In this document: positions 1 to 64,000 of the stretch, in pieces
Position numbering within the stretch: the first letter of the stretch is position 1
Layout: every line of letters starts with the position of its first letter
NCBI RefSeq assembly: GCF_030287445.1
Contig: NZ_JASVWB010000002.1
Coordinates: 3,348,001-3,412,000, forward strand
Direction: 5' to 3'
Length of the DNA stretch: 64,000 bases
Source: Streptomyces sp. ALI-76-A
Lineage (GTDB): Bacteria; Actinomycetota; Actinomycetes; Streptomycetales; Streptomycetaceae
Translations under genes and position numbers: made by a program
The notes under the pieces: generated by a model
What the model saw: only the letters and a program-made list of their open reading frames with translations
The model's database searches: none
Told to the model about the DNA's origin: nothing

Positions 1-1933
1 CCGTACCGCCCTGGGAGATGGTCATGACGACCGTGTAGTCCTCGGTGTACGTGGTGAACCAGGAGGTGGTCTGCTTGCCGTAGACCTCGGCCGTACCCGT
101 CTTGGCGTGCATCGGGATCTCGTCCTGCGGCCAGCCGCCGAACCGCCAGGCTGCGGTACCGCGGGTCGCGACTCCTTCGAGGGCACCGTCTATCTCGCTG
201 AGGGTCTTCTGCGTCATCGGCAGCTTGCCGTGCGCCTTCGGCTTGATCTCCTGGACGGTCTTGCCGTCGGGGCTGATGATCGCCTTGCCGACGGTCGGGT
301 CGTAGAGGGTGCCGCCGTTGGCGATGGCCCCGTAGATCGTCGCCATCTGGATCGGGGTGACGAGGGTGTCGCCCTGGCCGATCGAGTAGTTGACGGAGTC
401 ACCGGCGCGCAGTCTGTTGCCCTCCAGGCAGTTCTCGTACGCGATCTGCTCGGCGTACGTGCCGCCCTTCTTGCCGTACTTGCACCAGGAGTTCTTGTTG
501 GCCTTCCAGTAGTCCAGCTTCCACTGGCGGTCGGGGACGCGGCCGGTGACCTCGTTGGGGAGGTCGATGCCGGTCTCCTTGCCGAGGCCGAACTGGTGGG
601 CGGTTTTGTAGAACCAGTCGTTGGCCTTCTTCTTCGGCTTGTTGCCGCCGTCCTTCTGCCACTCCTGGTGCGAGAGGCGGTAGAAGACGGTGTCGCAGGA
701 GACCTCCAGGGCGCGGCCGAGGCTGATCGGGCCGTACCCCTTGGACTCGAAGTTCTTGAAGACCTGGCCGCCGATGGAGTACGAGCTGGAGCACTGGTAG
801 GGGCCGTTGAAGGAGTAGCCGGCGTTGACCGCGGCGGCCGTCGGGACGACCTTGAAGACGGAGCCGGGAGCGGACTGCCCCTGGATCGCCCGGTTCAGCA
901 GCGGGTAGTTGGACTTCTTGCCGGTGAGCTGGGCGTAGTCCTTGGCGGAGATGCCGCCGACCCAGGCGTTCGGGTCGTAGGTCGGGTTGGACGCCATGGC
1001 GACCACGCGGCCGGTCTTGGACTCCATCACCACGACGGCGCCGGAGTCCGCCTTGTAGTTCTCGCCGGTGTTCTTGTCGAACGTCTTGCGGGCCTCCTTC
1101 ATGGCGTCGTTCAGCTCGTACTCCGCGACGCGCTGGACGCGGGCGTCGATGCTGGTGACGAGGGAGGAGCCGGGCTGGGCGGGGTCGGCCTCGGCCTCGC
1201 CGATGACGCGGCCGAGGTTGTCGACCTCGTAGCGGGTGACGCCCGCCTTGCCGCGCAGTTCCTTGTCGTACTGGCGCTCCAGGCCGCTGCGGCCGACCTG
1301 GTCGGAGCGCAGGTAGGGCGAGTCGGTGTCCTGGGCCTTGGTGATCTCCTCGTCGGTGACGGGCGAGAGGTAGCCGAGGACCTGGGCGGTGTTGGCCTTG
1401 CCGGGGGCGGCGTAGCGGCGGACGGCCTGCGGCTCGGCGGTGATGCCGGGGAAGTCCTCGGCGCGCTCGCGGATCTGCAGGGCCTGCTTGGGGGTGGCCT
1501 CGTCGGTGATGGGGATCGGCTGGTACGGCGAGCCGTTCCAGCACGGCTGCGGCGTCTTGGCGTCGCACAGCCGGACCTTCTCCATGACCTCCTGGGGCGT
1601 CATGCCCAGCACACCGGCCAGCTTGGTCAGGACGCCCTTGCCGTCGTCCCGCATCTTCAGCAGGTCGGTGCGGGAGGCGGAGACGACGAGCCGCGTCTCG
1701 TTGTCGGCGAGCGCCACTCCCCGCGCGTCCAGGATCGAGCCGCGCACGGCGGGGTCGACGACCTGCTGCACGTGGTTGCCGGAGGCTTCCTTGGCGTACT
1801 CGTCACCCTCGCGGATCTGGAGGTACCACAGGCGCCCGCCGAGCGTGCCGAGCAGGGAGAGGACGAGGATCTGGATGACGACGAGGCGGATCTGGACCCG
1901 TGGGGTCCGGCCGGTCTCGGGGATGTTGGTCAT
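1..1933 (-). CDS. mrdA: Penicillin-binding protein 2 (class B transpeptidase), 3' end beyond window
   Basis: Membrane-anchored peptidoglycan transpeptidase of the elongation/sporulation wall complex that works with MreBCD and a SEDS partner. The translation from the ATG at 1933 opens with a short cytosolic stretch and one hydrophobic anchor (about residues 15-38), then the dimerisation region and the transpeptidase domain. The acylated serine lies in SVFK (residues 358-361, bases 851-862) and the third active-site motif is KTGTAEV (from residue 611, bases 83-103). The reading frame is still open at base 1, so the C-terminus is missing only because the window ends. It is last in the mreB-mreC-mreD-mrdA row; in Streptomyces the rodA-like gene sfr normally follows. 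No convincing Shine-Dalgarno sequence precedes the ATG. A possible coupled leader ORF sits immediately upstream (1930-1986). Confidence 0.95.
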   Translation of the reverse strand, partial: MTNIPETGRTPRVQIRLVVIQILVLSLLGTLGGRLWYLQIREGDEYAKEASGNHVQQVVDPAVRGSILDARGVALADNETRLVVSASRTDLLKMRDDGKGVLTKLAGVLGMTPQEVMEKVRLCDAKTPQPCWNGSPYQPIPITDEATPKQALQIRERAEDFPGITAEPQAVRRYAAPGKANTAQVLGYLSPVTDEEITKAQDTDSPYLRSDQVGRSGLERQYDKELRGKAGVTRYEVDNLGRVIGEAEADPAQPGSSLVTSIDARVQRVAEYELNDAMKEARKTFDKNTGENYKADSGAVVVMESKTGRVVAMASNPTYDPNAWVGGISAKDYAQLTGKKSNYPLLNRAIQGQSAPGSVFKVVPTAAAVNAGYSFNGPYQCSSSYSIGGQVFKNFESKGYGPISLGRALEVSCDTVFYRLSHQEWQKDGGNKPKKKANDWFYKTAHQFGLGKETGIDLPNEVTGRVPDRQWKLDYWKANKNSWCKYGKKGGTYAEQIAYENCLEGNRLRAGDSVNYSIGQGDTLVTPIQMATIYGAIANGGTLYDPTVGKAIISPDGKTVQEIKPKAHGKLPMTQKTLSEIDGALEGVATRGTAAWRFGGWPQDEIPMHAKTGTAEVYGKQTTSWFTTYTEDYTVVMTISQGGT

Positions 1934-1986
1934 GGGCGCGGCCGGTTCGTCGGAAGGGCGGTGGCGGACGACGGGTGGGCGGTCAC
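1930..1986 (-). CDS. Possible 18-codon leader ORF coupled to mrdA
   Basis: The mreD-mrdA gap is about 170 bp and mrdA has no good ribosome site of its own. Instead a strong Shine-Dalgarno sequence (AGGGGGAGG, complement of 1995-2003) sits 8 nt before a GTG at 1986. That GTG opens an 18-codon frame whose TGA overlaps the mrdA ATG as ATGA. This geometry suggests translational coupling of mrdA to a leader peptide. The peptide (VTAHPSSATALPTNRPRP) has no recognisable features. It may be chance; only conservation of the frame and overlap in relatives would settle it. Confidence 0.35.
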   Translation of the reverse strand: MTAHPSSATALPTNRPRP

Positions 1987-2102
1987 TGCGGCTGCCTCCC
2001 CCTCACGGAGTGCGGACGTGTGTGCGCGTACGAAGGATGAACGACGGGCCGGTGAGGCCGCGTTCCGCCCCGGTGTCCCCGTTCGGGTGAACTGGTCTGC
2101 CG

Positions 2103-2780
2103 TCACAGCCGCTTGACCCCCTTGATGCGGCCCACGCGCGTGGTGCGGGTGCGGGCCCTGGTCTTCAGGGCGCCGAGGCCGCCGCGCTGCCCGCCGATCC
2201 TCAGGCCGGTCCCCGAGGAGAGCCAGCCGGAGGAGAGGTCGTTGGCCTTGGCGGCGGAGCCGGTGTCGGCGAGCGGGTCGTTGTCGGCGCGGCGGGCCAG
2301 CGCCATGATGCCGGGGACGACGAACGGGGCGAGCAGCAGGTCGTACAGCGCGGCCGTGAACAGCAGGTTGCCGAGGCCGACATGGCGGGCGGCGGTGTCG
2401 CCGACGAGGGCGCCGACCCCGGCGTACAGCAGGGTGGAGCCGATCGCGGCGGCCACGACCACGACCATGGGGCCGGTGGCGGACTTCAGGCGGCCGTTCT
2501 CCGGCTTGGCGAGCCCGGCGAGGTAGCCGATGACGCACAGGACGAGGGCGTAGCGGCCGGCCGCGTGGTCGGCGGGCGGGGCGAGGTCGGCGAGCAGGCC
2601 CGCGCCGAAGCCGACGAGGGCGCCGCCGACATGGCCGTACACCAGGGCCAGGCCGAGGACGGTGAGCAGCAGCAGGTCGGGGACGGCGCCGGGGAGGTGG
2701 AGGCGGGCGAGGACGCTCACCTGGAGCACCAGGGCGACGACGACCAGGGCGGAGGAGAGCAGGATCCGGTTGACACGCAT
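2103..2780 (-). CDS. mreD: Rod shape-determining membrane protein MreD
   Basis: Integral membrane component of the Mre wall-synthesis complex, 225 aa. The first about 165 residues form five to six hydrophobic segments (starting RILLSSALVVVALVLQVSVL), consistent with MreD. A basic, charged tail rich in Arg, Lys and Gly (residues about 185-225) extends into the cytoplasm and is longer than in rod-shaped bacteria. The ATG lies 13 nt after the mreC stop, so the two are probably co-translated. In Streptomyces the Mre proteins act mainly in the spore wall rather than in hyphal growth (family knowledge). The identification rests on position between mreC and mrdA plus topology, since MreD sequences diverge strongly. 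Confidence 0.9.
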   Translation of the reverse strand: MRVNRILLSSALVVVALVLQVSVLARLHLPGAVPDLLLLTVLGLALVYGHVGGALVGFGAGLLADLAPPADHAAGRYALVLCVIGYLAGLAKPENGRLKSATGPMVVVVAAAIGSTLLYAGVGALVGDTAARHVGLGNLLFTAALYDLLLAPFVVPGIMALARRADNDPLADTGSAAKANDLSSGWLSSGTGLRIGGQRGGLGALKTRARTRTTRVGRIKGVKRL

Positions 2781-2793
2781 GGGCTACAAGCTC

Positions 2794-3741
2794 CTACTGC
2801 TCTGGCTGGATCTGGCCGTCGACCGGCGCGTTCGCGGACGGGGTGACGGTGACCGTCACGGTCGGCGTGGGGGTCGGCTTGGGCTTGGCGGGCAGCACCG
2901 TGTCGCGTGGGTTCTTCTTGGGGGCCTCGACGACCACCCCGACGATGTCGAGCTTGGTGAAGCTGACGTACGGCGTGACGTAGAGGGTGCGGGTGAGGTC
3001 GCCGCCGGAGGGGTCGACGCGGGAGACCACGCCGACCGGCACGCCGGGCACGAAGGGCTTGTCGGCCTGCGAGCCGAACGTGACCAGGCGGTCGCCCTTC
3101 TTGATCTCGGCCTTGCCGTTGAGCAGTTCGACGCGCAGCGCGCTGTCGCCCTGCCCGGAGGCGAAGCCCAGTTCGTCGCTGGCCTCCATGCGGGTGCCGA
3201 CGGTGAAGTCGGGGTCGTTGGCGAGCAGGACGGTGGCGGTGTTCGGGCCGACGGTGGTGACCCGGCCGACCAGGCCGTCCCCGTTGAGGACGGTCATGTC
3301 GCGTGTGATGCCGTCGTGCGCGCCGACGTCGATGGTGATGGTCCAGGAGAAGCCCTGGGCCGCTCCTATCGCGATGACCTCGGCGCCCTTGATGCCGTAC
3401 TGGCCCGCGCCGGCGATCTTCAGCGTCTTGTCGAGCTGGGCCAGGCGGGAGCGGTTGCGGTCGTCGCTGCCGAGCTTCGCCTCGAGGGCCGCGTTCTCCT
3501 TCTCCAGTTCGGCGAGCCGGTCGTGGCGTTCACCGGAGTCGCGGATGGCGGAGACCGCGTTGCCGACCGGATCGACCGCGGCCGACACGCCGTTCTCGAT
3601 CGGGCCGAAGACGGTGGCCGCGGCCTGGCGGGCACCGTCGACCGGCGAGTCCTCCCCGCCGCGGATGTCCACCGTGATCAGCGCGAACGCGACGGCGACC
3701 AGCAGCACCAGGAGCAGCCGGCTCTCTCGTGTGTCCCTCAC
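2794..3741 (-). CDS. mreC: Rod shape-determining protein MreC
   Basis: Bitopic membrane protein that links cytoplasmic MreB to periplasm-side wall enzymes, 315 aa. An N-terminal anchor (about residues 8-25, LLLVLLVAVAFALITV) is followed by a coiled coil (about 70-110, rich in Leu, Glu and Lys) and the beta-rich MreC domain (about 120-275, with GFSWTITIDVGAHDGI and GLVGRV motifs typical of the family). The last about 35 residues are a Pro/Thr/Val-rich tail. The mreB stop lies 134 bp upstream, so mreC may have extra transcription from that gap or be read through from mreB. mreD follows after 13 nt. Confidence 0.95.
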   Translation of the reverse strand: MRDTRESRLLLVLLVAVAFALITVDIRGGEDSPVDGARQAAATVFGPIENGVSAAVDPVGNAVSAIRDSGERHDRLAELEKENAALEAKLGSDDRNRSRLAQLDKTLKIAGAGQYGIKGAEVIAIGAAQGFSWTITIDVGAHDGITRDMTVLNGDGLVGRVTTVGPNTATVLLANDPDFTVGTRMEASDELGFASGQGDSALRVELLNGKAEIKKGDRLVTFGSQADKPFVPGVPVGVVSRVDPSGGDLTRTLYVTPYVSFTKLDIVGVVVEAPKKNPRDTVLPAKPKPTPTPTVTVTVTPSANAPVDGQIQPEQ

Positions 3742-3875
3742 GTGCGGCGGCCGTGCCCTTCCTCATAGGAATTCGTGTGCAGTGTTCAGGTGTGCGGGGG
3801 CGAGCGTACGTCTCCAGATCAACGATCCGCCGTACGAGAGGAGATCTTCTCGTACGGCGGAATCGTCGCGGCAGG

Positions 3876-4907
3876 TCATCTGCGCGGCTGGGCGTCCAGC
3901 ACCTGCTGCAGCGCCTCGAACTCCTCGACGCACTTGCCGGATCCGAGCGCCACGCTGTCCAGCGGGTCCTCGGCGATGTGGATCGGCATGCCGGTCTCGC
4001 GGCGCAGCCGCTCGTCGAGGCCGCGCAGCAGCGCTCCGCCGCCGGTCAGAACGATTCCCCGGTCCATGATGTCGCCGGACAGCTCCGGCGGGCACTTGTC
4101 CAGGGTCGTCTTCACCGCGTCGACGATCGCGTTGACCGGCTCCTCGATCGCCTTGCGGACCTCGGCGGCCGAGATCACGACGGTCTTGGGCAGCCCGGAG
4201 ACGAGGTCCCGGCCGCGGATCTCGGTGTGCTCGTCGGCGTCGAGGTCGTACGCCGAACCGATCGTGATCTTGATCTGTTCGGCCGTGCGCTCGCCCAGCA
4301 GGAGGGAGTACTCCTTCTTGATGTGCTGGATGATCGCGTTGTCCAGTTCGTCGCCCGCGACGCGGATGGACTGGGCGGTGACGATGCCGCCGAGGGAGAT
4401 GACCGCGACCTCCGTGGTGCCGCCGCCGATGTCCACCACCATGTTGCCCGTGGCCTCGTGGACCGGCAGGCCGGAGCCGATGGCCGCGGCCATGGGCTCC
4501 TCGATGATGTGCACCTGACGGGCGCCGGCCTGGGACGACGCCTCGATGACGGCGCGGCGCTCGACGCCGGTGATGCCGGAGGGCACACAGACGACGACCC
4601 GCGGACGAGCCAGATACCGCCGCTTGTGGATCTTCAGGATGAAGTAGCGGAGCATCCGCTCGGTGATCTCGAAGTCGGCGATCACGCCGTCCTTCAGCGG
4701 ACGCACGGCGACGATGTTGCCGGGAGTGCGCCCGATCATCTTCTTCGCTTCGGCCCCGACCGCGAGGATGCCACCGGTGTTCGTGTTGATCGCGACGACG
4801 GACGGCTCGTTGAGTACGATCCCGCGACCCCTGACGTACACCAGCGTGTTGGCGGTCCCGAGGTCGACAGCCATGTCACGGCCGATGAACGACATTGAGT
4901 TCCCCAT
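3876..4907 (-). CDS. mreB: Actin-like cytoskeletal protein MreB
   Basis: ATP-dependent actin homologue that organises wall synthesis beneath the membrane, in Streptomyces chiefly during sporulation. The actin-fold motifs are clear: phosphate-1 loop DLGTANT (residues 15-21), VDIGGGTTE for phosphate 2, and [10 protein letters not shown] near the C-terminus. I chose the ATG at 4907 (343 aa), which agrees with the length I remember for S. coelicolor MreB. A second ATG at 4895 (MSFIGRD) with GGGGAA just upstream is equally plausible and removes four residues. Open frame continues upstream to 5084, but that segment is compositionally unlike protein and is probably the promoter region. First gene of the mre row. 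Confidence 0.96.
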
Positions 4908-5114
4908 CAGGATTCTTCTGGCCTTCCCACGAGCTTTTTGAGGGCTGTTCAGGTCGGCGAGGCGGGTGCTGTGACGTGAAGGCTTCCATCGTAGACGCGC
5001 CTTCGCGAACACTGCGTGAGGGTCTCCGCCATTGTCAGCAGATGATGTGCGGGTCCGCTTGTGGAGACGTGCGTTCGGGGCCACCCGTTCCCCCGATCGG
5101 CACGCCTATGCCAA

Positions 5115-5143
5115 GGAGTCCGGGAGCTATGCCCCCGGACTCC
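5115..5143. terminator. Stem-loop after ndk
   Basis: Ten-base perfect stem (GGAGTCCGGG / CCCGGACTCC) around a 9-nt loop, 21 bases beyond the ndk stop. T-richness is on the plus-strand side only (CGTTTTC). For ndk it is therefore a T-less stem-loop, as is usual in Streptomyces. Confidence 0.6.
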
Positions 5144-5163
5144 CGTTTTCTCCGCTGTGGAGG

Positions 5164-5577
5164 CTAGGCGCGGCCGGGGAAGAAGATCTTCACCTCGCGC
5201 TCCGCGGACTCCTCGGAGTCGGAGGCGTGGATCAGGTTCTCGCGGACGATCACGCCGTAGTCGCCCCGGATGGAGCCGGGCGCGGCGGCGATCGGGTCGG
5301 TGGGACCGGCCAGCGCCCGCACACCCTCGATGACCCGCTCGCCCTCGACGATCAGCGCCACGACCGGGCCGGACGCCATGAACTCGACCAGCGGCTCGTA
5401 GAAGGGCTTGCCCTTGTGCTCGCCGTAGTGCTGCTCCAGGGTCTCCTGGTCCAGGGTGCGCAGCTCCAGCGCGGTGATCTGCCAGCCGGCCTTGCGCTCG
5501 ATACGGCTGATGATCTCGCCGGTCAGGCCACGACGAACGGCGTCGGGCTTGAGGAGGACGAGGGTGCGCTGGCTCAC
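5164..5577 (-). CDS. ndk: Nucleoside-diphosphate kinase
   Basis: Cytoplasmic enzyme that transfers the gamma phosphate from an NTP to an NDP through a phospho-histidine, balancing nucleotide pools. 137 aa, the normal family length. It opens SQRTLVLLKPDAVRRGLTGE (nucleotide-binding KPD motif), and the catalytic His is in NLIHASDSEES near the C-terminus. The GTG at 5577 is chosen because AAGGAG lies 8 nt upstream; the longer open frame to 5646 lacks such a site. It is followed on the same strand (upstream in coordinates) by the mre cluster after a stem-loop. The gene before it is the DUF4233 membrane protein. Confidence 0.97.
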   Translation of the reverse strand: MSQRTLVLLKPDAVRRGLTGEIISRIERKAGWQITALELRTLDQETLEQHYGEHKGKPFYEPLVEFMASGPVVALIVEGERVIEGVRALAGPTDPIAAAPGSIRGDYGVIVRENLIHASDSEESAEREVKIFFPGRA

Positions 5578-5673
5578 TACGGGGCTCCTTCGGATCACGG
5601 ATGTGCGGGATGCTGAGATTACAGGCCGTGTCCAGCCGTGTGTCACGCAGCGTCAGACCGGGCGAGGGAGCGG

Positions 5674-6030
5674 TCAGGCGGGGTCCGGGGCCGAGGCGTC
5701 GGCCTGCTCCGCGAAGCGGGCCTTCGCCTCGTCGATCTTCCTCCCGTAGTGCACGGAGGCCCACCACAGGGCCGTGAAGACCGCGCCCAGGAAGAACATC
5801 GTCCCCACGATCAGACCGGAGGCGATCAGCGCGATCTGGAGGGCCCAGCCGAGGGCGACGCCACCGGGGCGGGTCACCATGCCGCACAGCAGCAGGCACA
5901 GGACCATGGCGGTCCCGCTGACCGTCCACACGGTGCTCGTGGACAGGTCGGGGTCCTTCATGGCGACCAGTGCGGCGAAGCCGATGATGAAGACCTCGCC
6001 GATCAGGGTCGAAGCACACAGGGTACGCAT
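5674..6030 (-). CDS. DUF4233 membrane protein
   Basis: Small integral membrane protein of 118 aa with about four hydrophobic segments (residues 7-24, 33-52, 59-76, 81-98) and a short charged cytoplasmic tail. It lies between folC and ndk, the invariant location of the actinobacterial DUF4233 family, whose function is unknown. The start ATG is 9 nt after the folC stop, so it is almost certainly in one transcript with folC. No catalytic motif is visible. The synteny is the best evidence; a scaffolding or transport role would be a guess. Confidence 0.85.
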   Translation of the reverse strand: MRTLCASTLIGEVFIIGFAALVAMKDPDLSTSTVWTVSGTAMVLCLLLCGMVTRPGGVALGWALQIALIASGLIVGTMFFLGAVFTALWWASVHYGRKIDEAKARFAEQADASAPDPA

Positions 6031-6039
6031 GGTGGAGTC

Positions 6040-7560
6040 TCAGCCCTTCCCCAGCAGCAGCCGGGCCTCGCCGACGGTGATGACGGATCCGGTGACGAGC
6101 ACACCGCCGCCCGCGAACTCGCCGTCCTCCTCGGCCAGCGTGATCGCGGCCTCCAGGGCGTCCGGCAGCCGCGGTTCGACCTGCACGCGCTCCTCGCCGA
6201 ACACCTCCACGGCGATCGCGGCGAGCGCGTCGGCGTCCATCGCGCGGTGGCTGGAGTTCTGGGTGACGACGACCTCCGCGAAGATCGGTTCGAACGCCTC
6301 CAGCAGCCCCCGTACGTTCTTGTCCCCGCTGGCCCCGACCACCCCGATCAGCCGGCTGAAGTCGAAGGCCTCCCCGATCGCCTCGGCGGTGGCGCGGGCG
6401 CCCGCCGGGTTGTGGGCGGCGTCCAGGACGACGGTCGGGGACCGCCGTACGACCTCCATCCGTCCCGGGGAGGACACGGCCGCGAAGGCCTTGCGGACGG
6501 TGTCGATGTCGAGCGGCTCGGGCCGCTGCGAGCCGACGCCGAAGAACGCCTCGACGGCGGCCAGGGCGACGGCCGCGTTGTGGGCCTGGTAGGGGCCGTG
6601 CAGCGGGAGGTAGACCTCCTCGTACTCCCCGCCGAGCCCGCGCAGGGTGAGCAGCTGCCCGCCGACGGCGATCTGCCGCGAGACGACCCCGAACTCCAGC
6701 CCCTCCCGGGCCACGGTCGCGTCGACCTCCACGGCCTTCTTCAGCAGCACCTGAGCGGCGTCGACCGGCTGCTGCGCCAGGACGACCGTCGCGTCCTGCT
6801 TGACGATGCCGGCCTTCTCGGTGGCGATCGCGGCGTGCGTCCCACCGAGCCGGTCGGTGTGGTCGAGGTCGATGGGCGTGACGACGGCGACGTCCGCGTC
6901 GATGACGTTGGTGGCGTCCCAGGAGCCACCCATCCCCACCTCCACGACGGCCACGTCGACGGGCGCGTCCGCGAAGGCGGCGTACGCCATCGCCGTCAGC
7001 ACCTCGAAGAAGGAGAGCCGGTACTCCTGCTGGGAGTCGACCATCTCGGTGTACGGCTTGATGTCCTGGTACGTCTCGATGAACCGCTCGGCGGTCACCG
7101 GCGCCCCGTCGAGGCTGATCCGCTCGGTGATCGACTGGACGTGCGGGGAGGTGTAGCGCCCCGTCCGCAGGTCGAAGGCGCCGAGCAGGGCCTCGATCAT
7201 GCGGGCGGTGGAGGTCTTGCCGTTGGTGCCGGTGATGTGGATCGAGGGGTACGACCGCTGCGGCTCCCCCAGCACGTCCATCAGCGCGGCGATGCGGCTG
7301 ACCGACGGCTCCAGCTTGGTCTCGCCCCAGCGGGTGGCCAGCTCCGCCTCGACCTCGCGCAGGGCCTTGTCGACCTCGGGGTCCGCCGGTCGCGTGGGCA
7401 CGCCGGCCTCCGGTGGGCCGCCCAGGGTCCGCAGGGTGCGGCTGCCTGCCTCGATCACCGCCAGATCCGGGTCACGGCCGGTCTCGGCCGCGATGATCTC
7501 CTCGAAGTGGTCGAGCGGATCGGGTTGCTCGCTGCTGTCGCGCGGGGGCTGCTCACTCAC
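6040..7560 (-). CDS. folC: Folylpolyglutamate synthase / dihydrofolate synthase
   Basis: Mur-ligase-family enzyme that adds L-glutamate to dihydropteroate or to reduced folates with ATP. The P-loop GTNGKTS is at residues 111-117; later family motifs are EVGMGGSWDATN, DLDHTDRLG and the C-terminal LDAAHNPAG. 506 aa; the first about 65 residues (Pro/Asp/Glu-rich) are an actinobacterial extension. The start is a GTG with poor Shine-Dalgarno pairing. TAGACT lies 6 nt before the GTG, the geometry of a leaderless message, so translation may begin at the transcript's first base. Upstream lies the inverted repeat at 7600-7781. Downstream DUF4233 is coupled. Confidence 0.95.
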   Translation of the reverse strand: MSEQPPRDSSEQPDPLDHFEEIIAAETGRDPDLAVIEAGSRTLRTLGGPPEAGVPTRPADPEVDKALREVEAELATRWGETKLEPSVSRIAALMDVLGEPQRSYPSIHITGTNGKTSTARMIEALLGAFDLRTGRYTSPHVQSITERISLDGAPVTAERFIETYQDIKPYTEMVDSQQEYRLSFFEVLTAMAYAAFADAPVDVAVVEVGMGGSWDATNVIDADVAVVTPIDLDHTDRLGGTHAAIATEKAGIVKQDATVVLAQQPVDAAQVLLKKAVEVDATVAREGLEFGVVSRQIAVGGQLLTLRGLGGEYEEVYLPLHGPYQAHNAAVALAAVEAFFGVGSQRPEPLDIDTVRKAFAAVSSPGRMEVVRRSPTVVLDAAHNPAGARATAEAIGEAFDFSRLIGVVGASGDKNVRGLLEAFEPIFAEVVVTQNSSHRAMDADALAAIAVEVFGEERVQVEPRLPDALEAAITLAEEDGEFAGGGVLVTGSVITVGEARLLLGKG

Positions 7561-7599
7561 GGGGCCAGTCTACGTAGCGGCGGGGCACCGGGCGTTCCT

Positions 7600-7781
7600 C
7601 GCCCCCGCCGCCCCGGTCTGTCCCGTCCCTGGGGGCTGCCGCCCCCGGACCCCCGCTTCGGCCCTGGACGGGCCTCGTCCGCACACGCCGGAGGGGCTGA
7701 GATCAGCCCCTCCGGCGTGTGCGGAGCGGGGTCTGGGGCGGAGCCCCAGAAGGACGGGAACGGGAAGGGGCAGCGGGGGCG
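7600..7781. repeat. Head-to-head pair of a dispersed GC-rich intergenic repeat
   Basis: Almost the whole valS-folC gap is one long imperfect palindrome. The two halves each begin CGCCCCCGCYGCCCC at the outside, pass through a TCCCGTCC-type block and a GGGGCTSCGCCCC-type block, and meet in a perfect 22-bp stem (7679-7700 with 7703-7724) around a 2-nt loop. A single copy of the same family is at 22936-23057. It probably also ends valS transcription. It is a non-coding dispersed element of the kind common between Streptomyces genes. Confidence 0.75.
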
Positions 7782-7785
7782 AGGA

Positions 7786-10410
7786 CTACGCCTGCGGCAG
7801 CCGGTCGAGCTGCGTCGCGATCCGCGCGATGTCCGCGTCCGCCTTCGCCAGCCGCGTGCGGATCTTCTCCACCACCTGATCGGGCGCCTTCGCCAGGAAC
7901 GCCTCGTTGCCGAGCTTCGCGTGCGCCTGCGCCTTCTCCTTCTCCGCCGCGGCGAGATCCTTCGCGAGCCGCTTCCGCTCCGCCGCCACATCGATCGTGC
8001 CGGAGAGGTCGAGCGCGACCTCGGCACCCCCGACCGGCAGGGTCGCCGTCGCCGTGAAGGCGTCCCCCTCCGGCTGGAGCCGCAGCAACTGCCGGATGGC
8101 CGTCTCGTGCGGGGCGAGCGCCGTACCGTCCAGCGACAGACGCGCCGGGACCCGCTGCCCCGGCTGCAACCCCTGGTCGGCCCGGAAGCGACGGACCTCG
8201 GTGATGACCGACTGGAGCGTCCCGATCTCCCGCTCGGCGCCCGGGTCGCGGAAGCCGCTGTCCGCCGGCCACTCGGCGATGACGAGCGTCTCGCCCCCGG
8301 TCAGCGTCGTCCACAGCGTCTCCGTGACGAACGGGACGACCGGGTGCAGCAGGCGCAGCGTGACGTCGAGGACCTCGCCGAGGACGCGCTTGCTGACCTC
8401 GGCCGCCTCACCGCCCGCCTGGAACGTGGTCTTGGACAGCTCGACGTACCAGTCGAACACCTCGTCCCACGCGAAGTGGAACAGCGCGTCGGAGAGCTTG
8501 GCGAACTGGTAGTCCTCGTAGAACGCGTCGACCTCGGCGACCACGGAGTTGAGCCGGGACAGGATCCACCGGTCGGTCGCCGACATCGCCGACGGCTCGG
8601 GCAGCGGCCCGTCCACCGTCGCACCGTTCATCAGCGCGAAGCGGGTGGCGTTCCAGATCTTGTTGGCGAAGTTGCGGGAACCCTGGACCCAGTCCTCGCC
8701 GATCGGGACGTCGACGCCCGGGTTCGCGCCGCGCGCGAGGGTGAACCGCAGGGCGTCGGAGCCGTACTTGTCCATCCAGTCCAGCGGGTTGACCGCGTTG
8801 CCGAAGGACTTCGACATCTTCTTGCCGAACTGGTCGCGGACCATGCCGTGCAGGGCGATGGTGTGGAACGGCGGGGTGCCGTCCATCGCGTACAGGCCGA
8901 ACATCATCATCCGGGCGACCCAGAAGAAGAGGATGTCGTAGCCGGTGACCAGGACGGAGTTCGGGTAGAACTTCGCGAGCGAGTCGGTCTGTTCGGGCCA
9001 GCCGAGCGTGGAGAACGGCCACAGGCCGGAGGAGAACCAGGTGTCGAGGACATCGGTGTCCTGCCGCCAGCCCTCACCGGTCGGCGCCTCGTCGTCGGGA
9101 CCGACGCAGACGACTTCGCCGTTCGGCCCGTACCAGACCGGGATCCGGTGCCCCCACCACAACTGGCGTGAGATGCACCAGTCGTGGAGGTTGTCGACCC
9201 AGTCGAAGTACCGCTTCTCCATCTCCTGCGGATGGATCTTGACGCGCCCGTCCCGGACGGCGTCACCGGCCGCCTTCGCCAGCGGGCCGACCTTGACCCA
9301 CCACTGCATGGACAGGCGGGGCTCGATGGTGGTCTTGCAGCGCGAGCAGTGGCCCACGCTGTGGACGTACGGCCGCTTCTCGGCGACGATCCGGCCCTCG
9401 GCGCGCAGCGCGGCGACGATCGCGGAGCGGGCCTCCAGCCGGTCCTGGCCCTGGAAGGGGCCGTGTGCGGTGATGACGGCGTGCTCGTCCATGATCGTGA
9501 TGGCGGGCAGGTCGTGCCGCTGGCCGATCTCGAAGTCGTTCGGGTCGTGCGCCGGGGTGACCTTGACGGCACCCGTGCCGAACTCCGGGTCGACGTGCTC
9601 GTCGGCGACGACCGGGATGGAACGGTCCGTCAGCGGCAGCCTGATGAGCTTGCCGACCAGGTGCTTGTACCGCTCGTCGTCGGGGTGGACGGCGACCGCC
9701 GTGTCCCCGAGCATGGTCTCGGCGCGGGTGGTGGCGACGACGATCGTCTCGTCCCCGTCGCCGTACTTCATGGAGACGAGCTCGCCGTCGTCGTCCTGGT
9801 ACTCCACCTCGATGTCCGAGATGGCGGTCAGACAGCGCGGGCACCAGTTGATGATGCGCTCGGCGCGGTAGATCAGCTCGTCGTCGTAGAGCCGCTTGAA
9901 GATGGTCTGGACGGCCTGCGAGAGACCCTCGTCCATGGTGAAGCGCTCACGCGACCACGCGACACCGTCGCCGAGGCGGCGCATCTGCCCGCTGATCTGC
10001 CCGCCGGACTCGGCCTTCCACTGCCAGACCCGCTCGACGAAGGCCTCCCGGCCCAGGTCGTGCCGGGACTTGCCCTCCTTGCCGAGCTCCCGCTCCACGA
10101 CGTTCTGCGTGGCGATCCCGGCGTGGTCCATGCCGGGCTGCCACAGCGTCTCGTGGCCCTGCATCCGCTTGCGGCGGGTCAGGGCGTCGATGAGGGTGTG
10201 CTCGAAGGCGTGCCCGAGGTGCAGCGAGCCCGTGACGTTCGGCGGCGGGATGACGACCGTGTACGGAGGCTTGTCGCTCTTCGCGTCGGCCTCGAAGTAA
10301 CCCCGCTCCACCCAGCGCTCGTACAGCGGCCCCTCTACGTCGGCCGGCGCGTACTGGGTCGGCAGTTCGGTGTCGGGCGCTGGTGGCTGCTGCTGAGCGT
10401 TCTCGGTCAC
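7786..10410 (-). CDS. valS: Valyl-tRNA synthetase
   Basis: Class I aminoacyl-tRNA synthetase charging tRNA-Val, 874 aa. The HIGH-type signature is in [13 protein letters not shown] (residues 55-67), the KMSKS loop appears as KKMSKSFGN, and the editing (CP1) domain and anticodon-binding domain lie in the usual order. The last about 75 residues form the Ala/Lys/Glu-rich coiled-coil arm that contacts tRNA. The start is a GTG at 10410 preceded by GAGCGG. I looked for a T-box leader upstream and saw none; the divergent gene starts only 136 bp away. Next on the strand is the inverted repeat, then folC. Confidence 0.97.
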
Positions 10411-10546
10411 CCGCTCAGTTTAGGGGTGTCACGGGGCAGTCCCGAAACGCCTTTGTTGTGTAACGGTGAGGGCCCCGATGCGGTGCGCGACCCGCGCCTG
10501 CGCCAGGATGTCGTGAACACATAAGTATCTGGAGGGGAACCCAGGA

Positions 10547-11488
10547 ATGAGTCACAACCAGCCGGGCCCGTACGGCGGGCAGCCCCAGCAGCCCGGACCG
10601 TACGGCCAGCAGCCGCAGGCCCCGCAGCCCGGCTACGGCTACCCCCAGCAGGCCCCTCCGGCCCAGCCCGGCTACGGCTACCCGCAGCAGCCCGGCCAGG
10701 GCGCCCCGCCGCAGACCCCGCCGTACGGCCAGCAGGCCCCCTACGGCCAGCAGCAGCCGCCGTACGGCCAGGCTCCGTACGGCGCGCCGCAGCCGCCGGC
10801 TCCGGGAGGCGGCAAGAAGAAGACGGGCCTCGTCATCGGCGCGGTCGCCGTGGTGGCGGCCATCGCGGTGGGCGCGTACTTCGTGATCGGCGGGGGCGGC
10901 GGCTCCTCGGACGTCGCGGACGACGGCCCGCACAAGCTGACGACGCCGGCGACGGTCCTCAACGGCGAGTACAAGAAGGCCGAGGACGCCGACAGCGGCG
11001 GCTTCGACAAGGACGACATCAAGGACGCCGAGAAGCACGGCGTGAAGAACGCCAAGGACGTGAACGCCGGCTACCAGTCCGGGAGCGAGGAAAACCCCTT
11101 CGCCATGAAGATGGTCAACTTCATGGGCGTCTACGGGGACATCGAGGACCCCGAGGCGGTCGTCGACGGCATGTTCACCGAGATGAAGAAGAGCGCCAGT
11201 GAGGACGGCGAGGGTGAGGCCGTGGGCAGCCCGAAGGCCTTCACCCCCAGCGGCCTGGAAGGCGCCGTCCTCAAGTGCCAGGAGACGAAGGTCAAGGGCG
11301 ACTCCTCGGCCGGCTCGACCGGTCCGAGCGAGGTCAGTGTGCCGGTGTGCATCTGGGGCGACCACAGCACGCTGGGCGTCATCATCCCCCTCGACCTGGC
11401 CGACGCGATGGCCGGCAAGGCGGCTGACCTGTCAGGCGCGGCGGACCTGACCGCCAAGGTCCGCAAGGACGTCCGCGTCAAGGCCTGA
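10547..11488 (+). CDS. Proline/glutamine-rich single-pass membrane protein
   Basis: I do not recognise a function. 313 aa. Residues 1-88 are a low-complexity cytosolic region of Pro, Gln, Gly and Tyr with repeated QPGYGYPQQ and APYGQQ units. A KKK stop-transfer then precedes one membrane span (about 94-114) and a Gly-rich linker. The outer domain (about 120-313) is acidic and Lys-rich and has two cysteines (LKCQET and VPVCIWG) that could form a disulfide. It starts with GGAGGGGAACCCAGGA before the ATG. It diverges from valS and converges on clpX, a conserved Streptomyces location. Proteins of this layout are abundant in the genus and generally uncharacterised. Confidence 0.85.
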
Positions 11489-11506
11489 CCCGCACCACGG
11501 AACGAC

Positions 11507-11539
11507 GAAGGGCCCCGGTCGGTCGACCGGGGCCCCTTC
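11507..11539. terminator. Bidirectional terminator between the 10.5-kb membrane gene and clpX
   Basis: Convergent genes are separated by a GC hairpin with arms GGCCCCGGTC / GACCGGGGCC around a 4-nt loop, flanked by short A/T edges (AAGG / CCTT). The position suits termination in both directions. Confidence 0.75.
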
Positions 11540-11558
11540 CGTGTGCGCTCGTCGGCGG

Positions 11559-12845
<1,287 letters not shown>

Positions 12846-13016
12846 GGTGTGCTTCCCCTTCGCCTGGGAGACGCCTAGGTCCAGCGGCTCCTGGTGCTGC
12901 CTTATGTCCGACGGTACCTTGCCGAGCCCCCCGTTCGGGCCCCCCTTGGCGCGGTTCACTTTGACGTGCAGCGTGTCAAACCGTGCCAAGGGGCGGCAGA
13001 CGATACATCCTCCGCG

Positions 13017-13697
13017 TCAGCGGACGGAGGCGTTGTTCATCTTCCGGGTGGAGATGATCTGGTCGATCAGGCCGTACGCCAGCGCGTCGTCGGCCGTGAG
13101 GATCTTGTCGCGCTCGATGTCCTCGCGGATCTTCTCGATCGGCGTGGTGGAGTGCTTGGCCAGCAGGTCTTCCAGCTGGGCACGCATCCGGAGGATCTCG
13201 TTCGCCGCGATTTCCAGGTCGGAGACCTGGCCCCGGCCCGTCTCGCTGTACGGCTGGTGGATCAGCACACGGGCGTTCGGGAGCGCCATGCGCTTGCCGG
13301 GCGTACCGGCGGCCAGCAGGATGGCGGCGGCCGAGGCGGCCTGGCCCATGCAGACCGTCTGGACATCCGGCTTCACGAACTGCATGGTGTCGTAAATCGC
13401 AGTCAGCGCGGTGAAGGAGCCACCGGGGCTGTTGATGTAGACCGAGATGTCCCGGTCGGGGTCCATCGACTCCAGGCACAGCAGCTGCGCCATGACGTCG
13501 TTGGCGGACGCGTCGTCGATCTGCACACCGAGGAAGATCACACGCTCCTCGAAGAGCTTCGCGTACGGGTCGTACTCGCGCACGCCCTGCGAGGTGCGCT
13601 CGACGAAGCGCGGGATGACGTAGCGGGACTCGGCCGCCGGGACGGTGAGCTCGGCGCGTGTGCGGTCGTACAGGCCGCTGCCGGGGTAGTCGTTCAC
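13017..13697 (-). CDS. clpP2: ATP-dependent Clp protease proteolytic subunit ClpP2
   Basis: Serine protease that forms mixed heptameric rings with ClpP1. 226 aa. The catalytic Ser is in [11 protein letters not shown], the His in [13 protein letters not shown], and family blocks VYINSPGGS and [11 protein letters not shown] are intact. It follows clpP1 by 49 bp, the standard Streptomyces clpP1-clpP2 operon. The operon is expected to be switched on by ClgR through the operator upstream of clpP1. Both catalytic residues are present, so it should be an active subunit rather than a structural one. Confidence 0.97.
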
Positions 13698-13746
13698 TTT
13701 CTGTCTCCTTGGGGCTGTGGCGGTCGGCTGGGGGCTGTACTGGGGC

Positions 13747-14367
13747 TCAGGCCGCCCCGGTGCCGCCGCCGCCCGGCATACCGGCGGCCGTGGGGATCAC
13801 GTCGTCGATGAGGCCGTACTCCTTGGCCTCGAGCGCGTCGAACCAGCGGTCGCGGTCCGAGTCACGGGTGATCTGCTCGATGCTCTGGCCGGTGTGCTGC
13901 GAGGTGAGCTCGGCCATGCGCTTCTTGGTGTGCAGCAGCCGCTCGGCGTGGATCTTGATGTCGGAGGCCGAGCCGGCCAGACCGGCGGACGGCTGGTGGA
14001 TCAGGATCTCGGCGTTCGGGAGCGCGAAGCGCTTGCCCGGCGTACCCGCGCTGAGCAGGAACTGGCCCATGGAAGCGGCCAGACCCATGGCGATGGTCAC
14101 CACGTCGTTCTTGATGAACTGCATGGTGTCGTAGATCGCCATGCCGGCCGTGATCGAGCCACCGGGACTGTTGATGTAGAGGTAGATGTCCTTGTCGGGG
14201 TCAGCGGCAAGGAGCAGCAACTGTGCGGTGATCTTGTTGGCGATGTCGTCGTCGACCGCCTGGCCGAGGAAGATGATCCGCTCGCCGAGCAGCCGGTTGT
14301 ATACCTGGTCGCCGAGGCCACCACCGATGGAGGGGTCGCCGGCGGCGGAGGGCATCAGATTCGTCAC
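13747..14367 (-). CDS. clpP1: ATP-dependent Clp protease proteolytic subunit ClpP1
   Basis: Partner of ClpP2 in the housekeeping and developmental Clp protease. 206 aa from the ATG at 14367. The catalytic Ser is in [11 protein letters not shown] and the His in [18 protein letters not shown] and [11 protein letters not shown] are conserved. It is the first gene of the clpP1-clpP2 pair. A ClgR-type operator (14512-14522) lies about 145 bp upstream, beyond which sits the tig terminator. ClpP1 is the isoform needed for normal aerial mycelium in S. lividans (literature knowledge). Confidence 0.97.
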
Positions 14368-14511
14368 GTATCCACCTGCTCGTCTTACGACGGCGTCCGG
14401 GCCGTCTTACGTGTTCTGCCGGGGCTCGGGGGGCTCGGGGACTCCCCTGCCCTCGTACTCATGGACCCTAACGCGCGGGTCCCTTCGGGGAATCCCGCAA
14501 AAGGAACTGTT

Positions 14512-14522
14512 CGCTGTGAGCG
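14512..14522 (-). promoter_or_regulatory. ClgR-type operator upstream of clpP1P2
   Basis: Read on the clpP1 strand the site is CGCTCACAGCG, a full match to the ClgR core CGCYNANRGCG known from actinobacterial clp promoters. It is followed by AAC as in the extended consensus. It lies 145 bp upstream of clpP1 between the tig stem-loop and the gene, where Streptomyces ClgR is known to activate clpP1. The match is direct observation; binding is inference. Confidence 0.65.
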
Positions 14523-14584
14523 CAGGTCGCTCGCGCCGGCCGGAGCCGTCCCGTCGTACCGGGGAACCGTCCCGCCGTACGGCA

Positions 14585-14621
14585 GGAGGGCCCCGGGGCT
14601 TGGTGCACCCCAGGGCCCTCC
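14585..14621 (-). terminator. Terminator of tig
   Basis: Fourteen-base stem (GGAGGGCCCCGGGG with CCCCAGGGCCCTCC, one mismatch) around a 9-nt loop, 24 bases past the tig stop and before the clpP1 promoter region. Confidence 0.75.
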
Positions 14622-14645
14622 GTACGACCTGACAGCGCCGTGGGC

Positions 14646-16043
14646 TCAGCCCTCGGTCTTCTCCTCGGTCTTCTCCTCGGCCGGAGCCTCGGCGGGGGTT
14701 TCGGTGGCCTCGGCGGCCTCCGTCTCCTCCTCCTCGTCCTCCAGGTCGATGATCTCGCCGTTGGTGTCCTTGACCGTGGCCTTCTCGACCACGACGGCCA
14801 GGGCCTTGCCGCGGGCGACCTCGCCGACCAGCAGCGGGACCTGACCGCCCTCGACGACCGCCTGGGCGAACTGGTCGGGGGACATGCCGGAGGAGGCCGC
14901 GCGCCGCATGAGGTGCTCGGTGAGCTCCTCCTGGTTGACGTTGAGCTTCTCCTGCTTGACCAGCTCGTCGAGGACGAACTGGGTCTTGATGCCCTTGACC
15001 GCGGCCTCACGCGTCTCGGTCTCGAACTCCTCCTCCGTCTTGCCCTGGATCTCCAGGTACTTCGGGAGGTCGAGGCCCATCTGGCCGAGCTGGTGGTGCT
15101 CCAGGTTGTGCTTGCGGGTGTTGACCTCTTCCTCGAGGAGCTTCTCGGGGACGGGCACCTCGACGAGCTCCAGCAGCTTCTCCAGGACGCGCTCCTGGGC
15201 CTGCGTGGCCTGGTCGTACTGCTTCATGTTCTCCAGGCGCTTGCGGCTGTCGGCGCGGAGCTCCTCGAGGGTGTCGAACTCGGAGGCGAGCTGCGCGAAC
15301 TCGTCATCCAGCTCGGGGAGTTCGCGCGCGGCGACCTGGGTGACCTTGACGGTGACCTCGGCCTCCTTGCCGGCCGCCGAGCCGCCCTTGAGCTCGGAGG
15401 CGAAGGTGGCCTCGCCACCGGCCTCCAGGCCCGTCACGGCGTCGTCGATGCCGTCCAGCAGCTCACCGGAGCCGATGGTGTAGGAGACGCCGCTCGCGAC
15501 GCCGTCCTCCAGCACCTCTCCGTCGACCTTGGCCTCCAGGTCGAGGGTGACGACGTCGCCGTCCTGGGCGGCACGCTCGACCGGGGAGGTCGAGGCGAAG
15601 CGCTCACGCAGGTCGGAGACGGCCTTGTCGACGTCCTCCTCGCTGACCTCGACCGCGTCGACCTCGACCTCGATGCCGGAGTAGTCCGGGATCTCGAGGG
15701 CGGGGCGGACGTCGACCTCGGCGGTGAAGTTCAGCGTCTCGCCGTCCTTCAGCTCGGTGATGTCGACCTCGGGCTGGCCCAGGACGTTGAGCTCGGCCTC
15801 GTTGACCGCTTCGGTGTAGAACTTCGGAAGCGCGTCGTTGACGGCCTCCTCGAGTACGGCGCCGCGACCGAACCGCTGGTCGATGACTCGGGCCGGGATC
15901 TTGCCCTTGCGGAAGCCCTTCACCGTGACCTGCTGGTTGATCTTCTTGTACGCCGCGTCGAGGCTGTCCTTGAGCTCCTCGAAGGGCACCTCGACAGTGA
16001 GCCGAACCCGAGTCGGGTTCAGGGTCTCCACGGCGCTCTTCAC
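14646..16043 (-). CDS. tig: Trigger factor (ribosome-associated chaperone / prolyl isomerase)
   Basis: Binds the ribosome exit tunnel and shields nascent chains; the middle domain is an FKBP-type prolyl isomerase. From the GTG at 16043 (AAGGAGA 8 nt upstream) it is 465 aa. The ribosome-docking signature GFRKGKIP is at residues 43-50, the isomerase domain is about 150-240 ([13 protein letters not shown] to LPELDDEFA), and the helical arms follow. The last about 30 residues are an acidic Glu/Ala/Thr tail. The open frame reaches 16187, but the upstream part is basic non-family sequence. It precedes the clp genes, as in most actinobacteria, but has its own terminator. Confidence 0.97.
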
Positions 16044-16288
16044 GGTTCGGTCTCCTTGTGGCTGACTTCTTGGGTTCTGCCCGCTGCCAGACCGGCTCCG
16101 GGCAAATTCGCCGCCCGGAGGACTTCGCAGGGAGAGACACACGGGCGTGCAGCTTGCATAGTAACGGCAGCGGCGACACGGCCCCAAAGGCGATCAGGGG
16201 ACGCGATCACCCGAGGTGATCGTGCGGGCGGTCCTGCGAGTGGTCCTGCGGGCGTTCCGATGACGGACCGATGACGGCCGGCAAGTGG

Positions 16289-16362
16289 TCGGGGTGGCGG
16301 GATTTGAACCCACGGCCTTCCGCTCCCAAAGCGGACGCGCTACCAAGCTGCGCCACACCCCG
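16289..16362 (-). tRNA. tRNA-Pro (UGG)
   Basis: Folds as a full cloverleaf on the minus strand: acceptor CGGGGTG/CACCCCG with discriminator A, D arm GCGC/GCGC, anticodon arm TCCGC-TTTGGGA-GCGGA (anticodon TGG), and T arm GTGGG-TTCAAAT-CCCGC. The 3' CCA is not encoded (the next bases are CC), which is common for Streptomyces tRNAs. tRNA-Pro 3' ends are known integration sites for actinomycete elements; none is inserted here. Confidence 0.95.
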
Positions 16363-16490
16363 TGCTGGTGCGACACGTAGGGTACATGCCCCGAGGCCGT
16401 CGGACCGCCGGATTGACGGGGTGTGCGACGAGGGGGGACGACCCGCTACGATGCCTCCTGTGCCGTGGTCACCGAACCGCGGCGCGCTGT

Positions 16491-16561
16491 GCGGGCGTAG
16501 CTCAATGGTAGAGCCCTAGTCTTCCAAACTAGCTACGCGGGTTCGATTCCCGTCGCCCGCT
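16491..16561 (+). tRNA. tRNA-Gly (UCC)
   Basis: Complete cloverleaf on the plus strand: acceptor GCGGGCG/CGCCCGC with discriminator T, D arm GCTC/GAGC, anticodon arm CTAGT-CTTCCAA-ACTAG (anticodon TCC), and T arm GCGGG-TTCGATT-CCCGT. No encoded CCA. It diverges from tRNA-Pro. A very strong stem-loop follows 6 nt after the 3' end. Confidence 0.96.
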
Positions 16562-16566
16562 CCGAC

Positions 16567-16610
16567 AAGGCCTCCGGCCCGGTCCTTCCGAGGACCGGGC
16601 CGGAGGCCTT
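16567..16610 (+). terminator. Terminator of tRNA-Gly
   Basis: Perfect 19-bp stem beginning AAGGCCTCCGG and ending CCGGAGGCCTT around a TTCCGA loop, followed by TCT. It is also placed to stop transcription of the convergent small membrane gene. Confidence 0.85.
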
Positions 16611-16641
16611 TCTGCTCTGCGGCGGACCGGGCGATCCATGG

Positions 16642-16836
16642 CTAGAACTGGATCGAGTTGATGGTCTCCGCTATCGAGTTCAGGAACCGCTGGATGTCGT
16701 CGGCCATGCCGGTCGAGGCGAGGAAGAAGCCGAAGAGCACAGCGACTACGGCCGGGCCGGCCTTGAGCGAGCCTCCCCGGATCAACACCACCATGATGAT
16801 CGCCAACAGCAGCACCACTGACAGCGAAATGGCCAC
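16642..16836 (-). CDS. Small two-helix membrane protein, unknown function
   Basis: 64 aa from a GTG at 16836 with GAGGGTG about 9 nt upstream. Two hydrophobic helices (residues 2-19 and 26-43) are separated by a basic/Gly turn (IRGGSLKAGP). An amphipathic C-terminal helix (DDIQRFLNSIAETINSIQF) follows. I know of similar short membrane proteins scattered through Streptomyces chromosomes and plasmids, but no function. Coding potential is supported by normal third-position GC bias and the clean topology. It stands alone, facing the tRNA-Gly terminator, with a 545-bp gene-free region behind it that probably carries its promoter. Confidence 0.75.
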   Translation of the reverse strand: MAISLSVVLLLAIIMVVLIRGGSLKAGPAVVAVLFGFFLASTGMADDIQRFLNSIAETINSIQF

Positions 16837-17381
16837 AACTGATCACACCCTCGGTCGGTCCGCTCTCCCGGCCCGGGGATGCCACCCCGCGCACCCCCGC
16901 CAGAACCATCGTGCCACCAACACAGCCCGCATATGCGGCGCGTGACCCAACGTTGGCCATGGTCGCCCCGGACCGCCACGCGTCGGCGGGTGCGCACCGC
17001 CCCCAGTCGCCGCCCTCGCACAGCAATTCGAGGAGCCACCCGCACAGGGAATTGGACCGCATCGTTTCCGTGTCCACACAATGTGTTCGCAGGTAATTCG
17101 AATTGCCGTCACACAAGGCATCGACAGGTCGCACGGCATGCCGATAATGCACTATTTAGTAGGGATGAATGGTGACAAGCAGGGCGCATGTGCGACGCTC
17201 TCGCGGACGGTCCGCATGTGGCGGCCATCACGCCGAATCGCTGTCAACTTCACGAAAACGCGGGTACGCGAAGGCATTAACCAGGAATGACATCGAGGGT
17301 TTTACGAAAGCGCGCAGCCGGAGCTAGGGTGCCTCAGATGTTCCACGCCGCCTCGTCCCCCGCAAGCCCAGCGAGGTCCCT
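16837..17381. other. 545-bp gene-free, AT-richer region
   Basis: No credible gene: the short open frames lack family sense and codon bias. The stretch from about 17040 to 17310 is clearly less GC-rich than its surroundings. It holds a near-perfect palindrome GGTAATTCGAATTGCC (17092-17107, one mismatch) and further AATTCG/GAATTGG half-sites near 17023 and 17048. It must contain promoters for the small membrane gene and probably for the acyltransferase. A regulator-binding cluster is possible. Confidence 0.5.
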
Positions 17382-18575
17382 GTGACGAACTCGCTGCGAC
17401 CGCACGACCCCCACCGAGCGCCGCTCCCCCCGACGCAGTCGTCGGCGGACGGAGTGCCCAGTCCGCGCTCGCCGCAGAACCAGCACCGGCACCAGCCCCG
17501 GAGCAAGCCCGGCAGCCGGCGCGACGCGTTCTTCGACAACGCCAAGTACCTGGCGATCGTCCTGGTCGCCGTGGGTCACTCCTGGGAACCCGTCAAGGGC
17601 GACAGCCGCACCCTGGAGGCCCTGTACACGGTCGTGTACGCCTTCCACATGCCGGCGTTCATCATCATCTCCGGCTTCTTCTCGCGCAGCTTCGACCTGC
17701 GCGCCGACCGGCTCAAGCGACTGATCACCGGCGTGGTCGTGCCGTACGTCGTCTTCGAGACGGCCTACTCCCTCTTCAAGTACGTCGCCGGCGACTCGTC
17801 GGACCGGGAGATCAGCCTGCTGGACCCGTGGTTCCTGACCTGGTTCCTGTGCGCGCTGTTCATCTGGCGGATGACCACACCGGTCTGGAAGCTGGTGCGG
17901 TGGCCGCTGCCGGTCGCGCTCGGCATCGCGATGCTGGCGACCGTCAGCCCGCAGATCGGCGACGACCTCGACCTGCAACGCGTGCTGCAGTTCCTGCCGT
18001 ACTTCGTGCTCGGTCTGTGCCTGAAGCCCGAACACTTCCGGCTGGTGCGCCGGCGGGCGATGAGGATCGTGTCGGTGCCCGTGTTCGCGGCCGCGCTGGC
18101 CGTCGGCTGGTGGGCCGTGCCGCGCATGAACACGTCGTGGTTCTACCACCGGGACGCGGCGCAGGAGCTGGGCGCCCCCTGGTGGACCGGGCCGGTCATG
18201 GTCCTCGCGATGTTCGGCTGCTCGCTGCTGCTGACCGCCTGCTTCTTCTCCTGGGTGCCGGGCCGGAACCTGTGGTTCACGGCGCTCGGCGCGGGCACCC
18301 TGTACGGCTATCTGCTGCACGGCTTCCTGATCAAGGCCGGCGACTACGCGGGCTGGTTCGACCAGGCCTGGCTGCACCGGCCGCTCGGCGAGATCCTCGT
18401 GAGCGTCCTCGCGGCCGTCGCCGTGACCCTGCTGTGCACCTCGCCGGTGCGGCGGGTGTTCCGGTTCGCGATGGAACCGACGATGGCCTGGGCCTTCAGG
18501 TCCGACGCCGCCGAGCAGGCCCGTGGGCGCGAGCAGCGCGCGAAGAGCCCGGTACGCGAGAAGGCCGGCGTCTAG
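17382..18575 (+). CDS. Membrane acyltransferase, family 3 / fucose 4-O-acetylase-like
   Basis: 397-aa polytopic membrane enzyme of the acyltransferase-3 type (COG3594-like), which O-acylates sugars or polymers at the membrane. After a disordered Pro/Gln/Arg-rich N-terminus (about 1-45), the family opening DAFFDNAKYLAIVLVAVGHS contains the conserved NAKY and histidine motif. YAFHMPAFIIISGFF follows, then about ten membrane spans. The acceptor is unknown. It starts at a GTG with GAGG 7-10 nt before it. Its TAG stop is contributed by the edge of the MITE-like repeat at 18573-18739, so the natural C-terminus may have been changed by that insertion. It stands alone on the plus strand. Confidence 0.88.
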   Translation: MTNSLRPHDPHRAPLPPTQSSADGVPSPRSPQNQHRHQPRSKPGSRRDAFFDNAKYLAIVLVAVGHSWEPVKGDSRTLEALYTVVYAFHMPAFIIISGFFSRSFDLRADRLKRLITGVVVPYVVFETAYSLFKYVAGDSSDREISLLDPWFLTWFLCALFIWRMTTPVWKLVRWPLPVALGIAMLATVSPQIGDDLDLQRVLQFLPYFVLGLCLKPEHFRLVRRRAMRIVSVPVFAAALAVGWWAVPRMNTSWFYHRDAAQELGAPWWTGPVMVLAMFGCSLLLTACFFSWVPGRNLWFTALGAGTLYGYLLHGFLIKAGDYAGWFDQAWLHRPLGEILVSVLAAVAVTLLCTSPVRRVFRFAMEPTMAWAFRSDAAEQARGREQRAKSPVREKAGV

Positions 18576-18739
18576 TGCCGCGGCAGGCAACGTTCGCCCG
18601 TCAAGGAGCGGCGTCCGGTGCGTGCTCTCGGCGTGCCGGCCGGAAGCCCTCGTACTGGATGTACTCGGGCTTTCGGCCGGTGCGGCGAGAGGGGGTGCCG
18701 GGCGTCGCGACGGGGCGAACGTCGCCTGCCACGGCACTA
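18573..18739. mobile_element. MITE-like inverted repeat flanked by TA
   Basis: A 163-bp core (18575-18737) reads GTGCCGCGGCAGGCAACGTT inwards from the left and GTGCCGTGGCAGGCGACGTT inwards from the right. The two halves pair imperfectly to the centre (AGCCC ... GGGCT around 18645-18673), giving arms of roughly 79 bp. Each end abuts TA inside a CTAG, the target signature of IS630/Tc1-mariner transposases. There is no transposase gene; a short frame on either strand is a by-product of the symmetry. It is probably a non-autonomous element mobilised in trans (inference). Confidence 0.6.
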
Positions 18740-18816
18740 GCCACCCCGTCGTTCCCGGTCGGCCTCACCGCCGTCCCCGGCCCCGTACCCGTCACCGTCC
18801 TCGGCGTCGTCGTCCG

Positions 18817-19287
18817 TCATCGCCCTCGTCTGTCGACCAGACCGAGAAGCGCGCGCATCCGCGTGTACTTCTCGGTCAGCCGTCTGCGGGTGAACTCGTC
18901 CAGTACGGCGAGGCGCGCCGGGTCCGCGTTGTGCGCCAGGTCCGCCTCCTTCACCAGCAGGGCGCCCGGGGTGGTGAGGATGCGCCGGGCGTACGCCTCC
19001 GGGGTCTCCCCGGCCCGCTTGGTGACCGCGTACACGATGTCCTTCGTCCGGCGGCTCAGTGCGGCCTCCTCCAGCCATCGCTCGGACAGTGCGCCGTCCT
19101 CGACGGCGTCGTGCAGCCAGGCAGCCGCGATCTGGTCCTCGTCGCCGCCCCGCGCGCTCACCCCTTCGGCCACGGCCTGGAGGTGTTCGGCGTAGGGCCG
19201 CCCGGCCTTGTCGGTCTGGCCGGCGTGGGCGGTGCGGGCGGTGGCCTCTACTTCGGCCAGGGTCAGCTGCTCGGGAGTGTGCGTCAC
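18817..19287 (-). CDS. HD-domain phosphohydrolase, SpoT/MESH1-like
   Basis: 156-aa single-domain protein with the metal-dependent HD fold: H near residue 21 (TARTAHAGQ), YAEHLQAVA, the HD pair in AAWLHDAVEDG, and VKEADLAHNADP as the distal K-x2-D-x2-HN block. This arrangement resembles the (p)ppGpp hydrolase domain of SpoT and MESH1, without synthetase, TGS or ACT domains. A small alarmone or nucleotide hydrolase is therefore plausible; other nucleotide substrates are possible. Stand-alone gene between the MITE and the SpoIIE-type phosphatase, with a 73-bp gap to the latter on the same strand. Confidence 0.8.
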   Translation of the reverse strand: MTHTPEQLTLAEVEATARTAHAGQTDKAGRPYAEHLQAVAEGVSARGGDEDQIAAAWLHDAVEDGALSERWLEEAALSRRTKDIVYAVTKRAGETPEAYARRILTTPGALLVKEADLAHNADPARLAVLDEFTRRRLTEKYTRMRALLGLVDRRGR

Positions 19288-19360
19288 ACGTCCAGTGTCC
19301 CGCCGCGCGGGCCCGCGCGGGCCCGCGGTGCGGCCGCGGTGTGTGCGGGCCGGGGCGGTC

Positions 19361-20542
19361 TCAGCGCGGGGCCGCCTGGGCCGTCGGGCCCTCCCGGCAG
19401 ATCAGCAGCAGCGCCCGGTCGTCGTTGACGTCCTTCGCCACCGCTTCGATCAGGTGCCAGGCGGCCCCGTGGAAGCCGCCGGCGACGTAACGGTCGGCCT
19501 CGCCGGTGAGGCGGTCGATGCCCTCCACTATGTCGCGCTCGGCTGTCTCCACCAGACCGTCCGTGAACAGCATCAACACGTCACCGGGACGCAGCGAGCC
19601 CTTCACGGGGTCGAACTGGGCGCCGTCGTACACACCGAGCAGCGGGCCCTCGGCGGCCTTCTCCTCCCACCGGCCGCTGCCCGCGCTGAGCTGAAGGCCC
19701 GGCGGATGTCCCGCGGAGTACAGCTCGTAGTCGCCGGAGTCGAGGTCGAGGACCAGGTGGATCGAGGTCGCGAAGCCCTCGTCCCAGTCCTGGCGCAGGA
19801 GGTAGCCGTTCGCGGCCGGGAGGAAGGCGTGCGGGGGCAGCGACCCGAGCAGACCGCCGAACGCGCCCGACAGCAGCAGGGCCCGCGACCCCGCGTCCAT
19901 GCCCTTGCCGGACACGTCCGTGAGGACGGCCTCCAGCGTGCGGCCGCCGTTGGTGCGGGCCGCGACAACGAAGTCACCGGAGAACGACTGGCCGCCCGCC
20001 GGGCGCAGCGCCATCTCCCGGTGCCAGCCCTGCGGCAGCTGCGGCAACTTGCTCTGCACCCGGATGCGTTCACGCAGGTCGAAGAGCATGGTGCCGCCGC
20101 GCCGCCAGGGCACGCCGACCCGGCTGCGGAACTGGGCGATGAGCAGCCCGAAGAGTCCGCAGGCCGCCACGACCAGAACCACGCCCGGGGTGACCCGGGA
20201 GGGGCCCTCCGTGTACGGGCCGAGCTGCACCGACTCCACGATCAGCGCGGTCGCCGCCGCCGCGTACAGACCCAGCAGGCTCGCCGGGCGCAGCAGCAGG
20301 CCGCCCGCGACGATCGGCAGCACCAGCGCGGCCGGTGAGCACCACACCGAGTTCATGAGTGTGGTGGCCGCGATCAGGGGCACCGTCAGGAGGAGGCCGA
20401 CCAGCGCCACCCAGTCCGAGCCGTCGCCGCGGAAGTAGTCCACGGCGCTTCTGCGCATGCCTACGCGGGCCCGGTGCCACTGCATCTTCAACCGGGCCGT
20501 GAACGTCTCGGCTTCCGCGCGCCGCTCTCGTCCTGCTGCCAT
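19361..20542 (-). CDS. Membrane-anchored SpoIIE-type PP2C phosphatase
   Basis: Predicted Mn/Mg-dependent serine/threonine phosphatase, 393 aa. About four membrane spans (residues 43-150) are followed by a PP2C-SpoIIE catalytic domain (about 170-390). Metal-site motifs are SGDFVVAAR, VLTDVSGKGMDAG, SAGHPPGLQL and MLFTDGLVE. There is no GAF, PAS or HAMP domain; the membrane block is the only sensory candidate. In Streptomyces such enzymes typically dephosphorylate anti-sigma-factor antagonists. No partner anti-sigma or STAS gene is next to it. It diverges from the Eis-like acetyltransferase gene across a 162-bp control region. Confidence 0.88.
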   Translation of the reverse strand: MAAGRERRAEAETFTARLKMQWHRARVGMRRSAVDYFRGDGSDWVALVGLLLTVPLIAATTLMNSVWCSPAALVLPIVAGGLLLRPASLLGLYAAAATALIVESVQLGPYTEGPSRVTPGVVLVVAACGLFGLLIAQFRSRVGVPWRRGGTMLFDLRERIRVQSKLPQLPQGWHREMALRPAGGQSFSGDFVVAARTNGGRTLEAVLTDVSGKGMDAGSRALLLSGAFGGLLGSLPPHAFLPAANGYLLRQDWDEGFATSIHLVLDLDSGDYELYSAGHPPGLQLSAGSGRWEEKAAEGPLLGVYDGAQFDPVKGSLRPGDVLMLFTDGLVETAERDIVEGIDRLTGEADRYVAGGFHGAAWHLIEAVAKDVNDDRALLLICREGPTAQAAPR

Positions 20543-20704
20543 TAGTTCGGGACCCTATCCATCGGACCAGCCGCTTGGCACGGGAGGTCCCACTTGTCCC
20601 CCGTCCGAGGCTCAACTTCACAGTGAACGTCACAGAAGGCCACCTCGGCGCCCCCAAGTCGAAATTCCCTGGCCCGTCCCGCAATGCCCTGGTAGGCATG
20701 GTCC

Positions 20705-21946
20705 ATGGGGACTGCGACGAGTACTGACCTGCGGGTGCTGCGACAGCATGACTGGGACCAGTGGTACGACAACCTGGTCCGGGCCTTCGGCGGGGTTCCG
20801 GAGGCGTCCGAGGAGCGGGAGCTGTGGAACTCCCTCACGGAGCTGGACCGTTCGATCGGCGCCTGGGACGGCGACGCGTGCGTGGGGACGGCCGGGGCGT
20901 TCAGCTTCCGGCTGACCGTGCCGGGCGGCGCCTCGGTGCCCGCCGCGGGTGTGACGATGGTCAGCGTGGCCGCCACGCACCGCCGGCGCGGGGTGCTGCG
21001 CTCCATGATGCGGCGGCAGTTGGACGACGTACGGGAGTGGGGCTGGCCGCTGGCGGTCCTGACGGCCTCCGAGCCGGAGATCTACGGCCGGTTCGGATAC
21101 GCCGCGGCCACCTACGGCACCAACATCGACGTCGACACGACCCGCGTACGGCTGTCCGTGCCGCCCGGCACCGATGACGTACGCCTGCGGTACGCCGCGC
21201 CGGCGGACGTCCTGGACGCCTGCGAGGCGGTGTACGCGCGCCGGGTGCCCGGCCGGCCGGGGATGCTGGCGCGGTTGCCCGGATGGGAGCGGCTCCGGGT
21301 GCTCGACCCGGAGAGCGACCGGGAGGGGGCGTCGCCGCTGCAGTGCGTGGTCGCCGAACGGGACGACGAGATCGTCGGGTACGCGCGTTTCCGGGTCAGG
21401 CCGGGGTGGGAGACCGCCGGGCCCAAGGGCGTGGTGGTCCTCCAGGACACGGAGGCGCTGGACCCGGCGGCGCACGCCGCGCTGTGGCGGTTCCTGTTCG
21501 ACATCGACCTGACCTCGTCGCTGACCGCGCTGAGCCGCCCGCTGGACGAGCCCTGGATGTCCATGGCGAACGACATCCGGCGGTGCGGGCTGCACGTGCG
21601 GGACTCGCTGTTCGTCCGGCTGGTGGACGTCGGGGCGGCGCTGGAGGCGCGCACCTATCAGGCGCCGGTGGACGTGGTGTTCGAGGTCGAGGACGACTTC
21701 TGCCCCTGGAACGCGGGGCGTTGGCGGCTGACCGGGGACGCGAAGGGCGCGTCGTGCGGTCGTACCACGGACTCGGTGGATCTCGCCCTGACGGTACGGG
21801 AGTTGGGGGCGGCCTACCTCGGCGGTGTGAGCCTGGCCTCGCTGGCCGGGGCCGGGCGGGTGCGGGAGGTGCGGCAGGGGGCGCTGGCGGAGGCGGCCGT
21901 GGGGTTCGGGTCGGTGGTGACTCCCTGGCTGCCGCACGGGTTCTGA
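20705..21946 (+). CDS. Eis-like GNAT N-acetyltransferase
   Basis: 413-aa protein with the three-part Eis architecture: an N-terminal GNAT domain (acetyl-CoA loop VAATHRRRGVLRSMM, residues about 90-104), a second divergent GNAT domain, and a C-terminal sterol-carrier-like domain. The chain ends in a free carboxylate (WLPHGF), typical of Eis proteins whose terminus completes the active site. Family members acetylate amines such as aminoglycosides and lysines. The natural substrate here is unknown. It starts at an ATG directly facing the divergent phosphatase gene. No resistance genes are nearby, so a housekeeping role is as likely as drug inactivation. Confidence 0.88.
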   Translation: MGTATSTDLRVLRQHDWDQWYDNLVRAFGGVPEASEERELWNSLTELDRSIGAWDGDACVGTAGAFSFRLTVPGGASVPAAGVTMVSVAATHRRRGVLRSMMRRQLDDVREWGWPLAVLTASEPEIYGRFGYAAATYGTNIDVDTTRVRLSVPPGTDDVRLRYAAPADVLDACEAVYARRVPGRPGMLARLPGWERLRVLDPESDREGASPLQCVVAERDDEIVGYARFRVRPGWETAGPKGVVVLQDTEALDPAAHAALWRFLFDIDLTSSLTALSRPLDEPWMSMANDIRRCGLHVRDSLFVRLVDVGAALEARTYQAPVDVVFEVEDDFCPWNAGRWRLTGDAKGASCGRTTDSVDLALTVRELGAAYLGGVSLASLAGAGRVREVRQGALAEAAVGFGSVVTPWLPHGF

Positions 21947-22070
21947 CGGGGGCCGGCGCGGGGTGGGGCCGAGTGCCGGGGCAAGGATGACGGCTCGGCC
22001 GGTTCGGTTCCGGTGAGGGTGCGGCTGGTCCGGTCTTCCGCGGGCCGGGTCGGCCCGGTCCGCGGAGGGC

Positions 22071-22889
22071 TCAACCGGCCTTGCTCTTCTGGCAGGTCGG
22101 GCACCAGAAGAGGTTGCGGGCGGCGAGATCGGCGGTGCGGATCTCGCCGCCACAGAGGTGGCAGGGCAGGTTGGCCCTGCGGTAGACGTAGACCTCGCCG
22201 CCGTGGTCGTCGACGCGCGGCGGGCGGCCCATCGCCTCCGGGGTGTGTTCCGGGCGGACGGTGTCGATGCGGTTGTCGCGGACGCCGTCGCGCATCAGCT
22301 CGACCAGGTCGGTCCAGATCGCGTCCCACTCGGTGGGAGTGAGGTCCGTGCCGGCGCGGTACGGGTCGATACCGTGCCGGAAGAGGACCTCGGCGCGGTA
22401 GACGTTGCCGACGCCGGCGACGACCTTCTGGTCCATCAGCAGGGCGGCGATCGTCGTCCGGCTGCGGGAGATGCGGCGGTACGCGGCGTCCGGGTCCGCG
22501 TCCTCGCGCAGGGGGTCGGGGCCGAGGCGGTCGTGTATCGCCTGCTTCTCGGCGGGCGTGATCAGGGCGCAGGTGGTGGGGCCGCGGAGGTCGACGTACG
22601 CCGTGCTGTGCGCGAGGCGGAGACGGACGGTGTCCGTGGGCGGGGGCGCGGGGGACGGGCCGAAGGCGACCTTGCCGAAGAGGCCGAGGTGGATGTGGAC
22701 GTGGGCGCTGCCGCGGAAGCCGAGGAAGAGGTGCTTGCCGTGGGCTTCGGTGTGGGTCAGTTCCCTGCCGGTGAGGAGGGCGGCGGCGTCGGTGAATCGG
22801 CCCTGGGGGCTGGTGACATGGGGGGTCGTGCCGAGGAAGGCGGCGGCGTAGTCCCGGGCCAGCCGGTGGATCGTGTGCCCCTCTGGCAC
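22071..22889 (-). CDS. nei: Endonuclease VIII-like DNA glycosylase (Fpg/Nei family)
   Basis: Base-excision repair enzyme removing oxidised bases with AP-lyase activity. From the GTG at 22889 (AGGAG 6 nt upstream) it is 272 aa. The N-terminal PEGHTIHRLA carries the catalytic Pro2 and Glu3, VAGVGNVYRAEVLF is the helix-two-turns-helix block, and the C-terminal zinc finger is C-x2-C-x16-C-x2-C (HLCGG ... WCPTCQ). The PEGH start groups it with actinobacterial Nei rather than MutM, which begins PELPEV. The open frame runs further upstream through a dispersed repeat, which is not coding. It follows rpiB on the same strand. Confidence 0.92.
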   Translation of the reverse strand: MPEGHTIHRLARDYAAAFLGTTPHVTSPQGRFTDAAALLTGRELTHTEAHGKHLFLGFRGSAHVHIHLGLFGKVAFGPSPAPPPTDTVRLRLAHSTAYVDLRGPTTCALITPAEKQAIHDRLGPDPLREDADPDAAYRRISRSRTTIAALLMDQKVVAGVGNVYRAEVLFRHGIDPYRAGTDLTPTEWDAIWTDLVELMRDGVRDNRIDTVRPEHTPEAMGRPPRVDDHGGEVYVYRRANLPCHLCGGEIRTADLAARNLFWCPTCQKSKAG

Positions 22890-22935
22890 GGTTGCTCCTG
22901 TTCGTCTGCCGGGTGGGGTGGGCGCGGAGGGATGT

Positions 22936-23057
22936 CGCCCCCGCCGCCCCTGCCCGTTCCCGTCCCGAGGGGCGCTGCCCAGCCGGGTTCCGCCGGGGCT
23001 CCGCCCCTGACCCCGGCCGGCCCGGAGGGCCTCGTGCTCGGCCGCCGGACGGGCTGA
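22936..23057 (+). repeat. Single copy of the GC-rich dispersed intergenic repeat
   Basis: Lies in the rpiB-nei gap. It begins CGCCCCCGCCGCCCC, continues CCCGTTCCCGTCC and GGGGCTCCGCCCC, and ends GACGGGCTGA. The same blocks occur in the same order in each half of the inverted pair at 7600-7781. It could reduce read-through from rpiB into nei. Confidence 0.7.
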
Positions 23058-23130
23058 GACGCACGGCCGTTCCCCGGGCGCACGGATGTGGTCAGGGCCG
23101 TCCGTGGACGCCGGTGAACGGCGGTGCGGG

Positions 23131-23616
23131 CTACTGCTGGGGGTGGTGGGCGGGGATCGGGGGGAGGTCGCCCGTGGTCTCGTAGGCGGCGAGCATGTCG
23201 ATGCGGCGGATGTGACGCTCGTCACCGGAGAACGGGGTGTCGAGGAAGGTCTCGACGAACTTCGTCGCCTCCTCCTGGGTGTGCATGCGCGCGCCCACCG
23301 CCACGACGTTCGCGTCGTTGTGCCGGCGGCCCAGGGACGCCGTCTCCTCGCTCCAGGCGAGTGCGGCGCGCACGCCCTTCACCTTGTTCGCGGCGATCTG
23401 CTCACCGTTGCCGGAGCCGCCGATGACGACGCCGAGGGCGTCCGGGTCCGCGGCCGTCCGCTCCGCGGCGCGGAGGCAGAACGGGGGGTAGTCGTCCTGG
23501 GCGTCGTAGATGTGGGGGCCGCAGTCCACGGGGTCGTGACCGGCCGCCCGGAGCCAGTCGACGAGGTGGTTCTTGAGTTCGAAGCCCGCATGGTCGGAGC
23601 CGAGATACACGCGCAT
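23131..23616 (-). CDS. rpiB: Ribose-5-phosphate isomerase B
   Basis: Interconverts ribose 5-phosphate and ribulose 5-phosphate in the pentose phosphate pathway. 161 aa with SDHAGFELK at the N-terminus, the VIGGSGNGEQIAANKVKG active-site block, and RRHNDANVVAVGAR. The GSGNGE form, without the cysteine found in E. coli RpiB, is the mycobacterial/actinobacterial variant in which Glu is the catalytic base (family knowledge). The ATG at 23616 is the natural start; the frame shows no better one. It precedes nei by 241 bp containing the dispersed repeat. Confidence 0.94.
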   Translation of the reverse strand: MRVYLGSDHAGFELKNHLVDWLRAAGHDPVDCGPHIYDAQDDYPPFCLRAAERTAADPDALGVVIGGSGNGEQIAANKVKGVRAALAWSEETASLGRRHNDANVVAVGARMHTQEEATKFVETFLDTPFSGDERHIRRIDMLAAYETTGDLPPIPAHHPQQ

Positions 23617-23830
23617 ACGACGAGTGTGACACGGACGTTTCGGGGCAGCAGCCTCGGGGGCATCGGTCGAAAACTGCGGGCAACGCTATGGAACCTCAGG
23701 AAAACCTCAAGTAACGATCCGGAATCAAAGGTTCACCTTTCACTTTGCCTCCGATTCACTGGACCGATTCGTAGGCCTCGTACACCGCTCGTACGGGGAA
23801 CAGCTCAACCGGCGCAAAGGAAATTCGTCC

Positions 23831-25336
23831 ATGACCTCGCAGCCGACCCTCCCCGAGGCCGGTCATGCCCCTGGAGCCCCCGGCGAACCCGGCAGCGGCC
23901 TCCAGGCAGGACTCAAGAACCGTCACCTGTCGATGATCGCCATCGGTGGCGTCATCGGAGCCGGCCTCTTCGTGGGGTCCAGCTCCGGCATCGCCACCGC
24001 CGGACCCGGCATCCTCCTGTCGTACGCCCTCGTCGGCACGCTCGTGGTGCTGGTGATGCGGATGCTGGGCGAGATGTCCGCCGCCAACCCGACCTCCGGC
24101 TCCTTCTCCGCGCACGCCGACCGGGCGCTCGGCCGCTGGGCCGGGTTCTCCATCGGCTGGCTGTACTGGTTCTTCTGGGTCGTCGTCCTCGCCGTCGAGG
24201 CGACCGCCGGGGCCAAGATCCTCGAAGGGTGGATACCCGCCGTACCGCAGTGGGGCTGGGCGCTGCTCGTCATGGTGGTGCTGACCGCCACCAACCTCGT
24301 CTCCGTCGGCTCCTACGGCGAGTTCGAGTTCTGGTTCGCCGGCATCAAGGTCGTCGCGATCGGCGCGTTCATCGTCGTCGGCGGGCTGGCCGTGTTCGGG
24401 GTGCTGCCCGGCGTGGACAGCGACAAGGCCGGGCTGGGCAACCTCACCGACCACGGTGGCTTCCTGCCGCACGGGGCGGGCGCCATCCTCACCGGCGTGC
24501 TGCTCGTCGTCTTCTCCTTCATGGGCAGCGAGATCGCGACCCTGGCGGCCGGTGAGTCGGAGGACCCGCAGCGGGCCGTCACCAAGTCCACCAACAGCAT
24601 CATCTGGCGGATCGGCGTGTTCTACCTGGGCTCGATCTTCGTCGTCGTCACCCTGCTGCCGTGGGACGACGCCTCGATCGCCGAGAAGGGCTCCTACGTC
24701 GCCGCCCTGGACTCCCTCGGTATCGCGCACGCCGGTCAGATCATGAACTTCATCGTGCTGACCTCGGTGCTGTCCTGTCTCAACTCCGGCCTCTACACGG
24801 CCTCCCGCATGGCGTTCTCGCTCGGTGAGCGCGGGGACGCGCCCAAGGCCTTCGCCCGCACCACCTCCCGCGGGGTGCCGCTGGCGGCGATCGTGGCCTC
24901 CGTCGTGTTCGGGTTCGTCGCCGTGTTCTTCAACTACAAGTTCCCCGACTCCGTCTTCCTCTTCCTGGTCAACTCCAGCGGCGCGGTGGCCCTGTTCGTG
25001 TGGCTGGTCATCTGCTTCTCGCAGCTGCGCATGCGGAAGATCATCCAGGCCGAGGCGCCGGAGAAGCTGGTCGTGAAGATGTGGCTGTACCCGTATCTGA
25101 CCTGGGCGACCGCCGCGCTGATCGTCTTCATCCTCGGCTACATGCTCACCGACACCGAGCACGACGGACGCCGGACGGTGCTGCTGTCCCTGCTCGTCGC
25201 CGCGGTCGTGCTCGCCGTCGCCGTCGTGAAGGAGAGGGTGCTGCGGGGGCGGGTCGCCACCGCCGGGCCGGCCGGGCCCACCGGTCCCGCCGAGTCAGGC
25301 CCCTCCGAGTCCGCCGACAAGGTCTCCACCGGCTGA
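23831..25336 (+). CDS. Amino-acid permease, APC superfamily (AAT/GABA-permease type)
   Basis: 501-aa secondary transporter with twelve predicted spans. It carries the APC signature LKNRHLSMIAIGGVIGAGLF near residue 30, MRMLGEMSAANPTSGSF, and ESEDPQRAVTKSTNS between later spans. This subfamily imports amino acids or GABA with protons; the substrate cannot be read from sequence. A Pro/Gly/Ser-rich C-terminal tail follows the last span. It starts at ATG 23831 with AAAGGAAATTC upstream. It is a paralogue of the permease at 29670-31058. A perfect palindromic terminator separates it from the convergent kinase gene. Confidence 0.93.
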   Translation: MTSQPTLPEAGHAPGAPGEPGSGLQAGLKNRHLSMIAIGGVIGAGLFVGSSSGIATAGPGILLSYALVGTLVVLVMRMLGEMSAANPTSGSFSAHADRALGRWAGFSIGWLYWFFWVVVLAVEATAGAKILEGWIPAVPQWGWALLVMVVLTATNLVSVGSYGEFEFWFAGIKVVAIGAFIVVGGLAVFGVLPGVDSDKAGLGNLTDHGGFLPHGAGAILTGVLLVVFSFMGSEIATLAAGESEDPQRAVTKSTNSIIWRIGVFYLGSIFVVVTLLPWDDASIAEKGSYVAALDSLGIAHAGQIMNFIVLTSVLSCLNSGLYTASRMAFSLGERGDAPKAFARTTSRGVPLAAIVASVVFGFVAVFFNYKFPDSVFLFLVNSSGAVALFVWLVICFSQLRMRKIIQAEAPEKLVVKMWLYPYLTWATAALIVFILGYMLTDTEHDGRRTVLLSLLVAAVVLAVAVVKERVLRGRVATAGPAGPTGPAESGPSESADKVSTG

Positions 25337-25347
25337 GTCCGGTGAGG

Positions 25348-25393
25348 GACGGGAAGGGCCCGCGGCGCGTACGCGCCGCGGGCCCTTCCCGTC
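25348..25393. terminator. 46-nt perfect palindrome between permease and kinase
   Basis: Loopless perfect inverted repeat, 23 bases per arm (left arm begins GACGGGAAGGGCCCG), centred at 25370/25371 between two convergent genes. It is a textbook bidirectional Streptomyces stem-loop terminator. Confidence 0.85.
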
Positions 25394-25421
25394 CGCCGTC
25401 CCCGATCCGCCGTCCTCGCGG

Positions 25422-27740
25422 TCACACGAGCGTGAAGCTGTCCCTCACCTCGGCGTACGTCTCCAGGGCCTGCGCCTCGATCTCGGGCTGGTACCAGGTG
25501 TTGACCTGGTACGACTTGCCGTGCGCGTTGAAACCCAGCAGGCGGGCGTGCCAGGGGACGCCCTTGAGCGTGAAGGTGTACTCCCAGACGACAGCGGGAT
25601 GGCCGCGGAACGTCGTCTCCTCCAGGCGGATCTTCCGGTAGGCCTGCCCCTGGCGGGCGTTCTGCTCCGAGGTCTCCCACGACTCCATCAGGTCGCCGCG
25701 GGCGAGGGCGGACTTGGCGGCGAGTTCCTGGGTGCCGTCGGGGGACGTGTAGTGCACCTCCGCCCCCGTCTTCACGTCCCGCCGCCAGCCCGGCGGCGTG
25801 GCCCACGCGAACCCGCCCGCCTCCCGGTGCGCGCCCGGCGGCAGGCTCTGCGGACGTGACGTGCCCCCGACCGTGGGCGCCGGGCTGTCGCCCGGGGTGC
25901 CGGACGGCGGGGACGAGGCCGTGGACGACGGCGATGACCCCGCGGTGGTGTTGTCGTCCGGTGACCCGGCGGTCGCCGCGAGGACGATCGCGACGACCAC
26001 GCCCGCGGTGACCGCGCCGACGGCCGCCAGGAGCGCGGCCCGGTGCCGGCCAGGAGGACGGGGCGCGGCCGGGAGGGCGGGGCCCGGCAGTTCACCCGGG
26101 GGCATGGCGAGGGGGTGCGGGCCGGTGGCGGTGGGCCGGCCCGCGGTCGCGCTCTGCGTGGGGTCGGGAACGGGGGTGGGTGCGGGAGCCGCGGCGGATC
26201 CGGGCCTGGGGGTGGGGGCCGGCTCGGGGACCGGTGCGGGCCCGGGGACCGGGGCGGGGCGCCTCTCCGTCTCCGCCTGTGCCCGGGCGAGGGACACGCC
26301 GGCGCCGGAACCGGGCCTACGGGCAGCGGGTCCCCCTGCGGCGGGTCCTCCGGCCGCGGCTCCCCCGGCGGGTCCTCCGGCCGTGGGTCCTCCGGCGGGT
26401 CCTCGGGGAACGGCTCCCGGGGAGATGCCGGACGAGGTGCCGAACAGGCTGCCGGACGGGCTGCCGGACGGAGTCTCGGAGCGGGTCTCCGAGCGCCTTT
26501 CCGACGCGGCTTCGGTGGAGGCGTTGGCCGGCGCAGGGATTCCCGGCGTGGCGGCCTCGGCTCCCGGCTCCGTCGTCGGCGGCGGCGGCGGCGCGGAACG
26601 CCTGGGATCGGGCAGCGCGCGCAGGGACCGGGTCTTCCCGGAGTCGGGGGCGCGGGCGGGAACCGAGGCCCGGGCCGGGGTCGGGGCCGCCTCCTCGGAT
26701 ACGGGAGGGACGGAAGGCACCGCGTCGCTGACCTCCGGCGTCCCCGGCGTCCCCGGCTTCCCCGGCACCCCCTGTGTCTCCAGCGGCTCCGGACCGGGTA
26801 CGAGCAGGGGTCCCGTCCGGGGATCCTCCTCCCCAGCCCGCTCCGCCGTAGCCTCACCCTCCGGAGCCGCCTCCTCCGGGCCCCTCACCTCCGGTCCCCC
26901 CGCCAGGACCGTCGGCGTGGGCATCGCCGACGCGAGCGGCCGGAGCGCGGTGGCCACGTCCTCCAGACCGGGCCGTACGGACGGGTCCTTCTCCAGGAGC
27001 GCGGCCAGGATGTCCCGCAACGGGCCGGCGCTCGGCGGCAGTTCGGGCTCCTCGTAGAGGACCGCGTGCAGGGTCGCCAGGGTGGTGTCGCGGGAGAAGG
27101 GGGAGCGGCCGCCCATCGCCGCGCACAGGGTCGCGCCGAGGGACCACACGTCCGACGGCGGGCCCTGCGGGCGGCCGGAGACGCGCTCGGGGGCCATGTA
27201 GTCGGGCGAGCCGACCAGCATGCCGACCATGGTGAGCGCCTTGGCGTCCTGGATCGCGGCGATGCCGAAGTCGGTGAGGACGATCCGGGGAGCGGCCGAG
27301 GACCGTCCGCCGTCCTCCACCAGGACGTTGCCGGGCTTGATGTCCCGGTGCAGCACGCCCCGTTCGTGCACCTGCCGCAGTGCCTCCACCAGGCCGAGTC
27401 CGAGCAGTGCCGTCTCGCGCGGGCCCAGCGGGCCCTCCTCCGCCATGACGCGCTCCAGGGACCGGCCGGAGACCAGTTCCATGACGATCCACAGGCGTTC
27501 GCCCTCGTCCACCACGTCGTACACGCGCACCACGTTGGGATGGTCGATCCGCGCCGTGGCCCGGGCCTCGCGCAGCGTGCGCTCGCGGCGGGTGCGGGCG
27601 TCCTCGGCGTCGAGGCCGTCGATGCGCATCTCCTTCACCGCGACCTGGCGGTCGAGTATGTCGTCGGCGGCTCGCCACACCCGCCCCATTCCCCCCTGGC
27701 CGATACTTTCGACCAATCGATAGCGCCCCGCCACCAGCAC
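25422..27740 (-). CDS. Receptor-type Ser/Thr protein kinase (PknB/Hanks type)
   Basis: 772 aa from the GTG at 27740. The cytosolic kinase domain (about 6-270) has glycine loop GQGGMGR, Lys36 in VAVKEM, catalytic HRDIKPGN at 131 and DFG at 157. A very long Pro/Ala/Gly/Ser-rich linker (about 280-560) leads to one membrane span (LLAAVGAVTAGVVVAIVLAA). An extracellular domain of about 150 residues ends the protein (PPGWRRDVKTGAEVHYTS ... EVRDSFTLV) and lacks PASTA repeats. The ligand is unknown. The chosen GTG has GGAG 8 nt upstream; in-frame TTG starts further up (to 27836) would add up to 32 residues. It diverges from the LPKTG protein gene. Confidence 0.92.
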   Translation of the reverse strand: MLVAGRYRLVESIGQGGMGRVWRAADDILDRQVAVKEMRIDGLDAEDARTRRERTLREARATARIDHPNVVRVYDVVDEGERLWIVMELVSGRSLERVMAEEGPLGPRETALLGLGLVEALRQVHERGVLHRDIKPGNVLVEDGGRSSAAPRIVLTDFGIAAIQDAKALTMVGMLVGSPDYMAPERVSGRPQGPPSDVWSLGATLCAAMGGRSPFSRDTTLATLHAVLYEEPELPPSAGPLRDILAALLEKDPSVRPGLEDVATALRPLASAMPTPTVLAGGPEVRGPEEAAPEGEATAERAGEEDPRTGPLLVPGPEPLETQGVPGKPGTPGTPEVSDAVPSVPPVSEEAAPTPARASVPARAPDSGKTRSLRALPDPRRSAPPPPPTTEPGAEAATPGIPAPANASTEAASERRSETRSETPSGSPSGSLFGTSSGISPGAVPRGPAGGPTAGGPAGGAAAGGPAAGGPAARRPGSGAGVSLARAQAETERRPAPVPGPAPVPEPAPTPRPGSAAAPAPTPVPDPTQSATAGRPTATGPHPLAMPPGELPGPALPAAPRPPGRHRAALLAAVGAVTAGVVVAIVLAATAGSPDDNTTAGSSPSSTASSPPSGTPGDSPAPTVGGTSRPQSLPPGAHREAGGFAWATPPGWRRDVKTGAEVHYTSPDGTQELAAKSALARGDLMESWETSEQNARQGQAYRKIRLEETTFRGHPAVVWEYTFTLKGVPWHARLLGFNAHGKSYQVNTWYQPEIEAQALETYAEVRDSFTLV

Positions 27741-27930
27741 CCCTGGAACTCCATCGCTGCTCTTGTTCCCCGGCAATCCGCTGCACCCCCTCAATACTTC
27801 TCGGTGCTTCTCAGCGCCTTCTCGACTGAAACACAATGGTCACACTTCGAGCCGTATCAGCATAGTGCGGAGAAATCTTGTGGTACCTCTTCAAGTACTG
27901 CGAATTCAGGCGCAGCAAAGGGGGACGAAC

Positions 27931-28647
27931 ATGAGTTCTCGTCGTACGACGGCCATCACCGGAACGCTGGTCACGGCATCTTTCTCGGCCGTGATGATCC
28001 TTTCCGGCACGGCCGGTGCGGAAGACCAGGGACCGGGGAGCAGCAAGGGGGGAAAGGTGGTGGACAAGGCGCCGACGGGCGTGCGGTTCACGACGCTGCT
28101 GCCGGAGAAGATCTCGGTCGACAACGGTTCGAAAGAAACGGACATCACCGCCACGGTGAAGAATGAGGGGACCAAGGAAAGCGGAAAGATCCGGCTTCTG
28201 GTCGTCGGCTTCGACGGCCTTACGGTCAAGAACGTTCAAGGCTGCTCCCCGATCGACGAAAAGAATCTGCCGGAGGGCTCGAACAGCGGTTACGCCTGCT
28301 CCATCGACAATCTCGCGGCCGGCCGGTCGAAGTCGTACGCCGTCGATGCCACGTTCGATCTGGGCAAGACCGGGAAGATCTGTCTGCCGGTGCAGACCAG
28401 CGACGGGAAGAAGACGTTCTGGCAGCAGGGCCCGGTTCCGTTCGGTACGACGAACCCGTCGCCGAACGCCCCGGCCACCCCGCTGCTGCTCGGCACCGAC
28501 AACAAGCCGGTCGCGCCGGGAAGCGACGAGCTCCCGAAGACGGGCCCCGGCGTGGCGCCGCTGGGCGCGGCGGGAGCGGCGCTGATGGCGGCCGGTGCGG
28601 CCGGCGTGTGGTGGTCGCGGCGGCGGCCGGGGCCGCGGACGAACTGA
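27931..28647 (+). CDS. Secreted LPKTG-anchored surface protein
   Basis: 238 aa: a Sec signal peptide (about 1-30, cleavage near GTAGA-ED), then an exported domain (31-180) with a disulfide-capable cysteine set (Cys105, Cys123, Cys151) and beta-sandwich-like alternation. A Pro/Thr linker follows, then LPKTG (201-205), a hydrophobic helix and a basic tail (SRRRPGPRTN). That C-terminal set is a sortase sorting signal, so the protein should be covalently wall-linked. The domain resembles conserved-repeat or adhesin-like folds but I cannot name a family. Start ATG 27931 after GGGGGACGAAC. It is divergent from the receptor kinase, sharing an AT-richer 190-bp control region. It precedes a terminator and convergent bioY. 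Confidence 0.85.
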   Translation: MSSRRTTAITGTLVTASFSAVMILSGTAGAEDQGPGSSKGGKVVDKAPTGVRFTTLLPEKISVDNGSKETDITATVKNEGTKESGKIRLLVVGFDGLTVKNVQGCSPIDEKNLPEGSNSGYACSIDNLAAGRSKSYAVDATFDLGKTGKICLPVQTSDGKKTFWQQGPVPFGTTNPSPNAPATPLLLGTDNKPVAPGSDELPKTGPGVAPLGAAGAALMAAGAAGVWWSRRRPGPRTN

Positions 28648-28679
28648 CTCCGCAACGGTTCGAAGCCCCGAGACACGCG

Positions 28680-28724
28680 AGAGGCTCGCCGGACTGACGT
28701 CGCGATGCGACCCGGCGAGCCTCT
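28680..28724. terminator. Terminator between the LPKTG gene and bioY
   Basis: Thirteen-base stem AGAGGCTCGCCGG / CCGGCGAGCCTCT around a 19-nt loop, between convergent genes, followed by TCGGGG. Confidence 0.75.
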
Positions 28725-28739
28725 TCGGGGAAAGGGGAG

Positions 28740-29315
28740 TCAGCGCTTGACGAGCTTCCAGGCGGTGGGCAGGACGCCCATCGCCAGGGCCGCCTTCAGG
28801 GCGTCGCCGATCAGGAACGGGGTGAGGCCGGCCGCGACGGCGGCGGACCAGGTGAGGTCGGCGGCGTAGGCGAGGTAGGGGACGCCGACGGCGTAGATGA
28901 TCGCCTCGCCCACCAGCATGGCGCCCGCCATGCGCGGCATCGAGCGGTCGGCCCCGCGACGGGCCAGGGCGCCCACGACCGTGGACGCCAGGATCATGCC
29001 GAGGATGTAGCCGAAGGAGACGGAGACGCCGGAGGTGCCGGACGCGAACCACGGCACACCGGCGAGACCGGCGAGCGCGTACAGGGCCAGCGCGGAGAAG
29101 CCGCGGCTCGCGCCGAGCGTCGTACCGACGAGCAGCGCGGCGAAGGTCTGGCCGGTCACCGGCACCGGGGAGCCCGGCACGGGCAGCGCGACCTGGGCGG
29201 CGAGGCCGGTGAGCGCGGCGCCGCCTGCCACGAGCGCGATGTCCCGCACCCGGGAGGCGGGGAGCAGGTCGGCGAGGACCTGTCCGGTGCGGGCGGGGGC
29301 GGCGGCGGTGCTCAT
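28740..29315 (-). CDS. bioY: Biotin transporter substrate-binding membrane component BioY
   Basis: S-component of an energy-coupling-factor biotin importer, 191 aa with six predicted spans. Family hallmarks are visible: PVPVTGQTFAALLVGTTLG (residues 51-69), ALYALAGLAGVPWFASG, and the SFGYILGM block. The ATG at 29315 is preceded by GGAGTCCCC; the frame stays open to 29402, but those residues are not family-like. No bioM/bioN ATPase or T-component genes are adjacent, so it must use a shared ECF module elsewhere or act alone. It converges on the LPKTG gene. A GAAC-N4-GTTAC motif upstream (29436-29448) loosely resembles the actinobacterial BioQ site. Confidence 0.9.
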   Translation of the reverse strand: MSTAAAPARTGQVLADLLPASRVRDIALVAGGAALTGLAAQVALPVPGSPVPVTGQTFAALLVGTTLGASRGFSALALYALAGLAGVPWFASGTSGVSVSFGYILGMILASTVVGALARRGADRSMPRMAGAMLVGEAIIYAVGVPYLAYAADLTWSAAVAAGLTPFLIGDALKAALAMGVLPTAWKLVKR

Positions 29316-29669
29316 GGGGACTCCGCGGAGTGATGTGGGCATGTCGGGACAAGGTGACGCTATCCCAGCGCACTCGCGCGGTTCACCGTCGACGCTCGAC
29401 AAAGGCTGGAGCGCGCGCTTGGTGGGCTCCGTACAAAGAACACCGGTTACACCCGACGCCGCGTGATACGGGTCACGGAGGCAGGGACGTTTCGCTCACG
29501 TGTGCTCACCGGGCGCCGACTGTGGGGACTCTCCAAACGGAGAGGCGTGAGCGATTCCTCACCCTCCGCGTCGGAGGCGTCCACATAGTGGTCAGGTTGC
29601 TCGTCCGGCTGCCCGGACCGCCCAGACTGTGGGCGTTTTTGCCCTCTCACGCACTGGACCGGCCGCGCC
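29316..29669 (+). promoter_or_regulatory. 354-bp control region with a T-run terminator before the second permease
   Basis: Divergent promoters for bioY and the permease must lie here. Just upstream of the permease are two abutting hairpins: GTCCGG-CTGC-CCGGAC (29603-29618) and CGCCCA-GACTG-TGGGCG (29619-29635), the latter followed by five T. A T-run terminator is rare in this genome and is placed 30 bp before the start codon, which suggests transcription attenuation of the permease. Further structure lies upstream (ACTCTCCAAACGGAGAG, about 29529-29545). No known riboswitch class fits. Confidence 0.45.
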
Positions 29670-31058
29670 ATGCCCAGCACCACCACCGAGACGCCGCCCA
29701 CGGCACAGGACGTCTCCCTCTCCCCCGGCCTCAAGCAGCGCCATCTGTCGATGATCGCCCTCGGCGGGGTGATCGGCGCCGGGCTGTTCGTCGGTTCCGG
29801 CGCCGGCATCGCCGCCGCCGGGCCGTCGATCGTCGTCGCCTACACCCTGTCCGGCCTCCTCGTGATGCTGGTGATGCGGATGCTCGGCGAGATGTCGGCC
29901 GCGTACCCGTCGTCGGGTTCCTTCTCGGCGCACGCGGAACGGGCGATCGGCCCGTGGGCGGGGTTCACCGCCGGCTGGTCCTTCTGGATCCTGCTCTGCA
30001 CGGCCGTCGGTCTGGAGGCCATCGGCGCCGCGAAGATCGTCACCGGCTGGCTGCCGGGCACGCCCGAGTGGGCCTGGGTGGCGTTGTTCATGGCGGTGTT
30101 CTGCGGCGCGAACCTGGCCGCCGTGAAGAACTTCGGCGAGTTCGAGTTCTGGTTCGCGGCGCTCAAGGTCGGCGCGATCACGCTGTTCCTGGTGCTGGGC
30201 GGGCTGGCCATCGCGGGTGTCCTGCCCGGCACGGACGCGCCGGGCATGGCGAACCTCACCGGCGAGGGGGGCTTCCTCCCGAACGGCAGCGAGGGTCTGG
30301 TGATCGGTCTGCTCGCCTCCCTCTTCGCGTACGGCGGGCTGGAGACGGTCACCATCGCGGCGGCCGAGTCCGAGGACCCGGTGCGGGGCGTGGCGAGCGC
30401 GGTCCGTACGGCGATGTGGCGGATCGCGGTGTTCTACATCGGCTCGATGGCGGTGATCGTGACGCTCGTCCCCTGGGACTCGAAGGCGGTCGTCGAGAAG
30501 GGCCCGTACGTCGCCGCCCTCGACCACCTCGGCATTCCGGGCGCCGGCCAGGTGATGAACGTGGTCGTGCTGGTGGCGCTCCTGTCGGCGATGAACGCCA
30601 ACATCTACGGCTCCTCGCGCATCGTCTACTCCCTGGTCGAGCGCGGACAGGGCCCGAAGGCGCTGGGCCGGGTGTCGGGCGGGGTCCCCCGCGTCGCGGT
30701 GCTCGCGTCCTGCGTGTTCGGCTTCGGTTGCGTGGTGCTCAGTTACTGGCGGCCGGATGACGTCTTCCCGTGGCTGCTCAACATGATCGGCGCGGTGATC
30801 CTGGTCGTCTGGATCCTCATCGCCGTCTCGCAGCTGCGGCTGCGCCGCCGGCTGGAGCGGGACACCCAGGGGACACCGGCCGTGCGCATGTGGGCGTTCC
30901 CGGTGCTGACGTGGGTGGCGCTGGCGGGCATGGCGGCGGTCCTCGTCCTGATGGCCCGGGAGCCGGACACGCGGGTGCAGCTGTACTCGACGGGTGCGAT
31001 GACGGTGTTCCTGGCGGCCGTCGGCTTCGCCCGGCAGAAGGCGCGCGCCAAGGCCTGA
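29670..31058 (+). CDS. Amino-acid permease, APC superfamily (paralogue of the 23.8-kb gene)
   Basis: 462-aa twelve-span transporter. Motifs nearly duplicate those of the first permease (LKQRHLSMIALGGVIGAGLF, MRMLGEMSAAYPSSGSFSAH, FGEFEFWFAALKVGAI). The tail is short and basic (FARQKARAKA) instead of Pro/Gly-rich. Substrate unknown; the AAT subfamily includes GABA, lysine, asparagine and aromatic amino-acid importers. The probable attenuator directly upstream suggests that expression responds to some metabolite. A hairpin terminator follows, then the sodF remnant. The two permeases probably arose from an old duplication, as they differ throughout. Confidence 0.92.
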   Translation: MPSTTTETPPTAQDVSLSPGLKQRHLSMIALGGVIGAGLFVGSGAGIAAAGPSIVVAYTLSGLLVMLVMRMLGEMSAAYPSSGSFSAHAERAIGPWAGFTAGWSFWILLCTAVGLEAIGAAKIVTGWLPGTPEWAWVALFMAVFCGANLAAVKNFGEFEFWFAALKVGAITLFLVLGGLAIAGVLPGTDAPGMANLTGEGGFLPNGSEGLVIGLLASLFAYGGLETVTIAAAESEDPVRGVASAVRTAMWRIAVFYIGSMAVIVTLVPWDSKAVVEKGPYVAALDHLGIPGAGQVMNVVVLVALLSAMNANIYGSSRIVYSLVERGQGPKALGRVSGGVPRVAVLASCVFGFGCVVLSYWRPDDVFPWLLNMIGAVILVVWILIAVSQLRLRRRLERDTQGTPAVRMWAFPVLTWVALAGMAAVLVLMAREPDTRVQLYSTGAMTVFLAAVGFARQKARAKA

Positions 31059-31163
31059 GCCACCGGACCGCAGCCGCGATCTCGGCCGGCCACGGACACG
31101 GCCGAGCCGGGCCACGAACACGCCGGCCGCAGCCGGGACGACGGCCGGGTACGGCCGCGGAAG

Positions 31164-31192
31164 AGGCCCTCACGTGACACACGTGAGGGCCT
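31164..31192 (+). terminator. Terminator downstream of the second permease
   Basis: Thirteen-base stem AGGCCCTCACGTG / CACGTGAGGGCCT with a 3-nt loop, followed by TCCTGTTG. It isolates the permease from the sodF promoter. Confidence 0.75.
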
Positions 31193-31232
31193 TCCTGTTG
31201 CCCGCACACCGCTTCTTGTTGCTAGCCTGCAC

Positions 31233-31249
31233 ATGCAATTAAGTTGCAA
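31233..31249. promoter_or_regulatory. Nur-type (nickel) operator of the former sodF promoter
   Basis: ATGCAA-TTAAG-TTGCAA matches the TTGCAA-N5-TTGCAA Nur box as I remember it from S. coelicolor, where nickel-bound Nur represses sodF. It lies 24 bp before the sodF start codon with GGAGGGG between, so the regulatory region appears intact although the gene is not. TTGTTG (31216-31221) may be the -35. Confidence 0.65.
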
Positions 31250-31272
31250 TAAGAGGCCGGAGGGGACCCGCC

Positions 31273-31450
31273 ATGCCCGTCTGCACGCTTCCTGGTCTTC
31301 GACGCCTGGCAGCACGCCTTCTACCTCCTGTGCCGCAACCAGAAGGTCGACTTCGTCGAGGCGATGTGGCAGGTCGTCAACCGGCAGGACGTCGCCCGGC
31401 GCTACACCGCCGCCACGTCCCGCGCGGACGTGCCGCCGCTGACGCCGTAG
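31273..31450 (+). pseudogene. sodF: Deleted remnant of iron superoxide dismutase (sodF)
   Basis: The first seven codons (MPVCTLP) match the usual FeSOD start. The reading frame then shifts directly into the last 53 codons of the same gene: 31292-31450 reads [16 protein letters not shown] then [21 protein letters not shown] to a TAG. About 150 internal codons are gone, including two of the four metal-binding histidines. The remaining DAWQH keeps the Asp and His ligands but has drifted from DAWEH. The deletion ends share TCCTG-like microhomology (inference from relatives). The promoter with its Nur box survives. S. coelicolor carries an intact sodF at this locus, so this strain presumably relies on nickel SodN. 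Confidence 0.85.
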
Positions 31451-31511
31451 CACCCCACGGTCGTCCCGCCTCGTGATCGTCTTCTCACCCTTCACGGCGG
31501 CGGGCGGAATG

Positions 31512-31554
31512 CCGGAGCGGCCCCGCGAGGACGTGACTCGCGGGGCCGCTCCGG
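31512..31554 (-). terminator. Terminator of the DUF574 methyltransferase gene
   Basis: Perfect 18-bp stem (CCGGAGCGGCCCCGCGAG and its complement) around a 7-nt loop, 16 bases past the stop of the minus-strand gene; it also faces the sodF remnant. Confidence 0.8.
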
Positions 31555-31570
31555 GCCGGACGGGCTCAGG

Positions 31571-32350
31571 TCAGGGCTTGCGGCCCAGGCCGCCGTGCTG
31601 GCCGATCGGTTCGGGGTCGGTGTCGTGTTGGTCCGGGCGCCAGAGCGGGACGGACACCACGCCGGGGTCGACCAGCTCCAGTCCCTCGAAGTAGGCGGCG
31701 ATCCGGTCGGCCGGGCGCAGGAAGTACGGGACCGCTCCGGTCTCGTTGTAGGCGTCCTGGGCCTGTTCGTAGGCCGGGTCGGTGCCCCGGGAGCCGTCGT
31801 TCACGCAGAGGTGGCTGCCGGAGGGGAGACCGGCCAGGAGGCGGCTGACGAGGTCGCGGGCCTGGTCGTGGTCGGCGCAGTGGCCGAGGACGCCGCTGAG
31901 GATCAGGGCCGTGGGCCGGGCCGGGTCGAGGGTCCTGGCGGCGGCCTCGAGGATGCGCTCCGGCTCGAAGAGGCTGATGGCCTCGTACGCCGTCGCGCCC
32001 TCGGGGGTGGAGGTGAGCAGGGGACGGGCGTGCGCGAGGACCAAGGGGTCGTCGTCCACGTAGACGATCCGGGACTCGGGAGCGTGGCGCTGGGCGACCT
32101 CGTGGGTGTTGGCCACGGTGGGCAGGCCGGAGCCGACGTCCAGGAACTGCCGTATGCCCGCCTCCCGCACCAGATGGCGGATGGCGCGGCCGAGGAAGGC
32201 GCGGCTGGCGCGGGCGATGGTGACGATCCCGGGGAAGACGGCGGCGTAGGCGTCGCCGGCCGCCGCGTCCACCGGGTGGTGGTCCTTGCCGCCGAGCCAG
32301 TAGTTCCAGATCCGCGCAGAATGAGGCACCGAGGTGTCGATCTCCGTCAT
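31571..32350 (-). CDS. SAM-dependent methyltransferase, DUF574 (Methyltransf_19) family
   Basis: 259 aa. It opens with the family hallmark ARIWNYWLGGKDHHPVD (residues 12-28). The SAM-binding glycine motif is FLDVGSGLPT, then YVDDDPLVLAHARPLL with the acidic loop that holds the ribose. The family is greatly expanded in Streptomyces, often next to conservon or two-component genes, and its substrates are unknown. Here it stands alone, ATG at 32350, with its own terminator and a 313-bp upstream gap. A role in small-molecule or signalling methylation is a guess only. Confidence 0.9.
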   Translation of the reverse strand: MTEIDTSVPHSARIWNYWLGGKDHHPVDAAAGDAYAAVFPGIVTIARASRAFLGRAIRHLVREAGIRQFLDVGSGLPTVANTHEVAQRHAPESRIVYVDDDPLVLAHARPLLTSTPEGATAYEAISLFEPERILEAAARTLDPARPTALILSGVLGHCADHDQARDLVSRLLAGLPSGSHLCVNDGSRGTDPAYEQAQDAYNETGAVPYFLRPADRIAAYFEGLELVDPGVVSVPLWRPDQHDTDPEPIGQHGGLGRKP

Positions 32351-32663
32351 GCGCTCATCGTGCTACGGCCAAGTCCGGTGCGCGGGGCACTTCGGGGAAG
32401 AGAGGAGCGGTGCGGTCGCGGCGGAACGGTCGCCGTCCGGGCGGAGTTCGCCGACCGCCTGGCCCGTCACCGCACCCCGGCCGGCAGCCCGCGGCCCGTG
32501 TCCACAGCCCGGCCGGCTCCGCCACCCGGCACGCGTCGCGCCACCCGTCCGGGTGTCGCCCCATGCGGCGCGGCCGGTTCCCGGCTCCCGTTCGGGGCGG
32601 CGGCGGCCTACGCTCCCCGCACCGCGTCGTGAGAGCGGCGCGGCCGTCCCCCAGGAGGCGCTC
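32351..32663. other. 313-bp intergenic region
   Basis: Separates the divergent DUF574 gene and the 75-aa zinc-ribbon-like gene. Several open frames cross it but none has a family match, ribosome site or consistent codon bias. It must hold both promoters; I see no clear operator or terminator. Confidence 0.4.
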
Positions 32664-32891
32664 ATGACATTTGTGCGATGCCCGAGTCCGACCTGCCACG
32701 ACCGGTTGCAGGACTTCCGGGATCTGAAGGGCGACGCGGAGATCACCGCCGCCGAGCTGGCGCTGCTGCCGAAGCTGGAGGGCGACCGCTTCGTCGCGAA
32801 GGCCTTCCACCGCTGCCAGAACGACGGCTGCCGCCGCGTGCAGAAGAAGAACGACTGGCGGGTCGGCGCGTTCCTGCCGACGGGTTTCTGA
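32664..32891 (+). CDS. Small Cys4 protein, unknown function
   Basis: 75 aa from ATG 32664 with CAGGAGG 7 nt upstream. Two C-x4-C knuckles (CPSPTC at 6-11 and CQNDGC at 51-56), separated by an acidic helical stretch (DAEITAAELALLPKLEGD), suggest one zinc site. The C-terminal part is basic (RRVQKKNDWRVGAFLPTGF). It has the look of a conserved hypothetical Streptomyces protein; I do not know a name. It converges on the thioredoxin-fold oxidoreductase gene 42 bp away. Good Shine-Dalgarno and codon bias support it as real. Confidence 0.75.
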   Translation: MTFVRCPSPTCHDRLQDFRDLKGDAEITAAELALLPKLEGDRFVAKAFHRCQNDGCRRVQKKNDWRVGAFLPTGF

Positions 32892-32933
32892 CGCCCCGTC
32901 GGCAGGTGGTCGCGGCCGGTCCCGCGGGAGTGC

Positions 32934-33596
32934 CTACAGGTTGCTGAAGTCCGGGCCCTTCGTGCGGGTCCGCTTGATCTCGTAGAAGCCGGGGACCGAG
33001 GCGACAGCGAGGGTGCCGTCCCACAGGCGGACGGCGTCGTCGCCCTGGGGGGTCGGGGTGACGACCGGGCCGAAGAACGCGATCTCCTCGCCGTCGGGGC
33101 CGGGGACCGCGATGACCGGGGTACCGACCTCCTGGCCGACCTTCTCGATGCCCTCCTTGTGGGAGGCGCGCAGCTGGGCGTCGAACTCGAAGTCCTCCTG
33201 GTCGGCGTACTCGATCAGGTCGGCGGGCAGGCCGACCTCGTCGAGGGCCGCCGCTATCGCCTCGAGGGTCGGGCCCTCTCCGCCGTTGTGGATACGGGTG
33301 CCGAGCGCCGTGTAGAGCGGGCCGAGAACATCGGCGCCGTGCTTCTGCCACGCCGCGGTCACCACACGCACCGGCTTCCATGCCTGGGTCGCGAGCATGT
33401 CCCGGTACTCCTCGGGCAGCTCGTCGAGCTTGTCCTCGTTCAGTACCGCGAGGCTCATGATGTGCCAGCGGATCTCGATGTCCCGGACCTTCTCCACTTC
33501 CAGCACCCACCGGGAGGTCATCCAGGCCCACGGGCACAGCGGGTCGAACCAGAAGTCGACGGGGGTCCTGCCGGAAGCGACGGCGGTCTCGGACAT
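32934..33596 (-). CDS. DsbA-fold oxidoreductase (mycothiol-dependent nitroreductase Rv2466c-like)
   Basis: 220 aa from ATG 33596 with GAGGAGA upstream. A thioredoxin fold with a helical insertion begins VDFWFDPLCPWAWMTSRWV. The family in M. tuberculosis (Rv2466c) is a mycothiol-dependent reductase with a two-cysteine CPWC motif, as I remember it. Here the motif is CPWAW, so only one active-site cysteine remains and a monothiol mechanism using mycothiol would be needed. The C-terminal VASVPGFYEIKRTRTKGPDF block is family-typical. It is divergent from the aminopeptidase gene at 33767 (170-bp gap), an arrangement also found in S. coelicolor as far as I recall. Confidence 0.85.
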   Translation of the reverse strand: MSETAVASGRTPVDFWFDPLCPWAWMTSRWVLEVEKVRDIEIRWHIMSLAVLNEDKLDELPEEYRDMLATQAWKPVRVVTAAWQKHGADVLGPLYTALGTRIHNGGEGPTLEAIAAALDEVGLPADLIEYADQEDFEFDAQLRASHKEGIEKVGQEVGTPVIAVPGPDGEEIAFFGPVVTPTPQGDDAVRLWDGTLAVASVPGFYEIKRTRTKGPDFSNL

Positions 33597-33766
33597 GGGT
33601 CTCCTCGAGAGTGCGGTGGACGGTACGGCGGGCGGGCGGCGCGACGGTCGCCCCTGACCGGAACACCGGCCCTGCCCCGCCCCATTCCCGACTGCCGCGA
33701 GGCCAGGGCCCGTGGGAGGATCAGCCCTGGTCCGCATGTCGAACACGATCCGAGGGAGTGCCATCC

Positions 33767-36352
33767 GTGCCCGGTGAGAACCTGTCCCGCGACGAGGCCC
33801 GCGAGCGGGCCGCCCTGCTGTCCGTCGACGGGTACGACGTGTCCCTCGACGTCCGGACGGCGGTCGGTGAGGACACCGGTGACGGACCGCGCACCTTCCG
33901 CTCGGTCACCACGATCCGCTTCCGGTGCAGCGAGCCCGGCGTGTCCAGCTTCGCGGACCTGATCGCGCCGAGTGTGACCGCGGTCTCCCTCAACGGCAAG
34001 GACCTCGACCCCAGCGAGGTCTTCGACGGTTCCCGGATCGTGCTGGAGGACCTGGCCGCCGACAACGAGCTGATCGTCGACGCCCGCTGCGCCTACTCCC
34101 GTACCGGCGAGGGCCTGCACCGCTTCGTCGACCCCGAGGACGGCGAGGTCTACCTCTACACGCAGTACGAGCCGGCCGACTCCCGCCGGGTCTTCGCGAA
34201 CTTCGAGCAGCCGGACCTCAAGGCACCGTTCCGTTTCGAGGTGCGGGCGCCGGAGGGGTGGACGGTGTGGAGCAACGGCGTCGGCGAACGGGCCGACGGC
34301 GTCTGGCGGTTCGCGGAGACCAAGCCGATCTCGACGTACATCACGTGTGTGGTCGCGGGCCCGTACCACTACGTCACGGACACGTACTCCCGCACCTTCG
34401 ACGACGGCACGACGCTGGAGATCCCCCTCGGTGCCCTGTGCCGCAAGGGCCTGGCCCCCCACTTCGACGCCGACGACGTGTTCCTGGTGACCAAGCAGGG
34501 CCTGGACTTCTTCCACGACCACTTCGACTACCCGTACCCGTTCGGGAAGTACGACCAGGCGTTCGTGCCCGAGTACAACCTGGGCGCGATGGAGAACCCG
34601 GGCCTGGTGACCTTCCGGGAGGAGTTCATCTTCCGGGGCAAGGTCACGCGGGCCTCCTACGAGGGCCGCGCCAACGTGATCCTGCACGAGATGGCGCACA
34701 TGTGGTTCGGCGACCTGGTCACCATGGAGTGGTGGGACGACCTGTGGCTGAAGGAGTCCTTCGCCGACTTCATGGGCGCGTTCTCGCTGGTCGGGGCCAC
34801 CCGCTTCCAGGACGGCTGGATCACCTTCGCCAACCGCCGCAAGGCCTGGGCGTACCGCGCCGACCAGTTGCCGTCCACGCACCCGGTCACCGCGGACATC
34901 CGTGACCTCCAGGACGCCAAGCTGAACTTCGACGGCATCACGTACGCCAAGGGCGCCAGCGTGCTGAAGCAGCTGGTGGCGTACGCCGGGCAGGACGCGT
35001 TCCTGGAGGGCGCGCGGCGCTACTTCAAGCGGCACGCGTACGGCAACACCCGGCTGGGCGACCTGCTGTCGGTCCTCGAGGAGACCAGCGGCCGGGACAT
35101 GGGCGCCTGGTCGCGTGCCTGGCTTCAGACGGCCGGGGTCAACGCGCTGACCCCGCAGGTGCTGCTGGCCGCGGACGGCCGGGTCGACGAACTGGCGGTG
35201 GTGCAGGAGGCGGCCGAGTCGCACCCCGAACTGCGCCCGCACCGGGTGGCGGTGGGCCTGTACCGGCGCAGTGCCGAGGGCGCCCTTGAGCGGTACGCCC
35301 GCGCCGAGGCGGATGTCGACGGCCCGCGTACGGTCGTGGCGGAGCTGGCCGGTGCCGAGGCTCCGGACCTGGTCCTGGTCAACGACGACGACCTCACGTA
35401 CTGCAAGATCCGCTTCGACACGGCCTCACTGGAGACGCTGAAGGCCCACCTCGGGGACCTCACCGACCCCCTCGCCCGGGCCCTGTGCTGGTCGGCGCTG
35501 TGGAACATGACCCGGGACGCTCTGCTGCCGGCGCGGGACTTCGTGGACCTGGTGCTGCGGTTCGCGGGGCGCGAGTCCGACATCGGCGTGCTCCAGATGC
35601 TGCACGCGTGGGCGAACTCGTCGCTGGTCAACTATGTGGCGCCGGAGTGGCGGAAGACGGGCGGGCGGCTGCTGGCGGAGGGCGCCCTGCGGGAGCTGCG
35701 GGCGGCCGGGCCGGGCAGCGAGCACCAGCTGGCGTGGGCGCGGTTCTTCGCGTCGGTGGCGTCCGGACCGGCCGATCTCCAGCTGCTCCAGGACCTGCTG
35801 GCGGGCACCGAGCAGGTCGAGGGGCTGACGGTCGACCAGGAGCTGCGCTGGGCCTTCCTGGAACCGCTCGCCACCCACGGAGCCGCCGACGAGGCCGCGC
35901 TGGCCGCGGAGTTGGCCCGGGACGACACGGCGTCCGGCAAGCGCCACCAGGTCCGCTGTCTGGCCGCGCGGCCGTCGGCGGCGGTGAAGGCGCAGGCGTG
36001 GGCGCAGGTGGTGGAGTCCGACGCCCTCTCCAACGCCCTGGTCGAGGCGACGATCGCGGGCTTCGACCGGCCCTCGCAGCGGGACCTGCTCGCGCCGTAC
36101 GCGCCGAAGTACTTCGCTGTGATCGAGCGGGTGTGGCGGGAGCGGTCGATCCAGATCGCGATGCACGTGGTGCAGGGGATGTTCCCGTCCCTCCAGCACT
36201 CGCGGGCGACGCTGGACGCGGCGGACGCGTGGCTCGCGGCGCACGAGGACGCGGCGCCCGCCCTGCGCCGACTGGTCCTGGAGGCACGGGACGACCTGGC
36301 ACGCGCGTTGCGGGGACAGGAGTGCGACGCGGCGGCGTCGGCCGCGAACTGA
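33767..36352 (+). CDS. pepN: Aminopeptidase N, M1 family (copy 1)
   Basis: Zinc metallopeptidase that removes N-terminal residues from peptides in the cytoplasm, 861 aa. GAMEN exopeptidase motif at 273-277; zinc site HEMAH at 307-311 with the third ligand Glu330 in KESFADF. The C-terminal half is the helical superfamily domain. No signal peptide. GTG at 33767 is aligned with the start of the second copy (MPGENLSRDEARERA versus MPGTNLTREEAQQRA); another GTG is three codons upstream with GAGGG. It is paralogous to 48075-50699, which lies 12 kb away in the same orientation. Active-site residues are complete in both. Confidence 0.93.
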   Translation: MPGENLSRDEARERAALLSVDGYDVSLDVRTAVGEDTGDGPRTFRSVTTIRFRCSEPGVSSFADLIAPSVTAVSLNGKDLDPSEVFDGSRIVLEDLAADNELIVDARCAYSRTGEGLHRFVDPEDGEVYLYTQYEPADSRRVFANFEQPDLKAPFRFEVRAPEGWTVWSNGVGERADGVWRFAETKPISTYITCVVAGPYHYVTDTYSRTFDDGTTLEIPLGALCRKGLAPHFDADDVFLVTKQGLDFFHDHFDYPYPFGKYDQAFVPEYNLGAMENPGLVTFREEFIFRGKVTRASYEGRANVILHEMAHMWFGDLVTMEWWDDLWLKESFADFMGAFSLVGATRFQDGWITFANRRKAWAYRADQLPSTHPVTADIRDLQDAKLNFDGITYAKGASVLKQLVAYAGQDAFLEGARRYFKRHAYGNTRLGDLLSVLEETSGRDMGAWSRAWLQTAGVNALTPQVLLAADGRVDELAVVQEAAESHPELRPHRVAVGLYRRSAEGALERYARAEADVDGPRTVVAELAGAEAPDLVLVNDDDLTYCKIRFDTASLETLKAHLGDLTDPLARALCWSALWNMTRDALLPARDFVDLVLRFAGRESDIGVLQMLHAWANSSLVNYVAPEWRKTGGRLLAEGALRELRAAGPGSEHQLAWARFFASVASGPADLQLLQDLLAGTEQVEGLTVDQELRWAFLEPLATHGAADEAALAAELARDDTASGKRHQVRCLAARPSAAVKAQAWAQVVESDALSNALVEATIAGFDRPSQRDLLAPYAPKYFAVIERVWRERSIQIAMHVVQGMFPSLQHSRATLDAADAWLAAHEDAAPALRRLVLEARDDLARALRGQECDAAASAAN

Positions 36353-36416
36353 GCGGAATCATGGCCAAGGCCTGAGTGTCCGGTCACCGTTACGGAATTC
36401 AGGCAGCAGACCCCGT

Positions 36417-36452
36417 AACCCCTGGACCGCACCCGAACGGATCAGGGGTTTT
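36417..36452 (+). terminator. Intrinsic terminator of pepN copy 1
   Basis: AACCCCTG ... CAGGGGTT stem with an 18-nt loop, ending in TTTT, 65 bases past the stop codon. Confidence 0.7.
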
Positions 36453-36565
36453 CCGCACTCTCCTCGGCATCCGAACACTCGTCCTTTAGTGCTGCATTGT
36501 CCGGATTTGCCGACAGCCGTGTAACAGCGGTTCAAGGCCGGTCCAGGAGCGGGAATCTGCCGGTC

Positions 36566-37624
36566 ATGAACCACAACACCCCGGTCCCCCCGCTCTCCCC
36601 CCGCCCCCTCCGGCACCAGTCCGAGGCACCCCGCCGTGTCCTGACCACCGCCCACCTCCGCTCGCACGGCGTCTCGGTCGCGGAGATCAGCGAACACTGC
36701 CGGGCGGGCGGGCCCTGGCAGCAGATCCTCCCGGGGGTCTTCCTGCTCCACCCCGGCCCGCCCACCAGCGAGGAGCGGCTGCACGCGGTGCTGATGTACG
36801 CCGCCCGGGAGCAGACGGCCGGGGTCCCGGCCCAGCCCGGCGCGGACGACCCGCACCGCCCGGTGTACGCGGACGCGATGATCACCGGCATGGCGGCGCT
36901 CACCCTGTACGGCTTCAGCTCGGCCCCGCCCCTGCTCTCCCTGGACCGCGTCGACGTCCTGGTCCCCCGTCTGCGCCGGCTGCGCTCGACGGGGTGCGCG
37001 CGGATCGTGCGGACGGCCACGCTGCCCACGCCCGAGCCGGTGACGGGCCTGCCGGTGGCCCCGGTGCCACGCGCCCTGGCCGACGCGGTGGCCGCACTGA
37101 CGGACGCGGGCGCCGTACGCCGGCTGCTGACCGAGGCGGTACGCGGCGGGCACTGCGAACCCGCCGCGGTGGTACGGGAGCTGAACAACGCCAAGCTGCT
37201 GAGCCGGCCGCACGTGGTGGACGCGGTGGACTCCCTCCTCGCGGAGGGCCGGGCCATCGCGGAGGACCGCCTCTACCGGATGGTCCGGGAGTACGGCCTG
37301 CCCGACCCGGTGTGGAACGTGGACCTGCGCCTGCCCGGCGGCCCGCAGCTCGGCGGCCTGGACGCGTACTGGCCGGAACAGGCGGTGGCGGTGGAACTGG
37401 ACACCCGCCCCCCGCGGCAGGGCCACCGGGAGGGCGACGACGCCCTGTGGTCCGAGTACGCCCGCAAGCGCGAGCACCTGGAGCGGCTGGGCATCACGGT
37501 CGTCCACATCACCCCGAAGAAGCTCCGGGACGCGCTGGACCAGCAGGCGACGGTCGTGCGTACGGCCCTGATGGCGGCGGGCGACCGGGACCCCGCCGCG
37601 TATGTCCTGGTCCTGCCCCGGTGA
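36566..37624 (+). CDS. AbiEi/DUF559-like protein with endonuclease-fold C-terminus
   Basis: 352 aa from ATG 36566. The N-terminal part (RRVLTTAHLRSHGVSVAEIS ... GPWQQILPGVFLLH) is a winged-helix opening like that of AbiEi antitoxin-type proteins. A middle domain follows (MAALTLYGF ... VDVLVPRLRRLRSTG). The C-terminal third resembles DUF559/Vsr-type nucleases (GGLDAYWPEQAVAVELDT ... EYARKREHLERLGITVVHI), although the usual second acidic/Lys pair is altered. Many actinobacterial genomes carry such orphans; no toxin gene partner is adjacent, so a toxin-antitoxin role is doubtful. No close operon partner. Confidence 0.75.
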   Translation: MNHNTPVPPLSPRPLRHQSEAPRRVLTTAHLRSHGVSVAEISEHCRAGGPWQQILPGVFLLHPGPPTSEERLHAVLMYAAREQTAGVPAQPGADDPHRPVYADAMITGMAALTLYGFSSAPPLLSLDRVDVLVPRLRRLRSTGCARIVRTATLPTPEPVTGLPVAPVPRALADAVAALTDAGAVRRLLTEAVRGGHCEPAAVVRELNNAKLLSRPHVVDAVDSLLAEGRAIAEDRLYRMVREYGLPDPVWNVDLRLPGGPQLGGLDAYWPEQAVAVELDTRPPRQGHREGDDALWSEYARKREHLERLGITVVHITPKKLRDALDQQATVVRTALMAAGDRDPAAYVLVLPR

Positions 37625-37710
37625 TGACGGGCCCGAGCGGCACCAGGAGGGGGGAGCAGGGGCCGCGTGCCCGGTACGTACGTCCGGTGCGCGCGGCCCG
37701 TCGCCCGTCG

Positions 37711-38874
37711 CTACCCGCCGCAGAACTCCGCCTCGACCACGGCCTCGGTGTCGCCCGACCAGTCGCCGTTGACGTTGAGCGCGAGGGTGTGGCGGCCGTC
37801 CGCCGTCGTCACGGCCTCGGTGGAGGAGCCGTGGATGTCGCCGCCGTGGCCCCAGACGTGGACGCCGCAGCTGAGCGTGATGTCGCCGAGGCCGAGCCCG
37901 TAGTCGACGTCGGGGATCGGCGTGTCCGTCACCGTGGTCTTCATGGCCTTCAGCTGCGCGGGCGGCAGCAGCCGGCCGCGCAGGAGGGCGGAGTAGAAGC
38001 GGCCGAGGTCGGCCGAGGTGGAGACCATGTCGCCGGAGCCGAAGGCCAGCGCGGGGTTCAGCTCGGTGACGTCGTAGGTGGGTCCCGTGGTGTCCTCGGC
38101 CAGCTTGGAGTAGGCGCGGCTGCTGGGCCGGGGCAGGGTGGGCCGGGTGCCGGGGACCGAGGTGCCCGTCAGCCCGAGGGGTTCGACGATGCGGTCGCGG
38201 ACCTCGGCTCCGTACGAGTGGCCCGTGACCCTCTCGATCACCAGGGCGGCCAGGGTGTAGTTGGTGTTGGAGTAGGACCAGGAGGCGCCCGGTGCGAAGC
38301 GCGGCGGGTGGGCCATGGCGACGGCGATCAGGTCCTCGGGGGTCCTGCGGTCGTAGCGGTGCTTCAGGAAGCCGTCCGCGAGGACGTACGTCTCCACGAA
38401 GGTCCGGTCGTCCGTGTAGTCGTAGACGCCGCTGGTGTGGTTGAGGAGCCGGCGCAGGGTGATCGCGCGGCCGTCGTGGCCGTGCCCGCGGACCAGTCCC
38501 GGCAGCCACCTCTCCACCGTGTCGTCCAGCGACAGGCGGCCCTCCGCCTCCAGTTGGAGCAGCACCGTGGCGACGAAGGTCTTGGTGACGCTGCCCACGC
38601 GGTAGTGGTCCCGCGCCGAACGCGGCCGGCCCGTCGCCAGGTCGCCGACGCCGGCTGTCATCGACCAGGTGCCCCGCCGGTCCTTCGCCGTCACCGTCAC
38701 CCCGGGCACCCCGGCCTCGACGGCCGCCTCGGCGGCCTCACGGGTCGCCTCGTGGCCACCGCCTCCGGCCGGCCGGCCACCGCCTCCGGCCGGTCCCGCC
38801 GCGACCGCGGGTCCCGCCAGGGCCACCGACAGCGCCACCGCGGTCGCCGCCGTCCACCTCGTCCGTACCGTCAT
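37711..38874 (-). CDS. Secreted serine hydrolase, beta-lactamase/DD-peptidase fold
   Basis: 387 aa with an N-terminal signal peptide (about 1-26, ending AVAAG) and a Gly/Pro linker. Penicillin-binding-fold motifs are present: SVTK (95-98, nucleophile Ser95 and Lys98), YSN (201-203), and HGGDIHG in place of KTG. This fits family S12 (R61-type D-Ala-D-Ala carboxypeptidase and esterases). Substrate not determinable; relatives act on D-amino-acid peptides or esters. One cysteine pair (LSCGVH and EFCGG) could form a disulfide. Tandem with the downstream-coordinate phosphoesterase gene on the same strand (118-bp gap). Confidence 0.88.
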   Translation of the reverse strand: MTVRTRWTAATAVALSVALAGPAVAAGPAGGGGRPAGGGGHEATREAAEAAVEAGVPGVTVTAKDRRGTWSMTAGVGDLATGRPRSARDHYRVGSVTKTFVATVLLQLEAEGRLSLDDTVERWLPGLVRGHGHDGRAITLRRLLNHTSGVYDYTDDRTFVETYVLADGFLKHRYDRRTPEDLIAVAMAHPPRFAPGASWSYSNTNYTLAALVIERVTGHSYGAEVRDRIVEPLGLTGTSVPGTRPTLPRPSSRAYSKLAEDTTGPTYDVTELNPALAFGSGDMVSTSADLGRFYSALLRGRLLPPAQLKAMKTTVTDTPIPDVDYGLGLGDITLSCGVHVWGHGGDIHGSSTEAVTTADGRHTLALNVNGDWSGDTEAVVEAEFCGG

Positions 38875-38992
38875 GCTCTTCCCCCCTCCCGCTCACCATC
38901 GAGCAGCCGTCGGGCCGCCGTCGGGCCCGGTCGGACGGAGGGACCCCGTCGCCGGCACGGAAGTTGAGACACCGCGTCCGGTTGGGCGGTTT

Positions 38993-40756
38993 TCAGCCCT
39001 TCTTCAGCACCAGCTCCGTGTTCCGGTCCTCCGCGTCGCCCGCGAGGTTCTGGCCGGCGCCGGGCGCGTTGAGGGACAGCTCGCGGTAGAGGGCGGCCAG
39101 ACCGGTCTGGGAGAGGTCGCCGAAGTCCGTGCGGTGCGGCGCCGAGGACTCGACGCAGGTGGTGAAGACCGACAGGGTGCCGTCCTTGTTGTCCACCAGC
39201 TCGATCACCCGGGCGAGCTGCGGGTAGTCGACGTGGGAGGCGGTGGAGATCTCCCAGAAGGAGCGGCCGTCGGGCGCGGAGTGCGGGGTGATCTCGTTGC
39301 GGTGGATGTGGCCGTTCACCCAGGCCAGGACGTTCGCGTGACTGCCGAGCAGGGCGATCACCTCCTGGCCGTTGTGGCGCCGCTCGCCGGGACGGGCCGG
39401 GTCGGGGCGGGTGTTGGTCATCGTCTCGCTGGTGTGGTGGCTGAAGACCACCGCGTACGCGTCCTTGTTGTCCCGCAGCGTCCTGTCCAGCCATCTCAAC
39501 TGGGCCGTTCCGACGGACCCTTGGTAGTGGCCGCCCGGGTCGGTGGTGTCGAGGCTGATGCCGATCACGTCGTCGGCGATGCGGAAGCTGTAGTACTGGG
39601 TGCCCGTGTCGAGGTTGGCGGTGGAGTAGCCGTGACCTACCGGGCCGAGGCCCTGGTAGGCAGGATCCAGGTGGGCCTCGAGGTACTCGGCGGCGGTGAA
39701 CGGGGCACGCCGCTCGTCGGGGGTGACCGAGCGCATGTCCCGGGTGTGCGCCTTGAGCAGGTCGCGGAACGCGGTCCCCTGGGGGTCCGTGGCGTTCCTG
39801 ATGGCGTCCTGGAGCTTCTTCGCCTCGGCCGCGGGCAGGCTCATCAGCTTCTTGCCGCCGACGGCGTACTCGGCGAGCCAGGAGTCGCCGTGGCCGTAGC
39901 AGCCGAGCGGCATGGAGTCGTGGTTGCCGACCGTGGAGTACCAGGGCAGGTTCAGGCCGGGGCTGTTGAACTCCCGCAGCGCGGCGGCCAGATAGCCCTC
40001 CAGGTGCGGGAAGCCGAGCTGCTTGTCGGTGTCGCGGACGGTCGTGCCGGGCTGCCAGTACTGCTTGAGGCCGCTGTTCTGCACGCCCTCGTAGTGGCGC
40101 GGGTCGCCGGAGTTGGCGGTGACCCGGCCGCCGCTCATGATCGTCAGGAACCAGTCCAGCTCGGTCCTCGCGTTGTTGTCGGTGTTGTCGCCGGTGGTCA
40201 TGGCGAAGTGCAGCGGGGTGCCGGTGACGGGGGCGCCCCGCAGCGCGTTGATCCGCTCGACCAGCGAGATGGCGCCGGGCACGGTCAGCGCCTCGTGCGG
40301 CCGCCAGGCGTGGATGTCGGTGGAGCGCAGGTACTCCAGCCGCATCGGGTGCTGGGTGTCGATCAGGTGCAGGTCGGTGAGCTGCACGAACGCGGCGAGG
40401 GCGGTGCGGCGGCCGGCCCGCCCGGTCCGGGGCGCGGCCAGCTCGCCGCGGACCGTGCGGCTCCAGCCGGGGCCGTCGCCGAGGCGGCGGAAGCCGGTCC
40501 GGGTGCGCGGCGCGGAGACCGTGGCGAGGGTGGTACCGCGGGTGTAGGGAGCGAGCGGCGCGGCCGGGGCGACGCGGGACTGGGCCACGGGCACCTGGGC
40601 GGCGCCCGCGCCGGTGGTCGTCGGGGCGGCCTGGCTGTCGGTGGGCCGCAGGGCGTAGCCGGCGCCCGCGGAGAGGGTGACCGCCGCGGTGGCGGCGAGG
40701 ACGGTACGGCGGTGGGCCCCGAGTGCGGAACCGGCGACAGAGCGTGTGCGCGACAT
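38993..40756 (-). CDS. Secreted metallophosphoesterase (TIGR03767-type)
   Basis: 587 aa from ATG 40756 (GGGGAGAT 8 nt upstream). The N-terminus has twin arginines before a hydrophobic run (AHRRTVLAATAAVTLSAGAG), a probable Tat signal, consistent with export of a folded metalloenzyme. The calcineurin-like metal motifs run in order: DLHLID, GDNTDNN, GNHD, SHHTS and NGHIHRNE. Members of this actinobacterial family are annotated as phosphoesterases of unknown substrate. It probably scavenges phosphate outside the cell, but no Pho box was recognised upstream. The serine hydrolase follows on the same strand. Confidence 0.9.
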   Translation of the reverse strand: MSRTRSVAGSALGAHRRTVLAATAAVTLSAGAGYALRPTDSQAAPTTTGAGAAQVPVAQSRVAPAAPLAPYTRGTTLATVSAPRTRTGFRRLGDGPGWSRTVRGELAAPRTGRAGRRTALAAFVQLTDLHLIDTQHPMRLEYLRSTDIHAWRPHEALTVPGAISLVERINALRGAPVTGTPLHFAMTTGDNTDNNARTELDWFLTIMSGGRVTANSGDPRHYEGVQNSGLKQYWQPGTTVRDTDKQLGFPHLEGYLAAALREFNSPGLNLPWYSTVGNHDSMPLGCYGHGDSWLAEYAVGGKKLMSLPAAEAKKLQDAIRNATDPQGTAFRDLLKAHTRDMRSVTPDERRAPFTAAEYLEAHLDPAYQGLGPVGHGYSTANLDTGTQYYSFRIADDVIGISLDTTDPGGHYQGSVGTAQLRWLDRTLRDNKDAYAVVFSHHTSETMTNTRPDPARPGERRHNGQEVIALLGSHANVLAWVNGHIHRNEITPHSAPDGRSFWEISTASHVDYPQLARVIELVDNKDGTLSVFTTCVESSAPHRTDFGDLSQTGLAALYRELSLNAPGAGQNLAGDAEDRNTELVLKKG

Positions 40757-40929
40757 GGCGCGATCTCCCCGAGTGCGAACGCGTCGGCAGGGTCGCGGGG
40801 CGGTCGCTGTCGCGAACATCCCGCTCACTCTGGATCGTTGGCACCAGGCATGACCTGCGCGTGAACGAGGCGGCAACGCGCAGCGCCGATCACCGTACGT
40901 GGATCTTGGACTACCCTGCGCGCCCTCGA

Positions 40930-40955
40930 CCGCTCCCCGGACGGCCGGGGAGCGG
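40930..40955 (-). terminator. Terminator of the Nudix gene
   Basis: Perfect 11-bp stem CCGCTCCCCGG / CCGGGGAGCGG with a 4-nt loop, directly abutting the Nudix stop codon. Confidence 0.7.
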
Positions 40956-41474
40956 CTACTCCGTGTTCATCTGCCCGGGTAGGGGAGCCGTTCCGGGCGG
41001 GGTGCCGGGCAGCGTGTCGAGCGGGGTGTCGAGCCGTCCGGTGGGCGGCCGTTCGCGCCACAGCCGCAGTCCGATCCCGACCATCGGCGTCTGGTGCAGG
41101 CCCGGCACGGCGTCCAGGTCGAGCCAGGCGGCCATGTCCGTGGAGCCGCCGATCTCGTAACGCAGTTCACCGTCGGCGATCCGGCCCTCGTAGAAGAGCC
41201 GTACGCCCTGGAAGTCGACGGCGCGTCCGAAGCGGTGCGGGAAGACGCGGTGGAACGAGTGGGTGCCCAGCAGGCCGGTGACCTCGACGCGGTATCCGGT
41301 CTCCTCGGCCACCTCCCGCAGGACGGTGTCGTAGGGATCCTCGCCGTGCTCCATGCCGCCGCCGGGGAGGGTCCACTCCGGCGGGCCGCCGTCCGGCGAC
41401 GGGGACCGGGAGAGCAGCAGCTGTCCGTCGCGCACGCACAGGGCGTAGGCCGCCACCCGCAACTTCCTTCGCAC
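40956..41474 (-). CDS. Nudix hydrolase
   Basis: 172 aa. The complete Nudix box (G-x5-E-x7-REVAEETGY) spans about residues 38-61, with glycines GGGMEHGED and catalytic REVAEE. It hydrolyses a nucleoside diphosphate linked to another group; the substrate is not deducible (MutT-like sanitation or ADP-ribose type). A disordered Pro/Thr/Gly tail covers the last about 25 residues. The frame starts at GTG 41474, but a GTG six codons later (41456) has AAGGAAG 6 nt upstream and may be the true start. It is divergent from the subtilase gene. Confidence 0.9.
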   Translation of the reverse strand: MRRKLRVAAYALCVRDGQLLLSRSPSPDGGPPEWTLPGGGMEHGEDPYDTVLREVAEETGYRVEVTGLLGTHSFHRVFPHRFGRAVDFQGVRLFYEGRIADGELRYEIGGSTDMAAWLDLDAVPGLHQTPMVGIGLRLWRERPPTGRLDTPLDTLPGTPPGTAPLPGQMNTE

Positions 41475-41716
41475 CTACGGACGTTAACCCATCCAGGGAC
41501 GCTTTCCAGGCGACTTGCACCTTTCGGGCCCCATCTCCGCATAGGGCATAGGGGGTTTTCCCCATGCCCTCATATCGATTCGGTCAACTCTCCCTGAGCG
41601 TCCTTCCCATGGGTAAAGCTGTGCGATCGTCCGGGATCACATTCCGGACCAGCGCGACCGGCGCCCGATCAACCCCGGTCGCACACCGCTCGTTCCTTTA
41701 CCTACAAGGGATGCCG

Positions 41717-44700
41717 ATGACCCTCACCCCCCAGCGCGATCCGATATCCGGCGCGAGACGCGCGGTCCGGATCGCCGTGGCCGCCGGTCTGGTGGCCGCA
41801 CTCTCCGCCGCGGGGCCGGTTCCGATGGCCCTCGCCGCCGACGAAGCGCCCGTCGCCGCCGACCCGGGCGTGAAGTCCGCCCACGACAAGCTCGGTTCCG
41901 ACGACGCCGACGCGCTCGCCGAGGCCAAGGCCGACGGCGACAAGAGCGTCACGCTGATGGTCGCGACCGCGCCCGGCCAGACCGAGAAGGTCGCCGGGCA
42001 GCTCGACGCCGTCCAGGGCGGCCTGGTCGGCAAGACCTACGACAAGCTCGGCTACGTCCGCGCCACGGTGCCCACCGGCAAGGCGGACGCCGCCATCGCC
42101 GCCGCCGTGAAGCTCCCCTCCGTGCACGGCGTCGACCTGCGCCAGGAGATCCTGCTGGACGACCCGACACCGAGCGCGGACGCCGCCAAGGGCGCCGCGG
42201 GCAAGGGCACGGCCGGGTATCCCGCGCCGAACCGGAAGACCCCCGCCGAGAACCCGTACAACCCGTCCTTCGAGACGGGTGCCGTCGACTTCGTCGAGGA
42301 CCACCCGAAGGCGGACGGCCGGGGCGTGACCATCGGCGTCCTCGACTCGGGTGTCGACATCGCCCACCCGGCGCTGCAGAAGACCACCACCGGTGAGCGG
42401 AAGATCGTCGACTGGGTGACGGCGACCGACCCGGTCAACGACGGCGACGGCTCGTGGCGCCGGATGCTCACCTCGGTGGCCGGCCCGGCGTTCACCGCGA
42501 CCCCCGTCGGCGGCAGCGCCGAGGCGTTCTCGGCCCCGGCCGGCTCGTACAGGTTCAACTACTTCTACGAGTCCGCGACCGCGGGCGGCGACCAGCTCGG
42601 CGACGTCAACCGCGACGGCGACACCACCGACGTCTGGGGCGTGCTGTACGACGCCGCGGCCGGCACCGTGCGCGTCGACCTGGACGACGACCGCGACTTC
42701 GCCGACGAGCAGCCGATGAAGCCGTACAAGGACGGCTACCAGATCGGTTACTTCGGCACGGACAACCCGGCGACCGAGGTCGCCGAGCGCATCCCGTTCG
42801 TGGTCGAGATCCGCAAGGACGTCGTCTACAACGCGGCCGGCGCCAAGGCCGACTACGTCAACATCGGCATGATCTCCAGCGAGCACGGCACCCACGTGGC
42901 CGGCATCACCGCCGCGAACGGGCTGTTCGGCGGCAGGATGGACGGCGCCGCGCCGGGCGCGAAGATCGTCTCGTCCCGTGCCTGCGTGTTCGGCCCGGGC
43001 TGCACCAACGTCGCCCTCACCGAGGGCATGATCGACCTGGTCGTCAACCGCGGTGTCGACATCGTCAACATGTCGATCGGCGGCCTGCCGGCGCTGAACG
43101 ACGGCAACAACGCGCGCGCCGAGCTGTACACGCGCCTCATCGACACCTACGGCGTGCAGCTGGTCATCTCGGCCGGCAACTCCGGCCCCGGCGCCAACAC
43201 CATCGGCGACCCGGGCCTGGCCGACAAGGTCATCTCGGTCGGCGCGTCCATCTCCAAGGAGACCTGGGCCGCCAACTACGGCTCGGTCGTGGAGAAGAAG
43301 TACGCGATGATGCCGTTCTCCTCGCGCGGTCCGCGTGAGGACGGCGGCTTCACGCCGACCCTGGTCGCCCCCGGCGCCGCGATCAACACGATCCAGACCT
43401 GGCTGCCGGGTGCCCCGGTCGCCGAGGCGGGCTACACCCTGCCGGCCGGCTACGGCATGCTCCAGGGCACGTCGATGGCGTCCCCGCAGGCCGCGGGCGC
43501 GTCCGCGCTGCTGCTGAGCGCCGCCAAGGCGAAGAAGATCGACCTCACCCCCGCCACCCTGCGCACCGCGCTCACCTCGACCGCCGACCACATCAAGGGT
43601 GTGCAGGCGTACGAGGAGGGGGTCGGCCTGATCAACATCCCGGACGCCTGGGACTCGGTCCTCGACGGCGCCACCGCCCACACCTACACGGTGAAGGCGC
43701 CGGTCGACACCGCGATCGACCAGTTCCTGAAGACGCCGGGCTCCGGCACCGGCCTCTACGACCGCGAGGGCGGCCTGAAGGCCGGGCAGAAGAAGACGTA
43801 CGACGTCACGATCACCCGTACGTCCGGCCCGGACAAGCCGGTCCGGCACGAGCTGTACTTCGAGAACAACGCCGCGAAGACCTTCCGGATCGTCGGCTCC
43901 GACGAGGTGCGGCTCCCGCTGAACCAGCCGGTGACCGTGAAGGTCCAGGCCGCGCCGAAGTCCGCGGGCCTCAAGAGCGCGATCCTGGAGGTCGACGACC
44001 CGAAGACCGAGGGCATCGACCGGCAGGTCATGTCGACGGTCGTGGTCTCCCAGCCGCTGAAGTACACCTACGCGGCATCGGGCACGGTCCAGCGCAACAG
44101 CACCCAGTCGTACTTCGTGACCGTCCCCGAGGGCGCCAAGTCCCTGGAGGTCGCGATCGGCGGGCTGAAGGCCACGAGCCAGACCCGGTTCATCGCCATC
44201 GACCCGACCGGCGTCCCGTCCGACACCACCGGCACCCCGTACTGCTACAACAACTACCTCGCCGGCAACGGCTGCAAGCCGGACGTGCGGTCGTACGCCG
44301 ACCCCCGGCCCGGTGTCTGGGAGATCGAGGTCGAGTCGCGCCGCACCTCGCCGCTGCTCGACAACCCGTACAAGCTGGACGTCGCCGTCCTCGGCGCGGT
44401 CTTCGACCCGGAGACCGTGACCGTGCCCGAGGCCAAGGTCGGTACCCCGGCCGCCGCCTCCTGGAAGGTGACCAACGGCTTCGCCGCGATCGACGGCAAG
44501 CTGGTGGGCGGCCCGCTCGGCTCCGCGAAGTCGGCCCGGCCGACCATCGCCACCGGCGAGACGCAGACCACCACGGTCGAGGTGCCCGCGGGCGCCAGGT
44601 CGCTGGACGTCGCCATCGGCAACGTCTCCGACCCGGCGGCCGACCTCGACCTGGTCGTGACGAACGCGGCCGGCACCGAGGTGGGCAGCTCAGCCGACGG

Positions 44701-45022
44701 CGACTCGGAGGAGACGGTGTCGATCCCGGCCCCGCCCGCCGGCACGTACACCGTCCAGGTCATCGGCTACGCGATCCCGGCGGGGACCACGGCCTACGAC
44801 TACCAGGACGTGTTCTTCTCCGCCGCCCTCGGCAACGTCACCGTCGACGGCTCGACGCCGGTGAAGCTCGGCACGGGCGACTCCACGACGGTCTCCGGCA
44901 GCGTCGTCGCCGCCGCGGCCGCCCCGGCGGGCCGTGAGTTCTTCGGCCAGGTCCAGCTGGTCAACGCCCGCGGCACGGCCGCGGGCACCGGCAACGTGAA
45001 GATCGAGAAGGTCACGCCGTAA
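41717..45022 (+). CDS. Large secreted subtilisin-like serine protease (S8)
   Basis: 1101 aa. The signal peptide (about 1-41) is followed by a pro-region (about 45-150, I9-like) and the S8 catalytic domain with Asp210 (GVLDSGVD), His393 (EHGTHVAG), oxyanion Asn488 (SAGNSG) and Ser586 (QGTSMASP). An unusually long insert of about 180 residues lies between the Asp and His motifs. The C-terminal 450 residues are beta-rich, with two pre-peptidase-like domains (VEVPAGARSLDVAIGN, TYTVQVIGYAIP). ATG 41717 is preferred over 41711 because AAGGG is correctly spaced. It converges on the sigma/membrane-protein pair. A tripeptidyl-peptidase-like role is possible. Confidence 0.93.
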   Translation: MTLTPQRDPISGARRAVRIAVAAGLVAALSAAGPVPMALAADEAPVAADPGVKSAHDKLGSDDADALAEAKADGDKSVTLMVATAPGQTEKVAGQLDAVQGGLVGKTYDKLGYVRATVPTGKADAAIAAAVKLPSVHGVDLRQEILLDDPTPSADAAKGAAGKGTAGYPAPNRKTPAENPYNPSFETGAVDFVEDHPKADGRGVTIGVLDSGVDIAHPALQKTTTGERKIVDWVTATDPVNDGDGSWRRMLTSVAGPAFTATPVGGSAEAFSAPAGSYRFNYFYESATAGGDQLGDVNRDGDTTDVWGVLYDAAAGTVRVDLDDDRDFADEQPMKPYKDGYQIGYFGTDNPATEVAERIPFVVEIRKDVVYNAAGAKADYVNIGMISSEHGTHVAGITAANGLFGGRMDGAAPGAKIVSSRACVFGPGCTNVALTEGMIDLVVNRGVDIVNMSIGGLPALNDGNNARAELYTRLIDTYGVQLVISAGNSGPGANTIGDPGLADKVISVGASISKETWAANYGSVVEKKYAMMPFSSRGPREDGGFTPTLVAPGAAINTIQTWLPGAPVAEAGYTLPAGYGMLQGTSMASPQAAGASALLLSAAKAKKIDLTPATLRTALTSTADHIKGVQAYEEGVGLINIPDAWDSVLDGATAHTYTVKAPVDTAIDQFLKTPGSGTGLYDREGGLKAGQKKTYDVTITRTSGPDKPVRHELYFENNAAKTFRIVGSDEVRLPLNQPVTVKVQAAPKSAGLKSAILEVDDPKTEGIDRQVMSTVVVSQPLKYTYAASGTVQRNSTQSYFVTVPEGAKSLEVAIGGLKATSQTRFIAIDPTGVPSDTTGTPYCYNNYLAGNGCKPDVRSYADPRPGVWEIEVESRRTSPLLDNPYKLDVAVLGAVFDPETVTVPEAKVGTPAAASWKVTNGFAAIDGKLVGGPLGSAKSARPTIATGETQTTTVEVPAGARSLDVAIGNVSDPAADLDLVVTNAAGTEVGSSADGDSEETVSIPAPPAGTYTVQVIGYAIPAGTTAYDYQDVFFSAALGNVTVDGSTPVKLGTGDSTTVSGSVVAAAAAPAGREFFGQVQLVNARGTAAGTGNVKIEKVTP

Positions 45023-45038
45023 CCGGTCCGGTACGGCA

Positions 45039-45074
45039 GGGGGCGGGCGCTCGTCGGACGGGCGCCCGCCCCTT
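45039..45074. terminator. Terminator between the subtilase and the anti-sigma-like gene
   Basis: GGGGCGGGCGC / GCGCCCGCCCC stem with an 11-nt loop followed by TTCT; convergent genes on both sides. Confidence 0.75.
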
Positions 45075-45091
45075 CTCGTGCGCTCAGGCGC

Positions 45092-45835
45092 TCATTCGCA
45101 GGTGAGCCCGCGCGACTCGGCCAGCGAGCGGGTGAGCCGGGACCGTTCGGGGGCGATCTCCCGCTCGCCGACGATCCAGTGGTCGGGCCGGCTGTCCCCC
45201 CGGGCGATGCGGAGCAGCACCTGATCACCCGCGCTCAGGTCGGCCACCAGGGCACTGTCGGCCATGTAGGTGACCTCCTCCGCGTTCTTGGGCGGCGGCT
45301 CCGGCAGGTAGTACCGGGTCACCCGCACGGTGACACGCAGTGTCTCGGTGCCGGGAATCCGCTCCACGGCACTCGCCCTGCCCTCGGCCAGCAGGCGGGA
45401 GCAGGCGAGGTACTGGGGGCTGCCGAAGGCGTCCCCGCCCGCCTCCTGCTTGGCGGCCCCGCTGTCGGCGCCGTCCGACATGACGCCGGCGTCCCCCGAG
45501 GCCTGGGTCAGCAGCCACGCCATGCCCGACAGCACGGCCGCGACGGCGGTCACCGCGACGGTGCCGAAGGCGAGGTGGAGCGTACGGCGCCGGGTGCGGG
45601 ACGGGCGTACGAGAACCGGCTCGGGGGCATGGGCGGGCGGCGGAGGTTCCCCGAGCACGTGCCCGATGACGCCCAACTGCTCACGCAGCAGCGCCAGATC
45701 GGACTCGGCGGAACGGTGTTCGGCCATGAAGCCGGCGTCCGCGCGGGCGGCGTCCGACAAGGGCTCGTCGATGATGGCGGCCATCAGCGCGTCCATGCCG
45801 GCGCGTCCGTCGTGTCCGTCGTGTTCGGCGGTCAC
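45092..45835 (-). CDS. Putative anti-sigma factor, single-pass membrane protein
   Basis: 247 aa: a cytosolic N-terminus (1-85), one span (about 87-110) and an extracellular domain (about 120-247) with two cysteines (LACSRLL and the terminal LTCE). It begins at a GTG one nucleotide after the sigma-factor TGA, so the two are translationally coupled. That pairing is the main reason to call it an anti-sigma factor. The HxxxCxxC zinc motif of classical anti-sigma domains is absent, so its sigma-binding region would be of another type. The extracellular half could sense envelope state. Role inferred, not shown. Confidence 0.7.
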   Translation of the reverse strand: MTAEHDGHDGRAGMDALMAAIIDEPLSDAARADAGFMAEHRSAESDLALLREQLGVIGHVLGEPPPPAHAPEPVLVRPSRTRRRTLHLAFGTVAVTAVAAVLSGMAWLLTQASGDAGVMSDGADSGAAKQEAGGDAFGSPQYLACSRLLAEGRASAVERIPGTETLRVTVRVTRYYLPEPPPKNAEEVTYMADSALVADLSAGDQVLLRIARGDSRPDHWIVGEREIAPERSRLTRSLAESRGLTCE

Positions 45836-45836
45836 G

Positions 45837-46382
45837 TCACACCACCTCGTCCTCGTGCAGCCGCGCCCGCAGGGCGCGTACGGCCGTGTGCAGTCTGCTC
45901 TTCACCGTGCCCTCCGGGATGCCGAGCTCCTCGGCGATCCCGCGTACCGGCAGATCGGCGTAGAAGCGCAGGACGACGACCTGGCGCTGGGCGTCGGGCA
46001 GCTCGTCCAGGCCCTGGGCGACGGCGAGGGAGAGCAGGCTGGTGTCCTCGCCGGAGGGGTGTGCCGGCTGGCGCAGGGAGGCCAGGCGTTCACCGATGCG
46101 CTCCTGGCGGCGCTTGGCCCGGTGCCAGTCCATGGCCAGGTTGGACGCGACGACCGCCGCCCACGCGGACACGTCCCGCGGCGCCTCGTCCCCCCGCGCC
46201 ACCCGCTCCAGCAACCGCAGGCGGACCTGCTGCACCCCGTCCGGCAGGTCCGCCTGCGGCACCCCGCCCAGGGCGAGCACCGCCCGCACCCGGCGTTCCT
46301 GGGCCGCGTCCAGTGGATCGTCGAGCACACCGTGCTGACCGTCCGCCTGGCCGCGGCGGGCCTTTCTGCGCAGCACAGCCAC
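45837..46382 (-). CDS. ECF-type RNA polymerase sigma factor
   Basis: 181 aa from GTG 46382, which has GGGGGAG ending 4 nt upstream; the open frame to 46757 is non-coding. Region 2 (AVLALGGVPQADLPDGVQQV ... VVASNLAMDWHRAKRR) and region 4 (LPDAQRQVVVLRFYADLPV ... GIPEGTVKSRLHTAV) are both present; the -35-binding helix is standard. TGAAC-N17-CGTC lies 25-50 bp upstream on the same strand, compatible with autoregulation. The coupled downstream gene is a membrane protein, the usual ECF switch layout. The target regulon is unknown; the neighbouring secreted protease is a candidate only by proximity. Confidence 0.9.
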   Translation of the reverse strand: MAVLRRKARRGQADGQHGVLDDPLDAAQERRVRAVLALGGVPQADLPDGVQQVRLRLLERVARGDEAPRDVSAWAAVVASNLAMDWHRAKRRQERIGERLASLRQPAHPSGEDTSLLSLAVAQGLDELPDAQRQVVVLRFYADLPVRGIAEELGIPEGTVKSRLHTAVRALRARLHEDEVV

Positions 46383-47748
<1,366 letters not shown>

Positions 47749-47765
47749 GACACGTGAAAGCGGGA

Positions 47766-47804
47766 GAAGGGGGGCGGTCATACAGCCGGTGACCGCCCCC
47801 CTTC
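47766..47804 (+). terminator. Terminator of asd
   Basis: Perfect 15-bp stem GAAGGGGGGCGGTCA and its complement around a 9-nt loop, 17 bases past the stop. Confidence 0.8.
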
Positions 47805-48074
47805 CGGTGTCGGAGAGGTTCCGTGGGTCACGGAGCCAGGTGACGCCGGAGTGCCGCGTCGATCTCCGCCGCGCCCTGCCGCGGCACCGTGCCGAGCCGC
47901 CGAGGAAGGCGCTCCGGAGCGACGGCTCCGAGCTGCTCGCACCGCGCCTCGGAGTCCTCGGGCAGGTGGCACTCGTCCGCGCCGGAGGAGTATCCGGAAC
48001 GTCAGGACGCGCGTCGTGACGGGGGGCCTTCATGGAAGGATGGCGCAACCCACCCATAACGAGGAGATGACCGC
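47805..48074 (+). promoter_or_regulatory. Upstream region of the second pepN
   Basis: With the terminator it makes a 326-bp gap. No gene is credible here. It must contain the pepN promoter; GAGGAG (48060-48065) is the ribosome site before the GTG at 48075. No distinct operator seen. Confidence 0.4.
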
Positions 48075-50699
48075 GTGCCTGGCACAAACCTGACTCGCGA
48101 AGAGGCGCAGCAGCGGGCGAAGCTGCTCACCGTTGACTCGTACGAGATCGATCTCGACCTCTCCGGCGCGCAGGAGGGCGGTACCTACAGGTCCGTGACC
48201 ACGGTGCGCTTCGATGTCACGGAGAGCGGCGCGGAGACCTTCATCGACCTGGTCGCGCCGACCGTCCACGAAGTCACCCTCAACGGCGACCCGCTCGACC
48301 CCGCCGAGCTCTTCGCGGACTCCCGGATCGCGCTGCCGGACCTGCTGGACGGCCGCAACATCCTGCGGGTCGTCGCGGACTGCGCGTACACCAACACCGG
48401 TGAGGGCCTGCACCGGTTCGTCGACCCGGTCGACAACCAGGCCTACCTCTACACCCAGTTCGAGGTGCCGGACGCCCGCCGGGTCTTCGCGAGCTTCGAG
48501 CAGCCCGACCTGAAGGCCACCTTCCAGTTCACCGTGCGGGCGCCGGAGGGGTGGACGGTCATCTCCAACTCGCCCACCCCCGAGCCCAAGGACAGCGTCT
48601 GGGTCTTCGAGCCGACGCCGCGCATCTCGACGTACATCACCGCCCTGATCGTCGGCCCGTACCACTCCGTGCACAGTGTGTACGAGAAGGACGGCCAGTC
48701 CGTGCCGCTCGGCATCTACTGCCGTCCCTCGCTCGCCGAGCACCTCGACTCGGACGCCATCTTCGAGGTGACCCGGCAGGGCTTCGACTGGTTCCAGGAG
48801 AAGTTCGACTACGCCTACCCGTTCAAGAAGTACGACCAGCTGTTCGTGCCGGAGTTCAACGCGGGCGCGATGGAGAACGCGGGCGCGGTCACCATCCGCG
48901 ACCAGTACGTGTTCCGGTCCAAGGTGACCGACGCCGCGTACGAGGTGCGGGCGGAGACGATCCTGCACGAGCTGGCCCACATGTGGTTCGGCGACCTGGT
49001 CACCATGGAGTGGTGGAACGACCTGTGGCTGAACGAGTCGTTCGCCACCTACACCTCCATCGCCTGCCAGGCCGCCGCGCCCGGCTCGCGCTGGCCGCAG
49101 TCCTGGACGACGTTCGCCAACTCCATGAAGACCTGGGCGTACCGGCAGGACCAGCTGCCCTCCACCCACCCGATCATGGCGGACATCAGCGACCTGGACG
49201 ACGTCCTGGTCAACTTCGACGGCATCACGTACGCCAAGGGCGCCTCGGTGCTGAAGCAGCTCGTGGCGTACGTCGGTGAGGACGAGTTCTTCGCGGGCGT
49301 GCAGGCGTACTTCAAGGCGCACGCGTACGGCAACACGCGCCTGTCAGACCTGCTGGGCGCCCTGGAGACGACCTCCGGGCGCGACCTGAAGTCCTGGTCG
49401 AAGGCGTGGCTGGAGACCGCCGGCATCAACATCCTGCGCCCGGAGATCGAGACGGACGCCGACGGTGTCGTCACCTCCTTCGCGATCCGCCAGGAGGCCC
49501 CGGCCCTGCCCACGGGTGCCAAGGGCGAGCCGACCCTGCGCCCGCACCGCATCGCGGTCGGCCTGTACGACCTGGACGAGGGCAGCGGCAAGCTGGTGCG
49601 CGGCATGGGGGTCCCCCCGCTCGAGCGAAGCCGAGAGTGGGGGAGGGTCGAGCTGGACGTCGACGGTGAGCTGACCGCCGTGCCGCAGCTGGTCGGCAAG
49701 CGCCGCCCGGCCGTGGTGCTGCTCAACGACGACGACCTGTCGTACGCCAAGGTCCGCCTGGACGAGCAGTCCCTCGCCTTCGTCACCGAGCACCTCGGCG
49801 ACTTCGAGTCGTCCCTCCCCCGCGCGCTGTGCTGGGCGTCGGCGTGGGACATGACCCGCGACGCCGAGTTGCCGGCCCGCGCCTACCTGTCCCTGGTCCT
49901 CTCGGGCATCGGCAAGGAGTCCGACATCGGCGTCGTGCAGTCGCTGCACCGCCAGGTGAAGCTGGCGATCGAGCTGTACGCCGACCCGGCCGCCCGCGAG
50001 ACGCTGCTGGCCCGCTGGACGGACGCCACGCTGGCGCACCTGCGCGCCGCGGCACCGGGCAGCGACCACCAGCTGGCCTGGGCGCGCGCGTTCGCCGCGA
50101 CGGCCCGCACGCCGGAGCAGCTGGACCTGCTGGACGCCCTGCTGGAGGGCACCCAGACGATCGAGGGCCTGGCCGTCGACACCGAGCTGCGCTGGGCGTT
50201 CGTGCAGCGGCTGGCGGCGGTGGGGCGCTTCGACGAGGCGGAGATCGCCGGCGAGTACGAGCGGGACCGGACGGCCGCCGGTGAGCGGCACGCGGCCACC
50301 GCCCGGGCCGCCCGTCCGACGGCGGAGGCCAAGGCGGAGGCGTGGGCGTCGGTCGTCGAGTCCGACAAGCTCCCGAACGCCGTCCAGGAGGCGGTCATCG
50401 GCGGCTTCGTCCAGACCGACCAGCGCGACCTGCTCGCCCCGTACACGGACGCGTTCTTCGCGGCGGTCAAGGACGTCTGGGAGACCCGCTCGCACGAGAT
50501 CGCCCAGCAGATCGCGGTCGGCCTCTACCCGTCGGTCCAGGTCTCCGAGGAGACCCTGCGCAAGACGGACGAGTGGCTGGCCTCCGCGGAGCCCAACGCG
50601 GCCCTGCGCCGGCTGGTCTCCGAGTCCCGCGCGGGCGTGGAACGCGCCCTGAAGGCCCAGGCGGCGGACGCGGCGGCAGCGGACGCAGCGGCCGAGTAG
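48075..50699 (+). CDS. pepN: Aminopeptidase N, M1 family (copy 2)
   Basis: 874-aa cytoplasmic zinc aminopeptidase. GAMEN at 264-268, zinc site HELAH at 298-302 and Glu321 in NESFAT are intact. GTG start with GAGGAG 9 nt upstream. Between residues 511 and 524 the protein contains MGVPPLERSREWGR, encoded by a 42-bp dispersed repeat that is absent at the aligned position of copy 1. This explains why it is longer than I remember for S. coelicolor PepN. The insert lies in the linker between the catalytic and C-terminal domains and need not abolish activity. C-terminus is Ala/Asp-rich. Likely the orthologue of the characterised S. lividans/S. coelicolor PepN. Confidence 0.95.
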   Translation: MPGTNLTREEAQQRAKLLTVDSYEIDLDLSGAQEGGTYRSVTTVRFDVTESGAETFIDLVAPTVHEVTLNGDPLDPAELFADSRIALPDLLDGRNILRVVADCAYTNTGEGLHRFVDPVDNQAYLYTQFEVPDARRVFASFEQPDLKATFQFTVRAPEGWTVISNSPTPEPKDSVWVFEPTPRISTYITALIVGPYHSVHSVYEKDGQSVPLGIYCRPSLAEHLDSDAIFEVTRQGFDWFQEKFDYAYPFKKYDQLFVPEFNAGAMENAGAVTIRDQYVFRSKVTDAAYEVRAETILHELAHMWFGDLVTMEWWNDLWLNESFATYTSIACQAAAPGSRWPQSWTTFANSMKTWAYRQDQLPSTHPIMADISDLDDVLVNFDGITYAKGASVLKQLVAYVGEDEFFAGVQAYFKAHAYGNTRLSDLLGALETTSGRDLKSWSKAWLETAGINILRPEIETDADGVVTSFAIRQEAPALPTGAKGEPTLRPHRIAVGLYDLDEGSGKLVRGMGVPPLERSREWGRVELDVDGELTAVPQLVGKRRPAVVLLNDDDLSYAKVRLDEQSLAFVTEHLGDFESSLPRALCWASAWDMTRDAELPARAYLSLVLSGIGKESDIGVVQSLHRQVKLAIELYADPAARETLLARWTDATLAHLRAAAPGSDHQLAWARAFAATARTPEQLDLLDALLEGTQTIEGLAVDTELRWAFVQRLAAVGRFDEAEIAGEYERDRTAAGERHAATARAARPTAEAKAEAWASVVESDKLPNAVQEAVIGGFVQTDQRDLLAPYTDAFFAAVKDVWETRSHEIAQQIAVGLYPSVQVSEETLRKTDEWLASAEPNAALRRLVSESRAGVERALKAQAADAAAADAAAE
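49605..49646 (+). repeat. Dispersed 42-bp repeat inserted in frame inside pepN
   Basis: Begins ATGGGGGTCCCCCC, carries GCTCGAGCGAAGCCGAG and ends GTGGGGGAGG; the two ends pair into a hairpin. From memory this is one of the abundant intergenic repeats of Streptomyces. Here it adds exactly 14 codons to the aminopeptidase without breaking the frame. Confidence 0.7.
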
Positions 50700-50717
50700 C
50701 GGCGGTCTCGTCCCGTA

Positions 50718-50738
50718 CGACGAGCGACGAGCGACGAG
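50718..50738. repeat. Triple 7-bp tandem repeat
   Basis: CGACGAG three times in a row, 18 bases after the pepN stop and immediately before its terminator hairpin. Confidence 0.7.
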
Positions 50739-50781
50739 ACGAACGGGGGTGTCCGGTAGCGAACCGGACGCCCCCGTTCGT
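50739..50781 (+). terminator. Terminator of pepN copy 2
   Basis: Nineteen-base stem (left arm ACGAACGGGGGTGTCCGGT, one T-G mismatch with the right arm) and a 5-nt loop; the strongest hairpin between the two convergent genes. Confidence 0.8.
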
Positions 50782-50844
50782 CGTGCGCGCCGGGGCCGCG
50801 CCCCGCCCCTGACTCACCGGTGATCGGGGGACCGGGGAGGCTGG

Positions 50845-50981
50845 GAAGGCCGGGCGCCGGGAAGCCGGGCCGCCAGGACGCCGGGGCGGGGGCGCCGCCG
50901 GAAGGCCGGGGGCGCTCAGGACGCCGGGCCGCCGCCGGGGGGCCGGAAGGCCACGACGCCGGGCCGCCCGGGCGCCCGGCA
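50845..50981. repeat. Low-complexity GCCGGG-rich tract
   Basis: Degenerate repetition of GACGCCGGGCCGCC- and AAGCCGGG-like units between the pepN terminator and the exporter stop codon. The compositional drift continues into the last about 40 codons of the exporter, giving its Gly/Ala/Asp-rich tail. No gene. Confidence 0.5.
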
Positions 50982-51974
50982 CTACCGCCGCACGGCCACG
51001 ACCGTCCCGTCCAGCACGGCCTTCCCGGCATCACCGCCGCCCATCCCGGCGTCCACGGCGTTCCCGGCAACGCCCCTCCCGGCGTCCCTCCCGGTCGGGT
51101 CGGCCGGGCGTGCGGGCCCCGTGCCGCCCTGGCCAAGTTGTCCGGCGACCGTCGCCGCGAACGCCAGTGCCATGCCCGCCAGCTGCACCGGAGTCAGCGC
51201 CTGGCCGAGCGCCGCCCAGCCGACCAGCGCCGCGGTCAGCGGTGACAGCGGGCCGAGGAAGGTGACCTGGGTGGCGGTGAGCCGGCCGATGCCGCGGAAC
51301 CAGAGCCAGTACGCGACCGCCGTGTTCGCGAGGGCCAGGTAGAGGTAGCCGCCGACCGCCCGGCCGTCCAGCGCGGGCGGCGCGCCCTCGGCCAGGAAGG
51401 CGACGGGGGCGATGAGCAGGCCGCCCGCGGTCAGCTGCCAGGCGGTGAGGGCCAGCGGGCCGACGCCGTCGGGGCGGCCCCACCGCTTGGTCAGGACGGT
51501 GCCGGCGGACATCGAGGCGGTCGAGGCGAGGGCCGCCAGCACGCCGACCGTGTCGAGCGCCCCGGCCGCCTTCAGTACGACCAGGCTCACCCCGGACGCG
51601 GCCACGATCCCGGTGAGCACACTCCGTGGCGTCGGCCGCTGCCCCAGGAGCAGCGCCGACAGGCCCACGACGAAGAGCGGGCCGACCGAGCCGACGACCG
51701 CCGCCATCCCGCCCGGCATCCGGTACGCCGACAGGAACAGCAGCGGGAAGAAGGCCCCGATGTTCAGCGCGCCGAGCACCGCCGCCTTCCCCCACCAGGC
51801 GCCCCGCGGCAGTACCCGGGCGAGGGCCAGCAGGACCAGTCCCGCGGGCAGGGCGCGCACGAGACCGGTGAACAGGGGTCGGTCGGCCGGGAGGAACTCG
51901 GTGGTGACGGCGTACGTGGTGCCCCAGGAGACCGGGGCGAGGGCGGTGAGCAGGACGACCGCGGGCCGCTTCAT
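50982..51974 (-). CDS. EamA/DMT-family transporter
   Basis: 330-aa ten-span membrane protein, two EamA repeats (PVSWGTTYAVTTEFLP at the N-terminus; second repeat from about residue 145). It is probably a drug or metabolite exporter, as are most members next to MarR regulators. ATG 51974 with AAGGG 9 nt upstream. The last about 45 residues are a low-complexity Gly/Asp/Ala tail that is unusual for the family and coincides with a GC-rich degenerate repeat tract in the DNA. It is transcribed away from the MarR gene, with a palindromic operator between them. Confidence 0.9.
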   Translation of the reverse strand: MKRPAVVLLTALAPVSWGTTYAVTTEFLPADRPLFTGLVRALPAGLVLLALARVLPRGAWWGKAAVLGALNIGAFFPLLFLSAYRMPGGMAAVVGSVGPLFVVGLSALLLGQRPTPRSVLTGIVAASGVSLVVLKAAGALDTVGVLAALASTASMSAGTVLTKRWGRPDGVGPLALTAWQLTAGGLLIAPVAFLAEGAPPALDGRAVGGYLYLALANTAVAYWLWFRGIGRLTATQVTFLGPLSPLTAALVGWAALGQALTPVQLAGMALAFAATVAGQLGQGGTGPARPADPTGRDAGRGVAGNAVDAGMGGGDAGKAVLDGTVVAVRR

Positions 51975-52049
51975 GACCGGCACCCTTCGAAAGGCGGCTG
52001 GGCAGGCTGGGCAGACAGCCTGGTGGATAGCCGGCAGATAGCTCGGCTT

Positions 52050-52075
52050 TAAGTAGCTTAGCCCTAAGCAACTTA
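52050..52075. promoter_or_regulatory. MarR-type operator
   Basis: TAAGTAGCTTAG-CC-CTAAGCAACTTA: 12-bp arms with one mismatch, in the only AT-rich stretch between the divergent exporter and MarR genes. A further half-site AGCTACTT follows at 52081-52088. The location fits repression of both genes. Confidence 0.7.
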
Positions 52076-52127
52076 CAGTCAAGCTACTTTCTTGCGGGCG
52101 ACCGGAAGCGGGACGGATACTCGCTCC

Positions 52128-52646
52128 ATGAGTGCACAGCGCGCGCGGCGCGGGGACCCGGTGGACGCGATCATCGAGCAGTGGGCCGAGGTGCGGCCCG
52201 ACCTCGACACCGCCGCCATGGAGGTCTTCGGCCGGATCTACCGGCTCTCACGCGCGATGGGCGACCGCACGGAGAGGGCGTACGCGGCGCTCGGCATCGG
52301 GCGCGGCGAGTTCGACGTCCTGGCCACCCTGCGCCGCTCCGGCGAGCCGTACACCCTCTCGCCCCGTCAGCTGTCGGCCACGCTCATGCTCACCACCGGC
52401 GGGATGACCGGCCGCCTCGACAAGCTGGAACGGGCCGGACTGCTGCGCCGCTCCCCCGACCCGCACGACCGCCGGGGCCTCCAGGTCACCCTGACCGACA
52501 AGGGACTGGAACTGGTCGACCGCGCGGTCGGCGCGGGCCTCGCCGTCCAGACGGAGGCCCTGTCCGCCCTGGACGCCGAACAGGCCGGCCACCTGGCCGG
52601 CCTGTTGCGGGAGTTGCTGTTGTCGACGGAGACGCCGGCGAAGTAG
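52128..52646 (+). CDS. MarR-family transcriptional regulator
   Basis: 172 aa from ATG 52128. A winged helix-turn-helix domain lies in the middle (LGIGRGEFDVLATLRRSGEP, LTTGGMTGRLDKLERAGLL, then the wing RRSPDPHDRRGLQVTLTDKG), flanked by dimerisation helices. Divergent from the EamA exporter, with an inverted-repeat operator between them, so it is probably a ligand-released repressor of that exporter and of itself. The ribosome site is weak (GGACGGAT lies far upstream). An in-frame start exists at 52092, but it would overlap the operator half-site. Confidence 0.92.
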   Translation: MSAQRARRGDPVDAIIEQWAEVRPDLDTAAMEVFGRIYRLSRAMGDRTERAYAALGIGRGEFDVLATLRRSGEPYTLSPRQLSATLMLTTGGMTGRLDKLERAGLLRRSPDPHDRRGLQVTLTDKGLELVDRAVGAGLAVQTEALSALDAEQAGHLAGLLRELLLSTETPAK

Positions 52647-52881
52647 CCCCCGAGGAGCAGTCACCGGAGAAGGCAGCCACCGCTCCGGCCGTGACAGGCC
52701 GAGGGCGCCGGCCTCGCACCCCCGTGCGGCGGACGCGGGCACGGGAGCGGGAGACGGCGCCCTGATGGCATCGAGGCGGGGGCAGGCCGGACCGAGGGGT
52801 CGCGGCGTGCCCGGGGAAGGCGTGACGACCCGGTCCTGCCGGGTCGGCCGCACACCGTCCGGGGCGGAAGAACCGCCGCGG

Positions 52882-53163
52882 TCAGGCCTTCGCGTCGGCC
52901 TTGGGCTTGGTCCTGATGTTGCGGCTGGTCACCCGGTGCGACTCGTGCGACTTGTCGAGGACCATCACCAGGCCGGCGATGACCGCGAACAGCACGATGG
53001 GGGCCACGACGAACAGGCCCAGCGTCTCGACGACGCTCAGGCCCGTGCCGGGGTCGTCACCGTCGTCGCGGGTCAGCGCCGAGGCGGGGGACGACAGGAG
53101 CAACATCATCAGCGTCGTACCGGCGGCCAGGGCGCCGGCGCGCAGGGCGTTCTTCTTGTCCAC
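52882..53163 (-). CDS. Small exported/membrane protein, unknown
   Basis: 93 aa from GTG 53163: a signal-like first helix (ALAAGTTLMMLLLSSPASA), a short acidic segment (RDDGDDPGTG), a second span (LGLFVVAPIVLFAVIAGLVMVL) and a basic tail ending KPKADAKA. Probable topology is N-out after cleavage, or a hairpin. There is no ribosome site. GGATAC 9 nt upstream looks like a -10 element, so the mRNA may be leaderless. It sits beside malQ on the same strand in a conserved position in Streptomyces (memory). Function unknown. Confidence 0.75.
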   Translation of the reverse strand: MDKKNALRAGALAAGTTLMMLLLSSPASALTRDDGDDPGTGLSVVETLGLFVVAPIVLFAVIAGLVMVLDKSHESHRVTSRNIRTKPKADAKA

Positions 53164-53279
53164 GGTGCCAACGTATCCAACGGGGTTCGGGGGTGCGCGT
53201 CCGGGGTGCCGTATGAGGCGCGTACGAGGGGCGGAAGCCCGGCCGGGTGTCTGGGCACCTCGGCCGGCCGGACGTCTCC

Positions 53280-55382
53280 TCACCCCGCTCCGGGCGGCCC
53301 CGCGTCCCGGGCCCGGAGCACCTCCACCAGCGCGTGCAGCCTCGGCGACGCCGCGAGCTCCTCCAGGGTCACCGGCTTCCCCTCCGCGTCCGCGATCGGC
53401 AGGCGCCAGTTCGGATACTGGTCCCAGGTGCCGGGGAGGTTCTGGGGGCGGCGGTCGCCGACGGTGTCGGGGAGCCAGACGCCGAGCATGCGGGCCGGGG
53501 TGCGCAGCAGGAAGCGGTGCACGGCCTGGATCTCCGCCTCCTCCGAGGACGGGTCGGTGCCGCCGCCGCTGCCCTGAAGGAGGCCGAGCCGGGCGAGCAG
53601 CTCCAGCCACTCCGCCGCGTCCGCCGCCGCCTCGGCCCGCTCCTCCTCCAGGGGCCGGGTCAACAGGCCCAGTCGGTCGCGGAGTTCGACGTGTTCGCCG
53701 GTGAGGCGGGAGGCGGTGGGCGGCAGGTCGTGGGTGGTGGCGGTGGCCAGGCAGTCGGCCCGCCAGTGGTCGGGGGGCAGCGGACGGCCGTCCCCCTCCC
53801 AGTCCCGCTCGAACCACAGGACCGACGTGCCGAGCACACCCCGCTCGCGCAGCGACTCCCGCACACCCGGTTCCACGGTGCCCAGGTCCTCGCCGATCAC
53901 CACCGCCCCGGCCCGTGAGGCCTCCAGCACGAGGACGGCGAGCATGGCCTCGGCGTCGTAGTGGACGTACGTGCCGTCCGTGGGTGCCTCGCCCAGCGGG
54001 ACCCACCACAGGCGGAACAGTCCCATGACGTGGTCGATGCGCAGGGCGCCGGCGTAACGGAACAGCGCCCTGAGCAGGGCGCGGAAGGGCGCGTAGCCGG
54101 ACTCGGCCAGGCGGTCCGGGCGCCAGGGCGGCAGGCCCCAGTCCTGGCCGCGCGCGTTGAACGCGTCCGGAGGGGCGCCGACCGACATGCCCGCCGCGAA
54201 GTACTCCTGCTGCGCCCACGCGTCCGCGCCGCCGGGGTGCACGCCCACCGCCAGGTCGTGGACGATGCCCACCGGCATGCCCGCCTCGCGTGCCGCGCGC
54301 TGGGCGGCGGTGAGCTGGGTGTCGGTGAGCCAGGCGAGCAGGGAGTAGAAGTCCACCCGGTCCATCAGCTCCCGGCGGGCGCGCGCGGTGTCGGCCGAGC
54401 GCGGGTCGCGCAGGCCGGCCGGCCACCGGTGCCAGTCGGAGCCGTGCACCTCGGCGAGCGCGTACCAGGTGGCGTGGTCCTCCAGGGCCTCGCCCTGCTC
54501 GGCGAGGTAGTCGCAGTAGGCGGCGCGCCGGCCCGGACCGAGCGGTACCTCCCGCACCAGCTCCAGCGCCTCCCGCTTGAGCTCCCACACGGCGTCCCGG
54601 TCGATCAGCGCGCCCTTCTCCAGCACCGACGCGCTCAGCCGCTCCGCCCGCTCCGCCAGGCCCCGCGCTGCCGCGCGGTCGGCGACCTGCGCGTACTCGG
54701 GGATGTCCGCCACCCGCAGGTGGACCGGGTCGGGGAAGCGGCGCGAGGAGGGCCGGTAGGGGGAGGGGTCCGTGGGGGTGCCGAGCACGGCCGCGTGCAA
54801 CGGGTTGACCTGAACGAATCCGGCGCCGAGCGCGCGGCCGGCCCAGGAGGCCAGTTCGGCGAGGTCACCGAGGTCGCCCATGCCCCAGGAGTGCCGGGAC
54901 AGAAGGGAGTAGAGCTGGACGAGCAGGCCGTACGAGCGTCCGGGGGGCGCGGGCAGCCGGGCCGGGGCGACGACCAGGTGGGCTTCGGCGGTGCGGCCGT
55001 CGGGGGCGGTGGCGGTCAGCCGGTGGAGTCCGGGCGGGAGCTGGTCGGCGGCGGCGCGGGTCTCGCCCTGTTCGGTGGTGACGCGCAGCCGGGTGCCGGC
55101 CGGGAGGGCGTCGAGGGCGGCGCACGGGCCGCCGCTCCAGCGCACGACGGTGGGCGGCAGCAGCCGCTCGCGCAGCTCCCGCTCCCGGGCGGCGAGCGCG
55201 GCGCGGACCGCCTCGGGGGTGTCGACGGCGACGCCCAGGGCGGTCAGGGTGCGGGTGACGGCGGTCGCCGAGGCCGCGACCGTACGGTCCGGGGAAGGGC
55301 TGAAGGAGGTGGCCACGCCGTAGAGCACGGCGAGCCTGGACAGATCCTCGGAGGGCGGCTCGGCCGGCCGGGGCGCGGTCAT
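53280..55382 (-). CDS. malQ: 4-alpha-glucanotransferase (amylomaltase)
   Basis: GH77 enzyme that transfers maltosyl and longer alpha-1,4-glucan segments, for maltodextrin and glycogen metabolism in the cytoplasm. 700 aa with an actinobacterial N-terminal extension (about 1-150). Catalytic motifs: RIDHVMGLFRLWW (nucleophile Asp), VIGEDLGTVEPGV (acid/base Glu), and TTHDLPPTA (transition-state Asp). ATG 55382 directly follows the TAG of the 83-aa upstream ORF, so translation is probably coupled. No other mal genes adjoin. Confidence 0.95.
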   Translation of the reverse strand: MTAPRPAEPPSEDLSRLAVLYGVATSFSPSPDRTVAASATAVTRTLTALGVAVDTPEAVRAALAARERELRERLLPPTVVRWSGGPCAALDALPAGTRLRVTTEQGETRAAADQLPPGLHRLTATAPDGRTAEAHLVVAPARLPAPPGRSYGLLVQLYSLLSRHSWGMGDLGDLAELASWAGRALGAGFVQVNPLHAAVLGTPTDPSPYRPSSRRFPDPVHLRVADIPEYAQVADRAAARGLAERAERLSASVLEKGALIDRDAVWELKREALELVREVPLGPGRRAAYCDYLAEQGEALEDHATWYALAEVHGSDWHRWPAGLRDPRSADTARARRELMDRVDFYSLLAWLTDTQLTAAQRAAREAGMPVGIVHDLAVGVHPGGADAWAQQEYFAAGMSVGAPPDAFNARGQDWGLPPWRPDRLAESGYAPFRALLRALFRYAGALRIDHVMGLFRLWWVPLGEAPTDGTYVHYDAEAMLAVLVLEASRAGAVVIGEDLGTVEPGVRESLRERGVLGTSVLWFERDWEGDGRPLPPDHWRADCLATATTHDLPPTASRLTGEHVELRDRLGLLTRPLEEERAEAAADAAEWLELLARLGLLQGSGGGTDPSSEEAEIQAVHRFLLRTPARMLGVWLPDTVGDRRPQNLPGTWDQYPNWRLPIADAEGKPVTLEELAASPRLHALVEVLRARDAGPPGAG

Positions 55383-55634
55383 CTACGGCTCCGCGTGGGT
55401 ATCGGACTCGCTGGTCAGCGGGGCGGCGTCGGCGAGCGGCGGCTCGCTGGTCAGGGGTTCGGCGTCGGGCAGGGGCGGTTCGCTGGTGAGCGGGGCCTCG
55501 CCGCAGGCGCCCTCCGCGCTGAACACGCACAGGTGGAGTTCGGGCACGGCGGACGGCTCCGCCTCGGGCAGGGCGGACCGGTCCGCCCCGGGTTTGGAGA
55601 GGGCCGAGAGCAGAAGGTGTGCCGATGCGGCCAC
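55383..55634 (-). CDS. 83-aa repeat-bearing ORF coupled to malQ
   Basis: Starts at GTG 55634 with AAGGAGG 6 nt upstream and ends in a TAG abutting the malQ ATG. Residues 47-78 are three copies of a 12-residue acidic unit (APLTSEPPLPDA, EPLTSEPPLADA, APLTSESD), encoded by 36-bp tandem repeats (55401-55496). The N-terminal part is LLLSALSKPGAD-like with two cysteines (Cys36, Cys44). I recognise no family. The good ribosome site and tight coupling argue for translation; it may mainly deliver ribosomes to malQ. A longer frame to 55706 lacks a ribosome site. Confidence 0.6.
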   Translation of the reverse strand: MAASAHLLLSALSKPGADRSALPEAEPSAVPELHLCVFSAEGACGEAPLTSEPPLPDAEPLTSEPPLADAAPLTSESDTHAEP

Positions 55635-55845
55635 GGGTGCCTCCTTGTCGAGTACGACGAGCGGATACCGCAGCCCTACCCAGTGGCCGCGGCGGCAGAC
55701 GTACACGAGGGAACAACGTGCCTCTCGTCACATTCCGTTCCGTTGCGGTACTTCCAGACTGGGACACATTCCGCGTGAAGGCCACTTCCGTCGGCCGGAG
55801 GGCGCCGGCGTCGGGCCTCGGGGCCCGGACGGGCGGCGCGGTTCG

Positions 55846-55869
55846 TGAACCGTGCGCTCCGCGGCCGTC
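55846..55869 (+). promoter_or_regulatory. ECF-type promoter before the 55.9-kb sigma operon
   Basis: TGAAC (55846-55850), 15-nt spacer, CGTC (55866-55869): the classic ECF spacing and elements, 31-54 bp before the sigma start codon. Suggests autoregulation of the operon. Confidence 0.55.
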
Positions 55870-55899
55870 GATAGACGGGGTGTGAGACTGTCTCGCCCC

Positions 55900-56556
55900 A
55901 TGGGGGGCCACCGCGAGAAGGACGCAGGGGATGCCGCCGACGCAGGGGACGCGAGGGAGGCGGGGGACCAGGGGGAGGCGGGGACTTCGGACGCGACGCT
56001 CCTGCGGGCGGTCGCGGCCGGGGACTCGGCGGCGATGGCCGCGCTGTACGACCGGCACGCGGGGTGGCTGCACGCGCGGCTGACCCGGCGCTGCGCCGAT
56101 CCGGAGGTCGTGCGCGAGGTGCTCCAGGACACCTTCGTGACCGTGTGGCGGTCGGCGGCCGGCCATCGCGGCGAGGTGGCCGGCGGCTGGCTGTGGACGA
56201 TCGCCGCGCGCCGTCTGGTGGACGCCCGCCGGGTGCACGAGCGGGCCGCGCGCGCGGCGGCGCCCCTGGAGCCGGCGGACCGCGGGTACCCGTCCGCGGC
56301 GACCGCCCCCTCCGCGGAGGAACGGGTGCTGGCGTCGCTGGAGTACGGCGATGTGGGCACCGCCCTGGACCGGATCTCGCCGGAGCTGCGCGAGGTGCTG
56401 CGCGCGACGGTCGTCGACGGGCTGACCACCCGCGAGACCGCCAGGCTGCTCGGCATCCCGGAGGGGACCGTCAAGTCCCGGGCGATGCGCGCCCGCGCCG
56501 AACTGCGCGCGGCCCTCGCCCGGTTGAACCCGTCACTTCTGGGAGGCACGGCATGA
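55900..56556 (+). CDS. ECF-type RNA polymerase sigma factor
   Basis: 218 aa from ATG 55900 (an in-frame GTG at 55882 would add six residues; neither has a good ribosome site). After an acidic Gly/Ala/Asp leader come region 2 (LYDRHAGWLHARLTRR ... VLQDTFVTVWRSA, WLWTIAARRLVDARR) and region 4 (LDRISPELREVLRATVV, GIPEGTVKSRAMRAR). Its TGA overlaps the ATG of the zinc anti-sigma gene (ATGA). An ECF-type promoter 31 bp upstream suggests positive feedback. First gene of a five-gene coupled operon ending in an ABC transporter. Confidence 0.92.
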   Translation: MGGHREKDAGDAADAGDAREAGDQGEAGTSDATLLRAVAAGDSAAMAALYDRHAGWLHARLTRRCADPEVVREVLQDTFVTVWRSAAGHRGEVAGGWLWTIAARRLVDARRVHERAARAAAPLEPADRGYPSAATAPSAEERVLASLEYGDVGTALDRISPELREVLRATVVDGLTTRETARLLGIPEGTVKSRAMRARAELRAALARLNPSLLGGTA

Positions 56557-57512
56557 CCGGCTGGCACGCGTCCGACGACCTCGTCACCCGCTACGGTGAC
56601 GGCTCACTGCCGGAGCCGGACGCCTGGTCCCTGGAGAAACACCTGGAGAGCTGCGTCCGGTGCGCGACCCGCGTGTCCCACGCGGTCCGCGGGACGCCGG
56701 CCGGGGTGGTTCTGGCGGAGGTTCGGGAGGTGGTCCTGGGGGCGGCTCCGGCAGCCTCGGCGGCTCCCCAGGCCACGGCGGCCCAGGCGGCACTGCCCGC
56801 TCCCACTCCTCCCGGGCCCCGCGCCCCGGCCGTCACCCCGTCGCGGGCCCGCCTCCCGCGGCCCCTCGTCCTTCCCGCCCCCGGCCCCCGCCTCGCCCAT
56901 GTCCTGTGGTCCGCCGGGCCCGCCGTGCGCGGGGCCTGGCTGCCGGCCGTGCTGCTCGTGGCCTTCGGCGCGGTCGCCCTCGCGTACGGGGCCGAGGTCA
57001 CCGGCGTACGGACCCTGCTGCTGGCCGTCGCCCCCGTCGTACCGGTCGCCGGGGTCGCGTTGTCCTACGGGGCGCACGCCGATCCGCTGTACGAGATCAC
57101 CGCGGCCACCCCGTCGGCCGGGCTGCGGCTGGTGCTGACCCGGACGGCCGCCGTGCTCGCGGTGAGCCTGCCGCTGCTGACCCTCGCCGGAGTGCTGGTG
57201 CCGTCCTCGGGGGCGCCGGGTGCCGCCGCCTGGCTGCTGCCGGGGCTCGCGCTCACGCTGGTGTCGCTGGCGCTGGCCGGCTATGTCGGCCGGCCGGCGG
57301 CGACGGCCGTGACCGCCGGCGGCTGGCTGTGCGCCGTGCTCGCGCCGGTGCTCGTCGCGCCGGGCGGCCGGCTGACGGCCCGCCTGGCGGAGCAGCTCGC
57401 GTACTGCCTCGACGGCGCCCCGGCACAGGGTGCCTGGGCGGCGGCGGCCGTCCTGTCCGCCGTCCTGCTGGCCGCCCGCCGGTCCGCCTACGACCACCTG
57501 GCACGGCGTTGA
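56553..57512 (+). CDS. Zinc-binding anti-sigma factor with multi-span membrane domain
   Basis: 319 aa. The N-terminal anti-sigma zinc motif H-x3-C-x2-C is clear (His30, Cys34, Cys37 in EKHLESCVRC). It is followed by a Pro/Ala linker and about six membrane spans (from about residue 125) that make up most of the protein. Most ECF anti-sigma factors have a single span, so the polytopic domain may sense a membrane-soluble signal or the state of the adjacent ABC transporter. Start overlaps the sigma stop by 4 nt. It precedes the ATPase gene by 68 bp. Confidence 0.88.
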   Translation: MTGWHASDDLVTRYGDGSLPEPDAWSLEKHLESCVRCATRVSHAVRGTPAGVVLAEVREVVLGAAPAASAAPQATAAQAALPAPTPPGPRAPAVTPSRARLPRPLVLPAPGPRLAHVLWSAGPAVRGAWLPAVLLVAFGAVALAYGAEVTGVRTLLLAVAPVVPVAGVALSYGAHADPLYEITAATPSAGLRLVLTRTAAVLAVSLPLLTLAGVLVPSSGAPGAAAWLLPGLALTLVSLALAGYVGRPAATAVTAGGWLCAVLAPVLVAPGGRLTARLAEQLAYCLDGAPAQGAWAAAAVLSAVLLAARRSAYDHLARR

Positions 57513-57580
57513 CCCCGGCCGGAGACGGATCCCGCCCGCGGCGCGCCCACCATGCCCCGCTTCCCACGTCTGGAGAACCG

Positions 57581-58369
57581 TTGAGCACGATACGAGTGAC
57601 CGGGCTGCGCGTCCGGCACCGCAGAACCGTCGCCCTCGACTCGGTGGACCTCGACTTCGCCCCCGGTGTGCACGGCCTGCTCGGGCCGAACGGCGCCGGG
57701 AAGACCTCCCTGATCCGCGTCCTGGCCACGGTCGCCGCGCCGGCCGGCGGCACGGTGGAGCTGCTCGGGGCCGATGTCCGCGACCGCCGCGAGCGGGCCG
57801 CGGTACGGCGGCGGCTGGGCTACCTGCCGCAGGAGTTCGGCTACTACCCGGGCTTCACCGTGCGGGAGTTCGTCGCCTACGTGGCCTGGCTGAAGGAGAT
57901 GCCCGCCGCCGGGACCCCGGCCGCCGTCGAACGGGCCGTCGCCCGCGTCGGTCTCGCCGACCGGATCGACGCCAAGGTGAAGACACTGTCCGGCGGCATG
58001 GTCCGCCGTGTCGGCATCGCGCAGGCCATCGTCAACGACCCCGACGTACTGCTGCTCGACGAGCCGACCGCCGGCCTCGACCCGGAGCAGCGCGTGGAGT
58101 TCCGCGCGCTGCTGCGCGAGCTGGGCGGCTCGTCCACCGTCATCGTCTCCACCCACCTGGTGGAGGACGTGGCGGCGGCCTGCACCGAGGTCACCCTGGT
58201 CGAGGCGGGCCGGGTCGCCTACCGCGGCACGCCCGAGTCGCTCTCCGGGCTCGGCGAGGCGGCCGACGGCGTCGGCGACAACCCGATCGAGCGCGGCTAC
58301 ACCGCCGCCCTGCGCGCCCACCGCGCGTGCGCCGCACCGGCCCCGGCACTCGAAGGGACGGCGCGATGA
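57581..58369 (+). CDS. ABC transporter ATP-binding protein
   Basis: 262 aa from TTG 57581 with TGGAGAACC 2-10 nt upstream. Walker A GPNGAGKTS, Q-loop GYLPQEFGYYPGF, signature LSGGMVRR, Walker B VLLLDEPTAGLD and the H-loop STHLVEDV are all intact. This is the ABC-2/drug-export type rather than an importer. Its TGA overlaps the next gene's ATG (ATGA). Co-transcribed with the sigma/anti-sigma genes, so the sigma factor probably controls this transporter. Confidence 0.93.
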   Translation: MSTIRVTGLRVRHRRTVALDSVDLDFAPGVHGLLGPNGAGKTSLIRVLATVAAPAGGTVELLGADVRDRRERAAVRRRLGYLPQEFGYYPGFTVREFVAYVAWLKEMPAAGTPAAVERAVARVGLADRIDAKVKTLSGGMVRRVGIAQAIVNDPDVLLLDEPTAGLDPEQRVEFRALLRELGGSSTVIVSTHLVEDVAAACTEVTLVEAGRVAYRGTPESLSGLGEAADGVGDNPIERGYTAALRAHRACAAPAPALEGTAR

Positions 58370-59724
58370 CCCTCGCGACGGAGAACGGACGAGAGACCTC
58401 GACGCACCCCGCGCGTCCCCGGCGCCCCCGCCACCCGCTGCGCGCGGAACTCGTCCGCGGCTTCGGGCCGTGGGCGGGGGCCGCCGTCCTGCTGATGTTC
58501 GCCGTCACGCTGGCGACCAGCGCCGAGCAGTGGCAGGGCGACTGGGCCGAGACCCGCGAGAAGCTGCACGCGGCGGCGGGACTGCTCGGCGTCCCGCTGG
58601 CGCTGGCCGCGGGTTGCTGGCAGGGCGGACGCGAGCGCAGACGCGGTACCGAGGAGCTGTGGGCGGTGTCCGCGCGGAGCCCGCTCGCCCGGCTGCTGGC
58701 GTCGGCGCTGCCGCAGGCGCTGTGGGTGATCGCCGGGTACACGGTCGCGGTCGTCCTCGCGTGGCTCGCCACCTGGTACTGCGCCACGGGCGACAGTCCC
58801 TACGTGATCGCGCCGCTCACGGACGCCGCCGTCCTGGCCTCGGGTGTCGTGGCGGGCCAGGTCGTGGGCCGGCTGGTGGCCTGGCGGCTCGCGGCACCGC
58901 TGCTGGCGGTGGGCGCGTACGTCTCCATCGGCCTCCTCTCGTACAGCGGCGGCGACAACCCCCTCGTCCCGCTGTCCCCCGTCCCCGACGGCACGACCGA
59001 CTCGGTCCCGGTGTGGTGGCAGCCGGTGGCGATGGTGGGGTGGACGGGAGGTCTCGCGGCCGGCGCGGTCCTCGCCCACGCCGCCCGCCGCCGGGGGTTC
59101 GCGGTGCTGCCGCTGGCCGCCGCGACCGCCGCGGCCACGCTGCTGGTGCAGACCGGCGACGACGCGTGGCACACCGGCGCGATCGCCCGCCGCCAGGTGT
59201 GCGACACCTCCACCACCCCGCAGATCTGCGTGAACGCCCGCCACGAGAGGCTGCTGCCGCAGGTCACGGACGCCCTGTCCGGACTCACCGGCCGCCTGGA
59301 GGGGGTGCGGAACCTGCCCGTGCGGTTCGAGGACCTTCCGGGGCCGCCGGCGCGGGACGAGGTCGAGCTGCCGATGCTCACGCCGGTCGGCTGGTCCGTC
59401 GTGCGCGGTGAGCTGGCCGATCCCCGGGAGTACGCGTGGGCCGCCGGGATGTCGCTGTACGGCCGGATCGAGTGCGAGGAGCCGCATCCGTCGCTGGACG
59501 CGGTCGACAACGCCGTGGAGTACTATCTGGCGCCCAGCCCGATGGAGCGGCGCTTCGACGAGCAGTACGCCACCAGGGGCGAGGCCGAGCGCGCCGAGCT
59601 CAGGGCCCGGCTCGACGCCCGCGCCCGGCTGAAGGCGATGGGTGAGCAGGAGCGCCGCGACTGGCTGTCGGCGTACTTCGCCACGACCGACGAGTGCGCC
59701 CCGGGCAGGGTGCCGGCGCTGTGA
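58366..59724 (+). CDS. ABC-2-like permease with large extracellular C-terminal domain
   Basis: 452 aa. About seven hydrophobic segments between residues 35 and 265 are followed by a soluble domain of about 185 residues that starts VQTGDDAWHTGAIARRQVC. It contains a cysteine pair (QVCDTSTTPQIC) and further cysteines (IECEEP, TDECAP). A CVNARHERLLPQV block resembles the extracellular domain I recall in other Streptomyces ABC-2 permeases. It presumably pairs with the ATPase it overlaps (ATGA). Substrate unknown. The GTGA overlap with the last gene indicates one translation unit. Confidence 0.82.
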   Translation: MTLATENGRETSTHPARPRRPRHPLRAELVRGFGPWAGAAVLLMFAVTLATSAEQWQGDWAETREKLHAAAGLLGVPLALAAGCWQGGRERRRGTEELWAVSARSPLARLLASALPQALWVIAGYTVAVVLAWLATWYCATGDSPYVIAPLTDAAVLASGVVAGQVVGRLVAWRLAAPLLAVGAYVSIGLLSYSGGDNPLVPLSPVPDGTTDSVPVWWQPVAMVGWTGGLAAGAVLAHAARRRGFAVLPLAAATAAATLLVQTGDDAWHTGAIARRQVCDTSTTPQICVNARHERLLPQVTDALSGLTGRLEGVRNLPVRFEDLPGPPARDEVELPMLTPVGWSVVRGELADPREYAWAAGMSLYGRIECEEPHPSLDAVDNAVEYYLAPSPMERRFDEQYATRGEAERAELRARLDARARLKAMGEQERRDWLSAYFATTDECAPGRVPAL

Positions 59725-60371
59725 CCGACGGCCTCGGGCTGTACGCCCGCTCGCGCTCCGGCACCGCGCTCGACGGTCCGCTCCTCCACGCCCGCTCGCG
59801 TGCTCTCCCGCGCGCCCTCGCCGCGCTCCTCGCCACCGCCGCCCTCGCCGTGTGGGCGGCGCACGGCCTGGACGCCTACGTGGATCCGTTCCGGCGGGTG
59901 CCGGTCGTGGCGCTGGCCCCGCTGTTCGCCGCCGCGGTGACCGGGACGAGCCTGCACTCCGCGTCCGACGAGCTGGACCGTACGGCGGTGCGCCCCTGGT
60001 GGCCGCGGCGGGCGGTCCACCTGCTGGCCCTGACCGCGCTCGCCGCGGCCCTGCTGTCGGTGGCGGTGCTCGGGCACGCCTCCGTGTTCGGGCCGCCCGC
60101 GATGGTCCGCAACACCCTCGGCTGTACGGGCCTGACGGCGGCCGCCGCCGTGCTGTTCGGCGCCCGGCTGAGCTGGCTGCCGGCGTTCGGCTACGTCAGC
60201 GCGGTGTACCTGGGGTCGGCCGGCGCGCACGGCCGGGTGAGCGCGGTGTGGACGTGGCCGGTGCAGCCGGGCGCCGGGCTGCTCCCCTGGGTGACGGCGG
60301 TGTCCCTGTTCGTGGCGGGCGGGACGCTGTACGTGGTGCGCGGGGCGCGGGCACAGGGGCCGCGCGGCTGA
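59721..60371 (+). CDS. Membrane protein, second transporter subunit
   Basis: 216 aa from a GTG overlapping the preceding TGA. Six predicted spans (starting ALAALLATAALAVWAAHGL), no soluble domain, no recognisable family motif. By position and overlap it is the second transmembrane subunit of the ABC transporter. Last gene of the operon; a terminator hairpin and the convergent HNH gene follow. Confidence 0.8.
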   Translation: MTDGLGLYARSRSGTALDGPLLHARSRALPRALAALLATAALAVWAAHGLDAYVDPFRRVPVVALAPLFAAAVTGTSLHSASDELDRTAVRPWWPRRAVHLLALTALAAALLSVAVLGHASVFGPPAMVRNTLGCTGLTAAAAVLFGARLSWLPAFGYVSAVYLGSAGAHGRVSAVWTWPVQPGAGLLPWVTAVSLFVAGGTLYVVRGARAQGPRG

Positions 60372-60395
60372 GTCGCCGGGCGCGGGCACGGCGAG

Positions 60396-60425
60396 GGGCC
60401 CCGCGCCCTGGACGGCGTGGGGCCC
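60396..60425. terminator. Terminator between the ABC operon and the HNH gene
   Basis: GGGCCCCGCGCC / GGCGTGGGGCCC stem (one mismatch) with a 6-nt loop between convergent genes. A second possible stem, GCCCGGATCG / CGATCCGGGC (60460-60499), overlaps the end of the HNH gene. Confidence 0.65.
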
Positions 60426-60472
60426 GTGGGCCACCGGACGGGTCCCCGGGTATACGAAAGCCCGGATCGTCG

Positions 60473-61009
60473 TCAGGCAGAGATGCCGTCGATCCGGGCC
60501 AGGGCGTCGTCCGCGCCGTACGGCTGCAAGTACGGCAGCCAGCGCGGATCCCTATGGCCGGTCCCGATGATGCGCCAGGCCAGGCCGGTGGGCGGGGCGG
60601 GTTTGTGACGCAGCCGCCAGCCGATCTCGACGAGATGGCGGTCGGCCTTGACGTGGTTGCAGCGACGGCAGGACGCGACGACGTTGTCCCAGACGTGCTT
60701 GCCCCCGCGGCTGCGCGGGATGACGTGGTCGACGCTGGTTGCGACGCCACCGCAGTACATGCACCGGCCCCCGTCACGGGCGAAGAGCGCCCGCCGGGTG
60801 AGCGGAACGGGCCCCCGGTAGGGAACCCGGACGAACCGCTTGAGCCGGACCACGCTGGGTGCGGGGACAGTGACGGTCGCGCTGTGCATGAAGGCGCCGG
60901 ACTCCTCGAGGCACACGGCCTTGTTCTCCAGGACGAGGATCAGCGCGCGGCGCAGTGGTACGACGCCGAGCGGCTCGTACGACGCGTTCAGGACCAGGAC
61001 ATGCGGCAC
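60473..61009 (-). CDS. HNH endonuclease
   Basis: 178 aa from GTG 61009 with AAGGAGG 6 nt upstream. The beta-beta-alpha metal nuclease motif is complete: CMYCG (83-87), SVDHVIPRSRGG with catalytic His95, VWDN, and CRRCNHVK (114-121), giving a CxxC...CxxC structural zinc plus HNH. The N-terminal PHVLVLNASYEPLGVVPLRR is characteristic of a conserved actinobacterial/cyanobacterial stand-alone HNH family with no proven role. No restriction-methylation or phage genes nearby, so it is likely a housekeeping nuclease. Divergent from the MscS gene. Confidence 0.9.
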   Translation of the reverse strand: MPHVLVLNASYEPLGVVPLRRALILVLENKAVCLEESGAFMHSATVTVPAPSVVRLKRFVRVPYRGPVPLTRRALFARDGGRCMYCGGVATSVDHVIPRSRGGKHVWDNVVASCRRCNHVKADRHLVEIGWRLRHKPAPPTGLAWRIIGTGHRDPRWLPYLQPYGADDALARIDGISA

Positions 61010-61348
61010 GGACGGCCTCCTTGGACGCCGGCGGCGCGTGGCTCGCGCCGGGACGATTTCGTAGTCAGTCTCCCCTCATGCCTGGCGGAAGCGCCACCAT
61101 GTCCCCGTAACGGGCTGGGAGTGTTTTCGACCACATCCGGTTCCTCCCCGGGATCACGAACGGTTCATCCCACCTGTTCATCCCCGGGTGGCGGCGTCCT
61201 CTCCCCCGAACATCGCGACGATCCACACACGATGCCCCGATAGTGTGGTGGACCTGCCCCGCCGGTGACCTTTTCGTGACCTTGAACCACGACGGACGAC
61301 CTTGACCACTGCCGGAGGGGCGGACCGCCGCACCTGGAGGTTCCTGCC
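61010..61348. other. 339-bp divergent control region between HNH and MscS genes
   Basis: No gene. It contains TGACCTT at 61266 and 61277 (11-bp period) and CGACCTT at 61297, about two turns on, plus GTTCATC repeated at 61163 and 61176 (13-bp period). These could be binding sites for a regulator that uses direct repeats. The Shine-Dalgarno of MscS is CTGGAGG. Confidence 0.4.
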
Positions 61349-62446
61349 GTGTCCTTGTCCGCCGTCCTGTCGGCCGCCGGTCCGTCGCCGTCGCCGTCCC
61401 CCACCGAGACGCCGACCGCTCCGGTCGTGCCGTCGCTCGAGGACGCCCAGGAGAGCGCGACGAACGCCGCCAGCTGGATCGAGCAGAACTGGTCCACCTG
61501 GCTCGCGATCGGCCTGAGGGTCCTGCTGATCCTGGTGATAGCCGCGGTGCTGAGAGTGATGGTGCGGCGCGCGATCACCAAGCTGATAGACCGGATGAAC
61601 CGCTCGGTCGGGTCGGTGGACGGCGCCGGGCTCGGCGGGCTGCTGGTGAACGTGGAGCGCCGCCGTCAGCGCTCGCAGGCGATCGGCTCGGTGCTGCGCT
61701 CGGTGGCGAGCTTCCTGATCCTCGGCACCGCCGCCCTGATGATCCTCGGCACCTTCCAGATCAACCTCGCCCCGTTGCTGGCCTCGGCCGGTGTCGCGGG
61801 CGTGGCGATCGGTTTCGGCGCGCGGAACCTGGTGACGGACTTCCTCTCCGGCGTGTTCATGATCCTGGAGGACCAGTACGGCGTCGGCGACATGATCGAC
61901 GCGGGCGTGGCCTCGGGCGAGGTGATCGAGGTCGGTCTGCGCGTGACCAAACTGCGCGGCGACAACGGCGAGATCTGGTACGTCCGCAACGGCGAGGTCA
62001 AGCGCATCGGCAACCTGTCCCAGGGCTGGGCGACGGCCGGCGTGGACGTGACCGTCCGGGCGGACGAGGACCTGGAGAAGGTGCGGCGGACCCTGAGCGA
62101 GGTCGGCGAGAAGATGAGCCGGGAAGAGCCCTGGAACGAGCTCCTGTGGGGCCCGATCGAGGTGCTCGGCCTGGAGAGCGTGCTGCTGGACTCGATGGTC
62201 GTGCGCGTCACCGCGAAGACGATGCCCGGCAAGGCCCTCACCGTCGAACGCGAGCTGCGCTGGCGCATCAAGCGGGCCTTCGACGCGGCGGACATCCAGA
62301 TCGTGGGCGGCCCGCCCGTCCTCACGCCGGAGGAACCCGACGCGGACCCCACGGCGGGCATGGCCGCCCCGTCGGCGTACGCCAACACCGGATCGCCGCA
62401 GGCACAGGCGGCCACGCCGCTGACGCCGCAGGCCCCGGCGAAGTAG
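61349..62446 (+). CDS. Small-conductance mechanosensitive channel (MscS family)
   Basis: 365 aa from GTG 61349 with GGAGG 8 nt upstream. A Ser/Pro/Thr-rich N-terminus and a first span (about 48-70) lead to the conserved pore helix block ASAGVAGVAIGFGARNLVTDFLSGVFM, then the cytosolic beta and alpha/beta domains (GVGDMIDAGVASGEVIEVGLR, WYVRNGEVKRIGN). A Pro/Ala-rich tail ends the chain. Relieves turgor on osmotic downshift. Stand-alone gene followed by a hairpin terminator. Confidence 0.93.
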   Translation: MSLSAVLSAAGPSPSPSPTETPTAPVVPSLEDAQESATNAASWIEQNWSTWLAIGLRVLLILVIAAVLRVMVRRAITKLIDRMNRSVGSVDGAGLGGLLVNVERRRQRSQAIGSVLRSVASFLILGTAALMILGTFQINLAPLLASAGVAGVAIGFGARNLVTDFLSGVFMILEDQYGVGDMIDAGVASGEVIEVGLRVTKLRGDNGEIWYVRNGEVKRIGNLSQGWATAGVDVTVRADEDLEKVRRTLSEVGEKMSREEPWNELLWGPIEVLGLESVLLDSMVVRVTAKTMPGKALTVERELRWRIKRAFDAADIQIVGGPPVLTPEEPDADPTAGMAAPSAYANTGSPQAQAATPLTPQAPAK

Positions 62447-62522
62447 CGGGCGGAAGGGCGTCGCAGACCGGCCGCGACGCCCGCCCGGGAAGACCCCCGG
62501 CCGCTCCCCGCCCGCGCCCACC

Positions 62523-62557
62523 GCCCCCGCAGGTAACGACTCCGTTGCCGCGGGGGC
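62523..62557 (+). terminator. Terminator of the MscS gene
   Basis: GCCCCCGC / GCGGGGGC outer stem with an inner GGTAACG / CGTTGCC extension and an ACTC loop, followed by TCTCTCTT. Confidence 0.7.
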
Positions 62558-62563
62558 TCTCTC

Positions 62564-62592
62564 TTGACGTCCCGACCGCACCGCCCTATGGT
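62564..62592 (+). promoter_or_regulatory. Vegetative-type promoter of csnR
   Basis: TTGACG (62564-62569), 17-nt spacer, TATGGT (62587-62592): a near-consensus HrdB promoter, about 100 bp before the csnR ATG. The -10 is overlapped by the dre-like site. Confidence 0.65.
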
Positions 62593-62600
62593 CCAGACCA
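62589..62600. promoter_or_regulatory. dre-like site (DasR operator)
   Basis: TGGTCCAGACCA differs by one base from the core TGGTCTAGACCA of the DasR responsive element (GlcNAc regulator). It overlaps the csnR -10, so DasR could repress csnR and any genes downstream. Confidence 0.55.
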
Positions 62601-62605
62601 CCAAC

Positions 62606-62618
62606 AGGAAACCTTCCT
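62606..62618. promoter_or_regulatory. CsnR-type palindrome
   Basis: AGGAA-ACC-TTCCT, within ACAGGAAACCTTCCTAACA, resembles the AGGAAAnTTTCCT operator reported for the chitosanase repressor CsnR. It lies just after the transcription start expected from the 62564 promoter, suggesting autorepression. Confidence 0.55.
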
Positions 62619-62692
62619 AACAAACACCGCCGGATGGACTTGCCGGCTGGATCACTGGGAAGCTGGACGGCCGAGAGGCAGGTGTCGACCCC

Positions 62693-63904
62693 ATGGCAGG
62701 AACCGCCGGTACGCCGGGCACCCCGAGCGTCCTGCGCGCCATGAACGACCGGGCCGCGCTGGACCTGCTGCTGGAGCACGGGCCGCTGTCCCGTACCCGG
62801 ATCGGCAAGCTCACCGGGCTCTCCAAGCCGACGGCCTCCCAGCTGCTCGCCCGCCTGGAGGCCTCCGGGCTGGTCCTGGCGACCGGCACCACCGAGGGCC
62901 GCCCGGGTCCGGGCGCCCAGCTGTACGAGGTCAACCCGGCCGCCGCGTACGCCGCCGGGCTGGACGTCACCCCGGAGCGCGTCCTCGCCGCCGTCGCCGA
63001 CGTCACCGGCCGCACGGTCGGCTCGTACGAACTGCCCACCCCCGGCAGGCACCCGGCGACGCCCGTCGTACGGCAGGTCACCGATGCCCTCGACGGCGCG
63101 GTCAAGGCGGCGGGGCTCGCCCGCGACGACGTCCGCCGGCTCGTCATCGGCACCCCCGGCGCCTTCGACCCGGGCACCGGCCGCCTGCGGTACGCCTCCC
63201 ACCTCCCCGGCTGGCACTCCCCCACCCTGCTCGACGAACTGGCCGCGGCCCTGCCGATGCCGGTCGAGTACGAGAACGACGTCAACCTCGTCGCCGTGGC
63301 CGAGCAGCGGCTCGGCGCGGCCCGCGGGCACGGCGACTTCGTCCTGCTGTGGAACGAGGGCGGCCTCGGCGCCGCCCTGGTCCTCGGCGGGCGGCTGCAC
63401 CGCGGGTGGACCGGCGGGGCCGGCGAGGTCGGCTTCCTGCCGGTGCCGGGCACCCCCCTGGTCCGCCAGGTGGCCCGGGCCAACAGCGGCGGCTACCAGG
63501 AGCTGGCCGGTTCCCAGGCGATCCCCCGGCTGGCCCGTGAACTCGGCCTCCCGGACATCCCCTCGGGCCCGTACCCCGAGGTTGCCGCCGCCCTCGTCGC
63601 CCGTGCCGCCGAGGTCGACGACGACCTCCACCGTCGCCTGCTCCAGACCTACGCGACGAACCTCGCCACCGGTCTGGCCTCGCTCGTCTCCGTCCTCGAC
63701 CCCGAACTGGTCGTCCTCAGCGGCGCCTCGCTCACCTGCGGCGGGGAGCCGCTGCGCGCCCTCGTCCAGGCCGAACTGGAGGAGCTGGCCGCGACCCGGC
63801 CCCGGCTCGTCCTCGGCGACGTCCGTGAACGCCCCGTGCTGCGCGGCGCGCTGGAGAGCGCGCTCGCGACCACCCGCGACGAGGTCTTCGACACCTCGCG
63901 CTGA
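62693..63904 (+). CDS. csnR: ROK-family transcriptional repressor, probably CsnR
   Basis: 403 aa. An N-terminal winged helix (LLEHGPLSRTRIGKLTGLSK then ASQLLARLEASGLV, residues about 25-60) is fused to a ROK sugar-kinase-like domain (GLDVTPERVLAAVADVTG, VIGTPGAFDPGTG, YENDVNLVAVAEQRLG, GGAGEVGFLPV). It is the right length and in the right place for the S. coelicolor chitosanase regulator CsnR (SCO2657 as I recall). In that organism CsnR also heads an operon for uptake of chitosan oligosaccharides; those genes would lie just past the right edge. Upstream are a vegetative promoter, a dre-like site and a CsnR-type palindrome. Confidence 0.85.
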   Translation: MAGTAGTPGTPSVLRAMNDRAALDLLLEHGPLSRTRIGKLTGLSKPTASQLLARLEASGLVLATGTTEGRPGPGAQLYEVNPAAAYAAGLDVTPERVLAAVADVTGRTVGSYELPTPGRHPATPVVRQVTDALDGAVKAAGLARDDVRRLVIGTPGAFDPGTGRLRYASHLPGWHSPTLLDELAAALPMPVEYENDVNLVAVAEQRLGAARGHGDFVLLWNEGGLGAALVLGGRLHRGWTGGAGEVGFLPVPGTPLVRQVARANSGGYQELAGSQAIPRLARELGLPDIPSGPYPEVAAALVARAAEVDDDLHRRLLQTYATNLATGLASLVSVLDPELVVLSGASLTCGGEPLRALVQAELEELAATRPRLVLGDVRERPVLRGALESALATTRDEVFDTSR

Positions 63905-64000
63905 ACCGCCTCACGCCCGCTGCGGAACCGCTTGCCGCTCCCCCCTTCCCACTGAACCGCTGCTCACCTCTCGCCTCTCGCCCTCGCACACCTCCGTCCC

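Follow-up and report, generated by a model that had tools for sequence, protein, structure and literature searches.

Streptomyces sp. ALI-76-A carries, in the window studied here (the whole stretch of 64,000 nucleotides that was analysed; Table 1), a gene for iron superoxide dismutase, sodF, of which the coding part has been destroyed and both the operator and the 3' end are still present, raising the question of why the two ends of a lost gene should be kept together. Many bacterial small RNAs derive by cleavage from mRNA 3' ends. In S. coelicolor, the report on s-SodF describes a stable RNA of about 90 nt with a processed 5' end, which is cut from the 3'UTR of the sodF mRNA, has sodN as its target and lowers the sodN mRNA, also when it is expressed without the sodF mRNA (PMC3919588). 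In this work we propose, with a probability of roughly 0.75, that the locus is sodF after a deletion of about 465 bp, by which the enzyme has gone and a Nur-controlled s-SodF unit has been left, and that it represents one stage of a recurrent route. The anatomy of the locus, the complementarity to sodN, the joint retention of operator and RNA and the decay of the enzyme at this place were established from the sequence itself.

Table 1. Positions, within the window, of the sodF scar, its regulatory elements and its neighbours
Feature	Position	Strand	Basis or remark
Window, Streptomyces sp. ALI-76-A	G000:C2:3348001-3412000		
Amino acid permease, conserved upstream neighbour of sodF	29670..31058	+	PF00324
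TAGCCT, -10-like hexamer in the former sodF promoter	31223..31228	+	Place inferred from the S. coelicolor sodF 5' end
Nur-type operator ATGCAA-TTAAG-TTGCAA	31233..31249	+	1 mismatch to TTGCAA-N5-TTGCAA
Ribosome binding site GGAGGGG, from the lost sodF	31259..31265	+	
First ~6 codons of sodF	31273..31292	+	ATG at 31273
67-codon frameshifted ORF from the old sodF ATG	31273..31476	+	Stop codon 31474-31476
sodF 3' coding remnant, last ~53 codons, drifted	31290..31450	+	Stop TAG 31448-31450; Sod_Fe_C, tblastn
s-SodF small RNA (RF02790), full-length match	31461..31552	+	Rfam match, fold
Anti-sodN stretch CCTCGTGATCGTCTTCTCA	31469..31487	+	Perfect complement of own sodN leader
s-SodF terminator stem-loop, 16-bp stem	31514..31552	+	Predicted fold
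S-adenosyl methyltransferase, gene that follows intact sodF (e.g. at L063 and L067)	31571..32350	-	PF04672

The loss of sodF at this locus, already read from the sequence alone, was confirmed by comparison with relatives. A complete sodF lies between the same permease and methyltransferase genes in genomes G009 (L067) and G197 (L063); therefore, bases have been deleted in the window. The two ends are indeed joined out of frame: from the old ATG the frame resembles SodF for about six codons and is unlike it for the rest of its 67, and the SodF tail is read in a different frame. The supposed resemblance of the last 53 codons or so to the C-terminus of Fe-SODs was borne out by Pfam (Sod_Fe_C, E 3.7e-9 in the window and 4.6e-8 in the genome search, with only positions 66-102 of the domain left) and by tblastn, which aligned the scar to SodF residues 152-213. 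No single frame of the scar contains both Sod_Fe_N and Sod_Fe_C, our test for a functional sodF. In our reading, the three bases TCC at 31290-31292 fit both sides of the junction, so that, judging from the lengths, about 464-470 bp appear to be missing.

The remnant differs from the intact copies of G009, G197 and G281 at 20, 22 and 24 of 159 bases, respectively, and these three differ among themselves at 7-8 of the same bases. The changes with respect to the three copies are distributed over codon positions 1:2:3 as 4:4:6, 4:4:5 and 4:4:8, as against an average of 2.7:2.2:6.6 for 26 intact sodF copies, and 4 of the 30 residues that are invariant in those 26 copies are altered. This bears on an assembly slip, which the sequence-only reading had discounted because of the drift. 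That the deletion arose in assembly or in culture, with wild populations still carrying a whole sodF, is very improbable: the exact deletion was indeed not found in the other genomes searched, but the drifted remnant with its substitutions at invariant residues, and the different deletions of sodF seen in other genomes, argue against it. A pattern scan of named genomes for the deletion seen in the window (TTGCAA, 202-232 bases, anti-sodN) gave no match, the records nearest to the window being possibly excluded from it. A DNA search of the 392 genomes of our survey returned G172 as the only other match through the junction region among the 150 matches listed; it was rejected as a carrier of the window's deletion, since its own deletion is different. 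Each of the two junctions retains sodF bases that are missing in the other, which supports independent deletions. In the sodN-locus tree the window genome groups with G009, G124, G197 and G281 (support 1.0). All four have a Sod_Fe_N match, and in three of them a complete sodF was read (L067, L063 and L105); therefore, the scar is young relative to their split from the window genome.

It could also be argued that the 67-codon ORF is now a selected product, that is, a new small protein, given that a good ribosome binding site and an ATG still stand before an open frame. We hold this to be hardly credible, as the frame arose incidentally through the deletion, the scars of G172 and G196 yield other ORFs (94 and 70 codons) and the compact loci described below have no room for one. 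As the frame of the old start codon ends within the anti-sodN stretch, its translation might even hinder the RNA.

The operator and the ribosome binding site had been noticed in the sequence-only reading and both are retained (Table 1). Judged by the letters alone, the operator begins four bases behind the -10 hexamer and, with one mismatch in the window, corresponds to the pattern tTGCaa-N5-ttGCAA overlapping the promoter. In S. coelicolor, the 5' end of sodF was placed 38 nt before the ATG in the report from which the Nur consensus was also taken (PMC3919588). The motif TANNNT occupies the -10 place in 15 of the 19 Nur-box loci that lack an intact sodF, and the background within the window is low, with a Nur-like box of up to 2 mismatches in 2 of 310 stretches of 400 bases.

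Ten bases after the stop codon of the remnant, at which the sequence-only reading ended, begins s-SodF; that reading missed both the small RNA and the recurrence of the reduction across the genus. The RF02790 match covers model positions 1-90 of 90 with 91 bits against a gathering cut-off of 46 (E 7.7e-15), and the fold, at -62.4 kcal/mol against a mean of -41.7 kcal/mol, is better than those of all 200 shuffled sequences (z -5.06). Taking the sodN mRNA start from S. coelicolor, all 19 bases of the anti-sodN stretch are complementary to the leader of the strain's own sodN, and the stretch starts at +19 nt from the stop of the remnant, the same offset as in S. coelicolor. Thus the Rfam score, the anti-sodN complement and the place behind the sodF stop with a strong terminator all assign the RNA to s-SodF. 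Rfam matches to mir-486 and MIR5534 over the terminator were rejected, as they scored under their own cut-offs. The sequence-only reading was right to suggest that a short Nur-regulated transcript may be made here. This transcript would not be a mere leftover, but would contain s-SodF with a perfect 19-nt anti-sodN, and this is the likely reason for the survival of promoter and 3' end.

The genome encodes one sodN, whose product contains the motif HCDLPCGVY, presumably the nickel hook. It also encodes a protein of the Fur family with 3eyy as its top PDB hit (E 2.3e-89), an entry named putative iron uptake regulator that we take to be Nur of S. coelicolor. An ortholog of Nur was found in the five Sod_Fe_N-less genomes examined out of five, with 92-96% identity. 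In addition, contig C4 carries an intact second sodF (sodF2, L001; 215 aa), which holds the single Sod_Fe_N match of the genome. The scar had been taken for what was apparently the strain's only nickel-repressed SOD, but sodF2 shows that it was not the only sodF; the alternative offered at the time, another sod elsewhere, is what the genome search found, and with an intact sodF2 beside sodN the strain need not rely on the nickel enzyme alone, so that the suggested dependence on SodN and nickel is not required. It must be noted that sodF2 (G000:C4 ~1345372) adjoins an ORF that we read as transposase-like, which suggests mobile surroundings. A third RNA match of the genome (L036, G000:C4:849835-849924) comprises ~14 codons from the end of a sodF2-like gene and an anti-sodN that has degenerated, and adjoins ORFs whose translations resemble ABC transporter ATPases; it is a decayed sodF2 tail with 3 anti-sodN mismatches.

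Since sodF2 has 18 of the 19 anti-sodN bases of its own, together with a Nur-like box with 3 mismatches, the RNA of the scar may be redundant. In this regard, the most serious competitor of our proposal is a neutral one, in which the presence of sodF2 made sodF redundant, both ends escaped the deletion by chance, promoter and small RNA have simply had no time to decay and the RNA is not needed. The unmutated 19-mer of the window is a weak argument against such an origin when taken by itself. Beyond it the RNA has diverged (77 matches out of 87-90 bases to relatives, which show 84-86 matches out of 91-92 among themselves), and the chance of finding 19 unchanged bases is still 0.04-0.09. The evidence from many lineages, given below, nevertheless makes neutral persistence unlikely.

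In the survey of 392 genomes, RF02790 was matched in 352 (338 above the cut-off), Sod_Fe_N in 340 and Sod_Ni in 387. Among the 52 genomes without Sod_Fe_N, the RNA match was absent in 26, weak in 11 and had an E value below 1e-9 in 15. The RNA is thus often lost as well, a point in favour of the neutral reading. Loci were fetched from the 26 Sod_Fe_N-less genomes with an RNA match and from 22 genomes with more RNA than Sod_Fe_N matches. The comparison set consisted of 30 loci that scored above the Rfam cut-off and, as judged by tblastn, were not preceded by an intact sodF (28 fetched and two from the window genome). L087-L094 and L096 were left out for RF02790 scores below the cut-off and L125 was also omitted (sodF residues 71-213, no Nur box), and G253, G380 and G384, with one above-cut-off RNA match each, stand outside the set. 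L113, whose Nur-like box has 3 mismatches, was counted as boxless, and the doubtful L085 and L086 were kept in a first comparison and dropped in a stricter one. The RNA adjoins Sod_Fe_N in 69 of the 70 genomes for which both places were listed, G222 being the exception, and therefore our choice of loci missed some cases, though probably few.

A Nur box (up to 2 mismatches, within 400 bases upstream) precedes the RNA at 19 of the 30 loci, from 19 genomes including that of the window. Twelve of these genomes have no Sod_Fe_N match and seven, the window genome among them, have a Sod_Fe_N gene elsewhere. Intact sodF genes have about 680-740 bases between the box and anti-sodN. At the 19 loci this distance is 9-24 bases in nine (L121, L073, L076, L078, L109, L071, L119, L098 and L115), 38-78 bases in four (L074, L075, L070 and L080) and 106-337 bases in six (L072, L077, the window, L082, L005 and L101), the box lying within 58 bases of anti-sodN in 12.

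Compact genes were sought with the pattern TGCAAYAA, 6-36 bases, CGTGAYCGTCTTCTCA, using one genome per species. It matched 19 contigs, all labelled Streptomyces, of which 11 bear species names: S. dioscori, S. tauricus, S. tricolor, S. calvus, S. beigongshangae, S. malachitofuscus, S. spongiae, S. pyxinicus, S. cellostaticus, S. griseorubiginosus and S. curacoi. At least four of the RNAs are identical to RNAs of the 19-genome set, so the two sets overlap. The permease, which adjoins many intact sodF loci, is just upstream at 15 compact loci, on the other side at two and non-adjacent at two. A Sod_Fe_N gene is present in 15 of the 19 genomes and absent from four; for eight of these 15, the stretch searched beside sodF contained no anti-sodN with fewer than 3 mismatches. 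Of 34 free copies, 19 agree with the intact consensus at 6 or 7 of the seven positions that precede anti-sodN. The start of the processed RNA in S. coelicolor is described as lying 7-8 nt before anti-sodN (PMC3919588). At L199 (S. tricolor) and L205 (Streptomyces sp. NRRL S-1022) the compact s-SodF is followed by the permease, which points towards it, and the usual s-SodF terminator is replaced by a hairpin resembling the shared end of the permease gene.

The number of separate reductions was estimated on two gene trees without an outgroup. The permease tree (80 tips, 40 of them intact; some loci appear twice) gave, under the fewest losses, 21 groups that keep box and RNA, which fell to 13, 8 and 3 when branches with support below 0.9, 0.95 and 0.99 were collapsed. 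The sodN-locus tree (70 tips; G115 dropped) gave 16 groups and, at the same thresholds, 14, 13 and 8. These figures would correspond to 13-14 independent reductions at 0.9 support, and to fewer at strict thresholds, and the groups may partly reflect horizontal transfer.

The quality of the anti-sodN stretch tracks the kept Nur box over these lineages, which is difficult to reconcile with neutral persistence. The 19 loci with a box have 0-2 mismatches (12 perfect) and the 11 boxless loci 1-11 (none perfect), a contrast with a Mann-Whitney p of 1.7e-5, of 7.0e-5 without L085 and L086, and of 2.7e-4 with one value per clade and both doubtful loci dropped; it must be considered that the RF02790 search favours loci bearing anti-sodN, which works against this contrast and not for it. 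The 12 genomes that keep box and RNA without any Sod_Fe_N match argue in the same direction. So do compensatory changes in the terminator, seen in 8 of 11 predicted pairs among 33 distinct free or scar RNAs, with 0 of 4 pairs in the 5' stem, counts that stand by themselves and not against shuffled sequences. Conservation of the anti-sodN columns is partly built in, because that sequence served to find the named loci. Finally, in the S. calvus group the free s-SodF has been kept while third positions of the permease diverged by up to 0.22, again against a neutral leftover. The 19-mer of this group has 0-2 changes, which do not pair with the sodN leader, and the function of its s-SodF may have weakened or shifted. 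T-to-C changes in anti-sodN were observed at L073, L076, L078, L115, L200, L201, L204 and L213 of this group.

The sodN leader TGAGAAGACGATCACGAGG is exact in 29 of 31 genomes, and no covariation between anti-sodN and the leader was obtainable among these 31, since leaders that barely vary cannot inform on the pairing. The same leader is also exact in G106, G148, G237 and G157, four genomes in which the RNA match no longer includes a good anti-sodN, and the leader may have a second function.

Taken to the level of mechanism, our proposal of a reduced but Nur-controlled s-SodF unit would operate as follows. Under nickel shortage, Nur would leave the operator, as shown in S. coelicolor, and a transcript of about 320 nt that yields no SodF would run to the terminator. 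Its last ~90 nt would be released as s-SodF by cleavage of the S. coelicolor type and would lead to the loss of sodN mRNA. The window would be an intermediate on a recurrent route by which the coding part of sodF is lost and operator and s-SodF stay, until free-standing, compact genes under Nur control remain; in these the Nur box stands directly before s-SodF, and the RNA would therefore be a primary transcript. Selection would then be keeping the shut-off of the nickel SOD under nickel scarcity, rather than the Fe-SOD of the locus.

IpeX is a possible analogue of such a gene. With S. coelicolor s-SodF (RF02790; Kim et al., PMC3919588) the window shares the 19-nt anti-sodN at +19, the terminator, the Nur box on the same transcription unit, the sodN target and, in many relatives, the permease neighbourhood. 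However, in S. coelicolor the RNA is described as a by-product of a working sodF mRNA (PMC3919588), whereas in the window the coding sequence is destroyed, and in the compact relatives, which have no sodF coding sequence, the RNA would be the only product. The same report (2013) mentions a sodF2 of S. bingchenggensis (SBI_01257) in which a big segment is deleted in frame and anti-sodN is still relatively good, and the authors suggested that the regulation may persist after the coding part is lost, leaving a sequencing error possible (PMC3919588). Compared by its description, that is one in-frame case, and the present data add a frameshifting, drifted scar, recurrence and compact genes. In SgrS/SgrT of enteric bacteria a regulatory RNA likewise outlives a coding part in some species, the SgrT part being described as missing in Yersinia with the base pairing retained (PMC4021124). 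SgrS, however, is a small RNA with a small 5' ORF, while s-SodF is the 3'UTR of an enzyme gene of 213-215 codons, whose loss is repeated and leaves graded remnants. MalH/MicX occupy one genomic place, with the RNA cut from an mRNA in one species and made from its own promoter in another, but are presented without a known common target (PMC9438474); at the s-SodF loci the promoter and operator of the host gene are kept, its coding part is lost and the target site is unchanged. That 2022 review, as far as its account of s-SodF goes, treats it as a processed mRNA fragment (PMC9438474), and a reannotation of S. lividans lists the sodF small RNA as transcribed (PMC8079986). Our literature search, which covered few subscription journals, returned no report of recurrent or free-standing s-SodF beyond the remark on S. 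bingchenggensis. Thus s-SodF, its target and its control by Nur are already known, and the recurrence and the compact genes are apparently new.

In a genome without any remaining Fe-SOD, exchanging one enzyme for the other cannot be the purpose of the RNA, and we propose nickel sparing instead. In its wider form, this reading says that the enzyme gene has turned repeatedly and independently into a free-standing RNA gene under the old operator, because what is conserved in s-SodF is its task of sparing nickel and not of swapping SODs; we consider it about evenly poised between true and false. Two genomes, G113 and G135, have Sod_Fe_N and neither Sod_Ni nor an RF02790 match; they may be an instance of the opposite, a joint loss of target and RNA, and would fit nickel sparing. 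G081 and G152 have the RNA and no Sod_Ni match, which counts against it. All four assemblies are fragmented.

How small RNAs derived from mRNA 3' ends become genes of their own is largely an open question, and on it this genus bears directly, as it shows a series from an intact host gene over variously truncated hosts to compact operator-plus-sRNA genes, with the loss occurring in separate lineages. If this wider reading is true, the window would be a mid-way stage in the birth of bacterial sRNA genes from mRNAs. Why the nickel SOD should be silenced in the 12 sampled Streptomyces that have retained the RNA behind its Nur box and whose assemblies show no Sod_Fe_N match is the question that follows, and a nickel-sparing role of s-SodF would be directly testable in collection strains.
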